A stretch of DNA of 64,000 nucleotides from Psychrobacillus soli (GTDB taxonomy: Bacteria; Bacillota; Bacilli; Bacillales_A; Planococcaceae), in contig NZ_VDGG01000003.1 of assembly GCF_006861775.1 (NCBI RefSeq), forward strand, positions 1-64,000. The letters run 5' to 3'. Position numbers and translations under genes: made by a program. How positions within the stretch are numbered: position 1 is the stretch's first letter; every line of letters starts with the position of its first letter. Below the pieces are notes generated by a model. It saw only the letters and a list, made by a program, of their open reading frames with translations. It had not been told where the DNA came from and did not search any database. This document shows, in pieces, positions 1 to 64,000 of the stretch.

Positions 1-497
1 CGAAAAATAGCTCGCCTGTATTTCCAGCACGAATTCCTAGTTTTCCTTTTGTTGCAATAGAAGAAAACCCTTCCCACGTACGTTCTACGATAAAAGCAGA
101 AATCCCTTTATGTTTTTCCGATTTGTCCCCTGTATAAGCAAAAACTAAAAAGTGGTCGGCAACATCACATAGGGAAATCCATGCTTTTTGTCCGTTTAAA
201 ATGTAGTGATCCCCATCTTTTACAGCGGTTGTTTCAAGCGCTGCTACGTCAGACCCTGCTGCTGGTTCCGTTAAACCAAACGCACCAATTTTCTCGCCTT
301 TTGCTTGAGGTACTAAATACTTTTGTTTCTGTTCTTCTGTTCCCCACTGCAACAACGTCAAACTATTTAGCCCAATGTGTACAGAAACCGCTGTACGGAA
401 AGCAGTATCACCGCGCTCTAGCTCTTCACATACAATTGCAAGCGAATTGTAGTCCATCCCGCTTCCGCCATATTCTTCTGGAATACAAACACCCATG
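1..497 (-). pseudogene. Acyl-CoA dehydrogenase, body detached from its N-terminus (runs off left edge)
   Basis: Read on the minus strand from 497 to 1 the frame is fully open. It starts at GVCIPEEYGGSG and contains the family signature GAFGLTEPAAGSDV, then HYILNGQKAWIS, which are FAD and acyl-CoA contact regions of acyl-CoA dehydrogenases. The enzyme would catalyse the first FAD-dependent step of acyl-CoA oxidation. Just upstream on the minus strand the frame hits a TAA, and the expected N-terminal ~50 residues are absent. They lie on the opposite strand at 560-712. The gene therefore cannot be expressed as a normal enzyme. The rest of the gene lies outside the window, so its 3' state is unknown. 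It follows a CoA-transferase pseudogene in what was a minus-strand operon. Confidence 0.85.
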
Positions 498-708
498 AGG
501 AAATCATGAATCAATTAGGTATGATACAAAAAAACCAATTAATAAAGGAGAGATATATGATGAACTTTTCATTCTCAGCATAACAAAACATGTTACGTAA
601 AACGGTAAGAGGATTTGTCGACAAAGAAATTATGCTTTATATTGGAAAATGGGATCGTGCAGGAAAATCAGACCCAGCTATTTATACGAAACTATCAGAC
701 CTTGGATT
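498..708. other. 211-bp micro-inverted segment between two CATG tetranucleotides
   Basis: CATG stands at 494-497 and at 709-712. If the 211 bp between them are reversed, two genes are repaired at once. The CoA-transferase reads PPNPGER then HEEIMNQLG (typical family C-terminus GEHTEEIL-ELG), and the acyl-CoA dehydrogenase reads LGFM then GVCIPEEYGG. Both junctions are in frame with no base lost or gained. The palindromic CATG makes the exact crossover point ambiguous within 4 bp. The flanking inverted homology beyond this is negligible. Confidence 0.8.
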
Positions 709-712
709 CATG
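560..712 (+). pseudogene. Inverted N-terminal fragment of the acyl-CoA dehydrogenase
   Basis: On the plus strand, after AATAAAGGAGAGATAT, the frame reads MNFSFSA, a TAA stop at 581-583, then QNMLRKTVRGFVDKE and on to KLSDLGFM at 712. This is the standard acyl-CoA dehydrogenase N-terminus (a Glu is expected at the stop). The next residues of the family, GVCIPEEYGG, are found only on the minus strand beginning at 493. Flipping 498-708 joins ...LGFM to GVCIPEEYGG exactly in frame. The open frame that continues past 712 to 841 is read-through into antisense CoA-transferase DNA and is not real protein. The nonsense codon shows the gene is dead independently of the inversion. Confidence 0.85.
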
Positions 713-1822
713 ACGCTCGCCTGGGTTAGGTGGATGACACTTCATCTGAACCGGTGTCAGGGAGAGCTTAAGTGGGCTTCCAATCAGTTTATGTGTCCAG
801 CTGTTGGATGTTCTTGCGTGATAAACATATTACGCGATTGAAGCTGTTTATCATGGACAACTTCCTCTAAATTTTGAATTGGACCACTTGGAATATTATT
901 ATTTCTACATTGTTCTTGCCAATAGGCGGTTTCTTTTGTTAATAAAATAGCTTGTAATAATGGAACTAATTGGTCTCTGTTTTTCACGCGGTTAGGATTC
1001 GTTTGAAAAAGAACATTTTGAACGTATTCGGGTTTTCCGAGCACATCACAAAATGCCTTAAACTGATGATCATTTCCGACTGCAATGACCATTTCTCCAT
1101 CTAACGTTTGACATGCCTGATACATAACAATATTTGCATGGGTATTTCCGAGAGCTTTCGGAACTTGTTCAGCCATCAAATAGTTACTTCCAATATTCAC
1201 TAGTGCGCTTACTGCAGAATCATAAAGGGAAATATCTAACTTTTGTCCTTTCCCGGATTATACTCGCTCTAAAAAGCACCTTGAATTCCAATGCATGCAT
1301 ATAACCCATTCAGAACATCTACTATTGCAACACCTGTTTTTGTGGTCCTGATTCTTTCGTACCGGTAATGCTCATTAACCCGCTCTTCGCCTGAATGATA
1401 AAGTCATATCCTGGTATATGTCGATCAGGTCCAGTTTCACCAAACCCTGTAATCGAGCAATACACAATACGTAGATTAAGCTCCGCTAAGATGTCATAAC
1501 CTAAACTGAAACGATCCATCGTCCCTGTTTTGAAGTTATTAATAATTACATCACTTTCTTGAACCAACTTTTTAATCGTTTCAACACCAGATTCTGACTT
1601 TAAGTCTAAAGTAATTGCCTTTTTGTAGCGATTTGCACTCAAGTAGTAAGCGCTTACCTGTTCTTTAAATGGCGGTCCCCATTTACGTGTTTCATCACTT
1701 CCTCCAGGTGCTTCCACTTTGATGACCTCTGCACCTAAGTCACCCATAATCATCGTGCAATATGGACCAGCGAGAACACGTGATAAATCTAATATTTTTA
1801 TATTCTCCAGCGCTCCCGTCAT
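709..1822 (-). pseudogene. CaiB/BaiF family CoA-transferase pseudogene
   Basis: The start ATG at 1822 follows AAGGAAGGAGTC. The N-terminal part (residues 1-166) has the family III CoA-transferase pattern ILDLSRVLAGPYCTM, DLGAEVIKVE and a YDFIIQAKSGLMSITG segment with its Asp. The enzyme would move CoA between acids and thioesters. The frame is then broken at least four times: a one-base shift near 1328; a missing T near 1262 (GAF/LERV); an in-frame TAA before SGKGQKLDISLYD; and a one-base shift near 784 (GHIN/LIGSPLKLS). Its last codons were carried away by the inversion at 498-708. Homology is continuous across all breaks, so this is one decayed gene rather than two short genes. It would have been co-transcribed with the acyl-CoA dehydrogenase. 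Confidence 0.9.
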
Positions 1823-1854
1823 ATTAAGACTCCTTCCTTTCTACCTATAAATTC

Positions 1855-1912
1855 AAAAAGCCAATCCAAAAAGACTACAGACTAGCTGTACGTCGAATTG
1901 AACTGGCTTTTT
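1855..1912 (-). terminator. Possible weak terminator hairpin upstream of the CoA-transferase pseudogene
   Basis: AAAAAGCCA (1855-1863) pairs with TGGCTTTTT (1904-1912) across a 40-nt loop. Read on the minus strand it is followed by a T-rich stretch. It may have ended DUF3870 transcription, but the long loop makes this weak. Confidence 0.3.
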
Positions 1913-2101
1913 ATCTGCGGTTAAAATCCCGGAAAGAATTTTTGACAGATTAGGCAGTAGTGGCTTTTTAACTTTTTCCTTACAGATTGGTCATGGGTAA
2001 TGAACGCTTAAACGTTTCGACATGACTCGTTTGTTCTTATTCTAGTACATAAATACAATCTTGTAAACTAAATACTTAGTTTTTTTAAATTATTTGGTTA
2101 A

Positions 2102-2357
2102 TTATTGTTGTGAAGTAATATGTAGTTCGTAATGTTTGAATAAATCCTTCAGTGCTGACATTAACGCGTTACCCACCTTGCCTAAATAATGATTTTTTAT
2201 ACTTGCCAGCGGTAGCTCAATACCATCTTGTAAACTATGTCCTCGCAACAATTGTTGTACAAATTCTTGTCCTTGTATCGTCGCTAAAGTAGAACTGGTC
2301 CTAACAATTACCCCATATTTTTTATCGATTTCAGCTGTTATGGTCAAAGTTCTCAAA
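2102..2357 (-). pseudogene. DUF3870-like protein, C-terminal part of a broken gene
   Basis: On the minus strand the open frame ends RTLTITAEIDKKYGVIV, a conserved LATIQGQEFVQQLLRG stretch, and then GIELPLASIKNHYLGKVGNALMSALKDLFKHYE before the stop at 2102. This matches my recollection of the DUF3870 family, small proteins often encoded beside acyl-CoA dehydrogenase and CoA-transferase genes. The frame stays open upstream to 2545, but the residues there do not look like the family. A plausible family N-terminus instead lies on the opposite strand at 2447-2512. No function is known for the family. Context suggests it belonged to the same lost acyl-CoA pathway. Confidence 0.6.
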
Positions 2358-2446
2358 ATATAAAATCCATTTTTGTGACGAATAATCGTAAGAGTAAATG
2401 TACTAAGCATATATGATTTAAGTCTAAGAAGGGGCATGGAAAATCT

Positions 2447-2512
2447 ATGAACACAATTTTTATTGCTGGGCATGCAAGGAGACGAGAAATCATCTTTGTA
2501 AAGGCAATATAT
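2447..2512 (+). pseudogene. Candidate inverted N-terminal fragment of the DUF3870-like gene
   Basis: The plus strand reads MNTIFIAGHARRREIIFVKAIY from an ATG at 2447, preceded by a GGGG-containing stretch, and stops at 2516. FIAGHAR...KAIY resembles the DUF3870 N-terminus that should precede ETLTITAEID. The latter is found on the minus strand from ~2357. An inversion of roughly 2362-2508 between ATAT tetranucleotides would bring them together, although one or two single-base indels remain at the join. Support is weaker than for the 498-708 inversion. Confidence 0.4.
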
Positions 2513-2545
2513 CGTTAATCTATTCTTATAAATAACACTTGTCAA

Positions 2546-3026
2546 TATATTTGTATGATTAGTTTAATAAAACGTGAGGATTTATATTAATTTGTTGCTT
2601 ATAACTAAAACTAATTATTTGTTTATATTAAATATTAGATGTTTTCCGATGTGCTAGCGAAAATTTAATTGAAAAAACTTAATGTATTTAAAACAAGTAA
2701 GGATCGGTTTTAACGTTCTCTAAATGGGACTACTACCCAAAATAATTAATTTACTCTGAAATTTGAAGTATAAGTTTTGAAGGATTGAATTTTCACTAAA
2801 TTTCCGGTGTGAAATTTTTTTACACACAATAGTTTGGGATATGAAAAATTATTAATAGAATTTTATAAGACAATAAACTGATAATTTTGTATATTAGAAT
2901 ACTAAATTAATTTCAATTAGAAGTGCTTGCTATTTATATCTCATTTATTTTAGTATTTTAAAATAATATTACTAAGTTTTTGTAGATAATTAAATGTTCA
3001 AAAAAAAAAAAATCTAAAAAAAGAAA
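2546..3026. other. AT-rich intergenic region without recognisable genes
   Basis: About 480 bp of very AT-rich DNA with a 12-A run at 3001-3012. I see no open frame with a ribosome site, no RNA-like structure and no further remnant. It separates the decayed operon from the divergent GntR operon. Confidence 0.6.
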
Positions 3027-3055
3027 TTGACTTTATTTTGTAAATGAAATAAATT
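3027..3055 (+). promoter_or_regulatory. SigA-type promoter of the GntR/lhgO operon
   Basis: TTGACT at 3027-3032 and TAAATT at 3050-3055 are separated by exactly 17 bp. The predicted start site, about 3062, falls in a TTGTATACAA palindrome. This suits a repressor-controlled operon promoter. Confidence 0.55.
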
Positions 3056-3059
3056 AGGT

Positions 3060-3131
3060 TTGTATACAAATTTCAGAAAATACTGTATTTTTTGTGTAAA
3101 ATTCTATATTTTTTATTAGAAGTGTATACAA
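3060..3131. promoter_or_regulatory. Two TGTATACAA palindromes, candidate GntR operators
   Basis: TTGTATACAA at 3060-3069 is a perfect palindrome and GTGTATACAA at 3122-3131 is a near copy. FCD-subfamily GntR regulators typically bind T-GT-----AC-A palindromes, and the product of the next gene is one. One site covers the predicted transcription start. The other lies in the leader, so autorepression by roadblock or looping is likely. Confidence 0.55.
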
Positions 3132-3153
3132 TAGTGGTTTTGAGGTGGTTTTT

Positions 3154-3801
3154 ATGACAAATGAAATCAGTGCTACAGAAGTTACTAAAGTGATGCGAAA
3201 TGCAATTTTAGACGGAACATTAAAACAAGGTGAGCGCATTATTCAAGCTGAATGGGCAGAGCGAATGGGTGTTAGTCGAATTCCTATTAGAGAATCATTA
3301 TCAAAACTGGAAATGGAGGGACTTGTAGTAATTGTTCCCCATAAAGGAGCAATTGTCAGCACAATTACACAAGATGATATTGAGGAACTTTACTACATTA
3401 GAAGTTTCTTAGAAAGTACGGTCGTATTGAAAGCGCTTCCGTATATTGGCGAAAATGAAAAAGCAAAAATTCAGCATGTATTTAATGATATGGTGGAAGC
3501 TGTAAATGAACAAGAACATGCCAAGTACAACGAATTACATGATCAATTTCATAGACTATTAAGAGAAAAATCTCCATGGAAAAGATCTGTAAAGATGGTA
3601 GAGAACTTAGCCTCCGCTTCAATGGCACCAGATTTACTAATAAAGAATCGACTATCAATTCAAGATGAACATCGAAGAATTGTTGAAGCTATCATGATTA
3701 ATGACCCAGAAGAACTTCAGGCTGCGATAGAGTATCACATTCATCGCACAAAAAATAATTTATTATATTACTTGAATAATAGAAAACAAAGTGGAAGGTG
3801 A
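3154..3801 (+). CDS. GntR family transcriptional regulator (FCD/FadR subfamily)
   Basis: Winged-helix N-terminus (about residues 8-70) with the family pattern LKQGERIIQAEWAERMGVSRIPIRESL and a wing LVVIVPHKGAIVS. It is followed by an all-helical FCD ligand domain (about 80-210) with the metal/ligand pattern D..FH (HDQFHRLL) and a later H (YHIHRTKN). The ATG at 3154 is preferred over the in-frame GTG at 3145, because TGAGGTGG sits 5-6 bases before it and would overlap the upstream codon. The gene is first in the operon and overlaps the ribosome site of the next gene. It is likely the repressor of the following dehydrogenase/transporter genes, with an organic acid as inducer (inference). Confidence 0.9.
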   Translation: MTNEISATEVTKVMRNAILDGTLKQGERIIQAEWAERMGVSRIPIRESLSKLEMEGLVVIVPHKGAIVSTITQDDIEELYYIRSFLESTVVLKALPYIGENEKAKIQHVFNDMVEAVNEQEHAKYNELHDQFHRLLREKSPWKRSVKMVENLASASMAPDLLIKNRLSIQDEHRRIVEAIMINDPEELQAAIEYHIHRTKNNLLYYLNNRKQSGR

Positions 3802-3805
3802 ATCT

Positions 3806-5014
3806 ATGTATGATTTTGCTATTGTAGGTGGTGGAATCGTTGGATTGTCTACAGGTGTTGAGTTGACTAAGGCATATCCTGGTGCAAGTATTATTGTTTT
3901 TGAGAAAGAGAAGGAGCTCGCATTTCATCAAACGGGCCATAATAGTGGAGTGATACACTCTGGTATTTACTATAAGCCAGGGAGTTTTAAAGCTAAATTT
4001 GCTCGAGAAGGTAGTCAATCGATGGTTGCATTTTGTAAAGAGCATAATATCGAACATGATATTTGCGGTAAACTCATCGTCGCTACTAATTTAGAGGAAG
4101 TCCCGCTACTTGAAAATTTATATTCACGTGGTCTTGAAAATGGTCTTGCAATTGAGTGGTTGACGAAGAAGCAAATCCCTGAATATGAGCCTCATGTCAA
4201 TGGAGTTGCAGCTATTCGTGTTCCACAAGCGGGGATTGTAAATTATAAGCAGGTAAGCCTAAAGTTTGCTGAATTGATTTGTAAAAGTGGCGGTGAAATC
4301 CATTTGAATTCAAAAGTAGATGGCATTCTTGAAGAAGATGACCACGTTGAACTGAAAGTGGGAACAAAATCTTTTCAAGCAAAATGTATGATTAATTGTG
4401 GAGGACTACACAGTGATGAAATTGCTAAAAAAGCCGGGTATCAAACGGATATGAAAATTATACCGTTTAGAGGCGAATACTATAAACTTCGACCTGAAAA
4501 ACGATACTTAGTAAAAAATTTAATATATCCAGTACCAAACCCGAATTTTCCGTTTCTAGGAGTACACTTTACACGCATGATTGGTGGTGAGGTAGATGCA
4601 GGACCAAATGCAGTGCTGAGCTGGAAGAAAGAAGGTTATAAAAAAACGGATATTAATATCAAAGAGCTTGCTAGCTTTTTAACATACAAAGGTTTATGGA
4701 AAATGGCAGGAGGTTTTATGAGTGAGGGATTTGAAGAATATAAACGCTCTTTTAGTAAAAAAATATTTACAAAGAGTTTACAAAAACTTATTCCTGAACT
4801 CCAAGAAGAAGATTTAATACCAGCACCTGCCGGCGTTCGAGCACAGGCTATTAGTAGTGATGGTAAAATGGTCGATGATTTCTTTATTATCAAAGGTAAA
4901 CGTGTGATTCACGTATGCAATGCACCTTCACCTGCTGCAACAGCATCCATTGAAATTGGGAAAGAAATTGTAAGAAGAATTAATACAAGAAAGGATGTAA
5001 ATCAGTATGTCTAA
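3806..5014 (+). CDS. lhgO: L-2-hydroxyglutarate oxidase (LhgO-like FAD enzyme)
   Basis: FAD-dependent oxidoreductase of the DAO superfamily, about 402 residues. It has the N-terminal dinucleotide motif VGGGIVGLSTG and the LhgO-typical QTGHNSGVIHSGIYYKPGS segment. PFLGVHFTR and a C-terminal CNAPSPAATASIEIGKEI FAD-closing motif follow. LhgO oxidises L-2-hydroxyglutarate to 2-oxoglutarate and passes electrons to the quinone pool. I chose the ATG at 3806, with GGAAGGTGA 5 bases upstream, over GTG 3791, which lies inside the regulator gene. The stop overlaps the next start by 8 bp, so expression is coupled. The context (hydroxyacid dehydrogenases, semialdehyde dehydrogenase) suggests a hydroxy- or dicarboxylic acid pathway. 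A related 2-hydroxyacid substrate is possible. Confidence 0.85.
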   Translation: MYDFAIVGGGIVGLSTGVELTKAYPGASIIVFEKEKELAFHQTGHNSGVIHSGIYYKPGSFKAKFAREGSQSMVAFCKEHNIEHDICGKLIVATNLEEVPLLENLYSRGLENGLAIEWLTKKQIPEYEPHVNGVAAIRVPQAGIVNYKQVSLKFAELICKSGGEIHLNSKVDGILEEDDHVELKVGTKSFQAKCMINCGGLHSDEIAKKAGYQTDMKIIPFRGEYYKLRPEKRYLVKNLIYPVPNPNFPFLGVHFTRMIGGEVDAGPNAVLSWKKEGYKKTDINIKELASFLTYKGLWKMAGGFMSEGFEEYKRSFSKKIFTKSLQKLIPELQEEDLIPAPAGVRAQAISSDGKMVDDFFIIKGKRVIHVCNAPSPAATASIEIGKEIVRRINTRKDVNQYV

Positions 5015-6170
5015 TAAAGTCGGAATTTTCAATATATTGACGAATGTTTCATTTGGAAATGGTGCCATTTCTAAGCTAACAGAGATTATTAAGGAAAATG
5101 AATTTCAAAATGTACTGGTTATTACAGATAAAGGAATAAGTAGTGCAGGCATTATAGATATCGTAGTTCCATCAATTAGAGAAGCTAACATAACAATTTA
5201 CGATGGTACACTACCGAATCCGACGATTTCAAATTGTGAAGAAGCATATAAATTGTATAAAGAAAATAATGTAGATGTAGTTGTCGGTATCGGTGGTGGA
5301 AGTCCGTTAGATGTTGCAAAAGCTGTAGCGCTACTAGCAACAAATGGGGGTTCAATTGATGATTATGAAGGAATAGGGAAGTTTAAAAATGATCTACTCC
5401 CACTCATCGCAATTCCAACAACAGCTGGCACAGCGAGTGAGGTGACAAATTTCACTGTTATTACTGATGAGGAACGCCAATATAAACTTACAGTTGGGGG
5501 TTCCAGATTAGCTGCTAGATGGGCAATAATCGACCCAGAGTTAACATACGGCTTGCCACCACACATTACTGCTGCAACAGGTTTAGATGCACTTGTTCAT
5601 GCAATTGAGTCATATACATCAAAAGAAGCAAATGACATTACAAAAACACTCGCACGTGAAGCAACTCGTAAAATTGGAAAGTATTTACGCCAAGCAGTTT
5701 ATGACGGCGATAACATCATTGCCCGTGAAGAAATGATGATGGGAAGCTTATTAGCGGGGTTAGCATTTAACAATACGCGTCTCGGTAACTGCCATGCGAT
5801 GAGTCATCCAATTAGCGCTGTATATGCAGTGCCACACGGTGTAGCCAATGCAATTTTGATCCCATATGTGATGAAGTTTAATAGTTATGCAGCGCCTGAT
5901 TTATATCGTCATATTGGAGAGGATTTAGGTGGAAATATAGAGGGTTTAACAGTGACAGAGCAGGCTATAAATGCTGCAAATATTGTTCGTCAACTTTCTA
6001 TTGATATCGGTTTACCAACTGATTTACAGTCATTCAATGTAACAGAGGAAAAAATAGATTTATTAACAAGGGATGCAATGTTAAGTGGCAATATTTTAGT
6101 TAATCCGCGTAAAACTAGTGCAGAGGATATTAAAAATTTATATAGAAAAGCTATTCGAGGTGAATATTAA
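5007..6170 (+). CDS. Iron-containing alcohol dehydrogenase (group III)
   Basis: 387 residues. NAD(P)-binding region GIGGGSPLDVAKAVA (about 94-108) is followed by IPTTAGTASEVTNFTVIT. Metal ligands are visible in DALVHAIESY (Asp and His) and in GNCHAMSHPISAVYAVPHGVANAIL (two more His). Members oxidise alcohols or hydroxyacids such as 4-hydroxybutyrate or lactaldehyde to aldehydes with NAD, or act as hydroxyacid-oxoacid transhydrogenases. With an LhgO and a semialdehyde dehydrogenase in the same operon, oxidation of an omega-hydroxy acid to a semialdehyde is a good guess, but substrate cannot be read from sequence. The start overlaps lhgO by 8 bp with AAGGATG upstream. Confidence 0.85.
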   Translation: MSNKVGIFNILTNVSFGNGAISKLTEIIKENEFQNVLVITDKGISSAGIIDIVVPSIREANITIYDGTLPNPTISNCEEAYKLYKENNVDVVVGIGGGSPLDVAKAVALLATNGGSIDDYEGIGKFKNDLLPLIAIPTTAGTASEVTNFTVITDEERQYKLTVGGSRLAARWAIIDPELTYGLPPHITAATGLDALVHAIESYTSKEANDITKTLAREATRKIGKYLRQAVYDGDNIIAREEMMMGSLLAGLAFNNTRLGNCHAMSHPISAVYAVPHGVANAILIPYVMKFNSYAAPDLYRHIGEDLGGNIEGLTVTEQAINAANIVRQLSIDIGLPTDLQSFNVTEEKIDLLTRDAMLSGNILVNPRKTSAEDIKNLYRKAIRGEY

Positions 6171-6926
6171 ATGAATTTCTCATTAAAAGGAAAGACTGCA
6201 TTCATTACAGGTGGGAGTCGAGGATTAGGTAAAGCAATTACGATGGCACTTTCAGAAGCAGGCGCTACGGTTGCCATTGTCAGTAGAACAGAGTCGGAAT
6301 TAAAAAAGACAGCAGAAGAAATTGAAGAAAATGGTGGTACATGCCATTATAGTGCCGTCGATGTTCAAAATAGGGAAGAAATAGAAAAGTTTGCGAAGGA
6401 ACTATTTGAAAAAACAGGTTCTATCGATATTTTAGTCAACGCAGCAGGAATCAATCGTCGGCATAGTTTTTTAGAATTTCCTGAAGATGAATGGGATCAA
6501 GTTATTAATACAAACTTAAGAAGTGTTTACATTGTATCTCAAGTAGTCATCCCATATATGCAAAAACAACAATATGGCAAGGTGATTAATATTGCATCGT
6601 TAACGAGTGAGCTTGGCTTCCCTAATATGGCAGCGTATGCAGCGAGCAAAGGAGCTGTTTCACAATTAACGAAAGTATTAGCGGTCGAATTCGCAAATGA
6701 CGGTATTTTAGTTAATGCGATTGGACCAGGTTATTTTAAAACTGAGTTGACGATGTCACTGTTTGAAGATGAGGAAAAAGTCGCTTGGATGAAGTCGCGT
6801 ATTCCATTAAAACGAATTGGTGTGCCAGATGAATTAAAAGGAACAGCTGTATTCCTCGCATCTTCGGCATCTGATTATATTACAGGACAAACAATTTATG
6901 TAGATGGTGGCTGGTTAATTAGTTAA
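6171..6926 (+). CDS. Short-chain dehydrogenase/reductase
   Basis: 251 residues, classical SDR. Cofactor motif TGGSRGLGKAI (about 14-24), NAAGINRR, catalytic Ser in NIASLTSE, and YAASKGAVSQLTK supply the Tyr-Lys pair. The C-terminus ends ITGQTIYVDGGW. The N-terminal pattern (LKGKTAFITGGSRGLG) is like gluconate 5-dehydrogenase and 3-oxoacyl reductases. It starts directly after the iron dehydrogenase stop, with GAGGTGAATATTAA as ribosome site. It is probably a keto/hydroxy interconversion step of the same pathway; substrate unknown. Confidence 0.85.
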   Translation: MNFSLKGKTAFITGGSRGLGKAITMALSEAGATVAIVSRTESELKKTAEEIEENGGTCHYSAVDVQNREEIEKFAKELFEKTGSIDILVNAAGINRRHSFLEFPEDEWDQVINTNLRSVYIVSQVVIPYMQKQQYGKVINIASLTSELGFPNMAAYAASKGAVSQLTKVLAVEFANDGILVNAIGPGYFKTELTMSLFEDEEKVAWMKSRIPLKRIGVPDELKGTAVFLASSASDYITGQTIYVDGGWLIS

Positions 6927-6950
6927 ATATAATTTAGGGGAGATGAGCAA

Positions 6951-8177
6951 ATGAAGAAAAAGTGGATGTTGGTAGTTGTAATTTGTGTGGCAATGGTTTT
7001 AGCTGCTTGTGGAGATGAAACAAGTGCAGGAGAAGGATCAGAAGAAATCAAAATAGGTACTGTATTTCCACTTACAGGGAGTTTAGCCCTTTTAGGTGGT
7101 GAAAGTTTCCGTGGTGTTGAGTTAGCTGTTAAAGAAGTAAATGCAAATGGCGGTATTGATGGTAAGCAGGTAAAACTTGTAAATAGTGATGCAGTTGATG
7201 CAGATGCTGCGCAGTCTGAAGCAACACGTTTAATTAACAAAGAGGGAATTAACTTATTAGTCGGTTCTTTTTCAAGTGGTATTTCTTATGCGGCAAGTGA
7301 AGTGGCAGAACGCAATGGCGCTCAATATTGGGAGCTAGGTGCAGTTGCTGATAATGTTACGGATCGAAACTATCAATCTATTATTCGTGTAAATCCACCA
7401 GCTTCGTATTTCTCAGTTACGCATATTAATTTTATTAAAAATGTTGTAGCAGAGCAAATTGGGAAAGAGCTAAAGGATATTAAAGTAGCAATTACACATG
7501 AAGACTCAGCTTACGGTACAACAATCGCTAAAGAAGCAGAAAAACTGGCAAAAGAGGAAGGTATTGATATAGTGACAACTCAATCATATTCTTCCACATC
7601 AAACGATTTAAGTTCTGTTATTTTAAACTTAAAAAAAGCACAACCTGATCTGGTTATAGCAGTTTCGTATATTAATGACGCCATATTATTAAGTAAACAA
7701 TCTGAAGAATTAGGTTACAAAATTCCTATTTTAGTAGGTTCTGGTGGAGGTCATACTTTAACTGATTACCAAAAATCAGTTGGTGATTTAGCAAATGGCG
7801 TATTCAATATCGATTTCCCACAATACGAGATTAACACAGATTTCACACCTGGTCTTGAAGAATTTATGAAATTGTATGAAGAGCAATATGGTGAGAAACC
7901 ACAATCTGGTCACTCGTTATCAAACTATATGGGCATGAAAGTGATGATTCAAGCAATTGATGATGCTGGATCAGTTGATGTTGAAAAAGTTCGCGAGGCA
8001 GCCATGAACATAAAGATAGAAAAAGGCACAACAGCGACTGGTTGGGGTGTTGAATTTGACAGCGAATCGGGTCAAAATACCGCTGGTGAAGCATATTTAA
8101 CACAATGGATTGATGGCGAGCTATTAACAGTGTGGCCAGAAGAAGTATCCATACATGAGCCAGTATTCAAAAAATAA
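6951..8177 (+). CDS. ABC transporter substrate-binding lipoprotein, LivJ/LivK type
   Basis: 408 residues. The N-terminus is a lipoprotein signal (basic MKKKW, hydrophobic stretch, lipobox VLAACG with Cys near 20). The body is a type I periplasmic-binding fold of the branched-chain amino-acid/amide family (IKIGTVFPLTGSLALLGGE, then SAYGTTIAKEAE). It sits outside the membrane and delivers ligand to the LivHM permease encoded just downstream. Ligands of this family include amino acids, amides, urea and aromatic or dicarboxylic acids. The operon's enzymes suggest a hydroxy- or dicarboxylic acid here (inference). Confidence 0.9.
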   Translation: MKKKWMLVVVICVAMVLAACGDETSAGEGSEEIKIGTVFPLTGSLALLGGESFRGVELAVKEVNANGGIDGKQVKLVNSDAVDADAAQSEATRLINKEGINLLVGSFSSGISYAASEVAERNGAQYWELGAVADNVTDRNYQSIIRVNPPASYFSVTHINFIKNVVAEQIGKELKDIKVAITHEDSAYGTTIAKEAEKLAKEEGIDIVTTQSYSSTSNDLSSVILNLKKAQPDLVIAVSYINDAILLSKQSEELGYKIPILVGSGGGHTLTDYQKSVGDLANGVFNIDFPQYEINTDFTPGLEEFMKLYEEQYGEKPQSGHSLSNYMGMKVMIQAIDDAGSVDVEKVREAAMNIKIEKGTTATGWGVEFDSESGQNTAGEAYLTQWIDGELLTVWPEEVSIHEPVFKK

Positions 8178-8199
8178 TTTTTTGGTGAGGAGGTAGCCT

Positions 8200-9081
8200 A
8201 TGATGATTTTACAAACGTTAATCTCAGGTATTCTACTAGGCGGAATCTACGCGCTTATTAGTATGGGGCTTAACATGATTCTCGGTGTCGTAAGGATCAT
8301 CAACTTTGCGCATGGTGAATTTTTGATGATTGCTATGTATTTAAGCTATATCTTTTATGCATGGGGAGGAATGGATCCATACGTATCGGCAATATTTATA
8401 GTTATCATTTTATTTGTACTTGGTTTAATAACCCAAAAAGGATTAATAGAGCCCATTTTAGATAAACCAGCTTCTACGAAAATTTTTGCAACGCTAGGTT
8501 TATCGATAGTACTACAAAATTTAGCTTTAATGATATTTGACGCTAACTATTTATCAGTTACTACTCCGTATCAATCGAGTGTTGTGAATCTTTTAGGTAT
8601 CGCGATAAGCGTTCCACGTCTGGTTTCCTTTGGTGTAGTAATCGCGATTGTAATATTACTTTATTTATTCTTACAAAAAACTATGGTCGGTCGTGCGATT
8701 CGAGCTGTATCTATGCAGCGACAAGCAGCATATTTGGTGGGAGTGAACGTAAAACGTATTTACTTATTAGCATTCGGTATCGGTACAGCCCTTGTAGGTT
8801 TAGCCGGTTCGATGTTAATGCCGATTTATTCAGTTTATCCTACACTTGGTGCATCATTTGTATTGATTGCTTTTGTTGTAGTTGTACTAGGCGGCATGGG
8901 TAACATGTTTGGCGCTTTCTACGGTGGTTTAATGATTGGTGTCATCGAATCATTAGCCGGTGTAATTTTCTCACCAGGATTAAAAGAAGTTATATACTTT
9001 ATCATTTTTATCTTAGTATTACTTATTAAACCAACTGGTATTTTCAGTAAAGGTAAAGGTTCAGAGGCGGTGGGACTATGA
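8200..9081 (+). CDS. livH: ABC transporter permease, LivH type
   Basis: 293 residues, almost entirely membrane-spanning segments. It has the LivH hallmark ISGILLGGIYALISMGLNMI followed by VRIINFAHGEFLM, and a C-terminal ALVGLAGSMLMPIYSVYPTLG with VVVVLGGMGNMFGAFYGG. It forms half of the import channel with LivM. A GGAGG site 9 bases upstream supports ATG 8200 (8203 is an equal alternative). It overlaps livM by 4 bp. Confidence 0.92.
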   Translation: MMILQTLISGILLGGIYALISMGLNMILGVVRIINFAHGEFLMIAMYLSYIFYAWGGMDPYVSAIFIVIILFVLGLITQKGLIEPILDKPASTKIFATLGLSIVLQNLALMIFDANYLSVTTPYQSSVVNLLGIAISVPRLVSFGVVIAIVILLYLFLQKTMVGRAIRAVSMQRQAAYLVGVNVKRIYLLAFGIGTALVGLAGSMLMPIYSVYPTLGASFVLIAFVVVVLGGMGNMFGAFYGGLMIGVIESLAGVIFSPGLKEVIYFIIFILVLLIKPTGIFSKGKGSEAVGL

Positions 9082-10079
9082 GTAAAAAACACATTTTCCC
9101 AATATTATTAGCAATATGTGCAGCATTATATCCAGTACTTTCTGACGATCGTTACATTATGAATATATTAATTATGATTCTTCTTTACGCAACCATTGCA
9201 AGTGGTTGGAATATTCTTGGTGGGTATGGTGGTCAGTTATCTTTAGGACATGCGTTATTCTTCGGACTCGGGGCATATACATCAACTCTATTGTATTTAA
9301 ACTTTGGTCTATCACCATGGGTTGGCATGATCATAGCCGTTATCGTATGTATTATTGCCGGCATGTTAATTGGTATTCCGACATTCAAATTAAGAGGGCC
9401 TTACTTTACACTTGGAACAATTGCCTTTGCAGAAGTAATTCGTCATGTCACGCTTTACTGGCGGGACCTAACGAATGGTTCGATGGGATTAAACATTAAA
9501 TACGAACCGAGCTTCGCAGCTATGATTTTCAAAGAATATGAATATTATTACTGGTTAATTTTGGGGTTACTAGTTTTAACGACATTACTTGTACATTGGA
9601 TTGATCGTAACAAGATGGGCTATTACTTGAAAGCGATCCGTGAAGATGAAGACGCTGCGGAAACATTAGGGATTAATACAAGTAAGTACAAAATGCTTGC
9701 AATGATGATCAGTACTGGTATTACAGGATTAGCTGGTGTATTTTATGCACAATTTAATTTGTTTTTTGAACCTGAATCAGTATTCCATATGAATATTTCT
9801 ACTGAAATTGCACTAATAGCAATTATCGGAGGAGCTGGTACTGTGTATGGACCGATTCTCGGAGCGTTCATTATCATTCCACTGAATGAAATTCTACGAG
9901 CTTCATTCCCAGATATCCATGGTATGAACTATTTTGTTTATGGAATTTTGTTAATTGTTATCGTTATTTTAACACCGAATGGTTTACTCCCAATAATTAC
10001 GAAATGGTGGGATAAAATTTTCCGGAAAAAGGTATCTAAAACAAAAGGGGTGACCAAATATGATCTTGAAAGTCAATAA
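9078..10079 (+). CDS. livM: ABC transporter permease, LivM type
   Basis: 333 residues with about nine hydrophobic segments. LivM landmarks are GWNILGGYGGQLSLGHALFFGLGAY, FKLRGPYFTLGTIAFAEV and AETLGINTSKYKMLA, the coupling loop to the ATPases. IGGAGTVYGPILGAF lies near the end. It starts in an ATGA overlap with livH, and its end overlaps livG by 20 bp, so the four transport genes are translationally coupled. Confidence 0.92.
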   Translation: MSKKHIFPILLAICAALYPVLSDDRYIMNILIMILLYATIASGWNILGGYGGQLSLGHALFFGLGAYTSTLLYLNFGLSPWVGMIIAVIVCIIAGMLIGIPTFKLRGPYFTLGTIAFAEVIRHVTLYWRDLTNGSMGLNIKYEPSFAAMIFKEYEYYYWLILGLLVLTTLLVHWIDRNKMGYYLKAIREDEDAAETLGINTSKYKMLAMMISTGITGLAGVFYAQFNLFFEPESVFHMNISTEIALIAIIGGAGTVYGPILGAFIIIPLNEILRASFPDIHGMNYFVYGILLIVIVILTPNGLLPIITKWWDKIFRKKVSKTKGVTKYDLESQ

Positions 10080-10782
10080 CGTGTCGAAGCATTTCCAAGG
10101 TGTCAAAGCAGTAAATGGAACTTCATTTCACGTAGAAGAAAAAGAGATTGTTGGTGTTATTGGACCGAATGGTGCTGGGAAAACGACTCTATTCAATCTT
10201 ATTTCGGGATCATTACCGGTTACTTCTGGCACAATTGAATTTAAAGGAGAAACTATTACAAATCAAAAAGCGTACATCCTTTGTAAAAAGGGGATTGGTC
10301 GAACATATCAGGTTGTAAAACCATTTGGCACAATCTCCGTATTAGAAAATGTGATGGTAGGCGCGTTTAATAAACATAACTCGCGTGATCAGGCGGCTAA
10401 AATTAGCAAGGAAATATTAAAACAAGTAGGTCTTTATGAAAAACGTGATCAAATTGGAAATAGTTTGACTTTAGCGGATAAAAAGCGATTAGAAGTAGCG
10501 AAAGCCTTGGCAACACAGCCAGCATTACTATTATTGGACGAAGTAATGGCAGGTCTAAATCCTAGTGAAGTAAAAGAAATTCTTCCTTTGATTTTGCAGT
10601 TACGTGATGAGGGAATAACAATTGTCATTATTGAGCATTTAATGGAAGTTGTTATGACAATTTGTGATCGTATTGTTGTGGTACATCATGGAGAGAAAAT
10701 TGCTGAAGGGACACCTAAAGAAATTGCGAATCATCCAGAAGTAATAAAAGCTTATTTAGGAGATGAGGTTTCATATGCTTAA
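10060..10782 (+). CDS. livG: ABC transporter ATPase, LivG type
   Basis: 240 residues. The Walker A is GPNGAGKTT, the LivG-specific loop is GIGRTYQVVKPF, and the Walker B is ALLLLDEVMAGLNPSEV, followed by the switch His in IIEHLMEVV. The signature helix reads NSLTLADKKRLEVAKAL, i.e. SLTLADKKR in place of the usual LSGGQ-type, as seen in a number of LivG proteins. It powers import with LivF. AAAGGGGTGA precedes the ATG. Confidence 0.92.
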   Translation: MILKVNNVSKHFQGVKAVNGTSFHVEEKEIVGVIGPNGAGKTTLFNLISGSLPVTSGTIEFKGETITNQKAYILCKKGIGRTYQVVKPFGTISVLENVMVGAFNKHNSRDQAAKISKEILKQVGLYEKRDQIGNSLTLADKKRLEVAKALATQPALLLLDEVMAGLNPSEVKEILPLILQLRDEGITIVIIEHLMEVVMTICDRIVVVHHGEKIAEGTPKEIANHPEVIKAYLGDEVSYA

Positions 10783-11479
10783 AATAGAACAAATTAATTT
10801 ATCCTATGGGGAAATTCAAGTTCTATGGGATATGTCACTCCAAATTCCAGAAGGTCAAATTGTTGCATTGCTTGGTGCGAATTCAGCTGGGAAATCCAGC
10901 ACGATAAATGCAATCTCGGGAATTGAGAAAATCTCAAGTGGTCGCATTACTTTTCAAGGGAAGGACATTTCCAAAATGGCACCCCATGAAATTGTTGAGC
11001 TAGGAGTTATCCAAGTACCAGAAGGTAGAAAGCTTTTCAACTTCATGACAATTGAGGAGAATCTTTTGCTAGGCGCATATTCAAAACATGCTCGTAAAGA
11101 TATAAAAAAGAATATACGACGTGTTTATGACATGTTTCCAATACTAGAGGAGAGAAAAGATCAGTTAGCGGGTGATATGAGTGGCGGTCAACAACAAATG
11201 TGTGCAATAGGTCGAGGACTTATGAGCAATCCAAAACTATTAATTATAGATGAATTATCACTTGGTTTAGCACCAATTTTAGTACAAGAATTACTTCGTA
11301 CACTAACAACGATAAAAGATGAAGGCATTACGATTATGCTTGTTGAACAAAATGTAAAACAATCTCTAGCAATCTCAAATTATGCTTATGTTTTAGAAAA
11401 TGGTAGGGTAGCTATCCAAGGGGATGCAGCGCAATTAACGGAAGATCCACACCTGAAAAAAGCATATTTAGGAATGTAG
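10775..11479 (+). CDS. livF: ABC transporter ATPase, LivF type
   Basis: About 234 residues. Walker A reads GANSAGKSS (Ser where Gly is usual in GANGAGK), the signature is DMSGGQQQM, and Walker B LLIIDELSLGLAP with His-less switch LVEQNVKQSL typical of LivF. It pairs with LivG. ATG 10775 is preferred to the in-frame ATG 10763, because GATGAGG lies 7 bases before it. It overlaps livG by 8 bp. Confidence 0.92.
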   Translation: MLKIEQINLSYGEIQVLWDMSLQIPEGQIVALLGANSAGKSSTINAISGIEKISSGRITFQGKDISKMAPHEIVELGVIQVPEGRKLFNFMTIEENLLLGAYSKHARKDIKKNIRRVYDMFPILEERKDQLAGDMSGGQQQMCAIGRGLMSNPKLLIIDELSLGLAPILVQELLRTLTTIKDEGITIMLVEQNVKQSLAISNYAYVLENGRVAIQGDAAQLTEDPHLKKAYLGM

Positions 11480-11487
11480 GTGATGTG

Positions 11488-12537
11488 ATGAGAAAGACTC
11501 AATTGAAGGCGGAGAATACAATTGAAATTGTTCATCAAGATATTCCAGAAATCGGTGAAAATGAGGTTTTAATTCGTTCGATTGCCTGTGGTATTTGCGG
11601 AAGCGATTTACATGCGTATAATTTCTCAGCAGGTTATGAATTCGTTGCAAAGAATGTAACGCTGGGTCACGAAGTTAGCGGTGAAATCGTAAAAATTGGA
11701 GCGAAGGTGCCTAACGAGTTGATGTATCGTCAGGTAGTTGCACAATCGATGAATTATTGCAGTAAATGTGAGGCTTGCGAAAATGGTCACTTTTCACTTT
11801 GTACTAATAATCGAGTACTTGGTCTTCATTTTGACGGTGGATTAGCAGAATATTTTAAAATTGATGCAAAGTATGTCGAATTATTACCAGAAGGAATTGA
11901 TGTAGAAATTGCTTTATTAGCCGAGCCATTAACCATTGCTGTACATGCAATCAATCGCTTGCAAATCGACTTAAAAGGTAAAACCGTACTTGTACAAGGT
12001 CCCGGAATTATTGGTTTTTTCGTCAGCATCTTATGCGTCAGTAAAGGAGCAAATACGTATTTATCAGGACTGCCACACGATTATGAAAAACGCTTGAGTA
12101 AGGCGGAATCTTGGGGAGTAAAGTCACATGTTGTTGGAGAAACAGACATGGAAGAAAAGGTGGACGTTATATTTGAATGTTCAGGTTCATCTAATGCACT
12201 CTTAATGAATACTAAGGTGTTGAAAAAAAACGGCAAAATTATGCTCGTTGCATTGTATGAACATCCTACGGAAGTATTTTTCACACCAGTTGTGAGAAAT
12301 GAATGGTCCATTATCCCATCGTACGGTAGTGATCCAAATGAATATAAAGAAGCGCTTCAATTTATCCAAAAACACCAGGAGGAACTGAAGGCGTTACCAA
12401 CTTATTATGATTTAGAAAATATTACGCAGGCATTTACGGATTCATTGAACAAACAAGTCATGAAAGCAATTATTAAAATTGGAAGCGTGGAGGAGAATAA
12501 CAATGAGTACTTTAACACAACAATTTCAGCTAATTGA
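11488..12537 (+). CDS. Zinc-dependent medium-chain dehydrogenase
   Basis: About 349 residues. Catalytic zinc site in ACGICGSDLHAY and GHEVSGEI; structural zinc Cys cluster CSKCEACENGHFSLC; cofactor region VLVQGPGIIGFFVSI (Rossmann motif GPGIIG). Members oxidise secondary alcohols such as sorbitol, butanediol or threonine with NAD(P). It starts 9 bases after livF with TAGGTGATG as ribosome site (GTG 11485 is possible). Its 3' end overlaps the aldehyde dehydrogenase start by 35 bp, unusually long. The last ~15 residues (EENNNEYFNTTISAN) look like an extension read through the neighbour's leader. Confidence 0.85.
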   Translation: MRKTQLKAENTIEIVHQDIPEIGENEVLIRSIACGICGSDLHAYNFSAGYEFVAKNVTLGHEVSGEIVKIGAKVPNELMYRQVVAQSMNYCSKCEACENGHFSLCTNNRVLGLHFDGGLAEYFKIDAKYVELLPEGIDVEIALLAEPLTIAVHAINRLQIDLKGKTVLVQGPGIIGFFVSILCVSKGANTYLSGLPHDYEKRLSKAESWGVKSHVVGETDMEEKVDVIFECSGSSNALLMNTKVLKKNGKIMLVALYEHPTEVFFTPVVRNEWSIIPSYGSDPNEYKEALQFIQKHQEELKALPTYYDLENITQAFTDSLNKQVMKAIIKIGSVEENNNEYFNTTISAN

Positions 12538-13969
12538 TTTTGACAAAGTAGGATTATTTATAAATGGTAAATGGATTCATGAGGGTTCAAAAGGTACCTT
12601 TGATGTTGTCAACCCATCAACAAAGCAAGTAATTGCAAAAGTACCAAAGGGTGGATCAACGGAAGCTAAACAAGCAATTAATGCAGCAGAGGTAGCATTT
12701 CCAATTTGGACAAAGTTAACAGCGCAAGAGCGTGGTTATTATTTACTGAAAATTCGCGATTTAATGTTAGAGCATAAAGAAGAAATCGGTACGATTATTA
12801 GTCTTGAAATGGGAAAAGCTTATACAGAAGCTGTAGGTGAAGTAACATATGCAGCAAGTTTCTTAACCTGGTACGCAGAGGAAGGAAAACGTGTTTACGG
12901 GGAAACAATCCCAGCTTCTGATGCGAGTAAACGATTAATGGTTATTAAACAAGCTGCAGGGGTTGTTGCGGCAATTACACCATGGAACTTCCCAATTGCG
13001 ATGATGACTCGTAAAATCGGACCTGCTTTGGCGGCAGGCTGTACGTCAATTGTTAAACCAGCTAGTCAATCACCATTAACAGCACTTGCATTTGCACGTA
13101 TTGTCGAATTAGCAGAGGTGCCAGCAGGAGTTATTAATATTATCGTTGGTGCAACAGGCGAAATATCAAATGAAATTTTCGAAAGTGACGTTGTTCGTAA
13201 AGTATCCTTCACTGGTTCAACAGAAATTGGAAAAGATTTAGTGAAAGCTTCTGCAAAAACACTGAAGAAGCTTTCGCTAGAACTCGGTGGTCATGCACCA
13301 TTTTTAGTGCTGGAAGATGCCGATATCGAACAGGCTGCAACAGGAGCTATTTTAAGTAAATTCCGTAATGCAGGTCAAACTTGTGTATGTGCTAATCGTA
13401 TTTTCGTACACAAAAACGTTGCAGAACAATTTAAGGAAGCTTTTGTAAAAAAAGCTGAAAAACTCATTGTAGGCGAAAGCATTGATGCTACTGTTCAAGT
13501 CGGACCACTTGTGAATGCAGAAGGATTATTAAAAGTTGAAGAACAAGTTCAAGATGCTGTAAATAAAGGAGCAAAAATTGAAACTGGTGGAGAGAAGATA
13601 GACAGTCTCGAAGGGTTTTTCTATAAGCCAACTATTTTATCGGGCGTAACAAGCGACATGATAATCATGTCAGAAGAAACGTTTGGCCCGGTAGCGCCGA
13701 TTGTTGAATTTGAGTCAATCGATGAAGTAATCCAAGAAGCAAATAGTACACAATATGGTCTTGCCGCATATGTCTATACGAGAGATTTAGCAACAGCAAT
13801 CACTGTATCAGAGCGCTTAGAATTCGGTATTATCGGTTTGAATGATGCAGCACCAGGTGTATCACAAGCGCCATTTGGTGGAATAAAGCACAGTGGTTAT
13901 GGTCGTGAAGGCGGGCATCAAGGTATTAGTGATTACTTAGAGGAAAAGTATATTTCGATACAAATTTAA
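12503..13969 (+). CDS. Aldehyde dehydrogenase, succinate-semialdehyde dehydrogenase type
   Basis: About 488 residues from ATG 12503 (GGAGG 9 bases upstream; the open frame from 12479 is discounted). ALDH landmarks are TPWNFPIAMMTRK, FTGSTEIGKDL, and catalytic Glu in LELGGHAPF. NAGQTCVCANR carries the nucleophilic Cys, and EETFGPVAPI and PFGGIKHSGYGREGG complete the set. The ELGGHAPF variant and NAGQTCVCANR are characteristic of GabD-type succinate (glutarate) semialdehyde dehydrogenases. It would convert a C4 or C5 semialdehyde to the dicarboxylate with NAD(P), the end of the operon's pathway. It is followed by a strong terminator. Confidence 0.88.
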   Translation: MSTLTQQFQLIDFDKVGLFINGKWIHEGSKGTFDVVNPSTKQVIAKVPKGGSTEAKQAINAAEVAFPIWTKLTAQERGYYLLKIRDLMLEHKEEIGTIISLEMGKAYTEAVGEVTYAASFLTWYAEEGKRVYGETIPASDASKRLMVIKQAAGVVAAITPWNFPIAMMTRKIGPALAAGCTSIVKPASQSPLTALAFARIVELAEVPAGVINIIVGATGEISNEIFESDVVRKVSFTGSTEIGKDLVKASAKTLKKLSLELGGHAPFLVLEDADIEQAATGAILSKFRNAGQTCVCANRIFVHKNVAEQFKEAFVKKAEKLIVGESIDATVQVGPLVNAEGLLKVEEQVQDAVNKGAKIETGGEKIDSLEGFFYKPTILSGVTSDMIIMSEETFGPVAPIVEFESIDEVIQEANSTQYGLAAYVYTRDLATAITVSERLEFGIIGLNDAAPGVSQAPFGGIKHSGYGREGGHQGISDYLEEKYISIQI

Positions 13970-13981
13970 ATGTCAAATAAG

Positions 13982-14026
13982 GCTGTTTCAATAGGGATGT
14001 TAATCGTTATTGAAACAGCATTTTTT
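13982..14026 (+). terminator. Rho-independent terminator of the lhgO/liv operon
   Basis: GCTGTTTCAATA (13982-13993) pairs perfectly with TATTGAAACAGC (14008-14019) and is followed by TTTTTT. It ends the 11-kb operon. Confidence 0.9.
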
Positions 14027-14268
14027 CTACATGTTATAAAGACATGGATGGGATGGAACATTTAAATTGAAAAAAGAAATTTTAACTTATATCTATTAAT
14101 CCTCATATGGCAAGGAAACTATTTAATCTGACTGCAAAGTCGAAGGGAATTTCTTACTTCCTACTACTATTTTAGGAGATGTAGAAACGTATTCAGCCTA
14201 TTATTAAACGCTAAAAAATTTATAAAAAGATGTTTATCAAAGGAAGATACTGAAATGGGGGAACAATC
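14027..14268. other. Upstream region of the beta-oxidation operon
   Basis: About 240 bp of AT-rich leader. I see no convincing promoter hexamers, and no FadR-type TGAATGA palindrome. Confidence 0.4.
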
Positions 14269-15411
14269 GTGTTATTAACAGAACAAAATATAATGATTCA
14301 AAAAGTCGCACAATTAATTGCAAAAGAGCGAATTGCACCACGTGCAAAGGAAGTGGATGAAAAAGGAGAAACACCATGGGACAATATAAAATTACTCGCG
14401 GATAATGGTTTTTTTGGTATCCATGTTCCAGAAAAATACGGAGGCGTAGGTTCAGACATGGTAAGCCATGTTGCTGTAGTGGAAGAGATTGCTTCTGCAT
14501 GTGCATCTACCTCTGTTTCTTTATCGACTCAAGCCTTGACATTAGCCCCCCTTCTTATAGCGGGAACTGAAGAACAAAAGAAAAAATATATACCCCCTCT
14601 TGCAACAGGGCAGGTCCTAGGTTCATTTGGTATAACAGAACCTGGAGCAGGGTCCGACGTATCGAGCGTAAAGACAACAGCGGTTAAAGAAGGGGACTTT
14701 TACCGATTAAATGGTCATAAGGTATTCATTACAAATGCAGGAGAATCGGAAATCTATGTGTTTGTTGCGAGGACATCGGAAAACAGAACCCAAGGAATTT
14801 CGTTATTCATCGTAGAAAAAGGAACTCCTGGTCTTACATTTGGTAAAAAAGAAGAAAAAATGGGCATTAGAGGATCTGTTACAAGAGAAGTGTTTTTAGA
14901 AAATGTCCTTGTTCCAATGGAAAATAGAATTGGAAATGAGGGAGATGGATTTAAAATTTTAATGAATGTGTTCAACGAGACGAGACCTGTAGTAGGTGCG
15001 CAGGCAACTGGTATCGCTAGAGGTGCTTATGAGCATTGTTTGAATTACGTTATCGAAAGAAAGCAATTTAACAAACCTCTGCATCATTTTCAAATAATTC
15101 AAATGATGCTAGCTGATATGGCGATGAAAATAGAAGCATCAAGATTACTCGTTCTAAAAGCGGCTATGATGCTTGATCAACATGACCCCAATGTAATCGC
15201 AAACTCTTCTATGGCAAAATGCTTCGCATCAGATGTTGCGATGGAAGTAACTACCAATGCTGTACAGCTATTAGGTGGTTATGGATATGTAAAAGACTAT
15301 CCGGTGGAAAGAATGATGAGGGATGCCAAGATAACCCAAATTTATGAAGGTACTAACCAAATTCAAAGAGTTATTATTGCAAAGCAATTATTAGCCAATG
15401 AGAGCAACTAA
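14269..15411 (+). CDS. Acyl-CoA dehydrogenase
   Basis: 380 residues from a GTG start behind TGGGGGAAC. It shows the full family layout: helical N-domain with [15 protein letters not shown]; middle beta-domain [19 protein letters not shown] and VFITNAG; C-domain [38 protein letters not shown] and [17 protein letters not shown]. The catalytic Glu position is Glu of YEGTNQ as in short-chain/bcd-type enzymes. It performs FAD-linked alpha,beta-dehydrogenation of an acyl-CoA and hands electrons to ETF. It is the first gene of a beta-oxidation operon. Confidence 0.92.
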
Positions 15412-15491
15412 AATAGGAGATTCATTTTAGTCTTAGAGAAACACACTTTAGCGGGCGAAAATATAAGTTAGTGAATAAGGAGCGATTTTAT

Positions 15492-16331
15492 ATGCAATTA
15501 ACGGTCATTGGTGGAGGGTTAATGGGCTCAGGAATCGGCCAGGTTGCTGCACAAGCTGGTTTTAAAGTAACTATTATTGATGTATCAGAAGCTTCGCTTG
15601 AAAAAGCAAAAAATAGAATTTCGGATTCAGTTGTTAAGTTGGCCCAAAAAAATAGAATTAATAATCCTGAAGAAGTTTTATCAAATATTACCTTTTCTTC
15701 ACAATGGGAATCTGTTTCACATGCAGATGTAATTATTGAAGCTGTTCCGGAGAGAATGGATTTTAAAAAAGAAACGTTCAAAAAAATAGATCAATTGGCG
15801 AAAGACAGTTGCTTGCTTGCAACAAACACATCCTCCTTGTCTATTACGGAGATTGCTAGTGTCACTTCAAGACCTGAAAAGGTTATTGGTATGCACTTTT
15901 TTAGTCCTGTACCTTTGATGCCATTACTAGAAATAGTGAAGGGGTATAAAACATCTGCCGAAACTACTGAATTTGCTAGAGTAGTAGGAGAAAAGTTAGG
16001 GAAAAGGATGATAACAGCTGAAAAAGATTTTCCAGGGTTCCTAATGAATCGTATTTGGTTGCCAATGGTTAATGAAGCTTGTTTTGCAGTCATGGAGGGA
16101 GTAGGTACTCCAGAAGAAATTGATCAAGGGTTTATAGATGGATATGGACATGCCATGGGCCCATTAAAAACGATCGATATGGCTGGAATAGACACAGCAT
16201 TATGGGCGATGGAGGCAATTTACGAAGGTTTTAATGATTCAAAATACCGTCCTTGTCCTCTATTAAAAAAAATGGTGGAAGCAGGAGATTTAGGTAAAAA
16301 AACAGGCAGAGGGTTTTATTCCTACAATTAA
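15492..16331 (+). CDS. 3-hydroxyacyl-CoA dehydrogenase (NAD)
   Basis: About 279 residues from ATG 15492 with AAGGAG 9 bases upstream; the in-frame GTG at 15471 lies upstream of that site. Rossmann motif VIGGGLMGSGIGQ at the start, NTSSLSITEIAS, and the catalytic His of GMHFFSPVPLMPLLEIVKG. The C-terminal domain contains FPGFLMNRIWLPMVNEA. It oxidises 3-hydroxyacyl-CoA to 3-ketoacyl-CoA (PaaH/Hbd family). It lies 80 bp after the acyl-CoA dehydrogenase. Confidence 0.92.
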   Translation: MQLTVIGGGLMGSGIGQVAAQAGFKVTIIDVSEASLEKAKNRISDSVVKLAQKNRINNPEEVLSNITFSSQWESVSHADVIIEAVPERMDFKKETFKKIDQLAKDSCLLATNTSSLSITEIASVTSRPEKVIGMHFFSPVPLMPLLEIVKGYKTSAETTEFARVVGEKLGKRMITAEKDFPGFLMNRIWLPMVNEACFAVMEGVGTPEEIDQGFIDGYGHAMGPLKTIDMAGIDTALWAMEAIYEGFNDSKYRPCPLLKKMVEAGDLGKKTGRGFYSYN

Positions 16332-16362
16332 GTACACCTAGGCATATTTGAAAGTCAAAGTT

Positions 16363-16423
16363 AGGGTGAAAAGGAAAAATGCACCCTTTTTGATAGGACT
16401 GCTACAGATTCTGCAGCGGTCCT
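16363..16423 (+). terminator. Two consecutive hairpins in the operon, possible attenuation/processing site
   Basis: AGGGTG (16363-16368) pairs with CACCCT (16382-16387) and is followed by TTTTT. Next, AGGACTGCTACAGA pairs imperfectly with TCTGCAGCGGTCCT (16395-16423), with no T-run. Together they could reduce read-through from the dehydrogenase genes into the hydratase/thiolase genes. Confidence 0.4.
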
Positions 16424-16480
16424 AATCACATGGGTATTCTAAAAAGAGCCCATGCCACTAAGATTTTGAGGAGGGAAATA

Positions 16481-17272
16481 ATGAAGGAAGATATTTTATG
16501 TAGAATAGAAGGAAAAATTGCGATTATAGACATTAATAGACCTCCGTACAATGCTTTAAATTCAGCTATTTTTGAAGGGATGATAACCTTTTTAGAAGAA
16601 TTGTATAGGAATGATGAAGCAAATGTTGTAGTTATTAAAGGCGCTGGGGAGAAGGCATTTTCAGCTGGTGCAGATATTAATCAATTTGTATCAAGACTTG
16701 GAAGTAAAGATATTTCTTTGACAGCTGGTTTTCATAAGGCATTTGAATTATTAACACAGCTTCCAATCCCAGTGATTGCAGCTTTAAAAGGACATGTACT
16801 AGGAGGCGGCTTAGAGCTTGCACTTGCATGTGATTTCCGAATTTGTGATGAAAATACGAAAATGGGCTTACCTGAAATCAATTTGGGGATATTTCCTGGA
16901 GCAGGCGGTACACAGCGACTTCCAAGATTAATAGGAAAATCAAAAGCAATGGAAATGATCATGTTTGGAACGATTATTAACGCAGAGGAAGCAAAACAGT
17001 ATGGGCTTGTGAACAAAATTGTCGCATTTGAACATGTGGAAGAGGAAGCATTGAACTGGGCCAACATGCTAAAAGATAAACCTAAAGTTGCTTTGCAAAA
17101 AATTAAGAAAACAATTAATCATGGATTGGAACTTTCGTTAGCCGAAGGACTTAGATATGAAATGGAAATGTTCGCAGAAATGTTTGTAAGTGAAGATGCA
17201 AGAGAAGGTATAAATGCCTTTCTTGAAAAAAGAAAGCCAAACTTTGTAGGAAAAGAGGAGGTTAAACGATGA
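16481..17272 (+). CDS. Enoyl-CoA hydratase/isomerase
   Basis: 263 residues from ATG 16481 behind GAGGAGGGAAATA; ATG 16430 has no ribosome site. Crotonase fold: NALNSAIFEGM, GAGEKAFSAGADINQF (oxyanion hole), ALKGHVLGGGLELALACDFRI, and the two catalytic Glu in KMGLPEINLGIFPGAGGTQRLPRLIG. It hydrates trans-2-enoyl-CoA to 3-hydroxyacyl-CoA. It overlaps the thiolase start by 4 bp. Confidence 0.92.
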   Translation: MKEDILCRIEGKIAIIDINRPPYNALNSAIFEGMITFLEELYRNDEANVVVIKGAGEKAFSAGADINQFVSRLGSKDISLTAGFHKAFELLTQLPIPVIAALKGHVLGGGLELALACDFRICDENTKMGLPEINLGIFPGAGGTQRLPRLIGKSKAMEMIMFGTIINAEEAKQYGLVNKIVAFEHVEEEALNWANMLKDKPKVALQKIKKTINHGLELSLAEGLRYEMEMFAEMFVSEDAREGINAFLEKRKPNFVGKEEVKR

Positions 17273-18450
17273 GAAATGTTTATTTAATTGAAGGAGCCAG
17301 AACACCATTTGGGGCATTTGGGGGAAGTTTGAAAAAAACGGAAGTAACAGATCTCGGTGCGATTGCAACGAAAGAAGCACTAAGAAAAAGTGGGGTTCCT
17401 GTTGAGTCTATTGAACAGACCTTTTTTGGGAATGTGATTCATACAAGTGCTAATTCTCCTTACTTAGCTCGCCATATTTCATTAAAAGCAGGAATCCCAG
17501 AGACAACACCTGCGCTAACGGTCAACCGTTTATGTGGTTCCGGTCTTCAAGCGGTTGTAAATGCCACACAGGCGATATTACTAGATGAAGCGAGTGGGGC
17601 AGCTGCAGGTGGGGCGGAAAACATGTCCATGAGCCCTCATGTCGTAAGAGATATTCGCTTCAATAACATCAAATTGGGTGTTCCCCACTTCGAAGATGTC
17701 CTGTCTACAACATTAGTAGATCAATATTGCCAATTAGGAATGGGAATGACCGCTGAAAATTTAGCAGAAAGATACCAAATTACCCGAAAAGAACAAGAAG
17801 AATACGCCTTATTAAGCCAAAACAGAGTGTCACAGGCTAAAGAGAAAGGAGTATTTGAAGAAGAAATCGTGTCAGTTCTCGATGAAAAAGGGAACATGCT
17901 ACTGAAAGATGATGAACACCCTAAACCAGATATTACATTAGAAAAACTCCATACATTAAGACCTGCTTTTAAAAAGGATGGTAGTGTCACTGCAGCTACT
18001 TCAAGTGGAATTAATGATGGAGCAGCTACAGTGATTTTGGGTGATGACCAACTAATTGCAAAGCTTAAAACTCATCCTTTGGCAAGAATCGTATCTTGGG
18101 GAATAGCCGGTGTCGATCCGAGATACATGGGGATTGGACCTGTTCCTGCCACGATGCAAGCATTAAAAAGAGCAAATTTGCAAATGAAGGATATTGACTT
18201 GATAGAGATCAATGAAGCATTTGCTGTCCAAGTCCTTGCTGTAAAAAAAGAATTAGGGATTAATCTTGAAAAACTTAATGTAAATGGGGGTGCTATTGCT
18301 CTTGGTCATCCTGTTGGAGCTAGTGGAGCGAGGCTTTTATTAACATTAGCTTATGAATTGAAAAGAACGGGTAAAAGATTCGGATTAGTAAGCTTATGTA
18401 TCGGTGGAGGTCAGGGGATATCTGTCATTATTGAAAACATGAACATGTAA
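17269..18450 (+). CDS. Acetyl-CoA acetyltransferase / 3-ketoacyl-CoA thiolase
   Basis: 393 residues. The acylated Cys is in NRLCGSGLQAVVNA, the His in NGGAIALGHPVGASGARLL, and the second Cys in SLCIGGGQGIS. GGAENMSMSPHV and AATSSGINDGAA are also typical of the thiolase family. It cleaves 3-ketoacyl-CoA with CoA to acetyl-CoA in the beta-oxidation direction. It is coupled to the hydratase by an ATGA overlap. Confidence 0.93.
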   Translation: MRNVYLIEGARTPFGAFGGSLKKTEVTDLGAIATKEALRKSGVPVESIEQTFFGNVIHTSANSPYLARHISLKAGIPETTPALTVNRLCGSGLQAVVNATQAILLDEASGAAAGGAENMSMSPHVVRDIRFNNIKLGVPHFEDVLSTTLVDQYCQLGMGMTAENLAERYQITRKEQEEYALLSQNRVSQAKEKGVFEEEIVSVLDEKGNMLLKDDEHPKPDITLEKLHTLRPAFKKDGSVTAATSSGINDGAATVILGDDQLIAKLKTHPLARIVSWGIAGVDPRYMGIGPVPATMQALKRANLQMKDIDLIEINEAFAVQVLAVKKELGINLEKLNVNGGAIALGHPVGASGARLLLTLAYELKRTGKRFGLVSLCIGGGQGISVIIENMNM

Positions 18451-18480
18451 CTTGAAGTAATTTAGGAGGTTAATATAATT

Positions 18481-19968
18481 ATGAACTTAGATACTGTATT
18501 ACAAAAACACGCAAGAACGACGCCAAATAAATTAGCACTAGGTTGGGAATCAGGAGAATATACTTATCAGGAATTAAACGAAAAAATCCAAAATCTTGCT
18601 ACTCATTTTTTGCTAAATGGTAGTAAAGCTGGAGATCGAATTGCCCTCATAGTTGATAATTGTCCAGAGTTTGTCATTAGTTATTACGCATGTATGCGTG
18701 TTGGGGCTATATCTGTTCCCATTAATCCCAATTTTACCTCTCGGGAATTTAGCGTTATCATTAACGATAGTACTCCTAAAATAATTGTTACAAATGAAAT
18801 TGTAAAAGAAATTTTACTAAATATTAATTTGGAATGTGATCCTAAATATTTTATAGTTGGTAGCCAAAACTTCAATAATCCTATCCCAAATGATTCGATG
18901 CAGACTTCAATGAACTTAATAGAGATAGAGGAAGGTACCATTTTATATACATCTGGTACTACAGGCACCCCAAAAGGTGCAATTTTAACTCATCAAAATC
19001 TTTATCATAATGCCAAAACCTTTGCAGAAGCTTTTAATATGAAAGAAGATGAAAAAACATTAATCGTTGCACCGTTATTTCACACAGCAGCTCAGTCGAA
19101 TTGTCTTAATTCAATAATGTATAGTGGTGGATACAGTTATCTACTACCAAGGTGGAAATCAAGTGCAAAGACATTGAGTGCTATGCAGGAGCAAAAAACA
19201 ACATTCTTTTTTGGCCCACCCACTATGTACACATACATGTTATCGGATCCAAATATTAAAGAGTACAATTTAAAGTTAAGATTTGCATACACAGGTGGAG
19301 CTCCGTTATCTTCAAGCCTCTTTAATAAATGGCGTGAAACAATGGGTTTTGAAATAGTAGAGGGATACGGACTAACAGAGTGTTCTCCAGTCGTATCAAT
19401 TAATCCCCCTAACGGAAGGAAAAAGTTAGGAAGTGTAGGAATTCCTATAAATGATGTGAGTGTTAAAATAGTGAATGAATTATTCGAAGAGGTTGGAATT
19501 GATGAACCAGGTGAGCTACTCGTAAAGGGTCCAAATGTAATGCAAGGTTATTATAAACGTTTAGAGGATACTCAAATAGCTTTTATAGATGGTTGGTTTA
19601 AAACGGGAGATATTGCAAAGAGAGACACTGATGGTTATTTGTATATTGTGGATAGAAAAAAAGACATGATTATTCGTTCTGGTTTCAATGTATACCCAAA
19701 AGAAGTGGAAGATGTATTATGTCAACACCCTGCAGTATTGGAAGCGGCAGTCATAGGATTTTCTGATAATGAAAAAGGTGAGTTGGTGAAGGCAGTTGTA
19801 CTTTTAAAGGATGATTGCATCGAAAATATCACTAGTGAATTAGAAGAGTTTTGCAAAAAAAGATTAGCAACTTATAAAGTCCCCCAAAAATTTGAAATTG
19901 TAAAAGAGTTACCGAAAACAAATTTAGGGAAAATTATTAAAGCTAAATTACGGGAATTGTATGTTTAA
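18481..19968 (+). CDS. AMP-forming acyl-CoA synthetase (long-chain-fatty-acid--CoA ligase-like)
   Basis: 495 residues of the ANL superfamily. The P-loop is ILYTSGTTGTPKGAILTH, followed by GYGLTECSPVVSI, the AMP-ribose Asp in GWFKTGDIAKRDTDGYLYIVDRKKDMI and SGFNVYPKEVED. The catalytic Lys is in PKTNLGKIIKAKL. It activates a carboxylic acid with ATP to its CoA thioester, feeding the preceding beta-oxidation enzymes. GGAGG lies 12 bases before ATG 18481. It is last in its operon. Confidence 0.9.
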   Translation: MNLDTVLQKHARTTPNKLALGWESGEYTYQELNEKIQNLATHFLLNGSKAGDRIALIVDNCPEFVISYYACMRVGAISVPINPNFTSREFSVIINDSTPKIIVTNEIVKEILLNINLECDPKYFIVGSQNFNNPIPNDSMQTSMNLIEIEEGTILYTSGTTGTPKGAILTHQNLYHNAKTFAEAFNMKEDEKTLIVAPLFHTAAQSNCLNSIMYSGGYSYLLPRWKSSAKTLSAMQEQKTTFFFGPPTMYTYMLSDPNIKEYNLKLRFAYTGGAPLSSSLFNKWRETMGFEIVEGYGLTECSPVVSINPPNGRKKLGSVGIPINDVSVKIVNELFEEVGIDEPGELLVKGPNVMQGYYKRLEDTQIAFIDGWFKTGDIAKRDTDGYLYIVDRKKDMIIRSGFNVYPKEVEDVLCQHPAVLEAAVIGFSDNEKGELVKAVVLLKDDCIENITSELEEFCKKRLATYKVPQKFEIVKELPKTNLGKIIKAKLRELYV

Positions 19969-20112
19969 ATGTTAATTACATTCGTACGTGATTTGAAAGT
20001 AGTAAAATAAAATCAACCTAGCTAGTTTATGCAAGTTTTTACTTTTGTATATAATAACTTAATATCTTCTTAACCCGAATAATAACGAGTTCTGCATAAT
20101 CTTTTTTCCAAA

Positions 20113-20138
20113 GTTCGTAAAAGTCCACTTTTACGAAC
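20113..20138. terminator. Hairpin between convergent fatty-acid and LysR genes
   Basis: GTTCGTAAAAGT (20113-20124) and ACTTTTACGAAC (20127-20138) form a perfect 12-bp inverted repeat, followed on the plus strand by CGTTTTAAA. It is a likely terminator for the acyl-CoA ligase. The T-run is short. Confidence 0.6.
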
Positions 20139-20187
20139 CGTTTTAAATTACCAACATTTAATTCACTTAATCGTTTCTATTATTCTC

Positions 20188-21045
20188 CTACTTTGAATCA
20201 TTCAAAAAATCAATAAAAGCTTTTACTTGAGCTAATTCCAACGAAGCATCCCGATAAAATATCCACGTATTCCTTAGTAAATACCTATTCTCATCCAAAA
20301 GAATAGGTGCAATATACAGTTCCTCATCATTCTTAATACAAATCTCCGGCAGAATGGCATATCCCAGACCATTTAGTACAAGTTCCTTGCATGTATCAAT
20401 CCGGTCTACTTCCATCGATATCATCGGCGGGACAGAATACGTTTCCTGCCACCAGTTTTCAATCGTATTTTTTAACGATTGATCCGTCTGATAGTTCACT
20501 CTTGGTAGGTAAGGAAGATCGTTAAAGTCAATTTTTTTACTTGAAGCGATACAAATCTTTTCTTCTCGTAGTAATATTTTATTTTCCTTCCAGTTATAAT
20601 CGCCCCTTACAATTCCGAGATGCGATTCTTCTTTTTGGATCATTTTATGAATATCGGAACTCCATCCTGTTTTTAAATTAACCTCGACATCCGGGTATAC
20701 GGCTAAAAACTCTTTTAATAAGGTAGGAAGTTCATATCGAGCAAATAGTCCAGACACTGCTAATCGCAGTGTACCTTTTATGGTGTTGTCCATATTTAAT
20801 ATATGTTCTTTCGTTTGGCGTAGTTGTTGAATCATGTCATGTGCGTATTGGACAAGAAACTCTCCTTTTACTGTGAATTCGACTCCTTTTTTCCCTCTCG
20901 ATACGATTTTTGAATCAAATTCTTTTTCCATCTGTTGTATTCGATATGTTAATGCTGGCTGCGAAATATAGAGTCTTTGTGCGGACTTCGTTATATTTTT
21001 CTCCTCATGAAGCGTAGTTAATATATGCCAATCTTTTTCATCCAA
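20188..21045 (-). CDS. LysR family transcriptional regulator
   Basis: The N-terminal winged helix is ILTTLHEEKNITKSAQRLYISQPALTYRIQQMEKEF, typical of LysR; the substrate-binding domain (about 75-285) follows. The open frame extends to 21096. I prefer a TTG start at 21045: AAAGGAGAG lies in front of it, and the protein then begins MDEKDWHILTTL, as relatives do. It is divergent from the TcuA-like gene 127-178 bp away, the classical layout for a LysR activator of its neighbour. Tricarboxylate-type inducer is inference. Confidence 0.88.
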   Translation of the reverse strand: MDEKDWHILTTLHEEKNITKSAQRLYISQPALTYRIQQMEKEFDSKIVSRGKKGVEFTVKGEFLVQYAHDMIQQLRQTKEHILNMDNTIKGTLRLAVSGLFARYELPTLLKEFLAVYPDVEVNLKTGWSSDIHKMIQKEESHLGIVRGDYNWKENKILLREEKICIASSKKIDFNDLPYLPRVNYQTDQSLKNTIENWWQETYSVPPMISMEVDRIDTCKELVLNGLGYAILPEICIKNDEELYIAPILLDENRYLLRNTWIFYRDASLELAQVKAFIDFLNDSK

Positions 21046-21222
21046 TAAAAGCCTCTCCTTTATGAGAAAGAATATTCGATCAATTAATTTCATCATATCA
21101 CTAGAGTACTTATTAATAAATTTTTTTTATGGATTGAAATAAAAAAACGATATTATATTTATCTTTCATTTTACTTTACTATAACGTTTAAGAGTTACAA
21201 AAACTGAACAGGAGGGGTCGAA

Positions 21223-22731
21223 ATGCCACATACACAAAGTTACGATGTAGTTGTAGTTGGGGCAGGTAATGCAGCTTTATGTTCTGCGATCGCAGCAAAA
21301 GAGAATGGAGCAAGAGTTCTTGTATTAGAACGAGGACCAGTGGAAAAACGTGGGGGGAACTCATTTTTTACAGATGGAGCGATTCGTGTTGCCTACAATA
21401 ATTTAGATGCTATCCGAAAGGTCATACCGAAATTGACAGACGAAGAAGCAAAACTAATTGTGATGCCTGAATACGGTGAAAAAGATTATTTTGATGATTT
21501 GATGCGTGTAACGAGTGGGAAAAGCGATGCTGGACTGGCTAGGCAACTTGTTTCTAAATCGTATGAAACGATTGTATGGATGCGAGATCAAGGGATTAAA
21601 TTTGAGTTGAATTATGATAATCAATCTTTTATACAAGATGGCAAACGTCATTTTTGGGGTGGTCTACCTATAAAAACGGAAGATAAAGGCGTTGGGCTAA
21701 TGAAGCAGCTTTTTGCAAGAGTGAAAGAACTCGGTATCGATATTTGGTATGAATCACGCGGAGTGAAATTAATCAAAGAGAGAGACCAAATTTCGGGTAT
21801 TGTTGTGGAAAAAAGCGGAGAAGCAATTATGGTAAATACAGCTAGTGTCATTTTAGCTTGCGGAAGTTTTGAGGCAAATAAAAAAATGAGAAGTGAGCAT
21901 ATCGGTGAAGAATGGGAAGCTGCCATTGTCCGAGGAACTGAATTTAATACGGGAGACGGTATTTCCATGGCTTTAGAAGTAGGGGCTCAAAAATTTGGAG
22001 AATGGTCCGGCTGTCATTCGATTGGGACAGATTCTAACGCACCAATCGTGGGAGATTTTACAAAACCGGGTGATATTTTTAAAAAGCATTCGTATCCTTA
22101 CAGTATTATGCTGAATAATGAAGGAAAACGTTTCGTAGATGAAGGAGCAGATTTGCGTAATTATACGTATGCCAAATATGGTCGTGAAGTATTGAAACAA
22201 CCTGGACATGTAGCTTATCAAATTTACGATGCACAAGTACGCCCAATGTTGCGGAAAGAATACGATTTGGAAGAAGCAACTTTTTATCAAGCGAGTACCC
22301 TTGAAGAACTTGGCGATTTATTGCCAGTAGATCAAAAACAATTCCTAGAGACAATCGAGGAGTATAACAAAGCTGTGCAAGAAGGCGATTACAAACCAGC
22401 AGAGAAAGATCGAAAAGGAACGAAAGGAATTACTCCACCAAAATCGAACTGGGCACTCCGAATCGAGAAATCGCCATTCTACGCGTTCCCTGTGACATGT
22501 GGTATTACATTCTCGTTCGGTGGAATACATGTAGATACATCGGGAGAAGTGTTAAATAAAGAAGAACAACCGATTAAAGGACTGTTTGCGGCTGGTGAAA
22601 TGATTGGTGGAATCTTTTACGAAAACTATCCAGGCGGATCTGGTTTGATGTCTGGTGCTGTGTATGGTAAATTAGCCGGTACATCCGCTGCACAATATAT
22701 TTTAGGAAAAAATGCCGAGCTAGTGAACTAA
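21223..22731 (+). CDS. tcuA: FAD-dependent tricarballylate dehydrogenase-like flavoprotein
   Basis: 502 residues of the fumarate reductase/succinate dehydrogenase flavoprotein family. N-terminal FAD motif VVVVGAGNAALCSAIAAKENG, then GGNSFFTDGAIRVAY, which is close to TcuA. The C-terminus has FPVTCGITFSFGGIHVDTSGEVL and GLFAAGEMIGGIFYENYPGGSGLMSGAVYGKLAG. TcuA oxidises tricarballylate to cis-aconitate. No TcuB electron-transfer partner is encoded nearby. AGGAGGGG precedes ATG 21223. It is probably activated by the divergent LysR protein. Other flavoproteins of the same family (for example acting on other acids) cannot be excluded. Confidence 0.75.
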   Translation: MPHTQSYDVVVVGAGNAALCSAIAAKENGARVLVLERGPVEKRGGNSFFTDGAIRVAYNNLDAIRKVIPKLTDEEAKLIVMPEYGEKDYFDDLMRVTSGKSDAGLARQLVSKSYETIVWMRDQGIKFELNYDNQSFIQDGKRHFWGGLPIKTEDKGVGLMKQLFARVKELGIDIWYESRGVKLIKERDQISGIVVEKSGEAIMVNTASVILACGSFEANKKMRSEHIGEEWEAAIVRGTEFNTGDGISMALEVGAQKFGEWSGCHSIGTDSNAPIVGDFTKPGDIFKKHSYPYSIMLNNEGKRFVDEGADLRNYTYAKYGREVLKQPGHVAYQIYDAQVRPMLRKEYDLEEATFYQASTLEELGDLLPVDQKQFLETIEEYNKAVQEGDYKPAEKDRKGTKGITPPKSNWALRIEKSPFYAFPVTCGITFSFGGIHVDTSGEVLNKEEQPIKGLFAAGEMIGGIFYENYPGGSGLMSGAVYGKLAGTSAAQYILGKNAELVN

Positions 22732-22739
22732 CTTTATAC

Positions 22740-22783
22740 GAAATGAATTCTCCCTGATTTAGTGTTGGGGAGAAATTCATTTC
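22740..22783 (+). terminator. Hairpin after the TcuA-like gene
   Basis: GAAATGAATTCTCCC pairs with GGGAGAAATTCATTTC with one bulge. There is no T-run, so it may stabilise or attenuate message rather than fully terminate before the TctC-like gene. Confidence 0.5.
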
Positions 22784-22857
22784 AGTAATAATGAATGCGC
22801 TTTCATGGTTTGCTATAAAAATAGAAGATTCATACTATCTGAAGGGGTGAAGTAGTA

Positions 22858-23883
22858 ATGATGAAATCGGCGAAATGGAGAGGTATTCTACTAGGCACTG
22901 TCATGGCGTTAGGTTTAGCAGGTTGTAGTGGAGCAGGGAGTAATTCGGCAAGCGGAGCTAATAAAAATGTATACCCTGAAAAAGCAATTGTTGTCGTAGC
23001 ACCTTCTGGACCAGGAGGGGGATGGGATCGTACAGCACGGACATTTACGAAAGTAATGACAGAATCTAAGCTTGTGGATGGAAGCATGATGGTTGAAAAT
23101 AAGCCCGGCGGTGGCGGTACTGTCTTTATGGCTAGTTATGCCACACAAGACGCTAAAAATGACTACAAATTATTCACTGGTTCGCCTCCTGTTTTGATCA
23201 ATCATTTGAAAAAAGAAGGGAATAGTCCTTTTGGACATAAAGATACTACACCCCTTGCTCAATTAACGAAAGATTATGGCTCGATTGTCGTTAAATCAGA
23301 TTCCAAGTATAACGATCTCCAGTCTCTATTAGATGATTTGAAAAAGGATCCCACCTCTGTGACATTTGCAGGAGGATCTGGTCCTGGTTCGATGTATCAT
23401 TTAGTTTCCATTTTGCCAGCGTATAAATCTGGGATAGATCATAAATCAATCAAATATGTATCGTATGATGGCACCGGAGAAGCAATGACTGCTTTGTTAG
23501 GTGGGAATGCTAGTGCTATTGCAACAGATGCCTCCTCTGTTACTCAGTATTTAAAAGCAGGCGAAGTAAAAGTACTCGCTGTCGCTTCACCAGAGCGAAT
23601 CGGCGGTGAGCTGAAAGACGTGCCAACTATGAAAGAACTCGGGATAGATGCTGAATTTATGATTTGGCGAGGAATTTTTGGACCGAAAGAGATGAGTGAA
23701 GATGCGCTTCGTTACTGGAACGATAAAATTCAAGAAATGGTCGAAACAGAAGAGTGGAAAACAGCTATGACAAGTTCTGGCTGGGAAAGTGACTATAAGA
23801 ACTCAGAAGACTTTAAACTATTTTTAAATCAGCAGAATGATCAAATTGCTGAATTACTTCATGCGTTGGATATGGCTAAATAA
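22858..23883 (+). CDS. TctC-type tripartite tricarboxylate transporter binding lipoprotein
   Basis: 341 residues with a lipoprotein signal and lipobox LGLAGCSG (Cys about 22). The body is of the Bug/TctC family: YPEKAIVVVAPSGPGGGWDRTAR, VENKPGGGGTVFMASYA, GGSGPGSMYHLVS, and GEVKVLAVASPERIGGELKDVPTMKELG. Such proteins bind citrate-like acids for a TctAB permease. No tctA or tctB is encoded in the neighbourhood. It lies 126 bp after the TcuA-like gene on the same strand and ends at a strong terminator, so it is probably a tricarballylate/tricarboxylate receptor working with a permease encoded elsewhere. Confidence 0.88.
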   Translation: MMKSAKWRGILLGTVMALGLAGCSGAGSNSASGANKNVYPEKAIVVVAPSGPGGGWDRTARTFTKVMTESKLVDGSMMVENKPGGGGTVFMASYATQDAKNDYKLFTGSPPVLINHLKKEGNSPFGHKDTTPLAQLTKDYGSIVVKSDSKYNDLQSLLDDLKKDPTSVTFAGGSGPGSMYHLVSILPAYKSGIDHKSIKYVSYDGTGEAMTALLGGNASAIATDASSVTQYLKAGEVKVLAVASPERIGGELKDVPTMKELGIDAEFMIWRGIFGPKEMSEDALRYWNDKIQEMVETEEWKTAMTSSGWESDYKNSEDFKLFLNQQNDQIAELLHALDMAK

Positions 23884-23891
23884 TCAATCAC

Positions 23892-23941
23892 GTCCCTATG
23901 TAAGAAACAATTCAGGTTTGTTTCTCACATAGGGACTTTTT
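23892..23941. terminator. Bidirectional terminator between tctC-like and EAL genes
   Basis: GTCCCTATG and the following AGAAACAA pair with TTGTTTCT and CATAGGGAC. TTTTT follows on the plus strand. The stem overlaps the last codons of the convergent EAL gene. Confidence 0.85.
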
Positions 23942-24874
23942 GAGAAGTTGAGTAAATTCCTCAGCAGGAAGAGGTTTAGAGAACAAATACCCTTGGATTG
24001 TATTGCAATTATAGTTTTGTAATACTTTTAATTGTTCATTTGTTTCCACACCTTCAGCAATCACGCACATCTTCAGCTGATGAGATAATTGGATAATCAT
24101 ATTGACGATAAAATTAGCGTCCTCTTCGTGCGAACTACTTAAATTATGAATAAAAGAACGATCAATTTTAAGTATATCTATTTTTCCTTTAAAACGATTT
24201 AAATAAGAAAGAGAAGAGTAGCCCGTTCCGAAATCGTCTAAAGCAATTTTAATGCCTAAATTTCTTAGTTCTTCTAAAATGGAGAAAACTATTTCTTCTT
24301 CTTCTAGAAGGGAAGTTTCGGTTATTTCTATTTCTAAGTATTGAGGTTCTAAACTCGTTTCTTTCAATGTTTGTACTATGTTGGTGATCAAGTCTTTTTC
24401 TAAAAAGTGCGTCGCTGATAAATTAACGGAAATTGGAATTAGCGGTAGTTTTGCATCTTGCCATGCTTTATTTTGCATGCATGCTGTTTTTGTGACCCAT
24501 TTTCCAATCTCTTTTATTAATCCCGTTTTTTCTGCTAAAGGTATAAAATCATTTGGGGAAATCATACCAAGTACCGGATGATTCCATCTTATTAGCGCTT
24601 CTGCGCCAATAATTTGATTGTTTTTTGCAAAAACTTTAGGCTGATAATACAATTCCAATTGGTTTCGCTCTATTGCAAATCCAAGGTCCAACTCCAGTGA
24701 ATGTGATTTTGTTTGGTTGTCCACTGCAGGTGCAAATTCTTGATCCCGGTGTTTATCCATTCTCTCTACTTTATTCAATTCAGAATTTGTGTTTATTGGA
24801 TCGTTATTTTTATTGTCTGTGCTATTCTTAAATTGTGATGGATAATGATCGCCAATATTTGCTTTTAGTTGCAT
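23912..24874 (-). CDS. EAL-domain cyclic di-GMP phosphodiesterase
   Basis: 320 residues. The N-terminal ~75 residues are polar and without a recognised domain or membrane segment. The EAL domain (about 76-315) carries all catalytic motifs: EALIRWNHP, an Asn in ISVNLSATHF, LEIEITET, ALDDFGTGYSSLSYL, LKIDRSFI, CVIAEGVET and QGYLFSKPLP. It should hydrolyse c-di-GMP to pGpG in the cytoplasm. There is no GGDEF domain. AAGGAG lies 8 bases before ATG 24874. It is encoded next to, and in the same direction as, the PapR-like peptide gene, separated from it by a terminator. Confidence 0.92.
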   Translation of the reverse strand: MQLKANIGDHYPSQFKNSTDNKNNDPINTNSELNKVERMDKHRDQEFAPAVDNQTKSHSLELDLGFAIERNQLELYYQPKVFAKNNQIIGAEALIRWNHPVLGMISPNDFIPLAEKTGLIKEIGKWVTKTACMQNKAWQDAKLPLIPISVNLSATHFLEKDLITNIVQTLKETSLEPQYLEIEITETSLLEEEEIVFSILEELRNLGIKIALDDFGTGYSSLSYLNRFKGKIDILKIDRSFIHNLSSSHEEDANFIVNMIIQLSHQLKMCVIAEGVETNEQLKVLQNYNCNTIQGYLFSKPLPAEEFTQLLKKSLCEKQT

Positions 24875-24980
24875 AGTAGTTCTCCTTGTTGATTTTAGTT
24901 TTAGAGCTCTCCCCCGATTGAAATGCGAGTTAGGAAGGGTTTTAGGAGAGGTTGATGGTAATATTTTACATTGTATTATT

Positions 24981-25024
24981 TGAAAAATCCAATAAAATTA
25001 ATAGAATAATAACTTTATTGGATT
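24981..25024 (-). terminator. Terminator of the PapR-like peptide gene
   Basis: AATCCAATAAA (24986-24996) and TTTATTGGATT (25014-25024) form an 11-bp stem. Read on the minus strand the stem is followed by TTTTTC. It ends transcription of the peptide gene 10 bp after its stop codon. Confidence 0.8.
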
Positions 25025-25033
25025 TCGCTATAT

Positions 25034-25159
25034 TTACCAAGTATATGGTAAATCTAAAGTAGTGATTGGTTTATCGATAAATTTAGCACTTTCGTTGCTT
25101 GCGTTTGGATATAGTGCTACCGCTAATACGATTAATAAAATAATAGTTAATTTTTTCAT
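25034..25159 (-). CDS. PapR-like exported signalling peptide precursor (41 aa)
   Basis: A 41-codon gene with ATG at 25159 and AAAAAAGGACGG as ribosome site. The N-terminus MKKLTIILLIVLAVALY is a secretion signal. The C-terminus is FIDKPITTLDLPYTW. PapR of the Bacillus cereus group has the same design: 48 residues, signal peptide, and a C-terminal heptapeptide such as ADLPFEF that binds PlcR after re-import. LDLPYTW aligns with ADLPFEF at the DLP core plus aromatic residues. It is divergent from a PlcR-like regulator, with only 39 bp between start codons, and has its own terminator. In B. cereus papR instead follows plcR on the same strand. Assignment rests on layout and the DLP motif; I judge it likely. 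Confidence 0.75.
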   Translation of the reverse strand: MKKLTIILLIVLAVALYPNASNESAKFIDKPITTLDLPYTW

Positions 25160-25198
25160 GTCGTTACCGTCCTTTTTTAATAAGATGAGGTGATACTT

Positions 25199-26080
25199 TT
25201 GGAAATGAAATACTTAGGATCAGAAATTAGTAAACTTAGAGCTGAACTTGGAATGTCTCAAAATGAACTTGCAAAAAATATTTGTACACAGTCGACTATT
25301 AGTAGAATAGAAGCAGGAGAAGTGTATCCAGCAATAGATACTTTATTAAAAATCGCATTAAAGCTACAAGTCCCAGTCGAATATTTTATCGAAATGTTAT
25401 TTCATAAAAACGTGTTAGAAAGCGAACGATTAATAAAAGAAATTGAATTTCACTTAAAAGAGCACAACTATAACAAGGTAATATTGATTATTAAACAAAA
25501 TAAAACAGATACAAATAATAATTGGTTAAATTTATACCTAGAGCATATTCTACAAATAACTCGCTACAACTTAAAAATTATTACATCCGAGGAATGTATA
25601 TCTGAGCTTAAAAGTATTGTGAACTTTTCAAACCAAACGACCATTCAGTTCCGTTTTTTACATATAAAAATTTACAATACAATTGCTAATGTATACGGAG
25701 AAAATGGCGAAAGTCAAAAAAGTTTATATTACTACAATAAAATCTTGAAAGAGCATATGCATAAAAATTACACCGATCATAAAATTTATGAAACGCTCAT
25801 TACCGTTCTATTTAATAAATGTAAAACTCTTTACGATATACAGGACTTCGATGCTGCACTAGAAACTGCCAATAAAGGGATACAAAAATCGAAAGAAACC
25901 TCCTATGTTTTTTTAGTAGGAAAGTTCTTTTACTATAAAGCACAATGCTTGGAAAAAAAGAATGCTCCTCTTGCAGAAATCAAAGAAGTATACAAACAAG
26001 CTCTTTTTTTCTTCGAATTCCTAGAGCTTCCGTTTTATATCCGAGCCATAAAGCTAAATAAAAAACAGTTCTTAGACTAA
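25199..26080 (+). CDS. PlcR-like RRNPP quorum-sensing regulator (HTH + TPR)
   Basis: About 293 residues. An XRE-type HTH (about 3-60: LGSEISKLRAELGMSQNEL, STISRIEAGEVYPAIDTLL) is followed by helical TPR-like repeats to the end (TIANVYGENGESQKSLYYY, DIQDFDAALETANKGIQ, EIKEVYKQALFFFEFLEL). Motifs SRIE-G-VYP, IAN-Y-ENG and FFF--LE- match PlcR in order and spacing. PlcR binds TATG-A----T-CATA boxes when loaded with the PapR heptapeptide. I chose TTG 25199 (GAGGTG 7-9 bases upstream); GTG 25190 overlaps that site and ATG 25205 is an alternative. The partner peptide is encoded divergently. Targets are not evident, apart from one box-like site downstream at 26269. Confidence 0.85.
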   Translation: MEMKYLGSEISKLRAELGMSQNELAKNICTQSTISRIEAGEVYPAIDTLLKIALKLQVPVEYFIEMLFHKNVLESERLIKEIEFHLKEHNYNKVILIIKQNKTDTNNNWLNLYLEHILQITRYNLKIITSEECISELKSIVNFSNQTTIQFRFLHIKIYNTIANVYGENGESQKSLYYYNKILKEHMHKNYTDHKIYETLITVLFNKCKTLYDIQDFDAALETANKGIQKSKETSYVFLVGKFFYYKAQCLEKKNAPLAEIKEVYKQALFFFEFLELPFYIRAIKLNKKQFLD

Positions 26081-26136
26081 GTAGGACGATTTGGTTTGCG
26101 ATCTTTAACATGCTTTCTAATGATAGAATTAAGATG

Positions 26137-26193
26137 TTGTACTCCTCTTAATACTTAAAAGTGGGAACAAATGAGTATTTACAAGGAGTACAA
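26137..26193. repeat. Two-stem imperfect palindrome after the PlcR-like gene
   Basis: TTGTACTCCT (26137-26146) pairs with AGGAGTACAA (26184-26193), and inside it AATACT (26150-26155) pairs with AGTATT (26174-26179). No T-run follows. It may be an RNA hairpin, a protein-binding palindrome or a miniature element end. Confidence 0.5.
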
Positions 26194-26268
26194 ATTACTT
26201 AATAAATTCTATGTGGCATATCTTTTGCATTTCTAATATACTATTTTTGCAACAAATAATCTTTAGGT

Positions 26269-26284
26269 TATGCACAAATGGATA
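26269..26284. promoter_or_regulatory. PlcR-box-like site
   Basis: TATGCACAAATGGATA matches the PlcR box TATG-A----T-CATA at all fixed positions except one (G for C at the thirteenth). It lies 9 bp upstream of a plausible -35 element and 189 bp downstream of the PlcR-like gene. It could be a chance match in AT-rich DNA. Confidence 0.35.
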
Positions 26285-26292
26285 TTTTCCTT

Positions 26293-26321
26293 TTGAACTT
26301 GCACTCAGTGTAAGATAAAAA
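26293..26321 (+). promoter_or_regulatory. Possible promoter of the unidentified RNA
   Basis: TTGAAC (26293-26298) and TAAAAA (26316-26321) with a 17-bp spacer. A second possible -10, TATAAA, lies at 26363-26368 without a good -35. Confidence 0.35.
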
Positions 26322-26368
26322 AGAAAAAGTTGAAAAAGATGTTTAATAGATTTTAAGCGGGGTATAAA

Positions 26369-26738
26369 AATAGTACAAGGCGGAACTACCGTAGGAAGGG
26401 ACGGGTAAACAATGTGTTTACTTGGGACTCCAAAGGATGATTTGTACAGCCTTGGCGGAAAATTTGCTTTACTGGCGAAAGGCACTCTCGTCGGGAACCG
26501 ATATATTTAGGTTCGATCCAACGTGATTTACCAAGCAAGTGAATGAAAAGTTTTTTGTGGAAGTGCAACTGAATGTTTGATGGGAAACTGTCAGATGAAG
26601 TGAACGGCACTGACGAGATGAATGATGAAATGGTCAGTAACGGTTTAAAGAAGCAACATTAGCGAATTTTCCGAGTGTATCCCCGTTTAGGGGAAAGAAG
26701 AAAGCGTAGTCCTACTGGATTGCGCTTTTTTCTTTTTT
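26369..26738 (+). ncRNA. Unidentified structured non-coding RNA ending in a strong terminator
   Basis: No protein-coding frame fits this ~370-bp stretch, which is more G-rich than the surrounding intergenic DNA. Pairings visible by eye are: CAAGGC (26376-26381) with GCCTTG (26449-26454); a CGGGTAAAC/GTTTACTTG hairpin (about 26402-26424); ACTGAC with GTCAGT (about 26609-26638); CCCC/GGGG at about 26680-26693. Last comes an 11-bp stem AAGCGTAGTCC/GGATTGCGCTT (26702-26727, two G-U pairs) followed by a T-rich run. It lacks the RNase P motif GAGGAAAGTCC and the features of tmRNA, SRP RNA, 6S RNA and T-box leaders known to me. The 5' end is a guess. Confidence 0.45.
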
Positions 26739-26741
26739 GTT

Positions 26742-26788
26742 CCTGTGTAAGACAATTATAAAAGTGGTAGGATTACGTCTTGCACAGG
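26742..26788. repeat. CCTGTGYAAGAC inverted repeat, copy 1
   Basis: CCTGTGTAAGAC (26742-26753) faces GTCTTGCACAGG (26777-26788). A second version of the same palindrome lies on the other side of the RNase H-like gene at 27538-27598, so the gene is bracketed by related hairpins. Confidence 0.6.
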
Positions 26789-26866
26789 TACATTTTTACT
26801 CGCTTCTAAAACCAAAACGTATTGGGTAAACTTACTACACCGACATATTAATTTGGGGGAATTGCG

Positions 26867-27526
26867 ATGAACGTTTTAATCGAGTGGATGTACAGATCGC
26901 CTAAGGGAGCAGAAAGCCTTTTTCGGTCTGAGGAGATGCCGGTAGCTCAAGCTTTGCTGGTTGCCGAGGATTTGGAGAAGACGGGACGCACGAAAAGTGT
27001 GAGATTCGTTGACCGTTTTGATAGTTCGTGGACGATAAAAGAATTGAAGGGATACTTAAAAGGAATCGAAACCGAACCACATAATGTGACCGTTTATTTT
27101 GATGGTGGTTTTGATCGAAATACTAAGAGCTCCGGTTTGGGGTGTGCTATTTATTATGTGCAGAACGGAAAGTCGTACAGATTGAGAAGGAACTTATTTG
27201 TTGACAGGCTTGCTTCGAATAATGAGGCGGAGTATGCAGCACTGCACTTTAGCTTGCAAGAGCTCGAACTTTTAGGAGTTCATCATCTGCCTGTCAGATT
27301 CATCGGGGACTCTCAAGTTGTCTTGAATCATCTAAGTGAGGAATGGCCTGTAGTCGAAAAGGATTTGGCTAATTGGGCAGATCGAATCGAAGTGAAAATG
27401 AAAGAGCTAGGCATCCAGCCAACATATGAATTAGTGCCACGTAAATCGAATGGTGAAGCGGACCGACTGGCGACGCAAGCATTAAATGGAATTGATATTA
27501 CAGGAACGAAAGAATTGGTGGAGTAG
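26867..27526 (+). CDS. RNase HI-like (reverse-transcriptase-like) protein
   Basis: 219 residues. The N-terminal ~70 residues are a separate small region. The RNase H fold follows from about 73: VTVYFDGGFDRNTKSSGLG (first Asp), NNEAEYAALHFSLQEL (Glu), VRFIGDSQVVLNHL (second Asp), and KSNGEADRLATQAL (terminal Asp). The catalytic D-E-D-D set is therefore present. Bacillus YpeP/YpdQ-type proteins have this domain. The likely activity is cleavage of RNA in RNA-DNA hybrids, but many relatives are untested. GGGGGAATTGCG precedes the ATG. It is monocistronic. Confidence 0.85.
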   Translation: MNVLIEWMYRSPKGAESLFRSEEMPVAQALLVAEDLEKTGRTKSVRFVDRFDSSWTIKELKGYLKGIETEPHNVTVYFDGGFDRNTKSSGLGCAIYYVQNGKSYRLRRNLFVDRLASNNEAEYAALHFSLQELELLGVHHLPVRFIGDSQVVLNHLSEEWPVVEKDLANWADRIEVKMKELGIQPTYELVPRKSNGEADRLATQALNGIDITGTKELVE

Positions 27527-27537
27527 TAATTTATATT

Positions 27538-27598
27538 CCTGTGCAAAGTGTTATTAAGGCACAACTCTGAATTTTAAACAAATGATGACTTGCACAGG
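27538..27598. repeat. CCTGTGCAA inverted repeat, copy 2
   Basis: CCTGTGCAA (27538-27546) faces TTGCACAGG (27590-27598) across 43 bp, with AGT/ACT extending the stem imperfectly. It is the same palindrome as at 26742-26788. Confidence 0.6.
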
Positions 27599-27672
27599 GA
27601 TATACACTAAAAAATATACTTGAATGGAAGAAAATACTGGTGCATAGTATAGACAGGATGAGGAGGGAATAG

Positions 27673-28704
27673 ATGATGAAGAGAATATGGACTTTTTTAT
27701 TAGTTATAACAGTGTCTATTTTTAGCGTATGGACTCCTGCAGCACAAGCAAATAGTGGAAAGATTGATTATGTAGCGCTAGGGGATTCATTGGCAGCCGG
27801 TCATACACCTTATGGGAGTAAGGTTGGTAGGGGCTTCACAGATATTATTAGTGAAGAGCTTGCTAAGAAAGATTTGTTAGCATCATTTAATAAAGATTTT
27901 GCCATGACGGGTGAAACTAGTGTCGGTTTGTTGGAAACTTTAAAACGTCCGGATGTGCAAAAATCCTTGAAAGATGCGGAGCTTGTGACAATCATTAGTG
28001 GTGCTAACGATTTCATAGGTGAAATGTACAATCCGCTAGATGAAAGTATTAATGCAGATCTTGCGAAAGCGACGGCATTGTTGAATACGGTGGGTAGTAA
28101 TTTGACGTCTGCCATTCAACAGGTGAAAGCTCTTAATTCGGAAGCGGATATTTATTTATTTGGTTATTATTTTCCATTACCGCATATTGCCGATGGTGAG
28201 GTCAAGCAACAATTGAAACTTGCTTTTAATTTTGTAAATAGTAGAATGGCAGGAATTGCAAAAAATGAGGGTATTCATTTTGTTGAAATCGCAACTGCTT
28301 TTGATGTAAATGGTGCTTCATTTTTGGAGAACCCGCAAGATATTCATCCTAATGAAGCTGGATATCAAGTGTTAGCCGATCGGTTTTTTCAGCATTACTT
28401 GATGCCTGTACAGGTTCCAACTCACGTCCCGAAAGTAATGTGGGGGAAAACAGAGCTTAAACTTGGCCAAATCGGTAAAGTAACGATTCTTCAAGATACT
28501 TATCTTATGAAAATCGAAAATGATGGTTCTTTATCTACTATTCGGACTCTGAAAAAGGGAGAAGAATACCGGGTCTATAGCTATAAAGGACAGCAGAATG
28601 GTCTTTATGGTTTAGGGGGAAGTAGCTTCGTTCAAAAGAGTAATGCAATTCGATACGAAACTCCATCTAAAGCGAAGTTATCGTTGTTACAAAAGACGAA
28701 ATAA
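27673..28704 (+). CDS. Secreted GDSL/SGNH esterase or lipase
   Basis: 343 residues with a signal peptide (MKRIWTFLLVITVSIF, cleavage after AQA about residue 26). SGNH blocks are: ALGDSLAAG with the nucleophilic Ser, ETSVGLL (Gly region), SGANDF (Asn), and DIHPNEAGY with catalytic Asp and His. The last ~90 residues form a small beta-rich region (KLGQIGKVTI...) that may be an SH3-like or binding module. It would hydrolyse esters outside the cell. GAGGAGGG lies 5 bases before ATG 27673. Substrate unknown. Confidence 0.9.
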   Translation: MMKRIWTFLLVITVSIFSVWTPAAQANSGKIDYVALGDSLAAGHTPYGSKVGRGFTDIISEELAKKDLLASFNKDFAMTGETSVGLLETLKRPDVQKSLKDAELVTIISGANDFIGEMYNPLDESINADLAKATALLNTVGSNLTSAIQQVKALNSEADIYLFGYYFPLPHIADGEVKQQLKLAFNFVNSRMAGIAKNEGIHFVEIATAFDVNGASFLENPQDIHPNEAGYQVLADRFFQHYLMPVQVPTHVPKVMWGKTELKLGQIGKVTILQDTYLMKIENDGSLSTIRTLKKGEEYRVYSYKGQQNGLYGLGGSSFVQKSNAIRYETPSKAKLSLLQKTK

Positions 28705-28710
28705 TTACAA

Positions 28711-28747
28711 AAAAGCGACTGAAGTTTGTTCACTTCAGCCGCTTTTA
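28711..28747. terminator. Terminator between convergent genes
   Basis: AAAAGCG(A)CTGAAGT pairs with ACTTCAG(C)CGCTTTT. A-rich and T-rich flanks allow use in both directions. Confidence 0.85.
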
Positions 28748-29158
28748 CTAGTTTTGCGCATTATGATTGGTATTTTGTTGTTTTGCTGGCGATTCGTTAT
28801 TTGCATCAGGTAAAGATTCTTCCGATTTAGGAAGCTTTTTTTGTTGAGATTTTGGAAAGGCATTTTTTGCTTCGGATTTTGAATCGGGCTCTTGCACTTT
28901 TTCATTGTAATATTGAACGCTTGTCATGGCTCCTTCTTCAACCATACGGTTATCGTCTGGGTCTTTCGGGTCTGAGAAACCGGCTTTCGTCATTTGTGTT
29001 GGTTTATGCTTTTTAGTATCCGCATAAGAATTCATTTTCGTTTTTGTATTTTTCAAAGTTGTCATTGCTTGTTCTCTATTTTCTAATTTAGTGAAATACG
29101 CATAAGATAATGCGGCAATTCCTCCAATTAATAAGGCACATCTAGTTTTCTTCGACAT
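28748..29158 (-). CDS. Small membrane-anchored protein of unknown function
   Basis: 136 residues from ATG 29158 (AGGGAG 8 bases upstream; the open frame starts at 29167). The N-terminus is MSKKTRCALLIGGIAALSYAYF, a single membrane anchor or signal. The rest is hydrophilic and rich in Lys, Asn, Gln and Pro with an SDPKDPDDNRMVEEGAMTSVQYYN segment. I do not recognise the family. Its convergent position gives no functional clue. Confidence 0.7.
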   Translation of the reverse strand: MSKKTRCALLIGGIAALSYAYFTKLENREQAMTTLKNTKTKMNSYADTKKHKPTQMTKAGFSDPKDPDDNRMVEEGAMTSVQYYNEKVQEPDSKSEAKNAFPKSQQKKLPKSEESLPDANNESPAKQQNTNHNAQN

Positions 29159-29341
29159 CTTCATCACTCCCTAAATGTATTGTTAATATGATACCCATTT
29201 TAAATAGCTGTCAAACATTTTCGTAAATGGCTGTTTCGAATTATTATTTTTAGCAAATAGTTACTACTAGACTATTTAGTCAGTTGGAAAAATAGTGTAA
29301 AATAATAATCTAGCTTGTAATGAAAAGGAGAATAAAAAAGC

Positions 29342-29821
29342 ATGACAGGAAAGACACACATCATAGGCGGTATTACAGCAAGTCTTGCTTTTGCACAAAC
29401 TGCAAATTATGAAGCCATACTTTTAGTTGGAGGCGGCGTCGTCGGTGCATTAATACCAGATATTTGCCATGGAGGTAGTAAAATCGGTCGGAAATTGCCA
29501 TTACTATCTAAAATCATTAGCACTATTTTTGGGCATCGTTCCTTTACACATAGTTTATTGTTTTTGTTTCTCATGGGGATTCTTTTGAATTCATTCGTGA
29601 CAAATGAATCCATTGTAGCAGGAATTTTAGTGGGTATGGCGAGCCATTATATATTGGATATGGCGACGAAAAACGGGATCAAATTGCTGTATCCGTTTAA
29701 AGTAAGAGTGCGTTTCCCGATTACAACAAAAACGGGAGGAGCAGTGGAAGATGTAGTGTTTGCTGCTCTATCGTTGTTAACGGTGTATTTTGGGTATGGA
29801 GTTTTTGTGGAATACTTTTGA
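29342..29821 (+). CDS. YdjM/DUF457-type membrane protein (putative metal-dependent hydrolase)
   Basis: 159 residues, four to five hydrophobic segments. Conserved features are MTGKTHIIGG (His), GALIPDICHGGSKIG (Asp/His), HRSFTHSLLFLFL (His cluster) and GMASHYILDMATKNGIKLLYPF (His-Asp). This is the YdjM/LexA-regulated inner-membrane hydrolase-like family, whose activity is not established. AAAGGAG lies 13 bases before ATG 29342. It is followed by a long palindrome that can terminate transcription. Confidence 0.85.
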   Translation: MTGKTHIIGGITASLAFAQTANYEAILLVGGGVVGALIPDICHGGSKIGRKLPLLSKIISTIFGHRSFTHSLLFLFLMGILLNSFVTNESIVAGILVGMASHYILDMATKNGIKLLYPFKVRVRFPITTKTGGAVEDVVFAALSLLTVYFGYGVFVEYF

Positions 29822-29830
29822 TTGAGGAAA

Positions 29831-29891
29831 GAGTGTTACAAAATTGTTACTGGTGCCAGGCACCAGTAACAATTCTGTAACACTCTTTTTT
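29831..29891. repeat. GGTGCCAGGCACC palindromic repeat, copy 1 (also terminator)
   Basis: GAGTGTTACA-AATTGTTAC-TGGTGCC and its complement form a stem of about 26 bp, followed by a T-run. It is one of seven copies of the family in the window and serves as terminator for the YdjM-like gene. Confidence 0.85.
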
Positions 29892-29916
29892 TAAATTTTC
29901 GAATTGTAAATATTAA

Positions 29917-29944
29917 TTAACAAAATATTACATAATATTTACAA
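29917..29944 (+). promoter_or_regulatory. PhoP-box-like triple direct repeat
   Basis: TTAACA (29917), TTACAT (29928) and TTACAA (29939) recur with exactly 11-bp periodicity, i.e. hexamers with 5-bp spacers. In Bacillus, PhoP binds direct TT-ACA hexamers with this spacing. It lies about 130 bp upstream of a 5'-nucleotidase gene, a typical phosphate-starvation target. Confidence 0.55.
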
Positions 29945-30072
29945 TTATCAGATTGTACTCAATATTTCTTTTGTTTATCTTTAAGAAGCCACCTTATTAT
30001 TCCAAGTAGTCTACCTATTTGGAATTTAATAAGTAGAAAGATCAAATTGTTCAACAAAATAGGAGGAAAACA

Positions 30073-32736
30073 ATGAAAAAGAATACGGTCAAAAAGTCTG
30101 TAATTGCTGCTGCTCTTGCAACGTCTCTATTAACTTCTACAAATGTAGGTTATGCGAATAATTCCCTACAAGAAATAGTAGACCAAGCTCGAAAAGATAT
30201 GAAGGATGCGGCTTATGATTATGTAGTTCCATCTCAAAATGGGAAAATTGTAACAAGTAAGGAATTATATCCAGCATTAAACAAAGCAAAAGCAAATTAT
30301 GAGAAAGCAAAGAAAGCAATTGAACAATCGAATGCAAAAAACAAAGAAACTTTACTAAAAGATTTAAACGAATTATACAATGAGCGAATTACAAAAGGTA
30401 TTGTTCCGTACATTGACGCTTATAACTATGCAGACAAATATTTGAACCCGATTATGGCAGACATTAAAAAAGCAGAGGCTGATAAAGATTGGGCAGAGGT
30501 TGAAAAACAATATCATAAATTATCTGTTCAGTTGAAATCACGTACTGCAATCCTCTATCGTTTTAGCGGAAAAGCCGCTCGTGACCTATTGTTAGACTTA
30601 TATAAAGAACCAGCAAACCAAAAACGTGAACAGTTAATGGTACCAGTAACAATTTATATGAAAGTGCAAGAAGCAGATAAACTATTAGCAGAAGGGAAAA
30701 AAGAAGAAGCTGCTAAAGTGTTAGAATCTATTATTCCTTTACAAAATAAAGTGCCATCTCTTAGCGCTTTACCTATGTTGAAAGAGTTACTAGATGAAGT
30801 GATTGTGGTAGCTAAAAAAGCTGGAATTGAAGTTATTCCAAATCCGACTACTCCAACAACTCCTCCGACAAGTGGTGGAAACAGTGATGGTGGGAATAGT
30901 GACAGTGGTAACTCGGGTTCTAGAAATTTCAAACTGTCTATCATGCACGTTAATGATATACATGCCAATACGGACAAAGCTCCAAAACTTGTAACTGCAG
31001 TAAAAGAAGTACGTACTCAAAAACCAGATGCATTGTTATTAAATGCAGGGGATGTTTTCTCAGGTACTTTATATTTTAATGAATTCCTAGGTCAAGCAGA
31101 CTTAGAATTTATGAATTTAATGAAAGTCGACGCTATGACATTTGGTAACCATGAGTTTGACCTTGGTTCATCTCCTGAGGGACATAAAGCTTTAGTTGAT
31201 TTCATTAAAGCTGCAAAATTCCCATTTGTATCTGCAAACGTAGATTTTTCACAAGATGAATTATTTACAGGTTTATTCAATACAAAAGTTTCTTCTACTC
31301 CTGAAAAAGGAAATATTTATACAGGGATTGTAAAAGAAGTTAAAGGAGAGAAAGTAGGGATTTTTGGTCTTACAACTGCTGAAACCGCAGACATTGCAAG
31401 TCCAGGGAAAATTACATTCTCTAACTATATTGAAGATGCGAAAAAGATGGTAGCTGAATTTGAAGCAATGGGTGTTAATAAAATAGTAGCACTTACACAT
31501 ATTGGTCACGATGATAATGCTGCTATGGACAATGATCTAGAATTAGCTTCAAATGTAGACGGGATTGATGTAATTGTAGGTGGACATAGTCATACGCAAT
31601 TAGACAAACCTGTAGTTGTAGAAAAAGATGAAATTGGTCAAGCGAAAGATAAGACAATTATTGTACAAGCGTACCAATATTCAGATTTCCTTGGTACTTT
31701 AGATGTTGAATTTGATAAAAAAGGTGTCGTAGTAAAACATGATGGAAAGCTAATTAAGACCGCAGATAAAGTAGAAGATGCTGAGGCGGCTGAGCTATTA
31801 AAGAAATACTCCAGTAAAGTAAAAGAAATTGAAGAAGAAGAAATCGGAGTAACACTTGTAAATGCATTAGAAACTCCTCGTGATAGTGGCAATCCTTCAA
31901 AACCAAGTGTGCGTAAAAATGAAACAATTCTAGGGAATTTAATCACAGATGGTATGCTTGCAAAAGCAAAACAATATAACGAAGACGTTATAATGGCATT
32001 CCAAAATGGTGGGGGAATCCGCGAAACTATTCCGGCTGGTTCAATTACAGTTGGACAAGTTATTAAAGTACTTCCATTCGGTAATACGTTAGCAACAATG
32101 GACTTAACAGGTGCTGAATTAAAACAAGCATTTGAAATCAGCTTTAAATCTCTACCAGGAGAAAACGGTGGTTTCTTACATGTAGCTGGAGGAAAAGTAA
32201 AATATGATTCTTCAAAACCAACCGGACAACGTGTTGTATCTATTACTTATTTAGATGGTGACAAATACACAGCAATTGAAGACAACAAAACATATACAAT
32301 TGCAACAAACGCATTCACCGCTAAAGGTGGAGATAGTTATGATGTATTTGCCAAAGCCTATGTAGATGGTCGCGTAACGGATCTTGGTCTATCAGATTGG
32401 GAAAACTTAAGAGAACATTTAATTTCATTAGAAACCATCCCAACTGAAATTGAAGGTCGTATTGTAGATGTTGCAGGTACAACTATAATTGCTGCTGAGG
32501 ATTTCTCTGGTACAAGTGCTGCACCTAAAGTTTATGAAAGTAATGTGTCAGTAAACGTTGCTAATATTTCCAAGTTAGAAAATGTAACCGTCAAAGGTAA
32601 TTTAACTCTTACAGGGACTCCATCAGGAAAAGTGTCATTCGAGAATATTTCGGTTGAAGGTAATTTCGATTTATCAGGACTTGAGGGAGACATTGACCTT
32701 CACGGAATTACGGTAACAGGAGAAACAACTCTTTAA
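30073..32736 (+). CDS. Surface 5'-nucleotidase/metallophosphatase with SbsC-like N-terminal domain
   Basis: 887 residues. A signal peptide (1-28) is followed by a long helical region (about 29-255) resembling S-layer protein SbsC C-terminal modules. A PTTPPTSGGNSDGG-type linker comes next. The calcineurin-like phosphatase domain follows (about 283-510: HVNDIHANTD, LLNAGDVFSGTLY, TFGNHEFDLG, ALTHIGHD, GGHSHTQLD), then a 5'-nucleotidase C-terminal substrate domain (about 560-790: ETILGNLITDGM, FQNGGGIRETIP, GDSYDVF). A short beta-rich tail (about 800-887) ends the protein. All metal ligands are present. It should release phosphate from nucleotides or 2',3'-cyclic nucleotides outside the cell. 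AGGAGG lies 7 bases before the ATG, and a PhoP-box-like site upstream suggests phosphate control. Confidence 0.9.
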   Translation: MKKNTVKKSVIAAALATSLLTSTNVGYANNSLQEIVDQARKDMKDAAYDYVVPSQNGKIVTSKELYPALNKAKANYEKAKKAIEQSNAKNKETLLKDLNELYNERITKGIVPYIDAYNYADKYLNPIMADIKKAEADKDWAEVEKQYHKLSVQLKSRTAILYRFSGKAARDLLLDLYKEPANQKREQLMVPVTIYMKVQEADKLLAEGKKEEAAKVLESIIPLQNKVPSLSALPMLKELLDEVIVVAKKAGIEVIPNPTTPTTPPTSGGNSDGGNSDSGNSGSRNFKLSIMHVNDIHANTDKAPKLVTAVKEVRTQKPDALLLNAGDVFSGTLYFNEFLGQADLEFMNLMKVDAMTFGNHEFDLGSSPEGHKALVDFIKAAKFPFVSANVDFSQDELFTGLFNTKVSSTPEKGNIYTGIVKEVKGEKVGIFGLTTAETADIASPGKITFSNYIEDAKKMVAEFEAMGVNKIVALTHIGHDDNAAMDNDLELASNVDGIDVIVGGHSHTQLDKPVVVEKDEIGQAKDKTIIVQAYQYSDFLGTLDVEFDKKGVVVKHDGKLIKTADKVEDAEAAELLKKYSSKVKEIEEEEIGVTLVNALETPRDSGNPSKPSVRKNETILGNLITDGMLAKAKQYNEDVIMAFQNGGGIRETIPAGSITVGQVIKVLPFGNTLATMDLTGAELKQAFEISFKSLPGENGGFLHVAGGKVKYDSSKPTGQRVVSITYLDGDKYTAIEDNKTYTIATNAFTAKGGDSYDVFAKAYVDGRVTDLGLSDWENLREHLISLETIPTEIEGRIVDVAGTTIIAAEDFSGTSAAPKVYESNVSVNVANISKLENVTVKGNLTLTGTPSGKVSFENISVEGNFDLSGLEGDIDLHGITVTGETTL

Positions 32737-32743
32737 TTCTTTT

Positions 32744-32772
32744 CACAAAGCCTTTTATTAGAAGGCTTTGTG
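32744..32772 (+). terminator. Hairpin after the 5'-nucleotidase gene
   Basis: CACAAAGCCTT (32744-32754) pairs perfectly with AAGGCTTTGTG (32762-32772). The T-run is poor, so termination may be partial and the exoprotein genes below may share transcripts. Confidence 0.7.
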
Positions 32773-33037
32773 CTTACCTAATAAAAAAGGGAATTTTGTT
32801 AGAAATGAGTACTAAAAAAGATGGAGTCAAAACTAATTTCAATAATATTGGTGGTGGGGCAGAAGCAGGTAAAACAGCGATGAGTTTTAACTGTGTCACG
32901 GATCTTAGTGTGGACTCATCAGAAATCGTTTATAGCACCCAACCTATGTGATAACTCCGGACACACAGGGAACATCTGTTAGTTCATTTAACAAAGGCCT
33001 AATAAAATTATAAAAATGAAAAGGAAGTTGTGTGAAA

Positions 33038-36000
33038 ATGAACAAAAAGAAAAAAAGAATGAGTGTTTTAAGCGTGTCTCTTATTGCATCCATAGTATTA
33101 TCTCCAATGCAGTTTGTACAGGCAGCAGAAGTAGAAAATACAGTTTTTATTAATGAAATCGAATCTAATGATCCAGTGACAGATAACGATTGGATTGAAA
33201 TTATTAATACTGGCAATAGTGATATTGATATCAGTGGATGGTTTGTTACAGATGATAAAGGTTTAGAGCGATTGACAGATAGTGAAGAATGGCGTATTGC
33301 GGATGAGACTGTATTAAAAGCTGGTGAAATACTTGTTATTGAACATAGCGATGCTCTGAATAATCTATCTTTAGGAAAAGATGATACAGCTTCTTTGTAT
33401 GATAGTAGTAATACGTTATTGGATTCTTATACTTATGTAGGTCATGCAGCTGGTACATATTCAAGAGTTCCAGACGGGACAGGAGAATTTGTTGATCAGG
33501 AATCTACTAAAGGTGCGTTAAATATTGTAGAAAAACAAGAATTACCTAATCATAAATTAGTAATTAATGAGATTAATTCTCAGCCGGATGATTGGGTCGA
33601 GTTTATTAATCTAGGAACAGAAGAGATGGATCTTTCTGGATATGAAATTCGGGATAATTCTGATGACCATCGTTGGAAATTTGCAGAGGGAACAAGTCTG
33701 CAAGCAGGAGCATTGTTTGTAGTTGAAGCAAATTCGCTTGGTCAAGTATATGATGATCAGACAGATGCATTTGCTGAAGGTAGTTTCGAGGCAGCAATTG
33801 GTATTGGTGGCGGAGATTCTATTCGTTTATATGACAAGGACGGGAATTTACTTGATGAATATTCCTGGACTGAGCATGCTAGTTATCAAGGTGATGCAGC
33901 ATTAGCGTCTTTCGGAAGATATCCAGATGGGACTGGTTCGTTTGGATTAACGAAAGAAACAAAGGGACTAACAAACGAATGGTATAATCCTCAGATTGTA
34001 ATCAATGAAGTAGAGTCTAACGATGATGAAACAGATTGGGTTGAAATATATAATGTAGGAACAACAACTGTAGATTTATCTGGTTGGTATTTATATGATA
34101 ATGACCCAGTAGGACATGTTGCTGATATAAATCCCGTAGCAGATGGAACAGTTCTTAATCCAGGTGAATTTTATGTTTTTGATGGTAATAAGGATTTTAC
34201 ATTTGGTTTAGGAAAGGCTGACCAAGTTACAATCTTCAATAAAGGTGGTGTGTCCATTGCAGAATATTCGTGGGAAGTACATGCAAATGGTGTATACGCA
34301 CGTATTCCAGATGGAACAGGAGAACTTGTAGAATTTCCCACTTCGACTAAGGGAAAAGCAAATATTGTAACAAATTCTGTTCTATTAAATGAAGTACAGT
34401 CAAATGACCCAAATGATGGACCTGATTGGATCGAACTTGCTAATCCAACAGGAGAAGTTTTAGATATTTCTGGAGTAATAATTAAAGATAGTGATGATAC
34501 ACATCAATATCTTATTCCTAATGGTACAACAATTCCAGCGTATGGATTTTTGGTATTAACAGATGAAATATTTGGTTTTGGACTTGGAAAGAATGATTCT
34601 GTACGTCTGTTTGAAAATGATCGATTAATAGCTAGCGCAACATGGCCAGAGCATACAAATCCTACTTGGGGATTGTATCCAGATGTAAAGGGAACCGAAT
34701 ATAGAAATACAAGAGAAGAAACACCAGGTGCACCGAATAAATTTGAAGATATCCCTGAAATGATTGCATGGCCAGGTAATGGTGAAGTTGTAATTTTTGA
34801 TCAGGAACCGACATTTTTAGAAGATTCTTCAGGGTTGGATTTCTTTAAAGACCAATTATATGCAGTAGATAATGGTACAGGTAAGTTTTGGATTTTAGAC
34901 GTTTCAAAAAATGGAGAGCTAAGCTTTGCAAAAGGTTTTAAAGACGGTAAGCGAGTTCGATTCCAAAAAGATGCAGATGATGCAAAAGCAGCAGGTCCGG
35001 ATGCAGAAGGAATTACAGTAGATGGAAATGGTTTTGTCTATATTGCTTCTGAACGTGATAATAATGTTAAAGGCGTTAACTTTAATATGATTTTGCAAGT
35101 TGATCCACTTAAAGAAGACAATGATTTAATTGCATTACAGCAATGGGATATCACAGATTCATTACCAGTGGTTTCTGCCAATATGGGGATTGAAGCTGTA
35201 GAATGGGTATCAAACGCAAATGTGAATGGTAAACTATATGACCAAAATACGAATACAGTATTTGACGCAACTAATTATCCAAACGCAATTGCAAGTGGTG
35301 TGTTCTTTGTGGCGTTAGAAGATAATGGTCATGTATATGCATATGTTTTAAATAAAGATGGAAGCTCTTTACTAATTGCTGATATTGACGCTAAAATTGG
35401 TGGGGCTATGGCTCTTGACTATGATACGTATGAAAATGTATTGTGGGTTGTTGCGGACAATGGATATAATAATCGTTCAGCAAAAATATCATTCAATGGA
35501 GAGCAAAATCCAGAAATTATTCATATCATTCCTGCAAGTGGTGTGGATGTGAGTGCTAATAATGAAGGATTTGCTATTGCCGAGGCAATTTTTACTAAAG
35601 ATAGTCAAAGACCTGTGTATCGATTTAAAGATGGAGAAAAATCTGGCTCTTTATCTATAGGTTCTATTACATCTGATTATAAAGAAAGTGTAGATGACGA
35701 TAATGTAGAACCAATCACTCCACAAAAATCATATGATTTCAAAAACTATCATACTGACAAACTGGTGATTCACAAGCCAAGCGTATCAATCACTGTAGAT
35801 ATCGCATCTACAATCAATAATGGTGTTGTATTCACAGGAGAATATGCAGAATTCCATGGTGCGGGTTTTGTAGATAAAACAATTACTATTAAACCGAAAA
35901 AAGCCGGTGCTATTATCGACTTTAAAGGAATAGAAGTTCAAAAAGTAGTGATTAGTGGAACAAATGTAAAAGAAATTCGTGGTAGCGAAAAAGTTACTAT

Positions 36001-36046
36001 TGAGTATGATGATGGAGCTAGCGCTGAAAATATTATTTTTAATTAA
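33038..36046 (+). CDS. Large secreted protein: four lamin-tail domains, esterase-like propeller, shared C-terminal domain
   Basis: About 1002 residues. Signal peptide to AQA (about 28-30). Four repeated lamin-tail (LTD) modules follow at about 32-155, 175-305, 325-440 and 450-570, each with VINE-ES-ND--DWIE-, LSGW and RIPDGTGE-like strands. Next is a propeller-like esterase/phytase-like region (about 580-880: DQLYAVDNGTGKFWILDV, AEGITVDGNGFVYIASERDN, GIEAVEWV). The last ~112 residues are a domain also found in the next gene. LTDs occur in bacterial exoenzymes as binding modules. The propeller suggests phosphoester hydrolysis (inference). ATG 33038 is chosen because AAGGAAG lies 10 bases upstream (GTG 33032 possible). 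Confidence 0.8.
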   Translation: MNKKKKRMSVLSVSLIASIVLSPMQFVQAAEVENTVFINEIESNDPVTDNDWIEIINTGNSDIDISGWFVTDDKGLERLTDSEEWRIADETVLKAGEILVIEHSDALNNLSLGKDDTASLYDSSNTLLDSYTYVGHAAGTYSRVPDGTGEFVDQESTKGALNIVEKQELPNHKLVINEINSQPDDWVEFINLGTEEMDLSGYEIRDNSDDHRWKFAEGTSLQAGALFVVEANSLGQVYDDQTDAFAEGSFEAAIGIGGGDSIRLYDKDGNLLDEYSWTEHASYQGDAALASFGRYPDGTGSFGLTKETKGLTNEWYNPQIVINEVESNDDETDWVEIYNVGTTTVDLSGWYLYDNDPVGHVADINPVADGTVLNPGEFYVFDGNKDFTFGLGKADQVTIFNKGGVSIAEYSWEVHANGVYARIPDGTGELVEFPTSTKGKANIVTNSVLLNEVQSNDPNDGPDWIELANPTGEVLDISGVIIKDSDDTHQYLIPNGTTIPAYGFLVLTDEIFGFGLGKNDSVRLFENDRLIASATWPEHTNPTWGLYPDVKGTEYRNTREETPGAPNKFEDIPEMIAWPGNGEVVIFDQEPTFLEDSSGLDFFKDQLYAVDNGTGKFWILDVSKNGELSFAKGFKDGKRVRFQKDADDAKAAGPDAEGITVDGNGFVYIASERDNNVKGVNFNMILQVDPLKEDNDLIALQQWDITDSLPVVSANMGIEAVEWVSNANVNGKLYDQNTNTVFDATNYPNAIASGVFFVALEDNGHVYAYVLNKDGSSLLIADIDAKIGGAMALDYDTYENVLWVVADNGYNNRSAKISFNGEQNPEIIHIIPASGVDVSANNEGFAIAEAIFTKDSQRPVYRFKDGEKSGSLSIGSITSDYKESVDDDNVEPITPQKSYDFKNYHTDKLVIHKPSVSITVDIASTINNGVVFTGEYAEFHGAGFVDKTITIKPKKAGAIIDFKGIEVQKVVISGTNVKEIRGSEKVTIEYDDGASAENIIFN

Positions 36047-36060
36047 AACATATTAAAAGG

Positions 36061-36091
36061 ACAGGAGAATATTTTAAGTTCTCCTGTTTTT
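36061..36091 (+). terminator. Terminator of the LTD exoprotein gene
   Basis: ACAGGAGAA (36061-36069) pairs with TTCTCCTGT (36079-36087), followed by TTTT. Confidence 0.85.
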
Positions 36092-36107
36092 GGGGGAATA
36101 AAACACC

Positions 36108-36193
36108 CAGTGCTAAACAAACAGTGCTAAACAAACAGTGCCGATAATATTACGATTGAAAAATTAAATGCAAATGGTGATGTAATACTATAA
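36108..36193 (+). pseudogene. 14-bp tandem repeat and orphan C-terminal fragment of an exoprotein gene
   Basis: CAGTGCTAAACAAA occurs twice in tandem (36108-36121, 36122-36135), followed by CAGTGC. From 36137 the frame reads SADNITIEKLNANGDVIL and stops at 36193. This resembles the C-terminal end of the neighbouring exoproteins (GASAENIIFN, GASPANIEFVDGEGN). It has its own terminator downstream. It looks like the 3' scar of a deleted paralogue. Confidence 0.45.
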
Positions 36194-36202
36194 CAATTTT
36201 TG

Positions 36203-36235
36203 CGAAACCTTCTTCACTTGTTGTAGAAGGTTTCG
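36203..36235 (+). terminator. Terminator after the orphan fragment
   Basis: CGAAACCTTCT pairs perfectly with AGAAGGTTTCG (36203-36235). It is probably the original terminator of the deleted gene. Confidence 0.65.
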
Positions 36236-36286
36236 CCATCTTAATAATGAACAAAGAATCCCTAACAAAAAAGGAGAATTGTTTAG

Positions 36287-39200
36287 ATGAGTAAATGGAA
36301 TTGGAAGAAGCCAATTAATGCCGTATTATCTGTTATCTTAGTAGCAAGTCTGTTCATCCCAGCTCTACCAACAACAGTAGTAGCGGAAACAACTAAAACT
36401 GTAGAAACGTTTGATAATTTAACGAATACTACAAATTCTTATGTAACTGAAAATTTTGTTGGTATCAATAGTATTATTTGGAACTATGCAGATAGTCGAG
36501 GTGGGCTTGATGCCTATACTATTGATGGAAAAGGATTAATGCTTAGAAATGCTTCCTATATTGAATCGAATACGATACAAGATGGTATTAGTAAAATTTC
36601 TGTAGATTATAAAACGGCATATACAAGTGCGGGAGAAAGACAAATTGAAGTATTTATTAATGGTGAGTCTAAAGGTGTTTCCCCAGCCGTTAATACAGAT
36701 AATACTGCAACTCAAACATTTGAACTAGAAAACATCAACATCGCTGGACCGTTTACAATTAAAATAGTGGGTAAGTCAAGTCCAACGGGGAGACAAATTA
36801 CCATTGACAACATAACTTGGACAAATTATGAGGCTTCTGAACCTGTTGTTGAAACTCAGGTGAAAGAAGTAAAAGCAACTCCTACTTCTAGTACTGTTGA
36901 AGCTGGCACTAAAGTTGAATTGTCAACTGCAACAACTGGAGATACAGCTATTTTTTACACAACTAATGGAGTTGAACCTACGACAGCAGACAATGAATAC
37001 ACAGCACCAATTACAATTATTGAAGATACAACTATTAAGGCAATTGCAGTAGATAATGATATCACTAGAAATTTAGATAATAGTGACATTGCTACATTTA
37101 CTTACACAATTCAAGCGCCACTAACAACTATTTCTATTGCTGAAGCTCGTGAAATAGAAAAAAAGGGTCAAGAAGTCATGGTAACGGGGACAGTGACTGC
37201 ATTATTAGATACAGCAACAGCTCACATCCAAGATAGCACTGGGGCTATTGCGATTTATCCAGCGTCAAGCCTTTCTGCGAATGTTGGAGATATAGTTACT
37301 GTTAAAGGAACGGTAGCTGAATACAGTGGTCTAATACAATTAACGAATATCACATTAGTGGGTGAACCAACTGCATCCACACTTCCTGCACCACTTGAAG
37401 TGACAAGTGCAGGTGTTATAGAAGAAAATGAATCAAAGTTAGTCACACTCAAAAATGTTTCAATTACTGGAGCGGGTCGCGATTTTACTGGAACGGATGC
37501 TGATGGTAAATTTGCTATCTATGATAAAACAGAAGATTCAGGATTAGTTGCCGGAGTAACTTATGGTGAAATTACAGGGATTGTTGGACAATACGGTACG
37601 GTCCATCAAATTCTTCCTATTTCAGTGGTTGAAGATACTACAAAAGTTCAAAATGTTCAAGCTTCTAAATCTGGCGGTGTAACAGCGGGAACAAGTGTTA
37701 CACTTTCAACAATTACACAAGGTGCAACTATCCACTATACAATGGACGGGTCAACACCAACAACGTCTAGCGCGGTCTATACTAGCGGGATTACAATAAA
37801 TGAACCAATGACAATAAAAGCAACTGCCGTAAAAGAAGGTTTAACCGACAGTGCAATTGCAACCTTTACGTATGAAATTATTAATACTGATGGCGCAACG
37901 ATCAGCGGCATCCAAGGAGCAAATCATACTTCGTCATATCTTGGCTTAACTGTAAATGAAGTTGAAGGAGTGGTTACTTACGTAATTAATACTTCAAACT
38001 TCATTATGCAAGAGGCTAATAATTCAACTTATGACAATGTAAAATCGAATGCTATCAAAGTAAACAAATCATCTCATGGGGTAAATGTAGGTGATAAAGT
38101 AAAAGTAACTGGTGTTGTGGGAGAAACTGGTGGTAATTCAAGATTAACTGATACAAGCATTGCGGCAACATCTATCATGAAAGACGGTACAGCAGAATTA
38201 CCAGCACCACTAGTGATTGGCGAAGACATTACGCCACCGAACAAAATCATCGACAACGATGGCTTTGCTATATTTGACCCAGCTGAAGATGGAATCGATT
38301 TCTGGGAATCAATCGAGTATATGAACGTATCATTCCCGGATGCGAGAATAGTTGGACCACCATATAGTAATGATGTGCCAATCGTTGTCCCAAGCACAAC
38401 AAACAACACATTTAATGTCAATGGCGGTTTAAATATCGCAGCAGATGATTATAATCCAGAAAAAATTATGCTTGAAGGCGTGTCGGATAAAGACTATGAA
38501 TCTGGTGACCGCTTTGACGCAAATCTGATTGGGTTTGTAGAAAACTTTACAGATGGTTACCGATTAAACACGAATAATGTTTTCCCAACAGTAACAAAAG
38601 CAAACAATCTTCAAGAGGTGACACATATTACAGAAGCAGCCGATAAATTAACAGTAGCAGCATATAATATTGAAAACTTCTCAAATAACAAAGATAACAC
38701 AAAAGATGAAAAAGTAGCGAAAATTGCAGGGACGTTTGTTCAGAATATGAAATCACCAGATATTATTACTTTAGTAGAAGTGCAAGATAATGATGGTCAA
38801 ACAGATTCTGGTAATGCGGATGCATCCGAAAGTTACTTACGTTTAATTAACGCAATAGAAGCTGCTGATGGTCCATCTTATGATTGGGTAGATGTAACTC
38901 CAGTTGATAATACAGTTGGTGGTGCACCAGGTGGTAATATTCGTATAGGTTATTTATATAATCCACAACGAGTATCACTAGTAACTGGAGCAAAAGGAAC
39001 TGGCACGGATGCTAACTCTTGGACAAATGCGGGTAATTTAGCGCTGAATCCAGGTTTCATTGATCCAACTAAGTTCAATGATACACGTAAACCACTTGCG
39101 GCTGAATTTGAATTCCAAGGTGAACGAGTAGTCGTGATCGGTGCTCACTTAAATTCAAAAGGTGGGGATGGATCTTTATGGGGCCCAACTCAACCACCAG

Positions 39201-40948
39201 TATTAGGGTCAGTTCCAGAACGTCTTGGTCTAGCTCAAGCAATTAACGACTTTATCGACGAAGGGCTTGCAAAAAATCCTGATTTGAATATTGTGGTTGC
39301 TGGAGACATGAACGACTTTGAATTCACACCTGCACTTGAAACGCTTAAAGGCGGAGTATTAACAAATATGGTTGATAAAGTTCCAGTTGAAGATCGTTTC
39401 TCTTACTTCTTCCAAGGGAACAACCAAGTACTTGACCATATTTTAGTATCTAATAATTTAGTAAATGCTACAGTTGCCGATATGATTCATATCAATGCAA
39501 ACTTTACGGATGCACAAGGTCGCGCATCTGACCATGACCCAGTGTTAGTGCAAATTGATCTAGCGGCTGCAGAAGATGTAGTAACACCAATCACAGCTCA
39601 GAAACTATATGATTTCAAAAACCTTAAAACGAACAAACTAACAATTACGAAGCCAAGTATTTCACTTACACTTGGTGAAAATACTACGATTACAAATGGT
39701 GTTTTATTCACAGGGGATTATGCAGAATTCCACGGTGATGGATTTGCAGATCAAACAGTAACAATCAAACCGAATAAAGCTGGTGCGATTATTGATTTCA
39801 AAGGAACTATTATTGAAAAAATAATTATTGATGGTACTAATGTAAAACAAATTCGTGCTCTTCCAGATAATGTTGAAATTGAATACAAGAACGGAGCATC
39901 ACCAGCAAACATTGAATTCGTAGACGGAGAAGGGAACCTCATTACTGAGGTTCCTTCTTTTCCTAATGACAACAATGCACCAGTTATTAAAAAAGCAATT
40001 CCTAATGCAACGGTGATTGGAGGGGAAAAGGTATCGGTTTTATTAACAGACTACTTCTCTGATTCTGATAATGATAAACTCATATTTACTTCTACAAAAG
40101 GGATTATTGAAGGAGCTACATTAACGTTAACCCTTGAAGTTGGAAGCCATATTGTTGGGGTTACTGCAACTGACGGTGATAAATCTATTACTACAAGCTT
40201 TATAGTTACAGTGGGTTCAGTAGAAGAGTCACCACTTGAAACATATTACCGAGGTGCAATTGGTAAAGAGGGACAAGTATTAAAAGCCGCACTTCATGAA
40301 ATTATTGATGATCATACCGAGTTAACTTACGCTCAAGTATGGGAAGCTTTAAGAGAGACGGATGAAGATCCAAACAATAACAATAATGTGATTTTATTTT
40401 ATTCAGGAGTTTCACGTTCTAAAAATAGCAATGGCGGAAATTCCGGACAATGGAATCGCGAACATACATGGGCGAAATCACACGGTGACTTCGGGACAAG
40501 TAAAGGACCAGGAACCGATATTCATCATCTAAGAGCTACAGATGTACAAGTAAATGGTTTGAGAGGGAATTTAGATTTTGATAACGGTGGGAGTCCAGTT
40601 AATGGATGTAACGGATGTTTTAAAACAGCAACTTCATTTGAACCACCCGATCGTGTAAAAGGCGATGTTGCAAGAATTCTCTTCTACATGGCTACTCGCT
40701 ACGAACCGGGTGATAAAGTGGATTTAGAGCTAAACGAAAAGCTTAATAATGGAAAAGATCCTTACCATGGAAAACTTTCAGTGCTTTTACAATGGCATCT
40801 CGAAGATCCAGTTGATGAAGTGGAACGTAAGCGAAACAATATTATCCAACAATGGCAAGGCAATCGTAATCCATTCATCGACCATCCAGAGTGGGTCAAC
40901 CTAATCTGGAAACAACCAGGATCAGCTAGTGTTCAAAAAGTATCTTAA
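36287..40948 (+). CDS. Giant secreted nuclease: exo/endonuclease/phosphatase domain plus endonuclease I domain
   Basis: 1553 residues. A signal peptide (about 1-32) and an N-terminal beta-sandwich (about 40-185) come first. Two chitobiase-like Fn3 modules (about 195-280 and 460-540: YTTNGVEPTTADNEY, YTMDGSTPTTSSAVY) alternate with OB-fold-like nucleic-acid-binding segments. The EEP nuclease domain (about 785-1085) has VAAYNIENF, LVEVQDNDG, GAHLNSKGGDG, VAGDMNDFEF and SDHDPVLVQI, so catalytic Asn, Glu, His and Asp are all visible. The shared C-terminal-type domain (about 1100-1215), an Ig-like domain (about 1226-1310) and an endonuclease I domain (about 1311-1545, QWNREHTWAKSHGDF) follow. It should degrade extracellular DNA. 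AAGGAG lies 9 bases before ATG 36287. Confidence 0.9.
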   Translation: MSKWNWKKPINAVLSVILVASLFIPALPTTVVAETTKTVETFDNLTNTTNSYVTENFVGINSIIWNYADSRGGLDAYTIDGKGLMLRNASYIESNTIQDGISKISVDYKTAYTSAGERQIEVFINGESKGVSPAVNTDNTATQTFELENINIAGPFTIKIVGKSSPTGRQITIDNITWTNYEASEPVVETQVKEVKATPTSSTVEAGTKVELSTATTGDTAIFYTTNGVEPTTADNEYTAPITIIEDTTIKAIAVDNDITRNLDNSDIATFTYTIQAPLTTISIAEAREIEKKGQEVMVTGTVTALLDTATAHIQDSTGAIAIYPASSLSANVGDIVTVKGTVAEYSGLIQLTNITLVGEPTASTLPAPLEVTSAGVIEENESKLVTLKNVSITGAGRDFTGTDADGKFAIYDKTEDSGLVAGVTYGEITGIVGQYGTVHQILPISVVEDTTKVQNVQASKSGGVTAGTSVTLSTITQGATIHYTMDGSTPTTSSAVYTSGITINEPMTIKATAVKEGLTDSAIATFTYEIINTDGATISGIQGANHTSSYLGLTVNEVEGVVTYVINTSNFIMQEANNSTYDNVKSNAIKVNKSSHGVNVGDKVKVTGVVGETGGNSRLTDTSIAATSIMKDGTAELPAPLVIGEDITPPNKIIDNDGFAIFDPAEDGIDFWESIEYMNVSFPDARIVGPPYSNDVPIVVPSTTNNTFNVNGGLNIAADDYNPEKIMLEGVSDKDYESGDRFDANLIGFVENFTDGYRLNTNNVFPTVTKANNLQEVTHITEAADKLTVAAYNIENFSNNKDNTKDEKVAKIAGTFVQNMKSPDIITLVEVQDNDGQTDSGNADASESYLRLINAIEAADGPSYDWVDVTPVDNTVGGAPGGNIRIGYLYNPQRVSLVTGAKGTGTDANSWTNAGNLALNPGFIDPTKFNDTRKPLAAEFEFQGERVVVIGAHLNSKGGDGSLWGPTQPPVLGSVPERLGLAQAINDFIDEGLAKNPDLNIVVAGDMNDFEFTPALETLKGGVLTNMVDKVPVEDRFSYFFQGNNQVLDHILVSNNLVNATVADMIHINANFTDAQGRASDHDPVLVQIDLAAAEDVVTPITAQKLYDFKNLKTNKLTITKPSISLTLGENTTITNGVLFTGDYAEFHGDGFADQTVTIKPNKAGAIIDFKGTIIEKIIIDGTNVKQIRALPDNVEIEYKNGASPANIEFVDGEGNLITEVPSFPNDNNAPVIKKAIPNATVIGGEKVSVLLTDYFSDSDNDKLIFTSTKGIIEGATLTLTLEVGSHIVGVTATDGDKSITTSFIVTVGSVEESPLETYYRGAIGKEGQVLKAALHEIIDDHTELTYAQVWEALRETDEDPNNNNNVILFYSGVSRSKNSNGGNSGQWNREHTWAKSHGDFGTSKGPGTDIHHLRATDVQVNGLRGNLDFDNGGSPVNGCNGCFKTATSFEPPDRVKGDVARILFYMATRYEPGDKVDLELNEKLNNGKDPYHGKLSVLLQWHLEDPVDEVERKRNNIIQQWQGNRNPFIDHPEWVNLIWKQPGSASVQKVS

Positions 40949-40960
40949 TGTTTCAGAAGT

Positions 40961-40985
40961 ATTACGGGTGCCTGGCACCCGTAAT
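40961..40985. repeat. GGTGCCTGGCACC palindromic repeat, copy 2
   Basis: ATTACGGGTGCC and GGCACCCGTAAT form a perfect palindrome just after the nuclease gene. Confidence 0.8.
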
Positions 40986-40999
40986 ATAAATGTAATATA

Positions 41000-41047
41000 G
41001 GGGTTGCTCCAAAGTCGGTAAAAGTCGACTTTGGAGCAACCCCTTTT
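41000..41047 (+). terminator. Strong terminator after the nuclease gene
   Basis: An 18-bp perfect stem starts GGGGTTGCTCCAAAGTCG (41000-41017) and ends in AACCCC at 41044, followed by TTTT. The 9-nt loop is GTAAAAGT-like. Confidence 0.9.
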
Positions 41048-41068
41048 GCTATACTAAAAAGTTGGGAT

Positions 41069-41095
41069 ATTACAGGTGCTAGTCACCCGTAATAA
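41069..41095. repeat. Degenerate GGTGCC repeat, copy 3
   Basis: ATTACAGGTGCTAGTCACCCGTAAT is a mutated copy of the palindrome at 40961-40985, sitting directly upstream of the deaminase gene. Confidence 0.6.
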
Positions 41096-41143
41096 TATAA
41101 TTGGAAGTTATGCTATTATATTTTCAAAGAGAGGGGTTTGATC

Positions 41144-41602
41144 ATGGATAAGTTTATGAAGCAAGCGGTTGAATTGGCTATTGAAAATGTACGGAATGGG
41201 GGACAACCTTTTGGTGCAGTTCTTGTAAAGAATGGGGAAGTGATTGGTGAGGGTGTTAATGAGCTACACATTAAACATGATATTAGTGGGCACGCTGAGT
41301 TATTGGCTATTCGTCGTGCACAGGAACAATTACAAACGAATGATTTATCTGGCACTGCGATGTATGCTAGTGGATTTCCATGTCCGATGTGTTTTGCTGC
41401 GATGAATTTTGCTGGAGTAGAGAAGGTTTTTTATTGTGCAAGTCTTGAAGAGGCAAAAAATGTTGGTCTGGGAAAGTCTGCGTTGATATATGAAGATTTA
41501 CAAAAGCAACCAGAAGAGAGAGAGTTGCCGATGGTTTCTATGGAGCTTGAAGAAGAAATGGTGAATCCAATGAAGTTATGGAAAGGGTTTAGCAAGCAAT
41601 AA
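41144..41602 (+). CDS. Nucleoside/guanine deaminase (CDA family)
   Basis: 152 residues from ATG 41144 (AGAGAGGGG upstream). Zinc and catalytic motifs are HAE in SGHAELLAIRRA and PCPMC in GFPCPMCFAAM, as in guanine deaminase and tRNA-adenosine-deaminase-like enzymes. The C-terminal ...NPMKLWKGF is like GuaD, which turns guanine into xanthine. Its place behind extracellular nuclease and nucleotidase genes fits base salvage. Exact substrate is not decidable from sequence. Confidence 0.8.
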   Translation: MDKFMKQAVELAIENVRNGGQPFGAVLVKNGEVIGEGVNELHIKHDISGHAELLAIRRAQEQLQTNDLSGTAMYASGFPCPMCFAAMNFAGVEKVFYCASLEEAKNVGLGKSALIYEDLQKQPEERELPMVSMELEEEMVNPMKLWKGFSKQ

Positions 41603-41626
41603 ATAATAGAAAAGGGGGATGAAAAA

Positions 41627-42520
41627 ATGAAAAAAGCACTTGTAATAGGAGGCACAAGATTTTTCGGAGTGCATTTAGTAGAAACATTGTTAGCAGAAGG
41701 CTTCGATGTAACGATTGCGACAAGGGGCAAAACGCAAGATCCGTTTTCAACTAGAGTCAATCGTATAATCGTAGATCGATTGAATTTTGCAGAGCTTAAA
41801 GAGCGATGTGGAAATGAAACTTGGGATATTATTTTCGACCAAATTTGTTATTCATCACAGGAAGCACTAGAAGCTATTGAAGTGTTCCGGGACAAAACGA
41901 AGAAATATGTGTTCACTTCTTCTAAATCCGTCTATGGTGAAGGACATGGGGAAGTAGGATTTGTCGAGGCAGATTTTAATCCTTACGACTACAACATTAT
42001 TCCAGGACAAAAAGAAGACTTCACATACGATGAAGGAAAACGACAAGCGGAAGCGGTATTTTTTCAAAAAGCGTCATTTCCTGTAGTAGCAGTGAGATTT
42101 CCAATCGTTTTGGGACTGAACGACTATACGAAAAGACTCCATTTTCATATTGAGAAAATAGTGAATCATGAAGAGATACATCTGATAAATCCAGATGCAT
42201 CTATTGATTTTATCTCGGAAGAAGAAGCAGGGGAGTTTCTAGCTTGGATTGGTAGTTCAGCGTTCTCTGGACCAATTAATGCATTGTCTAACGGAAAAGT
42301 GAAATTAAGCGAAATGATTACTACTATAGAAGAAAAAACAAAAATTTCTGCGATTATTTCTTCTATACCAGATGAAACGAACGCTTCACCTTTTAATATT
42401 TCCGAGTCTTGGTTAATAAACAATGAAAAAGCTAGAAATTTAGGTTTCCAATTTATAGACTTAAATGAGTGGCTGCCAGTACTCATTGGAGATATATTGG
42501 AGTCTAACAAGGAAAGATAA
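41627..42520 (+). CDS. NAD-dependent epimerase/dehydratase family protein
   Basis: 297 residues, extended SDR fold. N-terminal cofactor motif VIGGTRFFGVHLVE, the active-site region FTSSKSVYGEG, and RFPIVLGLNDYTKRLHFHIEK. The usual YxxxK pair is shifted to YDEGKRQAE (Tyr/Lys about 135-139), as in the subgroup of isoflavone-reductase-like or RNA-binding CSP41-type epimerases. GGGGGATG lies before the ATG. Substrate unknown. It lies 25 bp behind the deaminase and is likely co-transcribed. Confidence 0.8.
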   Translation: MKKALVIGGTRFFGVHLVETLLAEGFDVTIATRGKTQDPFSTRVNRIIVDRLNFAELKERCGNETWDIIFDQICYSSQEALEAIEVFRDKTKKYVFTSSKSVYGEGHGEVGFVEADFNPYDYNIIPGQKEDFTYDEGKRQAEAVFFQKASFPVVAVRFPIVLGLNDYTKRLHFHIEKIVNHEEIHLINPDASIDFISEEEAGEFLAWIGSSAFSGPINALSNGKVKLSEMITTIEEKTKISAIISSIPDETNASPFNISESWLINNEKARNLGFQFIDLNEWLPVLIGDILESNKER

Positions 42521-42533
42521 ATAAAATACTGTG

Positions 42534-42569
42534 AAATCCCCATCAAGCAATACTTGAATCGGGGATTTT
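42534..42569 (+). terminator. Terminator of the deaminase/epimerase pair
   Basis: AAATCCCC(A)TCAAG pairs with CTTGA(ATC)GGGGATTTT. A T-rich end follows. Confidence 0.8.
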
Positions 42570-42799
42570 CTTATGCAATAAGCCACGCAAGCTTCCGAAT
42601 ACTATCTAATTCGTAATAGAATATCCAATGATCTTCTATTACAAGAATAAAGTTCTCCCGTTAATCCACTCACATACATTAACTTTAAGTTTTCCAACAT
42701 TATTTTACTGAAAATGAATGATAATAAATAAAATATTTTTCCGTGAATCATAGTTGCAACGAAATGACAGTTAATTATTATTAATAGAAATATTTTAAA
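42570..42799. other. AT-rich spacer upstream of the sugar-acid operon
   Basis: About 230 bp without any credible open frame or RNA structure. The control elements of the next operon lie beyond it, between 42800 and 42866. Confidence 0.5.
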
Positions 42800-42866
42800 T
42801 AAATCGATTGATTTTGAAAATGCTTTCATTTATACTTTTACTAAATCGGTTTTCTAAATCGATTTA
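42800..42866 (+). promoter_or_regulatory. Promoter with cre-like site and three LacI-type operators
   Basis: -35 TTGATT (42808-42813) and -10 TATACT (42831-42836) are spaced 17 bp. Between them TGAAAATGCTTTCA (42815-42828) matches the CcpA cre consensus except one base. TAAATCGATT (42800-42809) overlaps the -35. TAAATCGGTTT (42842-42852) and TAAATCGATTTA (42855-42866) lie at and after the start site. The repeats centre on the palindrome AAATCGATTT, expected for a LacI-family repressor. The layout predicts induction by substrate and repression by preferred sugars. Confidence 0.65.
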
Positions 42867-42890
42867 TGAAATTTTAAGAAGGGGATTGCT

Positions 42891-43895
42891 ATGAATAAAG
42901 TAACAATGGCTGATGTCGCACAGAAAGCTGGTGTGTCTAAAAGCACTGTATCTCAATTTATAAATAACAGGTTTCAATATATGGCAGACTCCACCCAGGA
43001 GAGAATTCGAGATGTGATAAATGAACTAGGTTATATTCCTAACTTTACAGCAAAAAGCTTAAAGCAAAAGAAATCTGCAACAATTGGAGTTATTGTTGCA
43101 AACATTTTACATAATTTTTCTACTGAAATTATTCGTTCCATAGAAGATGAATGTGGGTTCAATAATTTTCATTTATTTGTGTGTAATGCTGATGACGACC
43201 CTGACAAAGAACGAGATTATATTGATATGTTAGTCGCTAAGCAAGTAGATGGTTTAATTATTTTCCCGACGAATGGAAATGTAGATTTATATCAACGGTT
43301 AAAGCTAGCGAATTTCCCAATTATTTTTGTCGATAGAAAGATTGATGAACCTTTGTATCCAACAATTTTACTAGACAATAAAAAAGCTGCTGAACTTGCA
43401 GTAGAATCGATTCTGCAAAAAAATAGAAAAGACATTGCTTTAGTAGCTACTTCCATCATTCGAAACGTGACTCCACGTGTGGAGCGTATAAATGGATTTA
43501 AAGAAGCACTATTGGATAATGGCATTGAGCCAAATTTGGATTGGATCATTGCAGTAGATAGAGAGAATATAAAAAGTCAACTTGAGAAGGTTTGGTCTTC
43601 GAATATTCGCCCGAAAGCATTTTTCGCTACAAATGATTTGTCTTTAATAGAGTTACTGAAATTCATAAGAGAAAATAATATTCAAATTCCACAAGATGTA
43701 AGCGTTATAGCGATAGATGATTCGCCATTTTTAGAAATATCGAATCCACCAGTAACTGTCATTAAACAGCCTACATTTGAAATGGGAAAAGAAGCAGTAA
43801 GAAAACTGTTGCTACTGATGACAGAAGAAAGTTTAGAAAATACATATGATATTAAACGTTATGCCCCGACTTTGATTGAACGGAAGTCATTATAA
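42891..43895 (+). CDS. LacI family regulator, KdgR-like
   Basis: 334 residues. The N-terminal HTH MADVAQKAGVSKSTVSQFIN with hinge LGYIPNFTAKSLKQKKS is followed by a periplasmic-binding-like effector domain (about 60-330) ending YAPTLIERKSL, as KdgR-type regulators do. It probably represses its own operon by binding the AAATCGATTT palindromes 25-90 bp upstream and is released by KDG or a related acid (inference). AAGGGG precedes the ATG. Confidence 0.88.
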   Translation: MNKVTMADVAQKAGVSKSTVSQFINNRFQYMADSTQERIRDVINELGYIPNFTAKSLKQKKSATIGVIVANILHNFSTEIIRSIEDECGFNNFHLFVCNADDDPDKERDYIDMLVAKQVDGLIIFPTNGNVDLYQRLKLANFPIIFVDRKIDEPLYPTILLDNKKAAELAVESILQKNRKDIALVATSIIRNVTPRVERINGFKEALLDNGIEPNLDWIIAVDRENIKSQLEKVWSSNIRPKAFFATNDLSLIELLKFIRENNIQIPQDVSVIAIDDSPFLEISNPPVTVIKQPTFEMGKEAVRKLLLLMTEESLENTYDIKRYAPTLIERKSL

Positions 43896-43913
43896 CAGCA
43901 AGGAGAATGGTGA

Positions 43914-44870
43914 ATGTCAACTAACTTTCAAGTATTAACTATAGGGGATGCCATGATTACAATGAACCCTGTTACAACAGGACCACTTCGTTATGTTACT
44001 CATTTTGAACGAAAATTAGGTGGTGCAGAACTAAACTTTGCGATCGGCTGTGCAAGATTGGGTCTGAATGCCAAATGGGTTAGCCGATTGGGAAAGGATG
44101 AGTTTGGCCGTGTTATTTATAATTTCGCAAAAGGGGAAGGCGTGGATGTATCTGAAGTAGAGTTTGTAGAGAATCACCCAACTTCCGTGAACTTTAAAGA
44201 AATTAGCGAATCCGGTGCAGGCAAAACATTTTACTATCGACATCATTCGCCTATATTAACACTCAAACCATCGGATATTCATGATGATATTTTAAGTGGA
44301 GTAAGCTTAGTCCACATCACGGGCGTTTTCTTAGCTATTGATGATGTGAATTTCTCAATTGCAGAGCGAATTTTACAACTTGCAAAATCAAAAGGAATTC
44401 CTGTTTCATTCGATCCAAATATTCGTTTAAAGTTGTGGACGATTGAAGAAGCGAGAGAAACCTATAAAAAAATATTTCCGTATGTAAATATACTGCTAAC
44501 TGGACTGGATGAAATTAGACTAATTACAGGTTTCGATTCAACTGTAGATTTAGAAAAGTTCGCAAAAAACTATGAGATAAATAGTTTAGTAATAAAAGAC
44601 GGAGAAAAAGGTTCCAAAGTGTACCAGGACGGTAAATGGACTGAGGCGAAAGCATTCAAAGTTCGAGCAATTGACACTGTAGGTGCTGGGGATGGTTTTG
44701 ATGCAGGATTTGTATATGGTTATCTCCATAATTATTCACTTGAGGAAACATTGCAGTTTGCAAATGGTGTAGGAGCTCTTGTCACCACGGTTTCCGGTGA
44801 CAATGAAGGACTTCCTTATTTAGAAGAAGTAAATGCTTTTATTCATAATGAAAACATAGTTGAAAGGTGA
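43914..44870 (+). CDS. kdgK: 2-keto-3-deoxygluconate kinase (PfkB family)
   Basis: 318 residues, ribokinase/PfkB fold. Early GDAMITMNP and ERKLGGAELNFAIGCARLGL carry the substrate motif; the second signature DTVGAGDGFDAGFVYGY (about 252-268) holds the catalytic Asp and anion hole. The product phosphorylates KDG to KDPG, which suits the aldolase encoded in the same operon. Its end overlaps the next gene's leader. AAGGAG lies 9 bases upstream of the ATG. Confidence 0.85.
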   Translation: MSTNFQVLTIGDAMITMNPVTTGPLRYVTHFERKLGGAELNFAIGCARLGLNAKWVSRLGKDEFGRVIYNFAKGEGVDVSEVEFVENHPTSVNFKEISESGAGKTFYYRHHSPILTLKPSDIHDDILSGVSLVHITGVFLAIDDVNFSIAERILQLAKSKGIPVSFDPNIRLKLWTIEEARETYKKIFPYVNILLTGLDEIRLITGFDSTVDLEKFAKNYEINSLVIKDGEKGSKVYQDGKWTEAKAFKVRAIDTVGAGDGFDAGFVYGYLHNYSLEETLQFANGVGALVTTVSGDNEGLPYLEEVNAFIHNENIVER

Positions 44871-44874
44871 TTGT

Positions 44875-45411
44875 ATGAATACAATTTCAACCATTCTTGG
44901 AGAGATAAGCACGGTTTGTGCCAATATAAATGACAAGGAATACAATCACCTTGTGGAAATTTTCCAAAGCAATAATCGCTTTTTCTTCAGTGGAGAGGGA
45001 AGATCAGGGCTCATTGCTAAAGCAATAGCTATGAGACTGATGCATAGTGGAAAGACAGTATTTGTTATTGGGGAGACGACAACACCGGCTATTGAGAAAT
45101 CGGATGTGTTGATTGTAGTTTCTGGTTCTGGGAAGACACCAAATACCTTAAATATTTTAGAAAGCGCTTCAAAAGTTGAAGCATTAATCTTTCTAATCAC
45201 CACTAACAGAGATGTACTGGAATTATATAGTGGGCTGCTCGTACACGCCGCAACAAAGTATCGATTGCCAGGTGAACCAGATACGATTCAACCTTTAGGA
45301 AATCAATTTGATCAAGCAGCACATCTAGTTTTAGATGCAGCGATTATTGACAGTTTTAATAATGGACAGTCTAACGACACTATGAAAAGTAAACATAGCA
45401 ATTTGGAATAG
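44875..45411 (+). CDS. hxlB: SIS-domain sugar phosphate isomerase, 6-phospho-3-hexuloisomerase-like
   Basis: About 178 residues from ATG 44875 (AAAGGTGATTGT before it; TTG 44860 disfavoured). SIS fold with [38 protein letters not shown] and the C-terminal [17 protein letters not shown] typical of HxlB/PHI. The enzyme interconverts 3-hexulose-6-phosphate and fructose-6-phosphate. Its usual partner, a hexulose-phosphate-synthase-like protein, is encoded at the far end of this operon. Its role may be in handling a hexulose phosphate made from the sugar acid. Confidence 0.8.
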
Positions 45412-45421
45412 GGGGTCTACC

Positions 45422-46432
45422 ATGTCGACAGTTACGATCAAACAGGAGGATGCTAAACAGTTGGCCATTAACAAATTAGTGGCTGCTGGATTAGTGGAGG
45501 AACACGCAGAAAAAGTAGCAGAAGTTCTTATTCATGCAGACTTACGCAATGTTAACTCACATGGTGTTTTGAGAACAGAGCATTATGTAAATCGTATAAA
45601 AGCAGGAGGAATAAATCCAACTGCAAACATTTCATTTAACCAAACAGGAACTGTAACGGGTGTTGTTGACGGGGACGATGGTTTAGGTCATGTCATTGGA
45701 GATATCGCGATGGACCATGCGATTCAAATGGCGAAAGAGAATGGCGTTGGTATGGTAACGGCTATGAACAGTAGTCATTGTGGTGCACTAAGTTACTTTG
45801 TCCAAAAAGCAGCAGAGTCGAATTTAATTGGAATAGCGATGACACACACAGATAAAATTGTCGTTCCATTCGGTGGAAAAACATCCTTCTTAGGAACAAA
45901 TCCAATTGCTTATGGAATTCCTGCGAAAACACATAAACCATTCATCTTGGACATGGCAACATCGACAGTCGCACTTGGCAAAGTGTTACAGCACAAAGAA
46001 GAAGGAAAATCTATTCCAGAAGGTTGGGGTGTCGATGCAGAAGGGAAAGCCGTCACCAACCCAGCTGAAGTAGTCTCTTTAACACCTTTTGGAGGTCCAA
46101 AAGGATATGGACTATCTCTAATAGTTGATGTTTTTTCTGGTCTACTTGCAGGTGCAGCATTTGGTCCACATATCGGGAAAATGTACGATGATTTAGATAA
46201 AAAACGTAAATTGGGTCACTATTTTTGCGCAATCAATCCGGCAAATTTTAATGATTTAGAAACTTTCTTAACTAATATGGATCAAATGATTGATGAGTTA
46301 CATGATTCCGAACCAGCTCCAGGATTCACGAAAGTTTATATACCTGGTGAAATAGAACAATTAAACGAGGAAAACAACCGCAAAAACGGAATTACAATTG
46401 CATCTAGTGTTTACGACTATCTAACTAATTGA
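45422..46432 (+). CDS. Ldh_2 family dehydrogenase (2,3-diketo-L-gulonate reductase/malate dehydrogenase-like)
   Basis: 336 residues. Family motifs are [21 protein letters not shown] (catalytic His), [49 protein letters not shown] and [18 protein letters not shown]. Members reduce 2-keto acids with NAD(P)H (malate, ureidoglycolate, 2,3-diketogulonate, sulfolactate). YiaK-type 2,3-diketo-L-gulonate reductases sit beside a TRAP transporter and a keto-gulonate-phosphate decarboxylase, the arrangement seen here. Substrate is inference. GGGGG lies 9 bases upstream. Confidence 0.8.
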
Positions 46433-46518
46433 AGAATAGTTGAAGGGGGGGATGTGTTCAAATTAACAGGGGTGTTTTGCAAATCTTATCATATAAAAAA
46501 GAAACGGGGTATAAACAA

Positions 46519-47517
46519 ATGAAAAAAATGAAATTGTTTTCTGGTATTTTAGCAGCATCACTTCTATTAGCAGCTTGTAGTTCGGACGGAGGAAGTTCAA
46601 GTTCCTCGAAAGAAGAAGTAATCAAGTGGAAGTTCGGTCACTTAGCAGATGAAAATCATATTTGGCACAAAACAGCTGAAGAGTTTGCAAGTTTAGTAGA
46701 TGAAAAAACAGATGGACAAATTAAAATATCTATTTTCCCAAATAACTCGCTTGGTGGAGAAACGGATACGATTAATGCAATTGAAGCGGGAACTGCGGAT
46801 ATGGTGATTTCCGGTGAAACGATGCAAAACTGGGCACCAAAAGCAGCACTAATGGCTGTTCCATATGCATTCCGTGATCTTGATCATGTGAAATCAGTAG
46901 TGGAAGGTGAAATTGGGAAAGAGATTGAAGGGGAAATTAAAGAAAAAGTAAAATTAACACCTCTTTACTATCATACTCGTGCACCACGAAATTTAACGTC
47001 AAACGAAAAAATTGAAACACCTGCAGATTTAAAAGGATTTAGTATGCGTGTACCAAACGTACCATTGTTCTTGAAAGTTTGGGAAGCAGCTGGAGCCAAG
47101 CCACAAGTTATGGACTTTAACGAAGTATTTACAGGATTACAACAAGGCGTAATTGGTGGACAAGAAAATCCTGTGGACTTAATCCAAAGTGGTGGATTGT
47201 ATGAAGTGCAAGATTTTGTTAACCGTACCGAGCATGTGTATTCTTGGATTTATGTATTAGTAGGTAATAAACAATTTGAAGCTTTAAACGAAGATCAACA
47301 GACAGCAGTATTAGAGGCTGCAGCAGAAGCACAAAAATTCGGTGATGAGTTATATACAGAAACAATTGAGAGTATTGAAGCGGATTTAAAGGAAAAAGGA
47401 ATGGAATTTGTGGATGTTGATCAAGACGCATTCCGCGAAATCATGTTGCCAGCTATTAAATCTACTCTATCTCCAGAACAATTTGAAATATATGAGAAAA
47501 TATTGAACGCTAAGTAA
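46519..47517 (+). CDS. dctP: TRAP transporter substrate-binding lipoprotein (DctP)
   Basis: About 332 residues from ATG 46519; the open frame begins at TTG 46477 without a ribosome site. Lipoprotein signal with lipobox LLLAACSS. DctP body: WKFGHLADENHIWHKTAEEFASLV, NNSLGGETDTINAIEAGTADM, RAPRNLTSNEKIETPADLKGF-MRVPNVP, and the carboxylate-binding Arg region followed by NEVFTGLQQGVIGGQENPVDLI. It binds a sugar acid or other organic anion outside the membrane and delivers it to DctQM. Sodium-coupled import is expected. Confidence 0.92.
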   Translation: MKKMKLFSGILAASLLLAACSSDGGSSSSSKEEVIKWKFGHLADENHIWHKTAEEFASLVDEKTDGQIKISIFPNNSLGGETDTINAIEAGTADMVISGETMQNWAPKAALMAVPYAFRDLDHVKSVVEGEIGKEIEGEIKEKVKLTPLYYHTRAPRNLTSNEKIETPADLKGFSMRVPNVPLFLKVWEAAGAKPQVMDFNEVFTGLQQGVIGGQENPVDLIQSGGLYEVQDFVNRTEHVYSWIYVLVGNKQFEALNEDQQTAVLEAAAEAQKFGDELYTETIESIEADLKEKGMEFVDVDQDAFREIMLPAIKSTLSPEQFEIYEKILNAK

Positions 47518-47587
47518 CACATGAAGTGGCACTTCTGATGAATGTTGTCAGCTGTGCCTTTCCTATAGAAAGGAAGGGATGTATACC

Positions 47588-48076
47588 ATGGGAAAAATTA
47601 TAGAGCGTATTTTAGGTCTACTTACCGTACTTAGTTTTGCCGGGGTAATTATAACAGTAACAATTCAAATTATGTCGAGGTACTTACCTTATACAGCTAT
47701 ATGGACAGAGGAATTAACACGGTACTTTTTTTTGTATGCAATTTGTTTTGGAGCACCGCTTGCACTATTAAGAAATGAATTTATCAATGTAGACTTAATA
47801 TTGAACCGGATGTCCAATGCATTCCGTCGATATTATGAAATAGTAATATACATAGCCATTCTTTTATTATGCGCAGTTATGATTTATGAAGGTTACAGAT
47901 TTACATTAATCGGTCATAGTCAAACTTCTGCTACTATGCCGTTTCAAATGTCGTTCATTCATGCAGCGATCTTAATCATGTCCATGTTTTTAGCTGTTTA
48001 TTCTGTTGTGAAAATTGTTCATTTGATACGTAATGAACAAGACTATAGTCAAGACTTCGGGGGGGAAGACTCATGA
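47588..48076 (+). CDS. dctQ: TRAP transporter small permease (DctQ)
   Basis: 162 residues with four membrane segments and the family pattern IQIMSRYLPYTAIWTEELTRYFFLYAICFGAPLALLRNEFINVDLI. ATG 47588 is preferred to 47579 because AAGGAAGGG lies 9 bases before it. It overlaps dctM by 4 bp. Confidence 0.9.
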   Translation: MGKIIERILGLLTVLSFAGVIITVTIQIMSRYLPYTAIWTEELTRYFFLYAICFGAPLALLRNEFINVDLILNRMSNAFRRYYEIVIYIAILLLCAVMIYEGYRFTLIGHSQTSATMPFQMSFIHAAILIMSMFLAVYSVVKIVHLIRNEQDYSQDFGGEDS

Positions 48077-49347
48077 TGGCATTATTGCTATTTCTATCTT
48101 TTATCGCGTTAATCTTTCTAGGAGTTCCAGTTGCTTTTAGTTTAGGACTCTCCTCCTTATTTTATTTATTTTTAAATGATATTCCACTTACAATTATTCC
48201 TCAAAAAATGTTTGGTGGATTAAACTCCTTCGTTTTGTTATGTATCCCAGGATTCATATTAGCAGGTAACCTTATGAATGCAGGGGGCATAACCGATCGT
48301 ATTATTCATTTTGCGAATAACTTTATAGGACATATTCGAGGTGGTCTTGGACTAGCGAATGTTGGCTCATCTATGGGATTTGCAGGGATATCAGGTACCG
48401 CCTTGGCAGATGTATCTAGTATTGGTGCAATTTTAATACCGGCGATGAAAAAAGAAGGGTACGGAGCAGGTTTTTCAGCAGCTGTAACGGCATCTTCATC
48501 CACTGTTGGACCAATCATTCCTCCTTCCTTACCAATGATTATTGTAGGGACCCTTGCGTCTGTTTCTATTGGAGACTTATTTTTAGCTGGCGCCTTACCC
48601 GGAATTTTACTAGGACTTGGTTTAATGATTCCTACCTATATTATTTCCGTAAAACGTAATTATCCAAAAGGTGAACGTAAGAGTTTGAAAGAGATTGGAA
48701 AGAGTTTTACAGGTGCATTCTGGGCATTGTTTATGACGGTTATTATTTTGTTTGGTATTTTAGGTGGATATTTCACACCAACAGAAGCTTCTATCATTGC
48801 TGTTTTATATGCATTAGTTGTAGGAATCTTCATATACAAAGAATTGCCAATTAAAAAGATACCATCGCTTATGCTAGATTCGATGACAAGTACAGCTTCT
48901 ATTATGTTGTTAGTTGGGTTTGCGAACCTTTTTGGTTGGATTATGGTTAGTGAACAAATTCCTCAATTAGTAGCAAGTGTAATTTTAGGGATTTCGGATA
49001 ATCCAATTATCGTTATTTTATTAATTAATCTTTTATTGCTGTTTGTAGGAACGTTTATGGAAACTATTGCAGCATTAGTCATACTATTTCCAGTGTTACT
49101 GCCAGTTGCAATGGAAGTTGGAATGGATCCTGTTCAGTTTGGTGTCATGATGGTATTGAACTTAGTTATCGGATTAATCACACCTCCAGTAGGAGTTTGT
49201 TTATTCGTTGCTTCTCAAATTGGTAAAGTTTCCATTGGAAAAACGACGAAGGAATTACTTCCGTTTTTAGGTGTAAGTTTAATTATCCTTTTACTTGTGG
49301 CATTTGTACCGCAAATTACGTTGTATTTACCAAGTCTATTGAAGTAG
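48073..49347 (+). CDS. dctM: TRAP transporter large permease (DctM)
   Basis: 424 residues with about 12 hydrophobic segments. DctM landmarks are FLGVPVAFSLGLSSLFY, MFGGLNSFVLLCIPGFILAGNLM, GLGLANVGSSMGFAGISGTALADVSSIG, SSSTVGPIIPPSLPMIIVG and NLVIGLITPPVGVCLFV. It forms the ion-coupled channel of the TRAP system. ATG 48073 is within the dctQ stop; ATG 48076 is an equal alternative. Confidence 0.93.
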   Translation: MMALLLFLSFIALIFLGVPVAFSLGLSSLFYLFLNDIPLTIIPQKMFGGLNSFVLLCIPGFILAGNLMNAGGITDRIIHFANNFIGHIRGGLGLANVGSSMGFAGISGTALADVSSIGAILIPAMKKEGYGAGFSAAVTASSSTVGPIIPPSLPMIIVGTLASVSIGDLFLAGALPGILLGLGLMIPTYIISVKRNYPKGERKSLKEIGKSFTGAFWALFMTVIILFGILGGYFTPTEASIIAVLYALVVGIFIYKELPIKKIPSLMLDSMTSTASIMLLVGFANLFGWIMVSEQIPQLVASVILGISDNPIIVILLINLLLLFVGTFMETIAALVILFPVLLPVAMEVGMDPVQFGVMMVLNLVIGLITPPVGVCLFVASQIGKVSIGKTTKELLPFLGVSLIILLLVAFVPQITLYLPSLLK

Positions 49348-49356
49348 GTGTATGAA

Positions 49357-50379
49357 ATGATGAAAGCAGTATTAATACCTAAAGCGTTAGAATTACAATT
49401 AATTGATATTGAAAAACCAGCAGTAGTAGGGGATTCGGATGTACTAGTAAAGGTAAAGAGAGTTGGTATATGTGGCTCGGATATGCACATTTATCATGGA
49501 ACGAACCCTCTAGCTACATACCCACGTATCGTTGGGCATGAGGTTACAGGAGAAGTTGTAGCGATTGGTCAGGGAGTAGAAAGTGTTCAGGTCGGTGATC
49601 ATGTGGTAGTAGAGCCAATCAGAACGTGTGGAACATGTTACGCATGTCGAAGTGGTAGACGAAATGTTTGTGAAAAATTATCTGTCTTTGGTGTCCATGA
49701 AGACGGAGGCATGCGTGAGTTTATCGTATTACCTGAAAACCAATTACATATTGTAGACGCTGATTTAGAATGGGATGAGGTTGTTTTAGCAGAGCCGTAT
49801 ACTATTGGAGCGCAAGCTGTTTGGCGTGGTGGAGTTTCTGCAGGAGATACAGTATTAATACAAGGCTGTGGACCTATTGGAATTTGCATTTTGAAAATGG
49901 CTAAAATTAATGGTGCTACCGTAATGATGACAGATTTGAGTGCAGAACGTTTACAGTTTGCTAAAGAGAATGGAGCAGATTTTGTCATCGACGCTGGAAA
50001 AGAGTCTGTAATCGACAAAGTGAACCAAATAACCGATGGAGAAGGGGCAAATGTGGTTATCGATGCTGTATGTTTACCGTCTACATTTGAACTTGGCGTG
50101 AAAGTTGCATCAGTTGCTGGGACTGTAGTGGTGCTTGGATTTGACGAAAGACCTTCTTCCATTGCTCAATTGCCTATTACGAAAAAGGAATTAACAATTG
50201 TTGGATCACGTTTACAAACAAATCAATTTGGTAAAGTGGTCACTTTATTAAACGAACGTAAGCTAAGTCATGATGGACTAATTACTCATCGATTTTCTAT
50301 TAATGATGTACAGGAAGCGTTTAAGTTTGTGGAAGAAAATCCGGATAAAGTTCGAAAAGCGGTTATCGTATTTGAGTGA
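49357..50379 (+). CDS. Zinc-dependent sugar-acid/alcohol dehydrogenase (L-gulonate 5-dehydrogenase-like candidate)
   Basis: 340 residues, MDR family. Catalytic zinc residues are in [13 protein letters not shown] and [12 protein letters not shown]; the structural zinc cluster is [15 protein letters not shown]; the cofactor loop is [13 protein letters not shown]. Among sugar-acid operons, RspB/LgoD-type members oxidise L-gulonate or L-galactonate at C5 to fructuronate or tagaturonate. Because this operon continues with mannonate oxidoreductase and mannonate dehydratase but lacks uronate isomerase, that reaction would provide the entry to fructuronate (inference). TAGGTG precedes ATG 49357; ATG 49360 is also possible. 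Confidence 0.8.
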
Positions 50380-50390
50380 GGAGGAATACT

Positions 50391-51023
50391 ATGTTTCCAA
50401 AGTATGAAAGCATAAAAGAAGCTGTAAATGAAAGAGTAGTAGCGGTTGTACGTGGTAGTTCTTTTGAAGAAGCCATTGCCATTTCAAAAGCTGCAATTGC
50501 TGGTGGCATTCGTGCTATTGAAGTAACTTATACAACACCTCAAGTGAGAAAAGTGTTTGAAGCTCTACTAGACGAGAACGCAGTAATTGGTGCTGGAACT
50601 GTTCTAGATTCAGAGACTGCAAGAGATGCTATTTTGAATGGCGCACAGTTCGTCGTTAGTCCTAACTTCGATGAAAAAATCGCTACATTATGTAATCGAT
50701 ATAGTGTTCCGTACTTCCCAGGATGTATGACAATTGCTGAAATGGTAAGGGCAGTTGAAAGCGGCTGCGACATTATTAAGCTGTTTCCAGCGAATCAATT
50801 TGAACCAAGTTTTATTGGTTCTGTAAATGGTCCATTGCCTAATGTACGAGTGATGCCAACAGGAGGTATTTCACTGAAAAATGCTTCGGAATGGATTGAC
50901 GCAGGAGCAGTAGCGGTTGGAATAGGCAGTGATTTAACGAAAGCATATCGTAATGATGGTGTTTCCGCCGTTATGGAACTTGCGAAGAAATATGTAGAAC
51001 TTACAGGAGGTGATCCAAAATGA
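50391..51023 (+). CDS. eda: KDPG / 4-hydroxy-2-oxoglutarate aldolase
   Basis: 210 residues from ATG 50391 behind GAGGAGGAATACT. Class I aldolase barrel with VVAVVRGSSFEEA, AIEVTYTTPQ (Glu), VIGAGTVLDSE, FVVSPNFDEKI, and the Schiff-base Lys in DIIKLFPANQF, then VMPTGGISLKNASEW. It cleaves 2-keto-3-deoxy-6-phosphogluconate to pyruvate and glyceraldehyde-3-phosphate. Its stop overlaps the uxuA start. Confidence 0.92.
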   Translation: MFPKYESIKEAVNERVVAVVRGSSFEEAIAISKAAIAGGIRAIEVTYTTPQVRKVFEALLDENAVIGAGTVLDSETARDAILNGAQFVVSPNFDEKIATLCNRYSVPYFPGCMTIAEMVRAVESGCDIIKLFPANQFEPSFIGSVNGPLPNVRVMPTGGISLKNASEWIDAGAVAVGIGSDLTKAYRNDGVSAVMELAKKYVELTGGDPK

Positions 51024-52081
51024 ATATGACTTTTCGTTGGTATGGTCGTGATAACGATACTGTAACGCTTGATCAAGTAAAACAGATTCCAAATGTGAAA
51101 GGAATCGTTTGGGCACTTCATGCAAAACCCGTGGGGGAAGTTTGGGAGTTAGAAGAGATTCGTTCAGAAGTAGAATATATTCAATCTTTTGGATTCCATG
51201 CGGATGTAGTTGAAAGTGTTAACATTCACGAGTCCATAAAATTAGGTAATTCAGAGCGTGATCAATATATTGAAAAGTATAAAGAAACTATCCGTAACTT
51301 ATCCAAGTTCGGTGTGAAGGTAATTTGTTATAATTTCATGCCAGTATTCGATTGGACAAGAACAGATATGTATCATCCATTGCCAGATGGTTCGACTGCA
51401 TTATTTTATGAGAAGGCGAAAGTAGAAGGATTAGACCCACAAGAGTTAGTCCAAACGGTTTCTGAAGCAAGCGATTTGACATTACCAGGGTGGGAACCAG
51501 AAAAAATGGCTCGTATTGGTGAATTGTTTGAAGCGTATAAAGAAATAGATGAGGAAAGATTATGGGAAAACTTAAGTTATTTCTTGCAAGCTATATTGCC
51601 AGTAGCCGAAGAGTGTGATATTAGAATGGGGATTCATCCGGATGATCCACCTTGGCCAATCTTTGGTTTACCTCGAATTATGACTAGTGAAGCAAGTATT
51701 AAACGATTGTTGTCTATCTCGGATTCAAAATCAAATGGTTTAACGTTTTGTACAGGTTCATTGGGAGCGAATCCATTGAATAATATGGTAGATTTGGCTT
51801 CGAAATATGCACGGTATTCACCTTTTGCTCATATTCGTAATGTGAAAATCTTTGATAATGGTGATTTCATTGAAACGTCTCATTTAACTTCTGATGGATC
51901 AATAGATATCACAAATGTAGTGAAAGAACTATCTTCAATTGAATATGAAGGATATGTACGTCCAGATCATGGGCGTCATTTATGGGGTGAAAAGTGTCGT
52001 CCAGGGTACGGATTATACGATCGAGCTTTAGGAATTATGTATCTTCACGGACTTTGGGACGCTTATAAAGCGAGTAAATAG
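51020..52081 (+). CDS. uxuA: D-mannonate dehydratase
   Basis: 353 residues. UxuA signature stretches MTFRWYGRDNDTVTLDQVKQIP and IVWALHAKPVGEVW open the protein. CYNFMPVFDWTRTD, MGIHPDDPPWPIFGLPRI, FCTGSLGANP, AHIRNVK and YVRPDHGRHLWGE follow and contain the metal-binding His, Cys and Asp residues. It dehydrates D-mannonate to KDG. The ribosome site GGAGGTGATCC is close to ideal. Overlap with eda implies translational coupling. Confidence 0.95.
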   Translation: MNMTFRWYGRDNDTVTLDQVKQIPNVKGIVWALHAKPVGEVWELEEIRSEVEYIQSFGFHADVVESVNIHESIKLGNSERDQYIEKYKETIRNLSKFGVKVICYNFMPVFDWTRTDMYHPLPDGSTALFYEKAKVEGLDPQELVQTVSEASDLTLPGWEPEKMARIGELFEAYKEIDEERLWENLSYFLQAILPVAEECDIRMGIHPDDPPWPIFGLPRIMTSEASIKRLLSISDSKSNGLTFCTGSLGANPLNNMVDLASKYARYSPFAHIRNVKIFDNGDFIETSHLTSDGSIDITNVVKELSSIEYEGYVRPDHGRHLWGEKCRPGYGLYDRALGIMYLHGLWDAYKASK

Positions 52082-52093
52082 GAGGACGATGAA

Positions 52094-52930
52094 ATGATAC
52101 CTATACACGAAAACTTGTCGGGTCGAGTAGCTGTTATTACTGGGGGAAGTGGAGTATTGTGCTCCCGAATGGCGGTAGAATTAGCGCGACATGGTGTGAA
52201 AGTAGCAATATTGAATCGGACAGAAGAAAAAGGGAAAGATGTAGCACAGGAGATTGTCGGAAGTGGTGGGGAAGCTATTGCTGTAGCGGCTGACGTTCTT
52301 GACCGAACTTCGTTAGAAGGCGCCCGTGATTTCATTCTAGAAAAGTTTGGTCGAGTGGATATTTTGGTTAACGGAGCTGGTGGAAACCATTCAAATGCAA
52401 TTACCTCAGTGGAAACGTATGAAAATGAAAATACGGAGAAGTCTTTCTTTGAGTTAGAAGAAAACGGATTTTCACAAGTGTTTGCAACAAACTTCACGGG
52501 TTCATTTTTGGCTAGCCAAGTGTTTGGGCGTGAATTGTTAAAACGTGATTCATCGGTCATTTTAAATGTTTCTTCCATGAGTGCGTACGCTCCAATGACG
52601 AAAGTTCCGGCGTACAGTGCGGCTAAAGCAGCTATTAATAATTTCACTATGTGGATGGCAGTTCATTTCGCAGAGACTGGCTTGCGTGTTAATGCAATTG
52701 CTCCAGGCTTCTTTTTGACAACCCAAAATCGAAATCTATTGTTGAATGAAGATGGAACGCGTACTCCAAGGTCTGAAAAAATAATAACAAGTACTCCGAT
52801 GAAAAGATTTGGAAAACCAGAAGATTTGTTGGGGACGATGCTCTGGTTAGTGGATGATACATACTCTGGATTTGTCACTGGTATCACGGTACCTGTTGAT
52901 GGCGGATTTATGGCGTATTCAGGTGTATAA
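52094..52930 (+). CDS. SDR-type D-mannonate oxidoreductase (fructuronate reductase)
   Basis: 278 residues, classical SDR: VITGGSGVLCSRMAVELARHG, VNGAGGNHSNAI, catalytic Ser in VSSMSAYAPM, YSAAKAAINNFT with the Tyr-Lys pair, and ITVPVDGGFMAYSGV at the end. The NGAGGNHSNA stretch and length match the SDR proteins that replace UxuB beside uxuA in Bacillales, reducing D-fructuronate to D-mannonate. AGGAGG lies 8 bases upstream. It overlaps the last gene by 1 bp. Confidence 0.85.
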   Translation: MIPIHENLSGRVAVITGGSGVLCSRMAVELARHGVKVAILNRTEEKGKDVAQEIVGSGGEAIAVAADVLDRTSLEGARDFILEKFGRVDILVNGAGGNHSNAITSVETYENENTEKSFFELEENGFSQVFATNFTGSFLASQVFGRELLKRDSSVILNVSSMSAYAPMTKVPAYSAAKAAINNFTMWMAVHFAETGLRVNAIAPGFFLTTQNRNLLLNEDGTRTPRSEKIITSTPMKRFGKPEDLLGTMLWLVDDTYSGFVTGITVPVDGGFMAYSGV

Positions 52931-53553
52931 TGCATAAATTACAGTTAGCACTAGATCGTATGACAATAGAAGATTGCATTAATTTAGCTGAACAAACAAA
53001 AGAGTCTATCAATTGGATTGAAATTGGCACAGGTGTGATTAAAGAATACGGTATGATCTCCGTTCGAGAAATGCGGGCTCGTTTTCCTGAAAAAATCATT
53101 GTTGCTGATATGAAAACATGTGATGCAGGGAAGCACGAAAGTACTCAGGCGTTCGAATCGGGTGCAAATGTTACAACTGTCATGGGCTTTTCTCCAAATG
53201 CGACGATCAGACAGTGTTTGGAAGTAGCATCTAATTACAACGGCGAAGTAATGGTAGATTTACTCGGTGTTGAGAATGCCGAACGTGTAAATGAGATATA
53301 TTCACTTGGAGCACGACTATTTTGTCTTCATGTTGGAAAAGATATGCAGCAAGAGGGAGAGTTAGCAACCTCGTTCCTGTTTCAACTAGTTGAAGGATTA
53401 GAAGATATTCGTATTGCAGTTGCAGGTGGTGTGAATATAGAGACTGCCCCTGGACTTCTGGAAGCTGGTGTTGATATCCTTATTGTTGGAAGTTTTATTA
53501 CAGGTAGTGAAAATCCTAGTGCGAGTGCTAAACAACTAGCAAATGTGGAGTAG
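52930..53553 (+). CDS. 3-hexulose-6-phosphate synthase / 3-keto-L-gulonate-6-phosphate decarboxylase family protein
   Basis: 207 residues, OMP-decarboxylase-like barrel: KLQLALDRMTIEDCI (first Asp), WIEIGTGVIKEYG, ADMKTCDAGKHES with the D-K--D catalytic triad, LLGVENAERV, LHVGKDMQQ, VAGGVNIETAPGLLEAGVDILIVGSFITG. HPS (HxlA) joins formaldehyde to ribulose-5-phosphate; the related UlaD/SgbH decarboxylates 3-keto-L-gulonate-6-phosphate. The DMKT pattern leans toward HPS, while the operon leans toward the decarboxylase. It is the last gene of the operon and is followed by a terminator. Confidence 0.78.
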   Translation: MHKLQLALDRMTIEDCINLAEQTKESINWIEIGTGVIKEYGMISVREMRARFPEKIIVADMKTCDAGKHESTQAFESGANVTTVMGFSPNATIRQCLEVASNYNGEVMVDLLGVENAERVNEIYSLGARLFCLHVGKDMQQEGELATSFLFQLVEGLEDIRIAVAGGVNIETAPGLLEAGVDILIVGSFITGSENPSASAKQLANVE

Positions 53554-53640
53554 CAGGTTTCTAACACGACTTTGTAACTCTTTCTAATCAATAAAAAAGT
53601 ATTTTTTGGAATTTATACTTGAAATAACTATATAAAACGA

Positions 53641-53686
53641 AAGGGAAGATACCATATTTTTAACAATGGTATCTTCCCTTCTGTTT
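53641..53686 (+). terminator. Terminator of the sugar-acid operon
   Basis: AAGGGAAGATACCAT (53641-53655) pairs with ATGGTATCTTCCCTT (53666-53680), followed by CTGTTTTAT. Confidence 0.9.
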
Positions 53687-53792
53687 TATAGCTTATTCCT
53701 TAATCTATTAATTTTACTTATAGTACTATTAATTTTTTGAAGTTTTCAATGTGTAGGGAAAAACGTATTATGAAATTAGTAATTCAGAAAAA

Positions 53793-54444
53793 TTAGTTAA
53801 GTGAAATGGATTTAAGAATATTTAAAGTTCCGTTTCTATTCATATAATCTTTTAAAAACCAATTCATGAATTCACCCTTGTACATAATTATTGGCTGTGT
53901 ATTTAAATCCTCGTAAGTCATAGTTTTAATCGGATAATGCAGAATTCTTTGATACTAGTACGTAAAACTGAATATCCATTAAAGCTTGTATATTGTCTTT
54001 TCATAAATAGCTATTAAGCTTATATCAATTTCTTGGTTAATAACAGATTCCCTTAAAGACAATGAACTCGCTTCAATATACTCAATTTCGAGTTGAGGGA
54101 ATTTTTTTTGAAAGGAAAGTAAAGCAGGAGTTAAAAAGTATAAATGTAATCCTGCAACCGTACCGATTATAAGCTTTCTATTCGATTGTTTTATTTCCAT
54201 AGATTTGTCTTTCATTTCATTAATAACCGCCATTATTTTCTGTGCTTGCTCTAAAAAAATGAGGCTTCTCCTGTAGGAACACCCCCATTTCGAGAGCAGG
54301 TAAATAATATTACTCCTATCTCTTTTTCTAATTTAGAAATAGATTGACTAAGTGCAAACTATGAAATAAAAAGTTCCTAAGCAGCTTTTGTTAATGAACG
54401 AAATTATTTGCATATAGAATATGTACTAATTGTTCCAACTGCAT
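53793..54444 (-). pseudogene. LysR family regulator pseudogene
   Basis: From ATG 54444 the minus strand reads MQLEQLVHILYANNFV, shifts frame, then LTKAA-stop-ELFIS-stop-FALSQSISKLEKEIGVILF (helix-turn-helix). A second frame shift near FFLEQAQKI follows, then an open effector-domain piece from IMAVINEMKDKS to YEKTIYKL. A stop at 53979 and more fragments (ALMDIQFYVLVSKNSALSD; KTMTYEDLNTQPIIMYKG) end at 53793. At least two nonsense codons and three or more frameshifts are present. It is a dead LysR gene, probably once controlling a neighbour now lost. Only the 85-codon open fragment could be mistaken for a gene. Confidence 0.85.
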
Positions 54445-54542
54445 CTATGGTTCCCCATTCTTTTATATAGACTAACTATTCTGATCATTATATTGAAGCG
54501 TATCATACTCATCGCTATTAATAGATTGATTTTTTATTATTT

Positions 54543-54576
54543 CAGGTGCCTGGTATTTCGGGTGCCTGGCACCCAC
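54543..54576. repeat. GGTGCCTGG repeat, copy 4 (partly duplicated)
   Basis: CAGGTGCCTGGTATTTC is followed at once by GGGTGCCTGGCACCCAC. A half unit and a full palindrome stand in tandem. Confidence 0.7.
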
Positions 54577-54602
54577 ACAAATCGGAAACTATTCTGATAA
54601 TT

Positions 54603-54647
54603 AAAAAGCTATTTCACAAAGGGAAGTCCATTGTGAAATAGCTTTTT
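54603..54647 (-). terminator. Terminator of the alpha/beta hydrolase gene
   Basis: AAAAAGCTATTTCACA pairs perfectly with TGTGAAATAGCTTTTT. On the minus strand it directly follows the hydrolase stop codon. Confidence 0.85.
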
Positions 54648-55456
54648 CATCCAATGAACTTTGCAACTTCCTCATTAAATTTATCCATCTCGCAATAAAA
54701 TAGTCCATGTCCACTGTATTCAAACGGTATCAAGATGGAACCTTTTATGCTTCGATGCATTAATTCGGCAAAATCGAAGGAGCATACTTTATCTTGTTTT
54801 CCATGCAAAATGGCCGTTGGAACGTTTATAAGTCGCAGATCATTCCGAAGATCTTCGTCTCGAAGGGAAACTAAACATTTTGCCGTAGCGTTGCCAGATG
54901 CAGCTAAGCCGAGGTCATGGAACCAATCGATAAAACTTTTTGTTAAGTAGCGTGCAAAGAAGATATCCCCAAAATCACTTAACATTTTAGGCCGATCTGT
55001 GTACGTTTCTTCTATTAATTTATCTACTTCCTCCACTGTTTTTCCGTATGGGAAATCTTGTCGTCTTGTGAAAACTGGGGCAGCAGCACCTATTAACGCT
55101 AGTTTTGACACTTTGTATCCACTATATCTAGCCATATATCGAATGGAAATAGCTCCTCCCATCGAATGCCCAGCGAGGGTTATATCTTCTAGACCAAGTG
55201 TATCAATAATGATGCGGATATCGTCCGCCAACCGATCATAATTGTATCCACTCCACGGTTTACTCGATTTTCCGAAGCCACGAATATCGATTCCAATGCA
55301 ACGGTAGCCCATCGCTGGGAGATGATTGAATTGATACTCAAACATTCGATGATTCGCAGGCCAACCGTGGATAAATAAAATAGTTTTATTCGAAGTTGAG
55401 TTAATATCCTCCACAAAAATATTAACTCCTTTTTCCACTTTCACGTAATACCCCAT
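54647..55456 (-). CDS. Alpha/beta hydrolase
   Basis: 269 residues. Oxyanion region ILFIHGWPANHRMFE, GIDIRGFGKSSKPWSGYNYDRLADD, nucleophile elbow AGHSMGGAIS (Ser about 102), acid in HGKQDKVCS (Asp), and terminal catalytic His in YSGHGLFYCE. The triad is complete and no signal peptide is seen, so it is cytoplasmic. The family contains haloperoxidase-like esterases and C-C hydrolases. The substrate is unknown. TTGGAGGAATATGA precedes ATG 55456. It is monocistronic. Confidence 0.9.
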   Translation of the reverse strand: MGYYVKVEKGVNIFVEDINSTSNKTILFIHGWPANHRMFEYQFNHLPAMGYRCIGIDIRGFGKSSKPWSGYNYDRLADDIRIIIDTLGLEDITLAGHSMGGAISIRYMARYSGYKVSKLALIGAAAPVFTRRQDFPYGKTVEEVDKLIEETYTDRPKMLSDFGDIFFARYLTKSFIDWFHDLGLAASGNATAKCLVSLRDEDLRNDLRLINVPTAILHGKQDKVCSFDFAELMHRSIKGSILIPFEYSGHGLFYCEMDKFNEEVAKFIG

Positions 55457-55540
55457 TCATATTCCTCCAATGAACAGCTTTTTACCGACTTTACTAATGT
55501 ATGAGCAATGAAATAGAGATATTCAATGATTGTTACAGAA

Positions 55541-55569
55541 TTGTTACTGGTGCCAGGCACCAGTAACAA
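55541..55569. repeat. GGTGCCAGGCACC repeat, copy 5
   Basis: TTGTTACTGGTGCC/AGGCACCAGTAACAA is a perfect palindrome. Only the left side retains the outer TGTTACAGAA arm. Confidence 0.8.
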
Positions 55570-55692
55570 AATAGAAATATTTAATTCTGGAACAACAAAA
55601 TTTTCTAGGGATGTTTGAGGGTGGTTAAATTTGTCTATGCTTTTGCGGAGTAGGTAATTTTTGAAATCATTATTTTTAAGGAGACTATGAGT

Positions 55693-56442
55693 ATGGCAGA
55701 AGAAAAGAAAAATCTTTCCACGAGAAGAGACTTTTTAAAAACATCAGGGGTTGCTGCTGGAGCTTTAATCGGTGGGGGGCTAATTGGCGGATTGGTTGGT
55801 TATAACGTCAATGGTACTAGTCCAACTACCGCACCAAAAGGGACGAGCCCGAGTGATCATACGCAACATGCGAATGCTGGTTTTCAGTTTTTCAAAAATA
55901 ATCGAGATTTTGAGGTGCTTTCCAACGCGACGGAGCGAATTTTTCCTAAAGATGATTTAGGGCCAGGTGCAATTGAGTTAGGAGTTCCTTATTTTATTGA
56001 TCGTCAATTAGCAGGGCAGTATGGAAGCAACTCGAGGGAGTATATGCATGGACCATTTGCGGTGGGTGCTCCAACGCAAGGGTATCAGAGTCGTTTGACA
56101 CGCGCTGAAGTTTTTAAGCAGGGAATTGAGAAATTAGAAGAAGAGGCTAATAAAAGATATGAAAGTGGATTTTCAAGTCTTGAGCCGGAGCAAATGGATG
56201 AAATATTAACTGCTTTTTCGAAAGATGAAGTGAAAATGTCTGGAACGACCGCCGCTTTTTTCTTTAAAATGCTTCGAGCTGCAACTTTAGAAGGTGCATA
56301 CTCAGATCCGATGTATAGTGGAAACAATAATATGGATGGCTGGAGAATGAAAGAGTTCCCTGGACACCAAATGTCCTACATTAGCGTAATTGAAAGTGAC
56401 AAATTCCAAAAAATTGAGCCGAAATCGCTTGGCAGTATGTGA
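55693..56442 (+). CDS. Gluconate 2-dehydrogenase subunit 3 family protein (Tat-exported)
   Basis: About 249 residues. Tat signal STRRDFLKTSGVAAGALIGG (twin Arg near residue 12) is followed by a small helical protein. DFEVLSNATERIFPKDDLGPGAIELGVPYFIDRQLAGQYG and FSKDEVKMSGTTAAFFFKMLRAATLEGAYSDPMYSGN are characteristic of GADH subunit 3. It assists or carries the exported flavoprotein encoded 21 bp downstream, which has no signal of its own. ATG 55693 is chosen (AAGGAG 9 bases upstream); ATG 55687 is possible. Confidence 0.9.
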   Translation: MAEEKKNLSTRRDFLKTSGVAAGALIGGGLIGGLVGYNVNGTSPTTAPKGTSPSDHTQHANAGFQFFKNNRDFEVLSNATERIFPKDDLGPGAIELGVPYFIDRQLAGQYGSNSREYMHGPFAVGAPTQGYQSRLTRAEVFKQGIEKLEEEANKRYESGFSSLEPEQMDEILTAFSKDEVKMSGTTAAFFFKMLRAATLEGAYSDPMYSGNNNMDGWRMKEFPGHQMSYISVIESDKFQKIEPKSLGSM

Positions 56443-56463
56443 GAATAGAGAGGGGTATTACTA

Positions 56464-58176
56464 ATGGCTACTACATTACCGAAAGTGGACGCTGTTGTTG
56501 TTGGGTTAGGATGGACGGGTGGTATAATGGCTGCTGAATTAGCGAAAGCAGGGCTAAAGGTTGTTGGTTTGGAAAGAGGAGAAGCCCGAAATACGGAGGA
56601 TTATTTGAAAGTCCATGACGAATATCGATATGCGGTTCGATATGAGTTAATGCAAAACCTTTCGAAAGAGACCATTACTATTCGAAATCACCGTAAAATG
56701 CCTGCGTTGCCAATGCGCCAATTAGGTTCTTTCTTACTAGGAAACGGATTAGGAGGATCAGGTACGCATTGGAACGGGCATTCCTGGATATTTTTACCGT
56801 ATGATTTTAAAATTAAAACCATGACGGATGAAAAATATGGACCCAATAAATTATCGAAGGATTATTTGCTGCAAGATTGGGGAGTTACTTACGAGGAGTT
56901 AGAACCATATTTTTATAAATATGAACAAACGCTTGGAATTTCTGGTGAAGATACGAATCCTTTTTGGGGAAAACGAACAAATCCATTCCCAACGCCACCG
57001 ATGAAAAAGACGCCGATATTAAAGAAATTTGAAAGCGCTACTCAAAAGTTGGGTTATCATCCGTTTATGTTGCCTTCTGCCAATTTGTCTGAACCTTATA
57101 CAAATCCGGATGGAGCGGCGATAAATAGTTGTCAATATTGTGGTTTCTGTGAGCGTTTCGGCTGCGAATATGGTGCAAAGAGCTCGCCTGAAATCACCGT
57201 AATACCGACTGCTGAGAAGACGAATAACTTTGAAATGCGATTCCGAGCAAATGTCGTTGAAGTGATTAAAAATGGGAATAAAGTATCTGGTGTTAAATAC
57301 TTAGATACACTTTCTGGTGAAGAATTTATCCAGGAAGCAGAAGTAGTTGTTCTAGCAAGTTATGTCATGAATAATGCAAAACTGCTAATGGTATCTAATA
57401 TTGGTGAACAATATAATCCAGATACCGGAAAGGGAACGCTTGGAAAAAACTATTGCTATCAAATTCTACCTGGTGTTAACGGTTATTTTGATGAGCAGAT
57501 GAATACGTTTATGGGTGCGGGGGCACTTGGTATGACGATTGATGATTTTAATGGGGATAGTTTCGATCATAGCGACTTAGATTTTATTCATGGGGCAAGT
57601 CTTTCTATTACACAAACTGGTGTGAGACCGATTGAAACAAATCCAATTCAGCGTGATACGCCTACATGGGGGGCAGAATTTAAGAAGAATTCTATTTACA
57701 ACTATACTCGTACCTTGGGGATTGGTGGGCAAGGTGCCTCAATGCCACATAAAGAAAATTTCCTTTCACTGGATAGTAAATATAAAGATGCATACGGTTT
57801 ACCGCTTCTTCAAATGACGTATAATTTTACAGACCAAGATAAAGCATTGCATAAATATTTAACGGAGATATCGGCAAATATTATGAAGGAAATGGGCGCA
57901 AAAACGGTCGAAGGTAAAAATCCTATTACCGATTATGACATTGTCGGTTATCAGACGACGCATAATACGGGTGGTACGATTATGGGGGCAAGCCCTGATA
58001 ATAGCGTTGTGAATACTTACTTACAACATTGGGATGCGGAGAATTTGTTTGTCGTTGGTGCAGGGAATTTTCCGCATAATGGTGGATATAATCCGACCGG
58101 AACAGTTGGGGCGCTGGCTTATAAAAGTGCGGAAGGTATTATTAAATACAGTAAAACAGGTGGTTCACTCGTTTAA
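56464..58176 (+). CDS. GMC oxidoreductase, gluconate/sorbitol dehydrogenase flavoprotein subunit-like
   Basis: 570 residues. N-terminal FAD motif VVVGLGWTGGIMAAELAKAGLKVV, then LLGNGLGGSGTHWNGHSW and a Cys-rich SCQYCGFCERFGCEYGAKSSPE segment typical of the GADH large subunit. The C-terminal GMC motifs are YQTTHNTGGTIMG (catalytic His) and VVGAGNFPHNGGYNPTGTVGALAYKSAEGI. It should oxidise a sugar or sugar acid at the outer face of the membrane, exported by hitchhiking on the Tat signal of subunit 3. The cytochrome c subunit that normally takes the electrons is not encoded here. Confidence 0.9.
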   Translation: MATTLPKVDAVVVGLGWTGGIMAAELAKAGLKVVGLERGEARNTEDYLKVHDEYRYAVRYELMQNLSKETITIRNHRKMPALPMRQLGSFLLGNGLGGSGTHWNGHSWIFLPYDFKIKTMTDEKYGPNKLSKDYLLQDWGVTYEELEPYFYKYEQTLGISGEDTNPFWGKRTNPFPTPPMKKTPILKKFESATQKLGYHPFMLPSANLSEPYTNPDGAAINSCQYCGFCERFGCEYGAKSSPEITVIPTAEKTNNFEMRFRANVVEVIKNGNKVSGVKYLDTLSGEEFIQEAEVVVLASYVMNNAKLLMVSNIGEQYNPDTGKGTLGKNYCYQILPGVNGYFDEQMNTFMGAGALGMTIDDFNGDSFDHSDLDFIHGASLSITQTGVRPIETNPIQRDTPTWGAEFKKNSIYNYTRTLGIGGQGASMPHKENFLSLDSKYKDAYGLPLLQMTYNFTDQDKALHKYLTEISANIMKEMGAKTVEGKNPITDYDIVGYQTTHNTGGTIMGASPDNSVVNTYLQHWDAENLFVVGAGNFPHNGGYNPTGTVGALAYKSAEGIIKYSKTGGSLV

Positions 58177-58186
58177 TTGACTTAGC

Positions 58187-58345
58187 AGAAGTCCCCCGCT
58201 TCTATAAGTGGCGGGGTGACTGTTAAAATGCCTATAGGGTCCAAACTCCCTGCTCCTGTTGCGGTTACTTGTCGTAAAGGAACGTCAGTGGAATAGCATT
58301 TTTACATTAAACCGTGTATTAGACGAAAAGCGTAATGAAGCAGAA
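58187..58345 (+). mobile_element. Possible IS200/IS605-type right-end remnant
   Basis: A hairpin AGTCCCCCGC...GGCGGGGTGACT (about 58190-58222) with a CTTCTATAAGTGG loop is followed by a frame SKLPAPVAVTCRKGTSVE ending at TAG near 58296. It resembles the hairpin and 3' tail seen at right ends of TnpB-carrying IS elements. No transposase or TnpB gene is present, so at most this is a scar. The identification is from memory of the pattern and is weak. Confidence 0.3.
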
Positions 58346-58357
58346 TAAGTAAAGATG

Positions 58358-58406
58358 AAAAGCCAAGAATATGGGTGCAAAAATCCATCTAGTATTTGGC
58401 TTTTTT
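58358..58406 (+). terminator. Terminator-like hairpin before repeat copy 6
   Basis: AAAAGCCAA (58358-58366) pairs with TTGGCTTTT with additional inner pairing (AATA/TATT), followed by TTTTTT. Confidence 0.75.
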
Positions 58407-58407
58407 G

Positions 58408-58456
58408 TGTTACAGAATTGTTACTGGTGCCAGGCACCAGTAACAATTCTGTAACA
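58408..58456. repeat. GGTGCCAGGCACC repeat, copy 6 (most complete)
   Basis: TGTTACAGAATTGTTACTGG-TGCC and its exact complement make a 24-bp perfect stem with no loop. This is the best-preserved copy in the window. Confidence 0.9.
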
Positions 58457-58541
58457 ATAATAATTTGGAGTGTGGATGTAATGCTTGTACTTGAACGAGG
58501 GTTTTGGAGTATGATGGAGGAAAGGGGTTGGAGGGATTTGT

Positions 58542-59243
58542 TTGAAGCCAGTTATTGGTGTTTCGTCAGATTTGAAGGAAAAGGTTCTTTCGGTATCTAC
58601 CGATAATATTCATGCGGTTGCTAGGTTTGGTGGGGTTCCCATTGTGCTGCCTAATTTGCAGGAGGATGGGATCGATTTGATTGTAGAGATGATAGATGGG
58701 CTTCTTTTGACTGGCGGAGGAGATATTGATCCGACTTTGTTTGGGGAGGAACCGCATCAGCGTTTGGGAAGTATTGTTCCAGAGCGAGATGCGTTTGAAA
58801 TACAACTTGTTCAAAAAATGTTGGAAAAGAATAAGCCGATTTTAGGAATTTGTCGTGGTGCACAAATTTTAAGTATTGCTGCAGGTGGAGACATGTATCA
58901 GGATATTTATACTCAATCAACGGAGCAACTTTTGCAACACGATCAACAAGCGCCAAATTGGCATGCATCACATTTTGTGCAGGTAACAAATTTATCCATT
59001 TTGAGTAGTATTATTGGGGTGGAAAAGTTTAAAGTGAATAGTTTTCATCACCAAGCGGTCCGCAATATTCCAAATGGATTTATCGTGAGTGGAATAGCGA
59101 GTGACGGTATTATAGAAGCTTTTGAAAGTGAAAATCATTCGTTTGTTATGGGGATACAATGGCATCCGGAGAGCTTATTGTTGAAAGATGATTTCGTTTC
59201 CGCGGCAATTTTTAGTTGTTTTATAAATGCTTGTTCAAATTGA
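58542..59243 (+). CDS. Class I glutamine amidotransferase-like gamma-glutamyl hydrolase (peptidase C26, PuuD-like)
   Basis: 233 residues from a TTG start; GGAGGG lies 6 bases upstream. Motifs are PVIGVSSD, LLLTGGGDIDPTLFGEEPH, RDAFEIQLVQKML, nucleophile Cys in ILGICRGAQILSIAAGG, VNSFHHQAV and the His-Glu pair in MGIQWHPESL. Such enzymes cleave gamma-glutamyl bonds, for example gamma-glutamyl-GABA in putrescine breakdown. No other putrescine genes are adjacent, so the substrate is open. Confidence 0.88.
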   Translation: MKPVIGVSSDLKEKVLSVSTDNIHAVARFGGVPIVLPNLQEDGIDLIVEMIDGLLLTGGGDIDPTLFGEEPHQRLGSIVPERDAFEIQLVQKMLEKNKPILGICRGAQILSIAAGGDMYQDIYTQSTEQLLQHDQQAPNWHASHFVQVTNLSILSSIIGVEKFKVNSFHHQAVRNIPNGFIVSGIASDGIIEAFESENHSFVMGIQWHPESLLLKDDFVSAAIFSCFINACSN

Positions 59244-59262
59244 ATTTATTGAATAAATATAG

Positions 59263-59291
59263 AAAACGACTGCTTACGAGTAGTCGTTTTT
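59263..59291 (+). terminator. Terminator of the amidotransferase gene
   Basis: AAAACGACT pairs with AGTCGTTTT (59263-59291), followed by T's. Confidence 0.85.
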
Positions 59292-59454
59292 GTTATGAGC
59301 GGCTTTAGTCTTGTTTTCAAAGGTACATTAACAATAGAGATAGCTTTTATTAGTTTAATGTAACCGATTATTTGTGAGAAATACATGTTTTATTTTTTCA
59401 TGAAATGAGGCCAGAAGGGCAAGCTACACTGTATAGAAAAAGGAGGTATTTTGT

Positions 59455-60450
59455 TTGATTAGCTGGATTAAACTGACGTTTTCTACATGTGTTTTTGTCT
59501 TTCTTCTTTCCACGACTGTTTCTGCAGCTGAAGAACCATCGAGGGAGCAAATTTTAGAAAAGCGAATGGAATACTATATAAAATATTCGAGCGATGTTTT
59601 ACCTTGGTATTATTTGGCTGCAATTGATCAGTTTGAACGCAATATCCAAGAGGTTAGGAACGATATTCCAAAGCGAGAGGGTGCCGTAGCTATTCAATTT
59701 TCCGACGATTATTGGACAGGTGTACTGAATCCTTTACTAGATGATACCAACTTAAATTCGATTGCTTTTTTTAATGGCCGAGGATTAGATGGCAATCAAG
59801 ACGGCATCGCTGACCGGAAAAATGATGATGATGTGATGTTTACTTTAACCGAATATTTAATGCAGTTTGGGGTTATGGAAAAAGGTTTTGAAAAGGCGTT
59901 AAAGAAATATTATCAACGCGACGAAACCGTAAAACAAATTATGACGAACGCAGAAATTTACAAGGAATTTGAAACGTTAAATTTAGATGCACGCGCCTTT
60001 CCACTTGCGATCAATCACAATTATAGTTATCGCAGTACGTGGGGTGACTCAAGAGGCTGGGGTGGCAGACGAATGCATGAAGGTACCGACTTGTTTGCAT
60101 CTTATAGCGTCCCAGTGAAGTCCACTACTTTTGGTAAAGTGGAAGTGATGGGCTGGAATGACTACGGTGGTTGGCGCATCGGTATTAGGGACGTGAATAA
60201 CACATATCATTATTATGCCCACTTATCCGGATATACGAAAGATTTAAAAGAAGGAGATATACTCGAGCCTGGAACAATAATTGGGTATGTAGGTAGTTCG
60301 GGTTATGGAAAAGAAGGTACATCCGGAAAATTTCCACCACACTTGCATTATGGCATGTACAAATACAATGGTCGAGTTGAATGGGCATACGATCCATTTC
60401 CTTCTTTAAAGAGATGGGAACGAGAAGAACAAAGTAAGAAAAATAAGTGA
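59455..60450 (+). CDS. Secreted M23-family metallopeptidase
   Basis: 331 residues from TTG 59455 with AAGGAGG 9-10 bases upstream. Signal peptide (LTFSTCVFVFLLSTTVSA). A helical N-terminal part (about 25-195) containing YLAAIDQFERNIQE is followed by the M23 lysostaphin-type domain (about 200-320): RMHEGTDLFASYSVPVKS with zinc His and Asp, YHYYAHLSG, GSSGYGKEG and PPHLHYGMY with the last zinc His. It should cut peptidoglycan cross-bridges or stems outside the membrane. The N-terminal region resembles sporulation SpoIIQ/YtrG-like exported proteins only loosely. Confidence 0.88.
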   Translation: MISWIKLTFSTCVFVFLLSTTVSAAEEPSREQILEKRMEYYIKYSSDVLPWYYLAAIDQFERNIQEVRNDIPKREGAVAIQFSDDYWTGVLNPLLDDTNLNSIAFFNGRGLDGNQDGIADRKNDDDVMFTLTEYLMQFGVMEKGFEKALKKYYQRDETVKQIMTNAEIYKEFETLNLDARAFPLAINHNYSYRSTWGDSRGWGGRRMHEGTDLFASYSVPVKSTTFGKVEVMGWNDYGGWRIGIRDVNNTYHYYAHLSGYTKDLKEGDILEPGTIIGYVGSSGYGKEGTSGKFPPHLHYGMYKYNGRVEWAYDPFPSLKRWEREEQSKKNK

Positions 60451-60486
60451 AAAAACTCCAGCAGCTCCCAAGTTGCTGGAGTTTTT
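60451..60486 (+). terminator. Terminator of the M23 peptidase gene
   Basis: AAAAACTCCAGCA (60451-60463) pairs with TGCTGGAGTTTTT. Confidence 0.9.
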
Positions 60487-60496
60487 GTCGTGATAA

Positions 60497-60557
60497 TGTT
60501 ACAGGATTGTTACTGGTGCCAGGCACCAGTAACAATCCGAGGCACCAGTAAACAATC
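60497..60557. repeat. GGTGCCAGGCACC repeat, copy 7, with partial tandem duplication
   Basis: The palindrome GGATTGTTACTGGTGCC/AGGCACCAGTAACAATCC is followed directly by a second right arm GGCACCAGTAAACAATC. The extra arm suggests slippage or a replication-linked duplication. Confidence 0.8.
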
Positions 60558-60567
60558 ATACAACGAT

Positions 60568-60906
60568 TTAAATGCCGATTATATTTATTAGAGTGATCCA
60601 ATATAGGTGTTGCATGAGGACTAGTGTGTAGAGTAGTAGTGCGACAATGATTAGAAATTGCATGTATTTTTTCGGTTGAAGTTTAGTGATGATATACATA
60701 AATAGAAGCGGGAGAATAATTTTTATTAAGTAGAAAGTAGGGATATTACTTTCGTATATAAAACGCATTAATGGATTAGCCTCGGAAATATGACCGTTTC
60801 GAATGCCGAAGTCAGTGGAGATAGAATCAAAAATGGCTAGTAACAGGAGTAGAAATGCTAATGAGAGCTGTTTTCTAAGAAAAGGAAGCTGTATTTTTTC
60901 ATTCAC
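60568..60906 (-). CDS. DUF5658-type small membrane protein
   Basis: 112 residues from GTG 60906 with AAAGGAA 11 bases upstream. Three hydrophobic segments. The pattern FDSISTDFGIRNGHISEANPLMRFIYE (Asp-Thr, Glu-Ala-Asn-Pro) is characteristic of DUF5658 proteins of unknown function. It is divergent from the YuiD-like gene. Confidence 0.75.
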   Translation of the reverse strand: MNEKIQLPFLRKQLSLAFLLLLLAIFDSISTDFGIRNGHISEANPLMRFIYESNIPTFYLIKIILPLLFMYIITKLQPKKYMQFLIIVALLLYTLVLMQHLYWITLINIIGI

Positions 60907-61075
60907 GGATGTTGAATTCCTTTCGATTCTAATAAGTATTCTTTTTCACCTAATGCTATTATGTGGAAAATATTGTTTGATTATACGTAATTTCAAAGGG
61001 AAATATGTTACCACGATTAATTTTTAGTAAAATGGGTAATGTAAAAAGAGGATATATACAAGTTGGAGGATTCAA

Positions 61076-61540
61076 ATGACAAAGATGAATCGTGGAATTA
61101 TCACTGCTTTATCGGCAATTGGACTAGCGCAAGGCTTGAAAATACTTACGCATAAAAAAATAACGGGAAAATGGGATCTTAAACAAGCGTTTACAACAGG
61201 TGGAATGCCGAGCTCGCATTCAGCAGGGGTAGCCGCACTTGCATCATACGTAGCTGCTAACAAAGGAACTCGTCATACAGAAACAGCACTGGCAGTTGTG
61301 TTTGGCGCTATTGTTATGTACGATGCGCAAGGAATCAGAAGACATACGGGAGAAATCGCACAGCTGGTGAATGATTTAGAAGACAATATCGCCACATTGT
61401 CTGGTAACTTTCCAAGTTTTGAGTATGTACAGCGAGAAGAAGAGTTAAATGAGTTACTGGGGCATCAGCCGGTAGAAGTAGTAGCAGGTGCTATTTTAGG
61501 GACAATATTTGGAATTGTATGTGCGAAATTGGAAGATTGA
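61076..61540 (+). CDS. yuiD: Divergent PAP2 family protein (DUF212, YuiD-like)
   Basis: 154 residues. Conserved stretches are GLAQGLKILTHKKITGKWD, FTTGGMPSSHSAGVAALASYVA (the His motif of the divergent PAP2 family), MYDAQGIRRHTGEIAQLVNDL and LGHQPVEVVAGAILGTIFGI. The fold is related to phosphatidic-acid phosphatases; catalysis is unproven. TTGGAGGATTCAA precedes ATG 61076 (alternative ATG 61085). It is followed by a terminator. Confidence 0.92.
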   Translation: MTKMNRGIITALSAIGLAQGLKILTHKKITGKWDLKQAFTTGGMPSSHSAGVAALASYVAANKGTRHTETALAVVFGAIVMYDAQGIRRHTGEIAQLVNDLEDNIATLSGNFPSFEYVQREEELNELLGHQPVEVVAGAILGTIFGIVCAKLED

Positions 61541-61568
61541 AATGATACCGGACATAGCATAGTATAAG

Positions 61569-61605
61569 AAAACCATGTCGGTAAAAATTACGACTTGGTT
61601 TTTCT
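61569..61605. terminator. Terminator between the YuiD-like gene and the lipoprotein pseudogene
   Basis: AAAACCA(T)GTCG pairs with CGAC(T)TGGTTTT, followed by a T-rich stretch. It can act for both convergent units. Confidence 0.8.
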
Positions 61606-62092
61606 TATTTTGTCGTGTTAGCTGTGTAGGTTCTGTTTTCCCCATCTGCGTATTCGACTTCTAAGTTGAAGTTGTTGTATGCATTTACACCGAAATCTGA
61701 GGTTACTTTTTCGATTACTTCCTCATCACTCATCTCTTTCATTAAATACAATTCCATAAAAATTGGTTGTAGGAGTGTATATGCAGCATCTCCTTGTACA
61801 TCTGCAGCAGCATGCATACTTTTATACATTGCTTCAGGTTTTAACGAGTTTCCATAGTATTCCGCAATTATCGCTTCTTTTTTGTCTGGTGTACTTATGT
61901 GTAAATTTAAAAAACGGAAGCAGAATTCGTTCTCTGGGCTTTCTGCTGTTAGAGATTCATCGACTTTCTCATTTTGTTCCTCCTCAAATGCTGTTCCATC
62001 AGGTACGTTTTCCTCTGGCTCATCATTATTTCCACAAGCATCGTTGATGATAGTAGTATTGTTGCAAGTGTGATGTGTTTTTTTGTTCTCAT
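61605..62092 (-). pseudogene. Small lipoprotein gene with a frameshift in the lipobox
   Basis: From ATG 62092 (AGAGGAG upstream) the minus strand reads MRTKKHITLATILLSSTML, a lipoprotein signal. The frame then slips at the lipobox: ACGNNDEPEENVPDGTAFEEE continues in another frame, and that frame is open through FNLEVEYADGENRTYTANTTK to a stop at 61605. A deletion of two, five or eight bases near 62035 explains it. The mature part (about 140 residues, acidic start, DUF-like fold) is unrecognised. Either a recent pseudogene or a sequencing error at this point. Confidence 0.7.
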
Positions 62093-62101
62093 GTACATTC
62101 T

Positions 62102-62381
62102 CCTCTCAAGAGAAAAAGCACTAAAAAATGTTGAAATTCCAGTTGCAGAAGAGATGTTGGAACAATCGATTCAACAGAATATAGAGTTTTTAGTACTTAT
62201 AGCGGGATCTTTTGAGGAAACGGAGGAAGCTGCAGAAACGGAATTAATCAAATGGAGTAAACAAGTCGGTGAACAACAAGCGGCTTTATTTACCCAATTT
62301 TCAACGATAATAAAACCATATGCTAAAAACCGTTTATGGAAGATAAAAGCGATTTCTCGTAAAGGGAAGTCGTTTTTTTAA
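62102..62381 (+). pseudogene. Truncated open frame, origin unknown
   Basis: The plus strand is open from about 62102 as REKALKNVEIPVAEEMLEQ...ETELIKWSKQVGEQQAALFTQF to KAISRKGKSFF, stop 62381. Composition and helix-like patterning look protein-coding. There is no ribosome site or start codon in a sensible place: the frame upstream is antisense to the lipoprotein gene. It looks like the 3' end of a gene whose front was removed when it was joined to the lipoprotein leader. I do not recognise the family. Confidence 0.4.
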
Positions 62382-62505
62382 TAAAGAAAGTAAAGCACAC
62401 CAATAAAACTTCGAAGGGACAGATATTTTAGGCATTACAAACATACAGTAAAAAATGATCGTTTTCATTCAAAATTTAAACAATGTTCAAAAAATCATTT
62501 ACTTT

Positions 62506-62511
62506 TATAAT
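62506..62511 (+). promoter_or_regulatory. Candidate -10 element of the acyl-CoA dehydrogenase gene
   Basis: A perfect TATAAT, 67 bp before the start codon. No good -35 is seen 16-18 bp upstream. ATGATCGTTTTCATT (about 62455-62470) upstream is palindrome-like and could be a regulator site. Confidence 0.4.
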
Positions 62512-62577
62512 GGAAGAAGTATAATGTATTTAAAAATTAAATTTTCAGAATATTATTGTGAGGGAGGTTGAATTATT

Positions 62578-63729
62578 TTGGTGAGGGCTTCTTTTATAAC
62601 AGATGAACAGGAGTTATTTCGAAAGTCTTTGCGAAAAATGCTAGATAAAGAGGCGTACCCTTTTTATGATGAATGGGAAGCGAATCGAGCTATTCCTAGG
62701 GATTTTTGGTTGAAAATGGGGGAGAATGGATTTTTATGCCCGTGGGTAGAGGAAGCTTATGGGGGACTTGGGCTTGATTTTTCGTATTCGATGATTTTGA
62801 TTGAGGAGTTAGAACGAGTAGGACAGGGGTTAGCAAGTGGAATGTGCCTTCACTCTGATATTGTAAGCCCTTACATATCGACCCTTGGTACGGAAGTCCA
62901 GAAGCAAAAATGGCTTCCTGGCTGTGTAAGTGGTGACTTAATTACCGCAATTGGGATGACGGAGCCTGGTGTTGGATCCGATTTAGCGGGAGTGAAGACG
63001 ACTGCTCGAAAAGACGGAGACACCTATATATTAAATGGTGAGAAGACATTTATAACAAATGGTCTAACAGCAGATATTGCGGTTATTGTGTGTAAAACGG
63101 ATCCAGATGCTGTACCCGCACATAGAGGGATTAGTTTGCTCGTTGTGGAGAAAGGGATGGAAGGTTTTAAGTATGGAAAGAAACTCGATAAAATCGGCAT
63201 GCATAGTGGCGATACCGGGGAATTGATATTAGAAGATGTGAAAGTTCCCGTAGCAAACTTGCTCGGGGAAGAAGGCAAAGGATTTTATTATCTCATGCAA
63301 AACTTGCAGCAAGAGCGTCTAGTCGTCGCGATTCAATGCCAAATCGAAGCCGAAGAAATGCTTCGTATTACTATTGACTATGTAAAAAGTAGGAAAGCAT
63401 TTGGTCAATCGATTAGTAAATTTCAAAATACCCAATTTAAAATAGCAGAAATGGCAACTGAAATAGATATCGGTCGCACGTATATCAATCAGTTGACCGC
63501 TCGCCATATCGCGAACGATGACATTGTAAAAGAAGTGTCTATGGCAAAATGGTGGATTAGTGAAATGGCTAAGCGAGTGGCGGCAGAGTGCTTGCAGCTG
63601 CACGGAGGCTACGGATATATGGAAGAATACGAGATTGCGAGAAGATACCGAGATATTCCAGTAGCGAGTATTTACGCAGGAACAACCGAAATTATGAAAA
63701 CAATTATTGCGAAGAAGCTAGATTTATAA
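62578..63729 (+). CDS. Acyl-CoA dehydrogenase
   Basis: 383 residues from TTG 62578 (GGGAGG about 11 bases upstream; GTG 62581 is equally possible). Family motifs are NGFLCPWVEEAYGGLGLDFSYSMILIEEL, AIGMTEPGVGSDLAGVKT, TFITNGLTADI, RKAFGQSISKFQNTQFKIAEM, LHGGYGYMEEYEIARRYRDIPVASIYAGTTEIMKTIIAKKL. The residue in the usual catalytic position reads YAGTTE, so the base may be located as in the long-chain/isovaleryl group (a Glu in helix G) rather than in YEGT. It begins a new operon with a TetR regulator. Confidence 0.9.
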   Translation: MVRASFITDEQELFRKSLRKMLDKEAYPFYDEWEANRAIPRDFWLKMGENGFLCPWVEEAYGGLGLDFSYSMILIEELERVGQGLASGMCLHSDIVSPYISTLGTEVQKQKWLPGCVSGDLITAIGMTEPGVGSDLAGVKTTARKDGDTYILNGEKTFITNGLTADIAVIVCKTDPDAVPAHRGISLLVVEKGMEGFKYGKKLDKIGMHSGDTGELILEDVKVPVANLLGEEGKGFYYLMQNLQQERLVVAIQCQIEAEEMLRITIDYVKSRKAFGQSISKFQNTQFKIAEMATEIDIGRTYINQLTARHIANDDIVKEVSMAKWWISEMAKRVAAECLQLHGGYGYMEEYEIARRYRDIPVASIYAGTTEIMKTIIAKKLDL

Positions 63730-63747
63730 AGGAAAGGAGGAATCATC

Positions 63748-64000
63748 GTGAAGCTCTCAGAAATAAAGTTACAAAAGAAAAAACAAGAAATCATCTTATC
63801 GGCTGTCAAAATAGTAAACGAAAAAGGTTATCAAGGTGCAACGATGGAGGAAATTGCTGCAGAGCTTCTTATGACGAAAGGTTCTCTCTATTACTACTTT
63901 AAAAATAAAGAAGATCTCCTTTTTCAATGTCACGAAATGGTGTTGGGGCAGGCAATTAGTGAGTTACAGGATTATTTTAATGAAAATATATCTAATGAAC
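63748..64000 (+). CDS. TetR/AcrR family regulator, 5' part (runs off right edge)
   Basis: Starts at GTG 63748 with GGAAAGGAGG 7 bases upstream. The N-terminal TetR HTH is visible: ILSAVKIVNEKGYQGATMEEIAAELLMTKGSLYYYFKNKEDLLFQ, followed by the first ligand-domain helix. About 84 codons are inside the window. In this setting, 18 bp behind an acyl-CoA dehydrogenase, it is likely a FadR-like repressor of fatty-acid degradation genes (inference). Confidence 0.88.
   Translation, partial: MKLSEIKLQKKKQEIILSAVKIVNEKGYQGATMEEIAAELLMTKGSLYYYFKNKEDLLFQCHEMVLGQAISELQDYFNENISNE

Follow-up and report, generated by a model that had tools for sequence, protein, structure and literature searches.

A predicted PlcR-type regulator-peptide pair with a changed pherotype in the soil genus Psychrobacillus

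Results

The window, i.e., the 64-kb stretch of Psychrobacillus soli DNA analyzed here, contains a PlcR-like regulator gene, a short propeptide gene that diverges from it, and a gene for a stand-alone EAL-domain protein that follows the propeptide gene on the same strand (Table 1). The propeptide ORF translates as MKKLTIILLIVLAVALYPNASNESAKFIDKPITTLDLPYTW (41 aa, TAA stop), and a Shine-Dalgarno-like AAGGAC lies 5' of its ATG, in line with the initial annotation, which had described a short minus-strand gene with a ribosome site and a signal peptide. The leader, two lysines (KK) and a hydrophobic stretch, is indeed secretion-like as judged by hydropathy alone. In a Pfam search to E 1, the precursor matched no PapR profile, of which we assume that Pfam holds one, and its sole match was LPAM_1 (E 0.36). 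By analogy with PapR, the mature peptide would be LDLPYTW. Among six related plasmid records with a peptide, the peptide is absent from the PLSDB gene table, itself incomplete, in four and is a "hypothetical protein" in two. As to the further claim that the peptide gene has its own terminator, a hairpin followed by a U run, which is likely this terminator, lies 3' of the gene (1 of 200 shuffles was as stable, and the arms were seen by eye at 10 of the 13 genus loci), but a simple terminator scan that required at least three G-C pairs found none at this gene.

Table 1. Positions of the features of the locus within the window
Feature	Position	Strand	Basis or remark
Stand-alone EAL-domain c-di-GMP phosphodiesterase gene, candidate target	23912-24874	minus	Pfam EAL, 1.7e-70
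Hairpin and U run 3' of the peptide gene, likely terminator	24984-25026	minus	fold z -3.89
Propeptide gene, 41 codons	25034-25159	minus	ORF list and translation
Last seven peptide codons, LDLPYTW	25037-25057	minus	
Gap between start codons, 39 bp	25160-25198	none	37-42 bp in the genus, 13/13 loci
PlcR-like regulator	25199-26080	plus	Pfam HTH_3 and RNPP_C; PDB 2qfc, E 2.4e-40
Regulator HTH	~25226-25387	plus	Pfam HTH_3, E 3.1e-14
Regulator RNPP_C/TPR	~25439-26074	plus	Pfam RNPP_C, E 1.5e-39, residues 84-295
His codon at PlcR position 89 (PlcR: Lys)	25463-25465	plus	alignment to PlcR
Lys codon at PlcR position 237 (PlcR: Gln)	25922-25924	plus	alignment to PlcR
Candidate new structured noncoding RNA	26333-26741	plus	just 3' of the regulator

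The regulator matches PlcR (2qfc) over almost its entire length, and its C-terminal domain has the length of five TPRs, which bears out the earlier assignment to HTH and TPR regulators of the PlcR type. No second full-length homolog was found in the genome at E 0.001. An AlphaFold model built from 3 sequences was poor (pLDDT 65.1, pTM 0.40), and Foldseek ranked PlcR first with it (E 6.4e-8) but at a TM of 0.37; given these pLDDT and TM values, we do not rely on the model. The longest regulator ORF opens at GTG 25190, the other candidate starts being TTG 25199 and ATG 25205. We consider TTG 25199 (or ATG 25205) the likelier start, because the GTG overlaps the regulator's own Shine-Dalgarno sequence GATGAGGTG (25184-25192) and because a one-base alignment gap places its equivalent out of frame at three genus loci (L011, L013, and L014). 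With TTG 25199, the 39 bp initially reported between the two starts hold.

Most of these 39 bp are occupied by the two ribosome sites, that of the peptide gene at ~25167-25175 and that of the regulator at 25184-25192. Because the gap is short throughout the genus and mostly filled in this way, each promoter should fall within the 5' end of the partner gene or past it; the two transcripts should therefore overlap in antisense. A promoter scan returned 2 candidates where 3.1 were expected; both are plus-strand and lie upstream of the peptide's 3' end, and the peptide strand itself gave no clear promoter. The PlcR box TATGnAnnnnTnCATA, with at most 2 mismatches, has 54 matches in the window against 58.9 expected and none in the intergenic gap, and perfect inverted repeats with 7-bp arms were absent from the 8 of 13 genus loci examined. 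Codon identity at conserved residues was also considered as a sign of an embedded promoter or cis element, and was rejected: the first two 15-codon blocks at the 5' end of the regulator score 0.71 and 0.67 against a mean of 0.60, but this rise is slight and other blocks reach 0.68, and 0.77 with 4 codons, so the measure shows no cis element.

The candidate RNA downstream of the regulator matches nothing in Rfam up to E 1. Its fold has a z of -4.15, and none of 100 shuffles reached its stability. Nineteen near-full-length copies occur in 12 of the 19 genus genomes; a few stand in tandem, and the majority lie away from the PlcR locus. Weaker matches occur in 118 of 261 family genomes (5 of 19 genera), with none in the plasmids or phages searched. 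The sequence GTTTAA-N13-15-GGGTAT, which we take to be a sigma-B-like motif, precedes the candidate (at most 4 mismatches) at 16/16 of the other-genus loci scanned, out of 20. Covariation is weak (5 of 85 base pairs in the genus and 0 of 32 across genera).

The regulator is present in 14 of 19 Psychrobacillus genomes, with 73-86% identity when the window's own is excluded. A profile-level search places the peptide in 13 of the 19, some of these peptides having been missed by tblastn and picked up by other locus searches; all 13 adjoin the regulator and diverge from it, and the five regulator-less genomes have no peptide. A divergent peptide gene thus stands beside 13 of the 14 Psychrobacillus regulators; regulators of relatives without such a gene were one outcome that the initial annotation had named as refuting. 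The peptides end in LDLPYTW (window), LDLPHTY, LDLPFIH, LDLPLIH, LDLPYVH, LDLPFVH (two), YDLPFTN, LDLPYIH, FDLPFIN (two), LDLPFIY, and LDLPHIF. DLP is kept in all 13, with variable tail residues 5, 6, and 7, and the next residue is Phe or Tyr in 10, His in 2, and Leu in 1, so that, with these three departures, the other computable refuting outcome, loss of the DLP-aromatic C terminus among orthologs, did not arise either. Over all 78 pairs of the 13 peptide genes, mean pN is 0.205 and mean pS 0.569; the ratio of 0.36 indicates that the frame is under selection as a protein. The remaining regulator-bearing genome, G008 (L015, L040), has a regulator with His89 and Gln237, adjoined by neither a peptide gene nor a short EAL gene, and is possibly a listener without a signal of its own.

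Receptor and peptide vary together. In the PlcR-PapR crystal structure, as summarized in PMC6568020, the sole specific contacts are those of PapR Glu6 with PlcR Lys89, Gln237, and Tyr275. Aligned to PlcR, the 14 Psychrobacillus receptors all have His89 and Tyr275, and position 237 is Lys in three (L001, which is the window's, L003, and L008) and Gln in 11. The window's receptor (His89, Lys237, Tyr275) and peptide (Thr6) thus depart from the B. cereus set of Lys89, Gln237, and Glu6. Among the 13 genus pairs, Lys237 goes with Thr6 (3/3) and Gln237 with Ile or Val6 (10/10). In the tree, L001 pairs with L003 as its sister (support 0.994) and L008 groups with L011 and L013 (0.998); because the carriers belong to two separate, well-supported clades, the Thr6/Lys237 combination would most simply have arisen twice. 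Out of 131 variable receptor columns, only 212 and 237 split by peptide residue 6, and two is an ordinary number, since 44 control groupings, each of a sister pair and one further sequence, gave a mean of 1.95 splitting columns. What is telling is the place of column 237, which counts because it had been named beforehand as a residue-6 contact (PMC6568020), for which there were about 2 chances in 131.

A cross-genus table of 47 receptor-peptide pairs (that of PlcR, 13 Psychrobacillus pairs, and 33 others) supports the covariation seen within the genus, yet it is weaker than its appearance, being chosen for LP-type tails (27 of 71 non-genus regulators, plus plasmids), ignoring phylogeny, and following clades closely. 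In this table, phylogeny ignored, position 237 is Gln (7), Asn (6), or His (1) in the 14 Glu6 pairs, Glu in 15/15 pairs with Gln or Arg6, Lys in 3/3 with Thr6, and Gln (10) or Ser (1) with Ile or Val6; four pairs have other residues. Among 275 columns ranked against peptide residue 6, position 89 comes 4th and 237 6th, some others scoring equally or higher; the ranks are 112th and 168th against residue 5, and 64th and 3rd against residue 7. In the first 42 pairs gathered, 89 and 237 ranked 1st and 4th against residue 6. A rule by which His89 means no Glu6 was dropped, since two plasmid pairs break it: His89 occurs in 2 of the 14 Glu6 pairs, those of Lysinibacillus fusiformis and Macrococcus bovicus.

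The 71 non-genus regulator ORFs contributed 26 entries to the 42-pair, 47-pair, and gene-order tables, G080 (L101) entering the first two as L023 only. Regulators with no candidate peptide, such as L193 (Planococcus glaciei), were left out of the pair tables, as were L093 (tail off register), L086, L088, L090, and L092 (IP tails), and L097, L098, and L104 (other tails); L195, on the same plasmid as L026, was left out of the 47-pair table. Eight genomes of genus g2 have the regulator, and no LP-type peptide was found in the regulator flanks of seven of these or in those of G024 (L102).

The divergent order had been presented as distinctive, which it is not: of the 32 non-genus pairs in the gene-order table, 18 are also divergent (7 are convergent and 7 in tandem with the peptide downstream), and PlcRa and TprA2 offer precedents. 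The gap in these 18 is 138-201 bp in 13 pairs and 41-52 bp, as in Psychrobacillus, in five. According to a statement in one survey, Bacillales systems including PlcR have the pheromone gene immediately downstream (PMC9765709), a statement that the pairs with another order qualify; a second survey places it, in the text cited, downstream or upstream (PMC11343458), and part of a third, large RRNPP survey gives gene orientations per cluster (PMC10075063). We found no description of the Psychrobacillus pair in open-licence papers, and the supplementary tables and figures of the large RRNPP surveys may list it. Three observations from other genomes deserve mention. At L138 (G558, genus g59), a precursor convergent to the regulator carries three copies of ELPFEF, near the B. 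cereus PapR core; two g59 genomes each have a row of five adjacent PlcR-like regulator genes (G502:C1:1073058-1077660 and G311:C14:1063420-1068256); and in G080 (L023, L101) the regulator has one in-frame TAA, with a convergent peptide (tail TLPYEH) still present.

The initial annotation had also suggested a link to c-di-GMP from the adjacent EAL gene. A short EAL gene is the next gene 3' of the peptide, on the same strand, in all 13 peptide-bearing genomes; in the six peptide-less genomes, the top EAL matches reach 43-51% identity and fall within ORFs of 576-920 residues, so we take them to be other proteins. The link thus goes beyond adjacency (13/13 against 0/6), but it is correlational only; in a single-gene tree, the cassette-less genomes fall in several places, two of the placements having low support (0.25 and 0.69). 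The window's protein keeps the EAL, DDFGTGYSS, and EGVE motifs, which we regard as marks of an active phosphodiesterase, and on these grounds it is probably active. The EAL gene is the best candidate target of the pair, and opinion could fall evenly between this and a bystander, the pair controlling unlinked genes and the EAL gene sharing only its history. A hairpin separates it from the peptide gene, its upstream sequence is poorly conserved across the genus, its short frame has two in-frame stops in G003 (L150), where peptide and regulator are intact, and no EAL homolog was found in the 18-kb surroundings of seven regulator loci of other genera, all of which would suit a bystander. Its strict association with the peptide points the other way, as does G008, which lost both genes and kept the regulator, and so does G018, where the gene downstream of the EAL gene was relocated and the EAL gene remained in place.

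Discussion

The conserved pairing, the DLP tails, and the receptor-peptide covariation confirm, at the level of sequence comparison, that the Psychrobacillus pair is real, conserved, and of PlcR type with a changed pherotype, as the initial annotation had proposed in speaking of a PlcR/PapR-like pair and a distinct pherotype beyond the B. cereus group. The explanation that we propose with considerable confidence is quorum sensing by a peptide module of the PlcR type. Its 41-residue precursor would be secreted via its N-terminal signal and, by analogy with PapR, trimmed extracellularly to a C-terminal (T)LDLPxxx of about seven residues. PapR is processed by a peptidase of the M4 type; none was detected in this genome, so another protease would be needed for the trimming. 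The mature peptide would be re-imported by an oligopeptide permease (the genome has 16 matches to SBP_bac_5, permease-type binding proteins) and would then dock into the TPR groove of the regulator encoded next to it, where residue 6 may meet receptor positions 89 and 237, as the covariation suggests. Binding would alter the regulator's interaction with DNA and presumably raise transcription of the peptide gene and of the targets, with self-induction of the former and control of the EAL gene as supposed parts of the scheme. Compared with B. cereus, the pherotype would have shifted from Glu6 and Lys89 to Thr, Ile, or Val6 with His89.

The sign of this control could be the opposite, although we think it rather improbable: the regulator would repress the peptide gene and its neighbors, and the peptide would relieve the repression, as in pneumococcal TprA/PhrA. 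TprA is described as a PlcR-family repressor relieved by its own peptide (PMC4873490), and genes 3' of phrA are reported among the results of PMC6753895 to be up in a tprA mutant, the candidate EAL target lying likewise 3' of the peptide on the same strand. A regulator bound near the 39-bp gap could, moreover, block both genes. The closest solved relative of the regulator is, however, the activator PlcR and not TprA, and the searches for PlcR boxes and inverted repeats gave no operator for repression any more than for activation. That the small ORF encodes no signal, being either spurious or the gene of a micropeptide with a membrane or antimicrobial role, is very improbable: the hydrophobic leader makes up most of the peptide and is the longest conserved block in the 13 genus peptides, but the gene stands beside the regulator and keeps DLP in every case, its frame is under selection (pN/pS 0.36), its residue 6 covaries with the receptor, and LP-type tails occur beside related regulators of other genera in three gene orders.

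The activating PlcR-type module, which we prefer, would extend PlcR/PapR-type signaling to Psychrobacillus, an environmental soil genus, and suggests a private cell-to-cell signal there. Its most valuable outcome is a suggested code between peptide residue 6 and receptor position 237 (Glu with Gln or Asn, Gln or Arg with Glu, Thr with Lys, and Ile or Val with Gln), which makes the signal specificity of the family directly testable by residue exchange. The c-di-GMP output is the most speculative part. Only tentatively do we sketch a three-gene module in which a PapR-type pheromone with an altered specificity code (Thr6 against His89/Lys237) would directly control a c-di-GMP phosphodiesterase dedicated to it, from divergent promoters embedded in one another, cell density setting c-di-GMP and thus motility or biofilm. 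If the EAL link were true, an RRNPP-type peptide would be tied to c-di-GMP at one locus.

Among known systems, PlcR/PapR of the B. cereus group shares with the Psychrobacillus pair a receptor with an HTH and an RNPP_C/TPR domain, in which Asn159, Asn201, and Tyr275 are kept, and a small precursor with a hydrophobic leader and a C-terminal DLP-aromatic core. It differs in that the PapR gene lies downstream on the same strand whereas the Psychrobacillus peptide gene is divergent and 39 bp away, in the replacement of Glu6 by Thr (Ile or Val in the relatives), of Lys89 by His, and of Gln237 by Lys, and in the PlcR box, which is not found in the gap or above chance in the window. PlcRa/PapRa of B. 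cereus, as presented in PMC3519770, has as its receptor a PlcR paralog whose peptide gene, papRa, lies upstream of the receptor gene, plcRa; unlike the Psychrobacillus peptide, PapRa is 93 aa long, and its active form, CSIPYEY, lies internally and retains the Glu. TprA/PhrA and TprA2/PhrA2 of Streptococcus pneumoniae likewise combine a PlcR-family receptor with an opposite-strand peptide gene (stated for tprA2 and phrA2 in PMC5436883) and candidate targets 3' of the peptide, but the accounts cited give a tail of VDLGLAD, lantibiotic-gene targets, and a repressing receptor (PMC5436883, PMC4873490, and PMC6753895). Divergent precursors are finally found on the plasmids pG5.M11b_1 of Lysinibacillus fusiformis (tail TTLDLPYEA, gap 52 bp), pE73 of Exiguobacterium alkaliphilum (SDLPYEV, 52 bp), pLI0213a of Macrococcus bovicus (SGLPYEI, 41 bp), and pBpOF4-02 of Alkalihalophilus pseudofirmus (FDLPFEH, 138 bp); unlike the Psychrobacillus pair, these four are plasmid-borne and keep Glu6, and their receptors are 32-35% identical.
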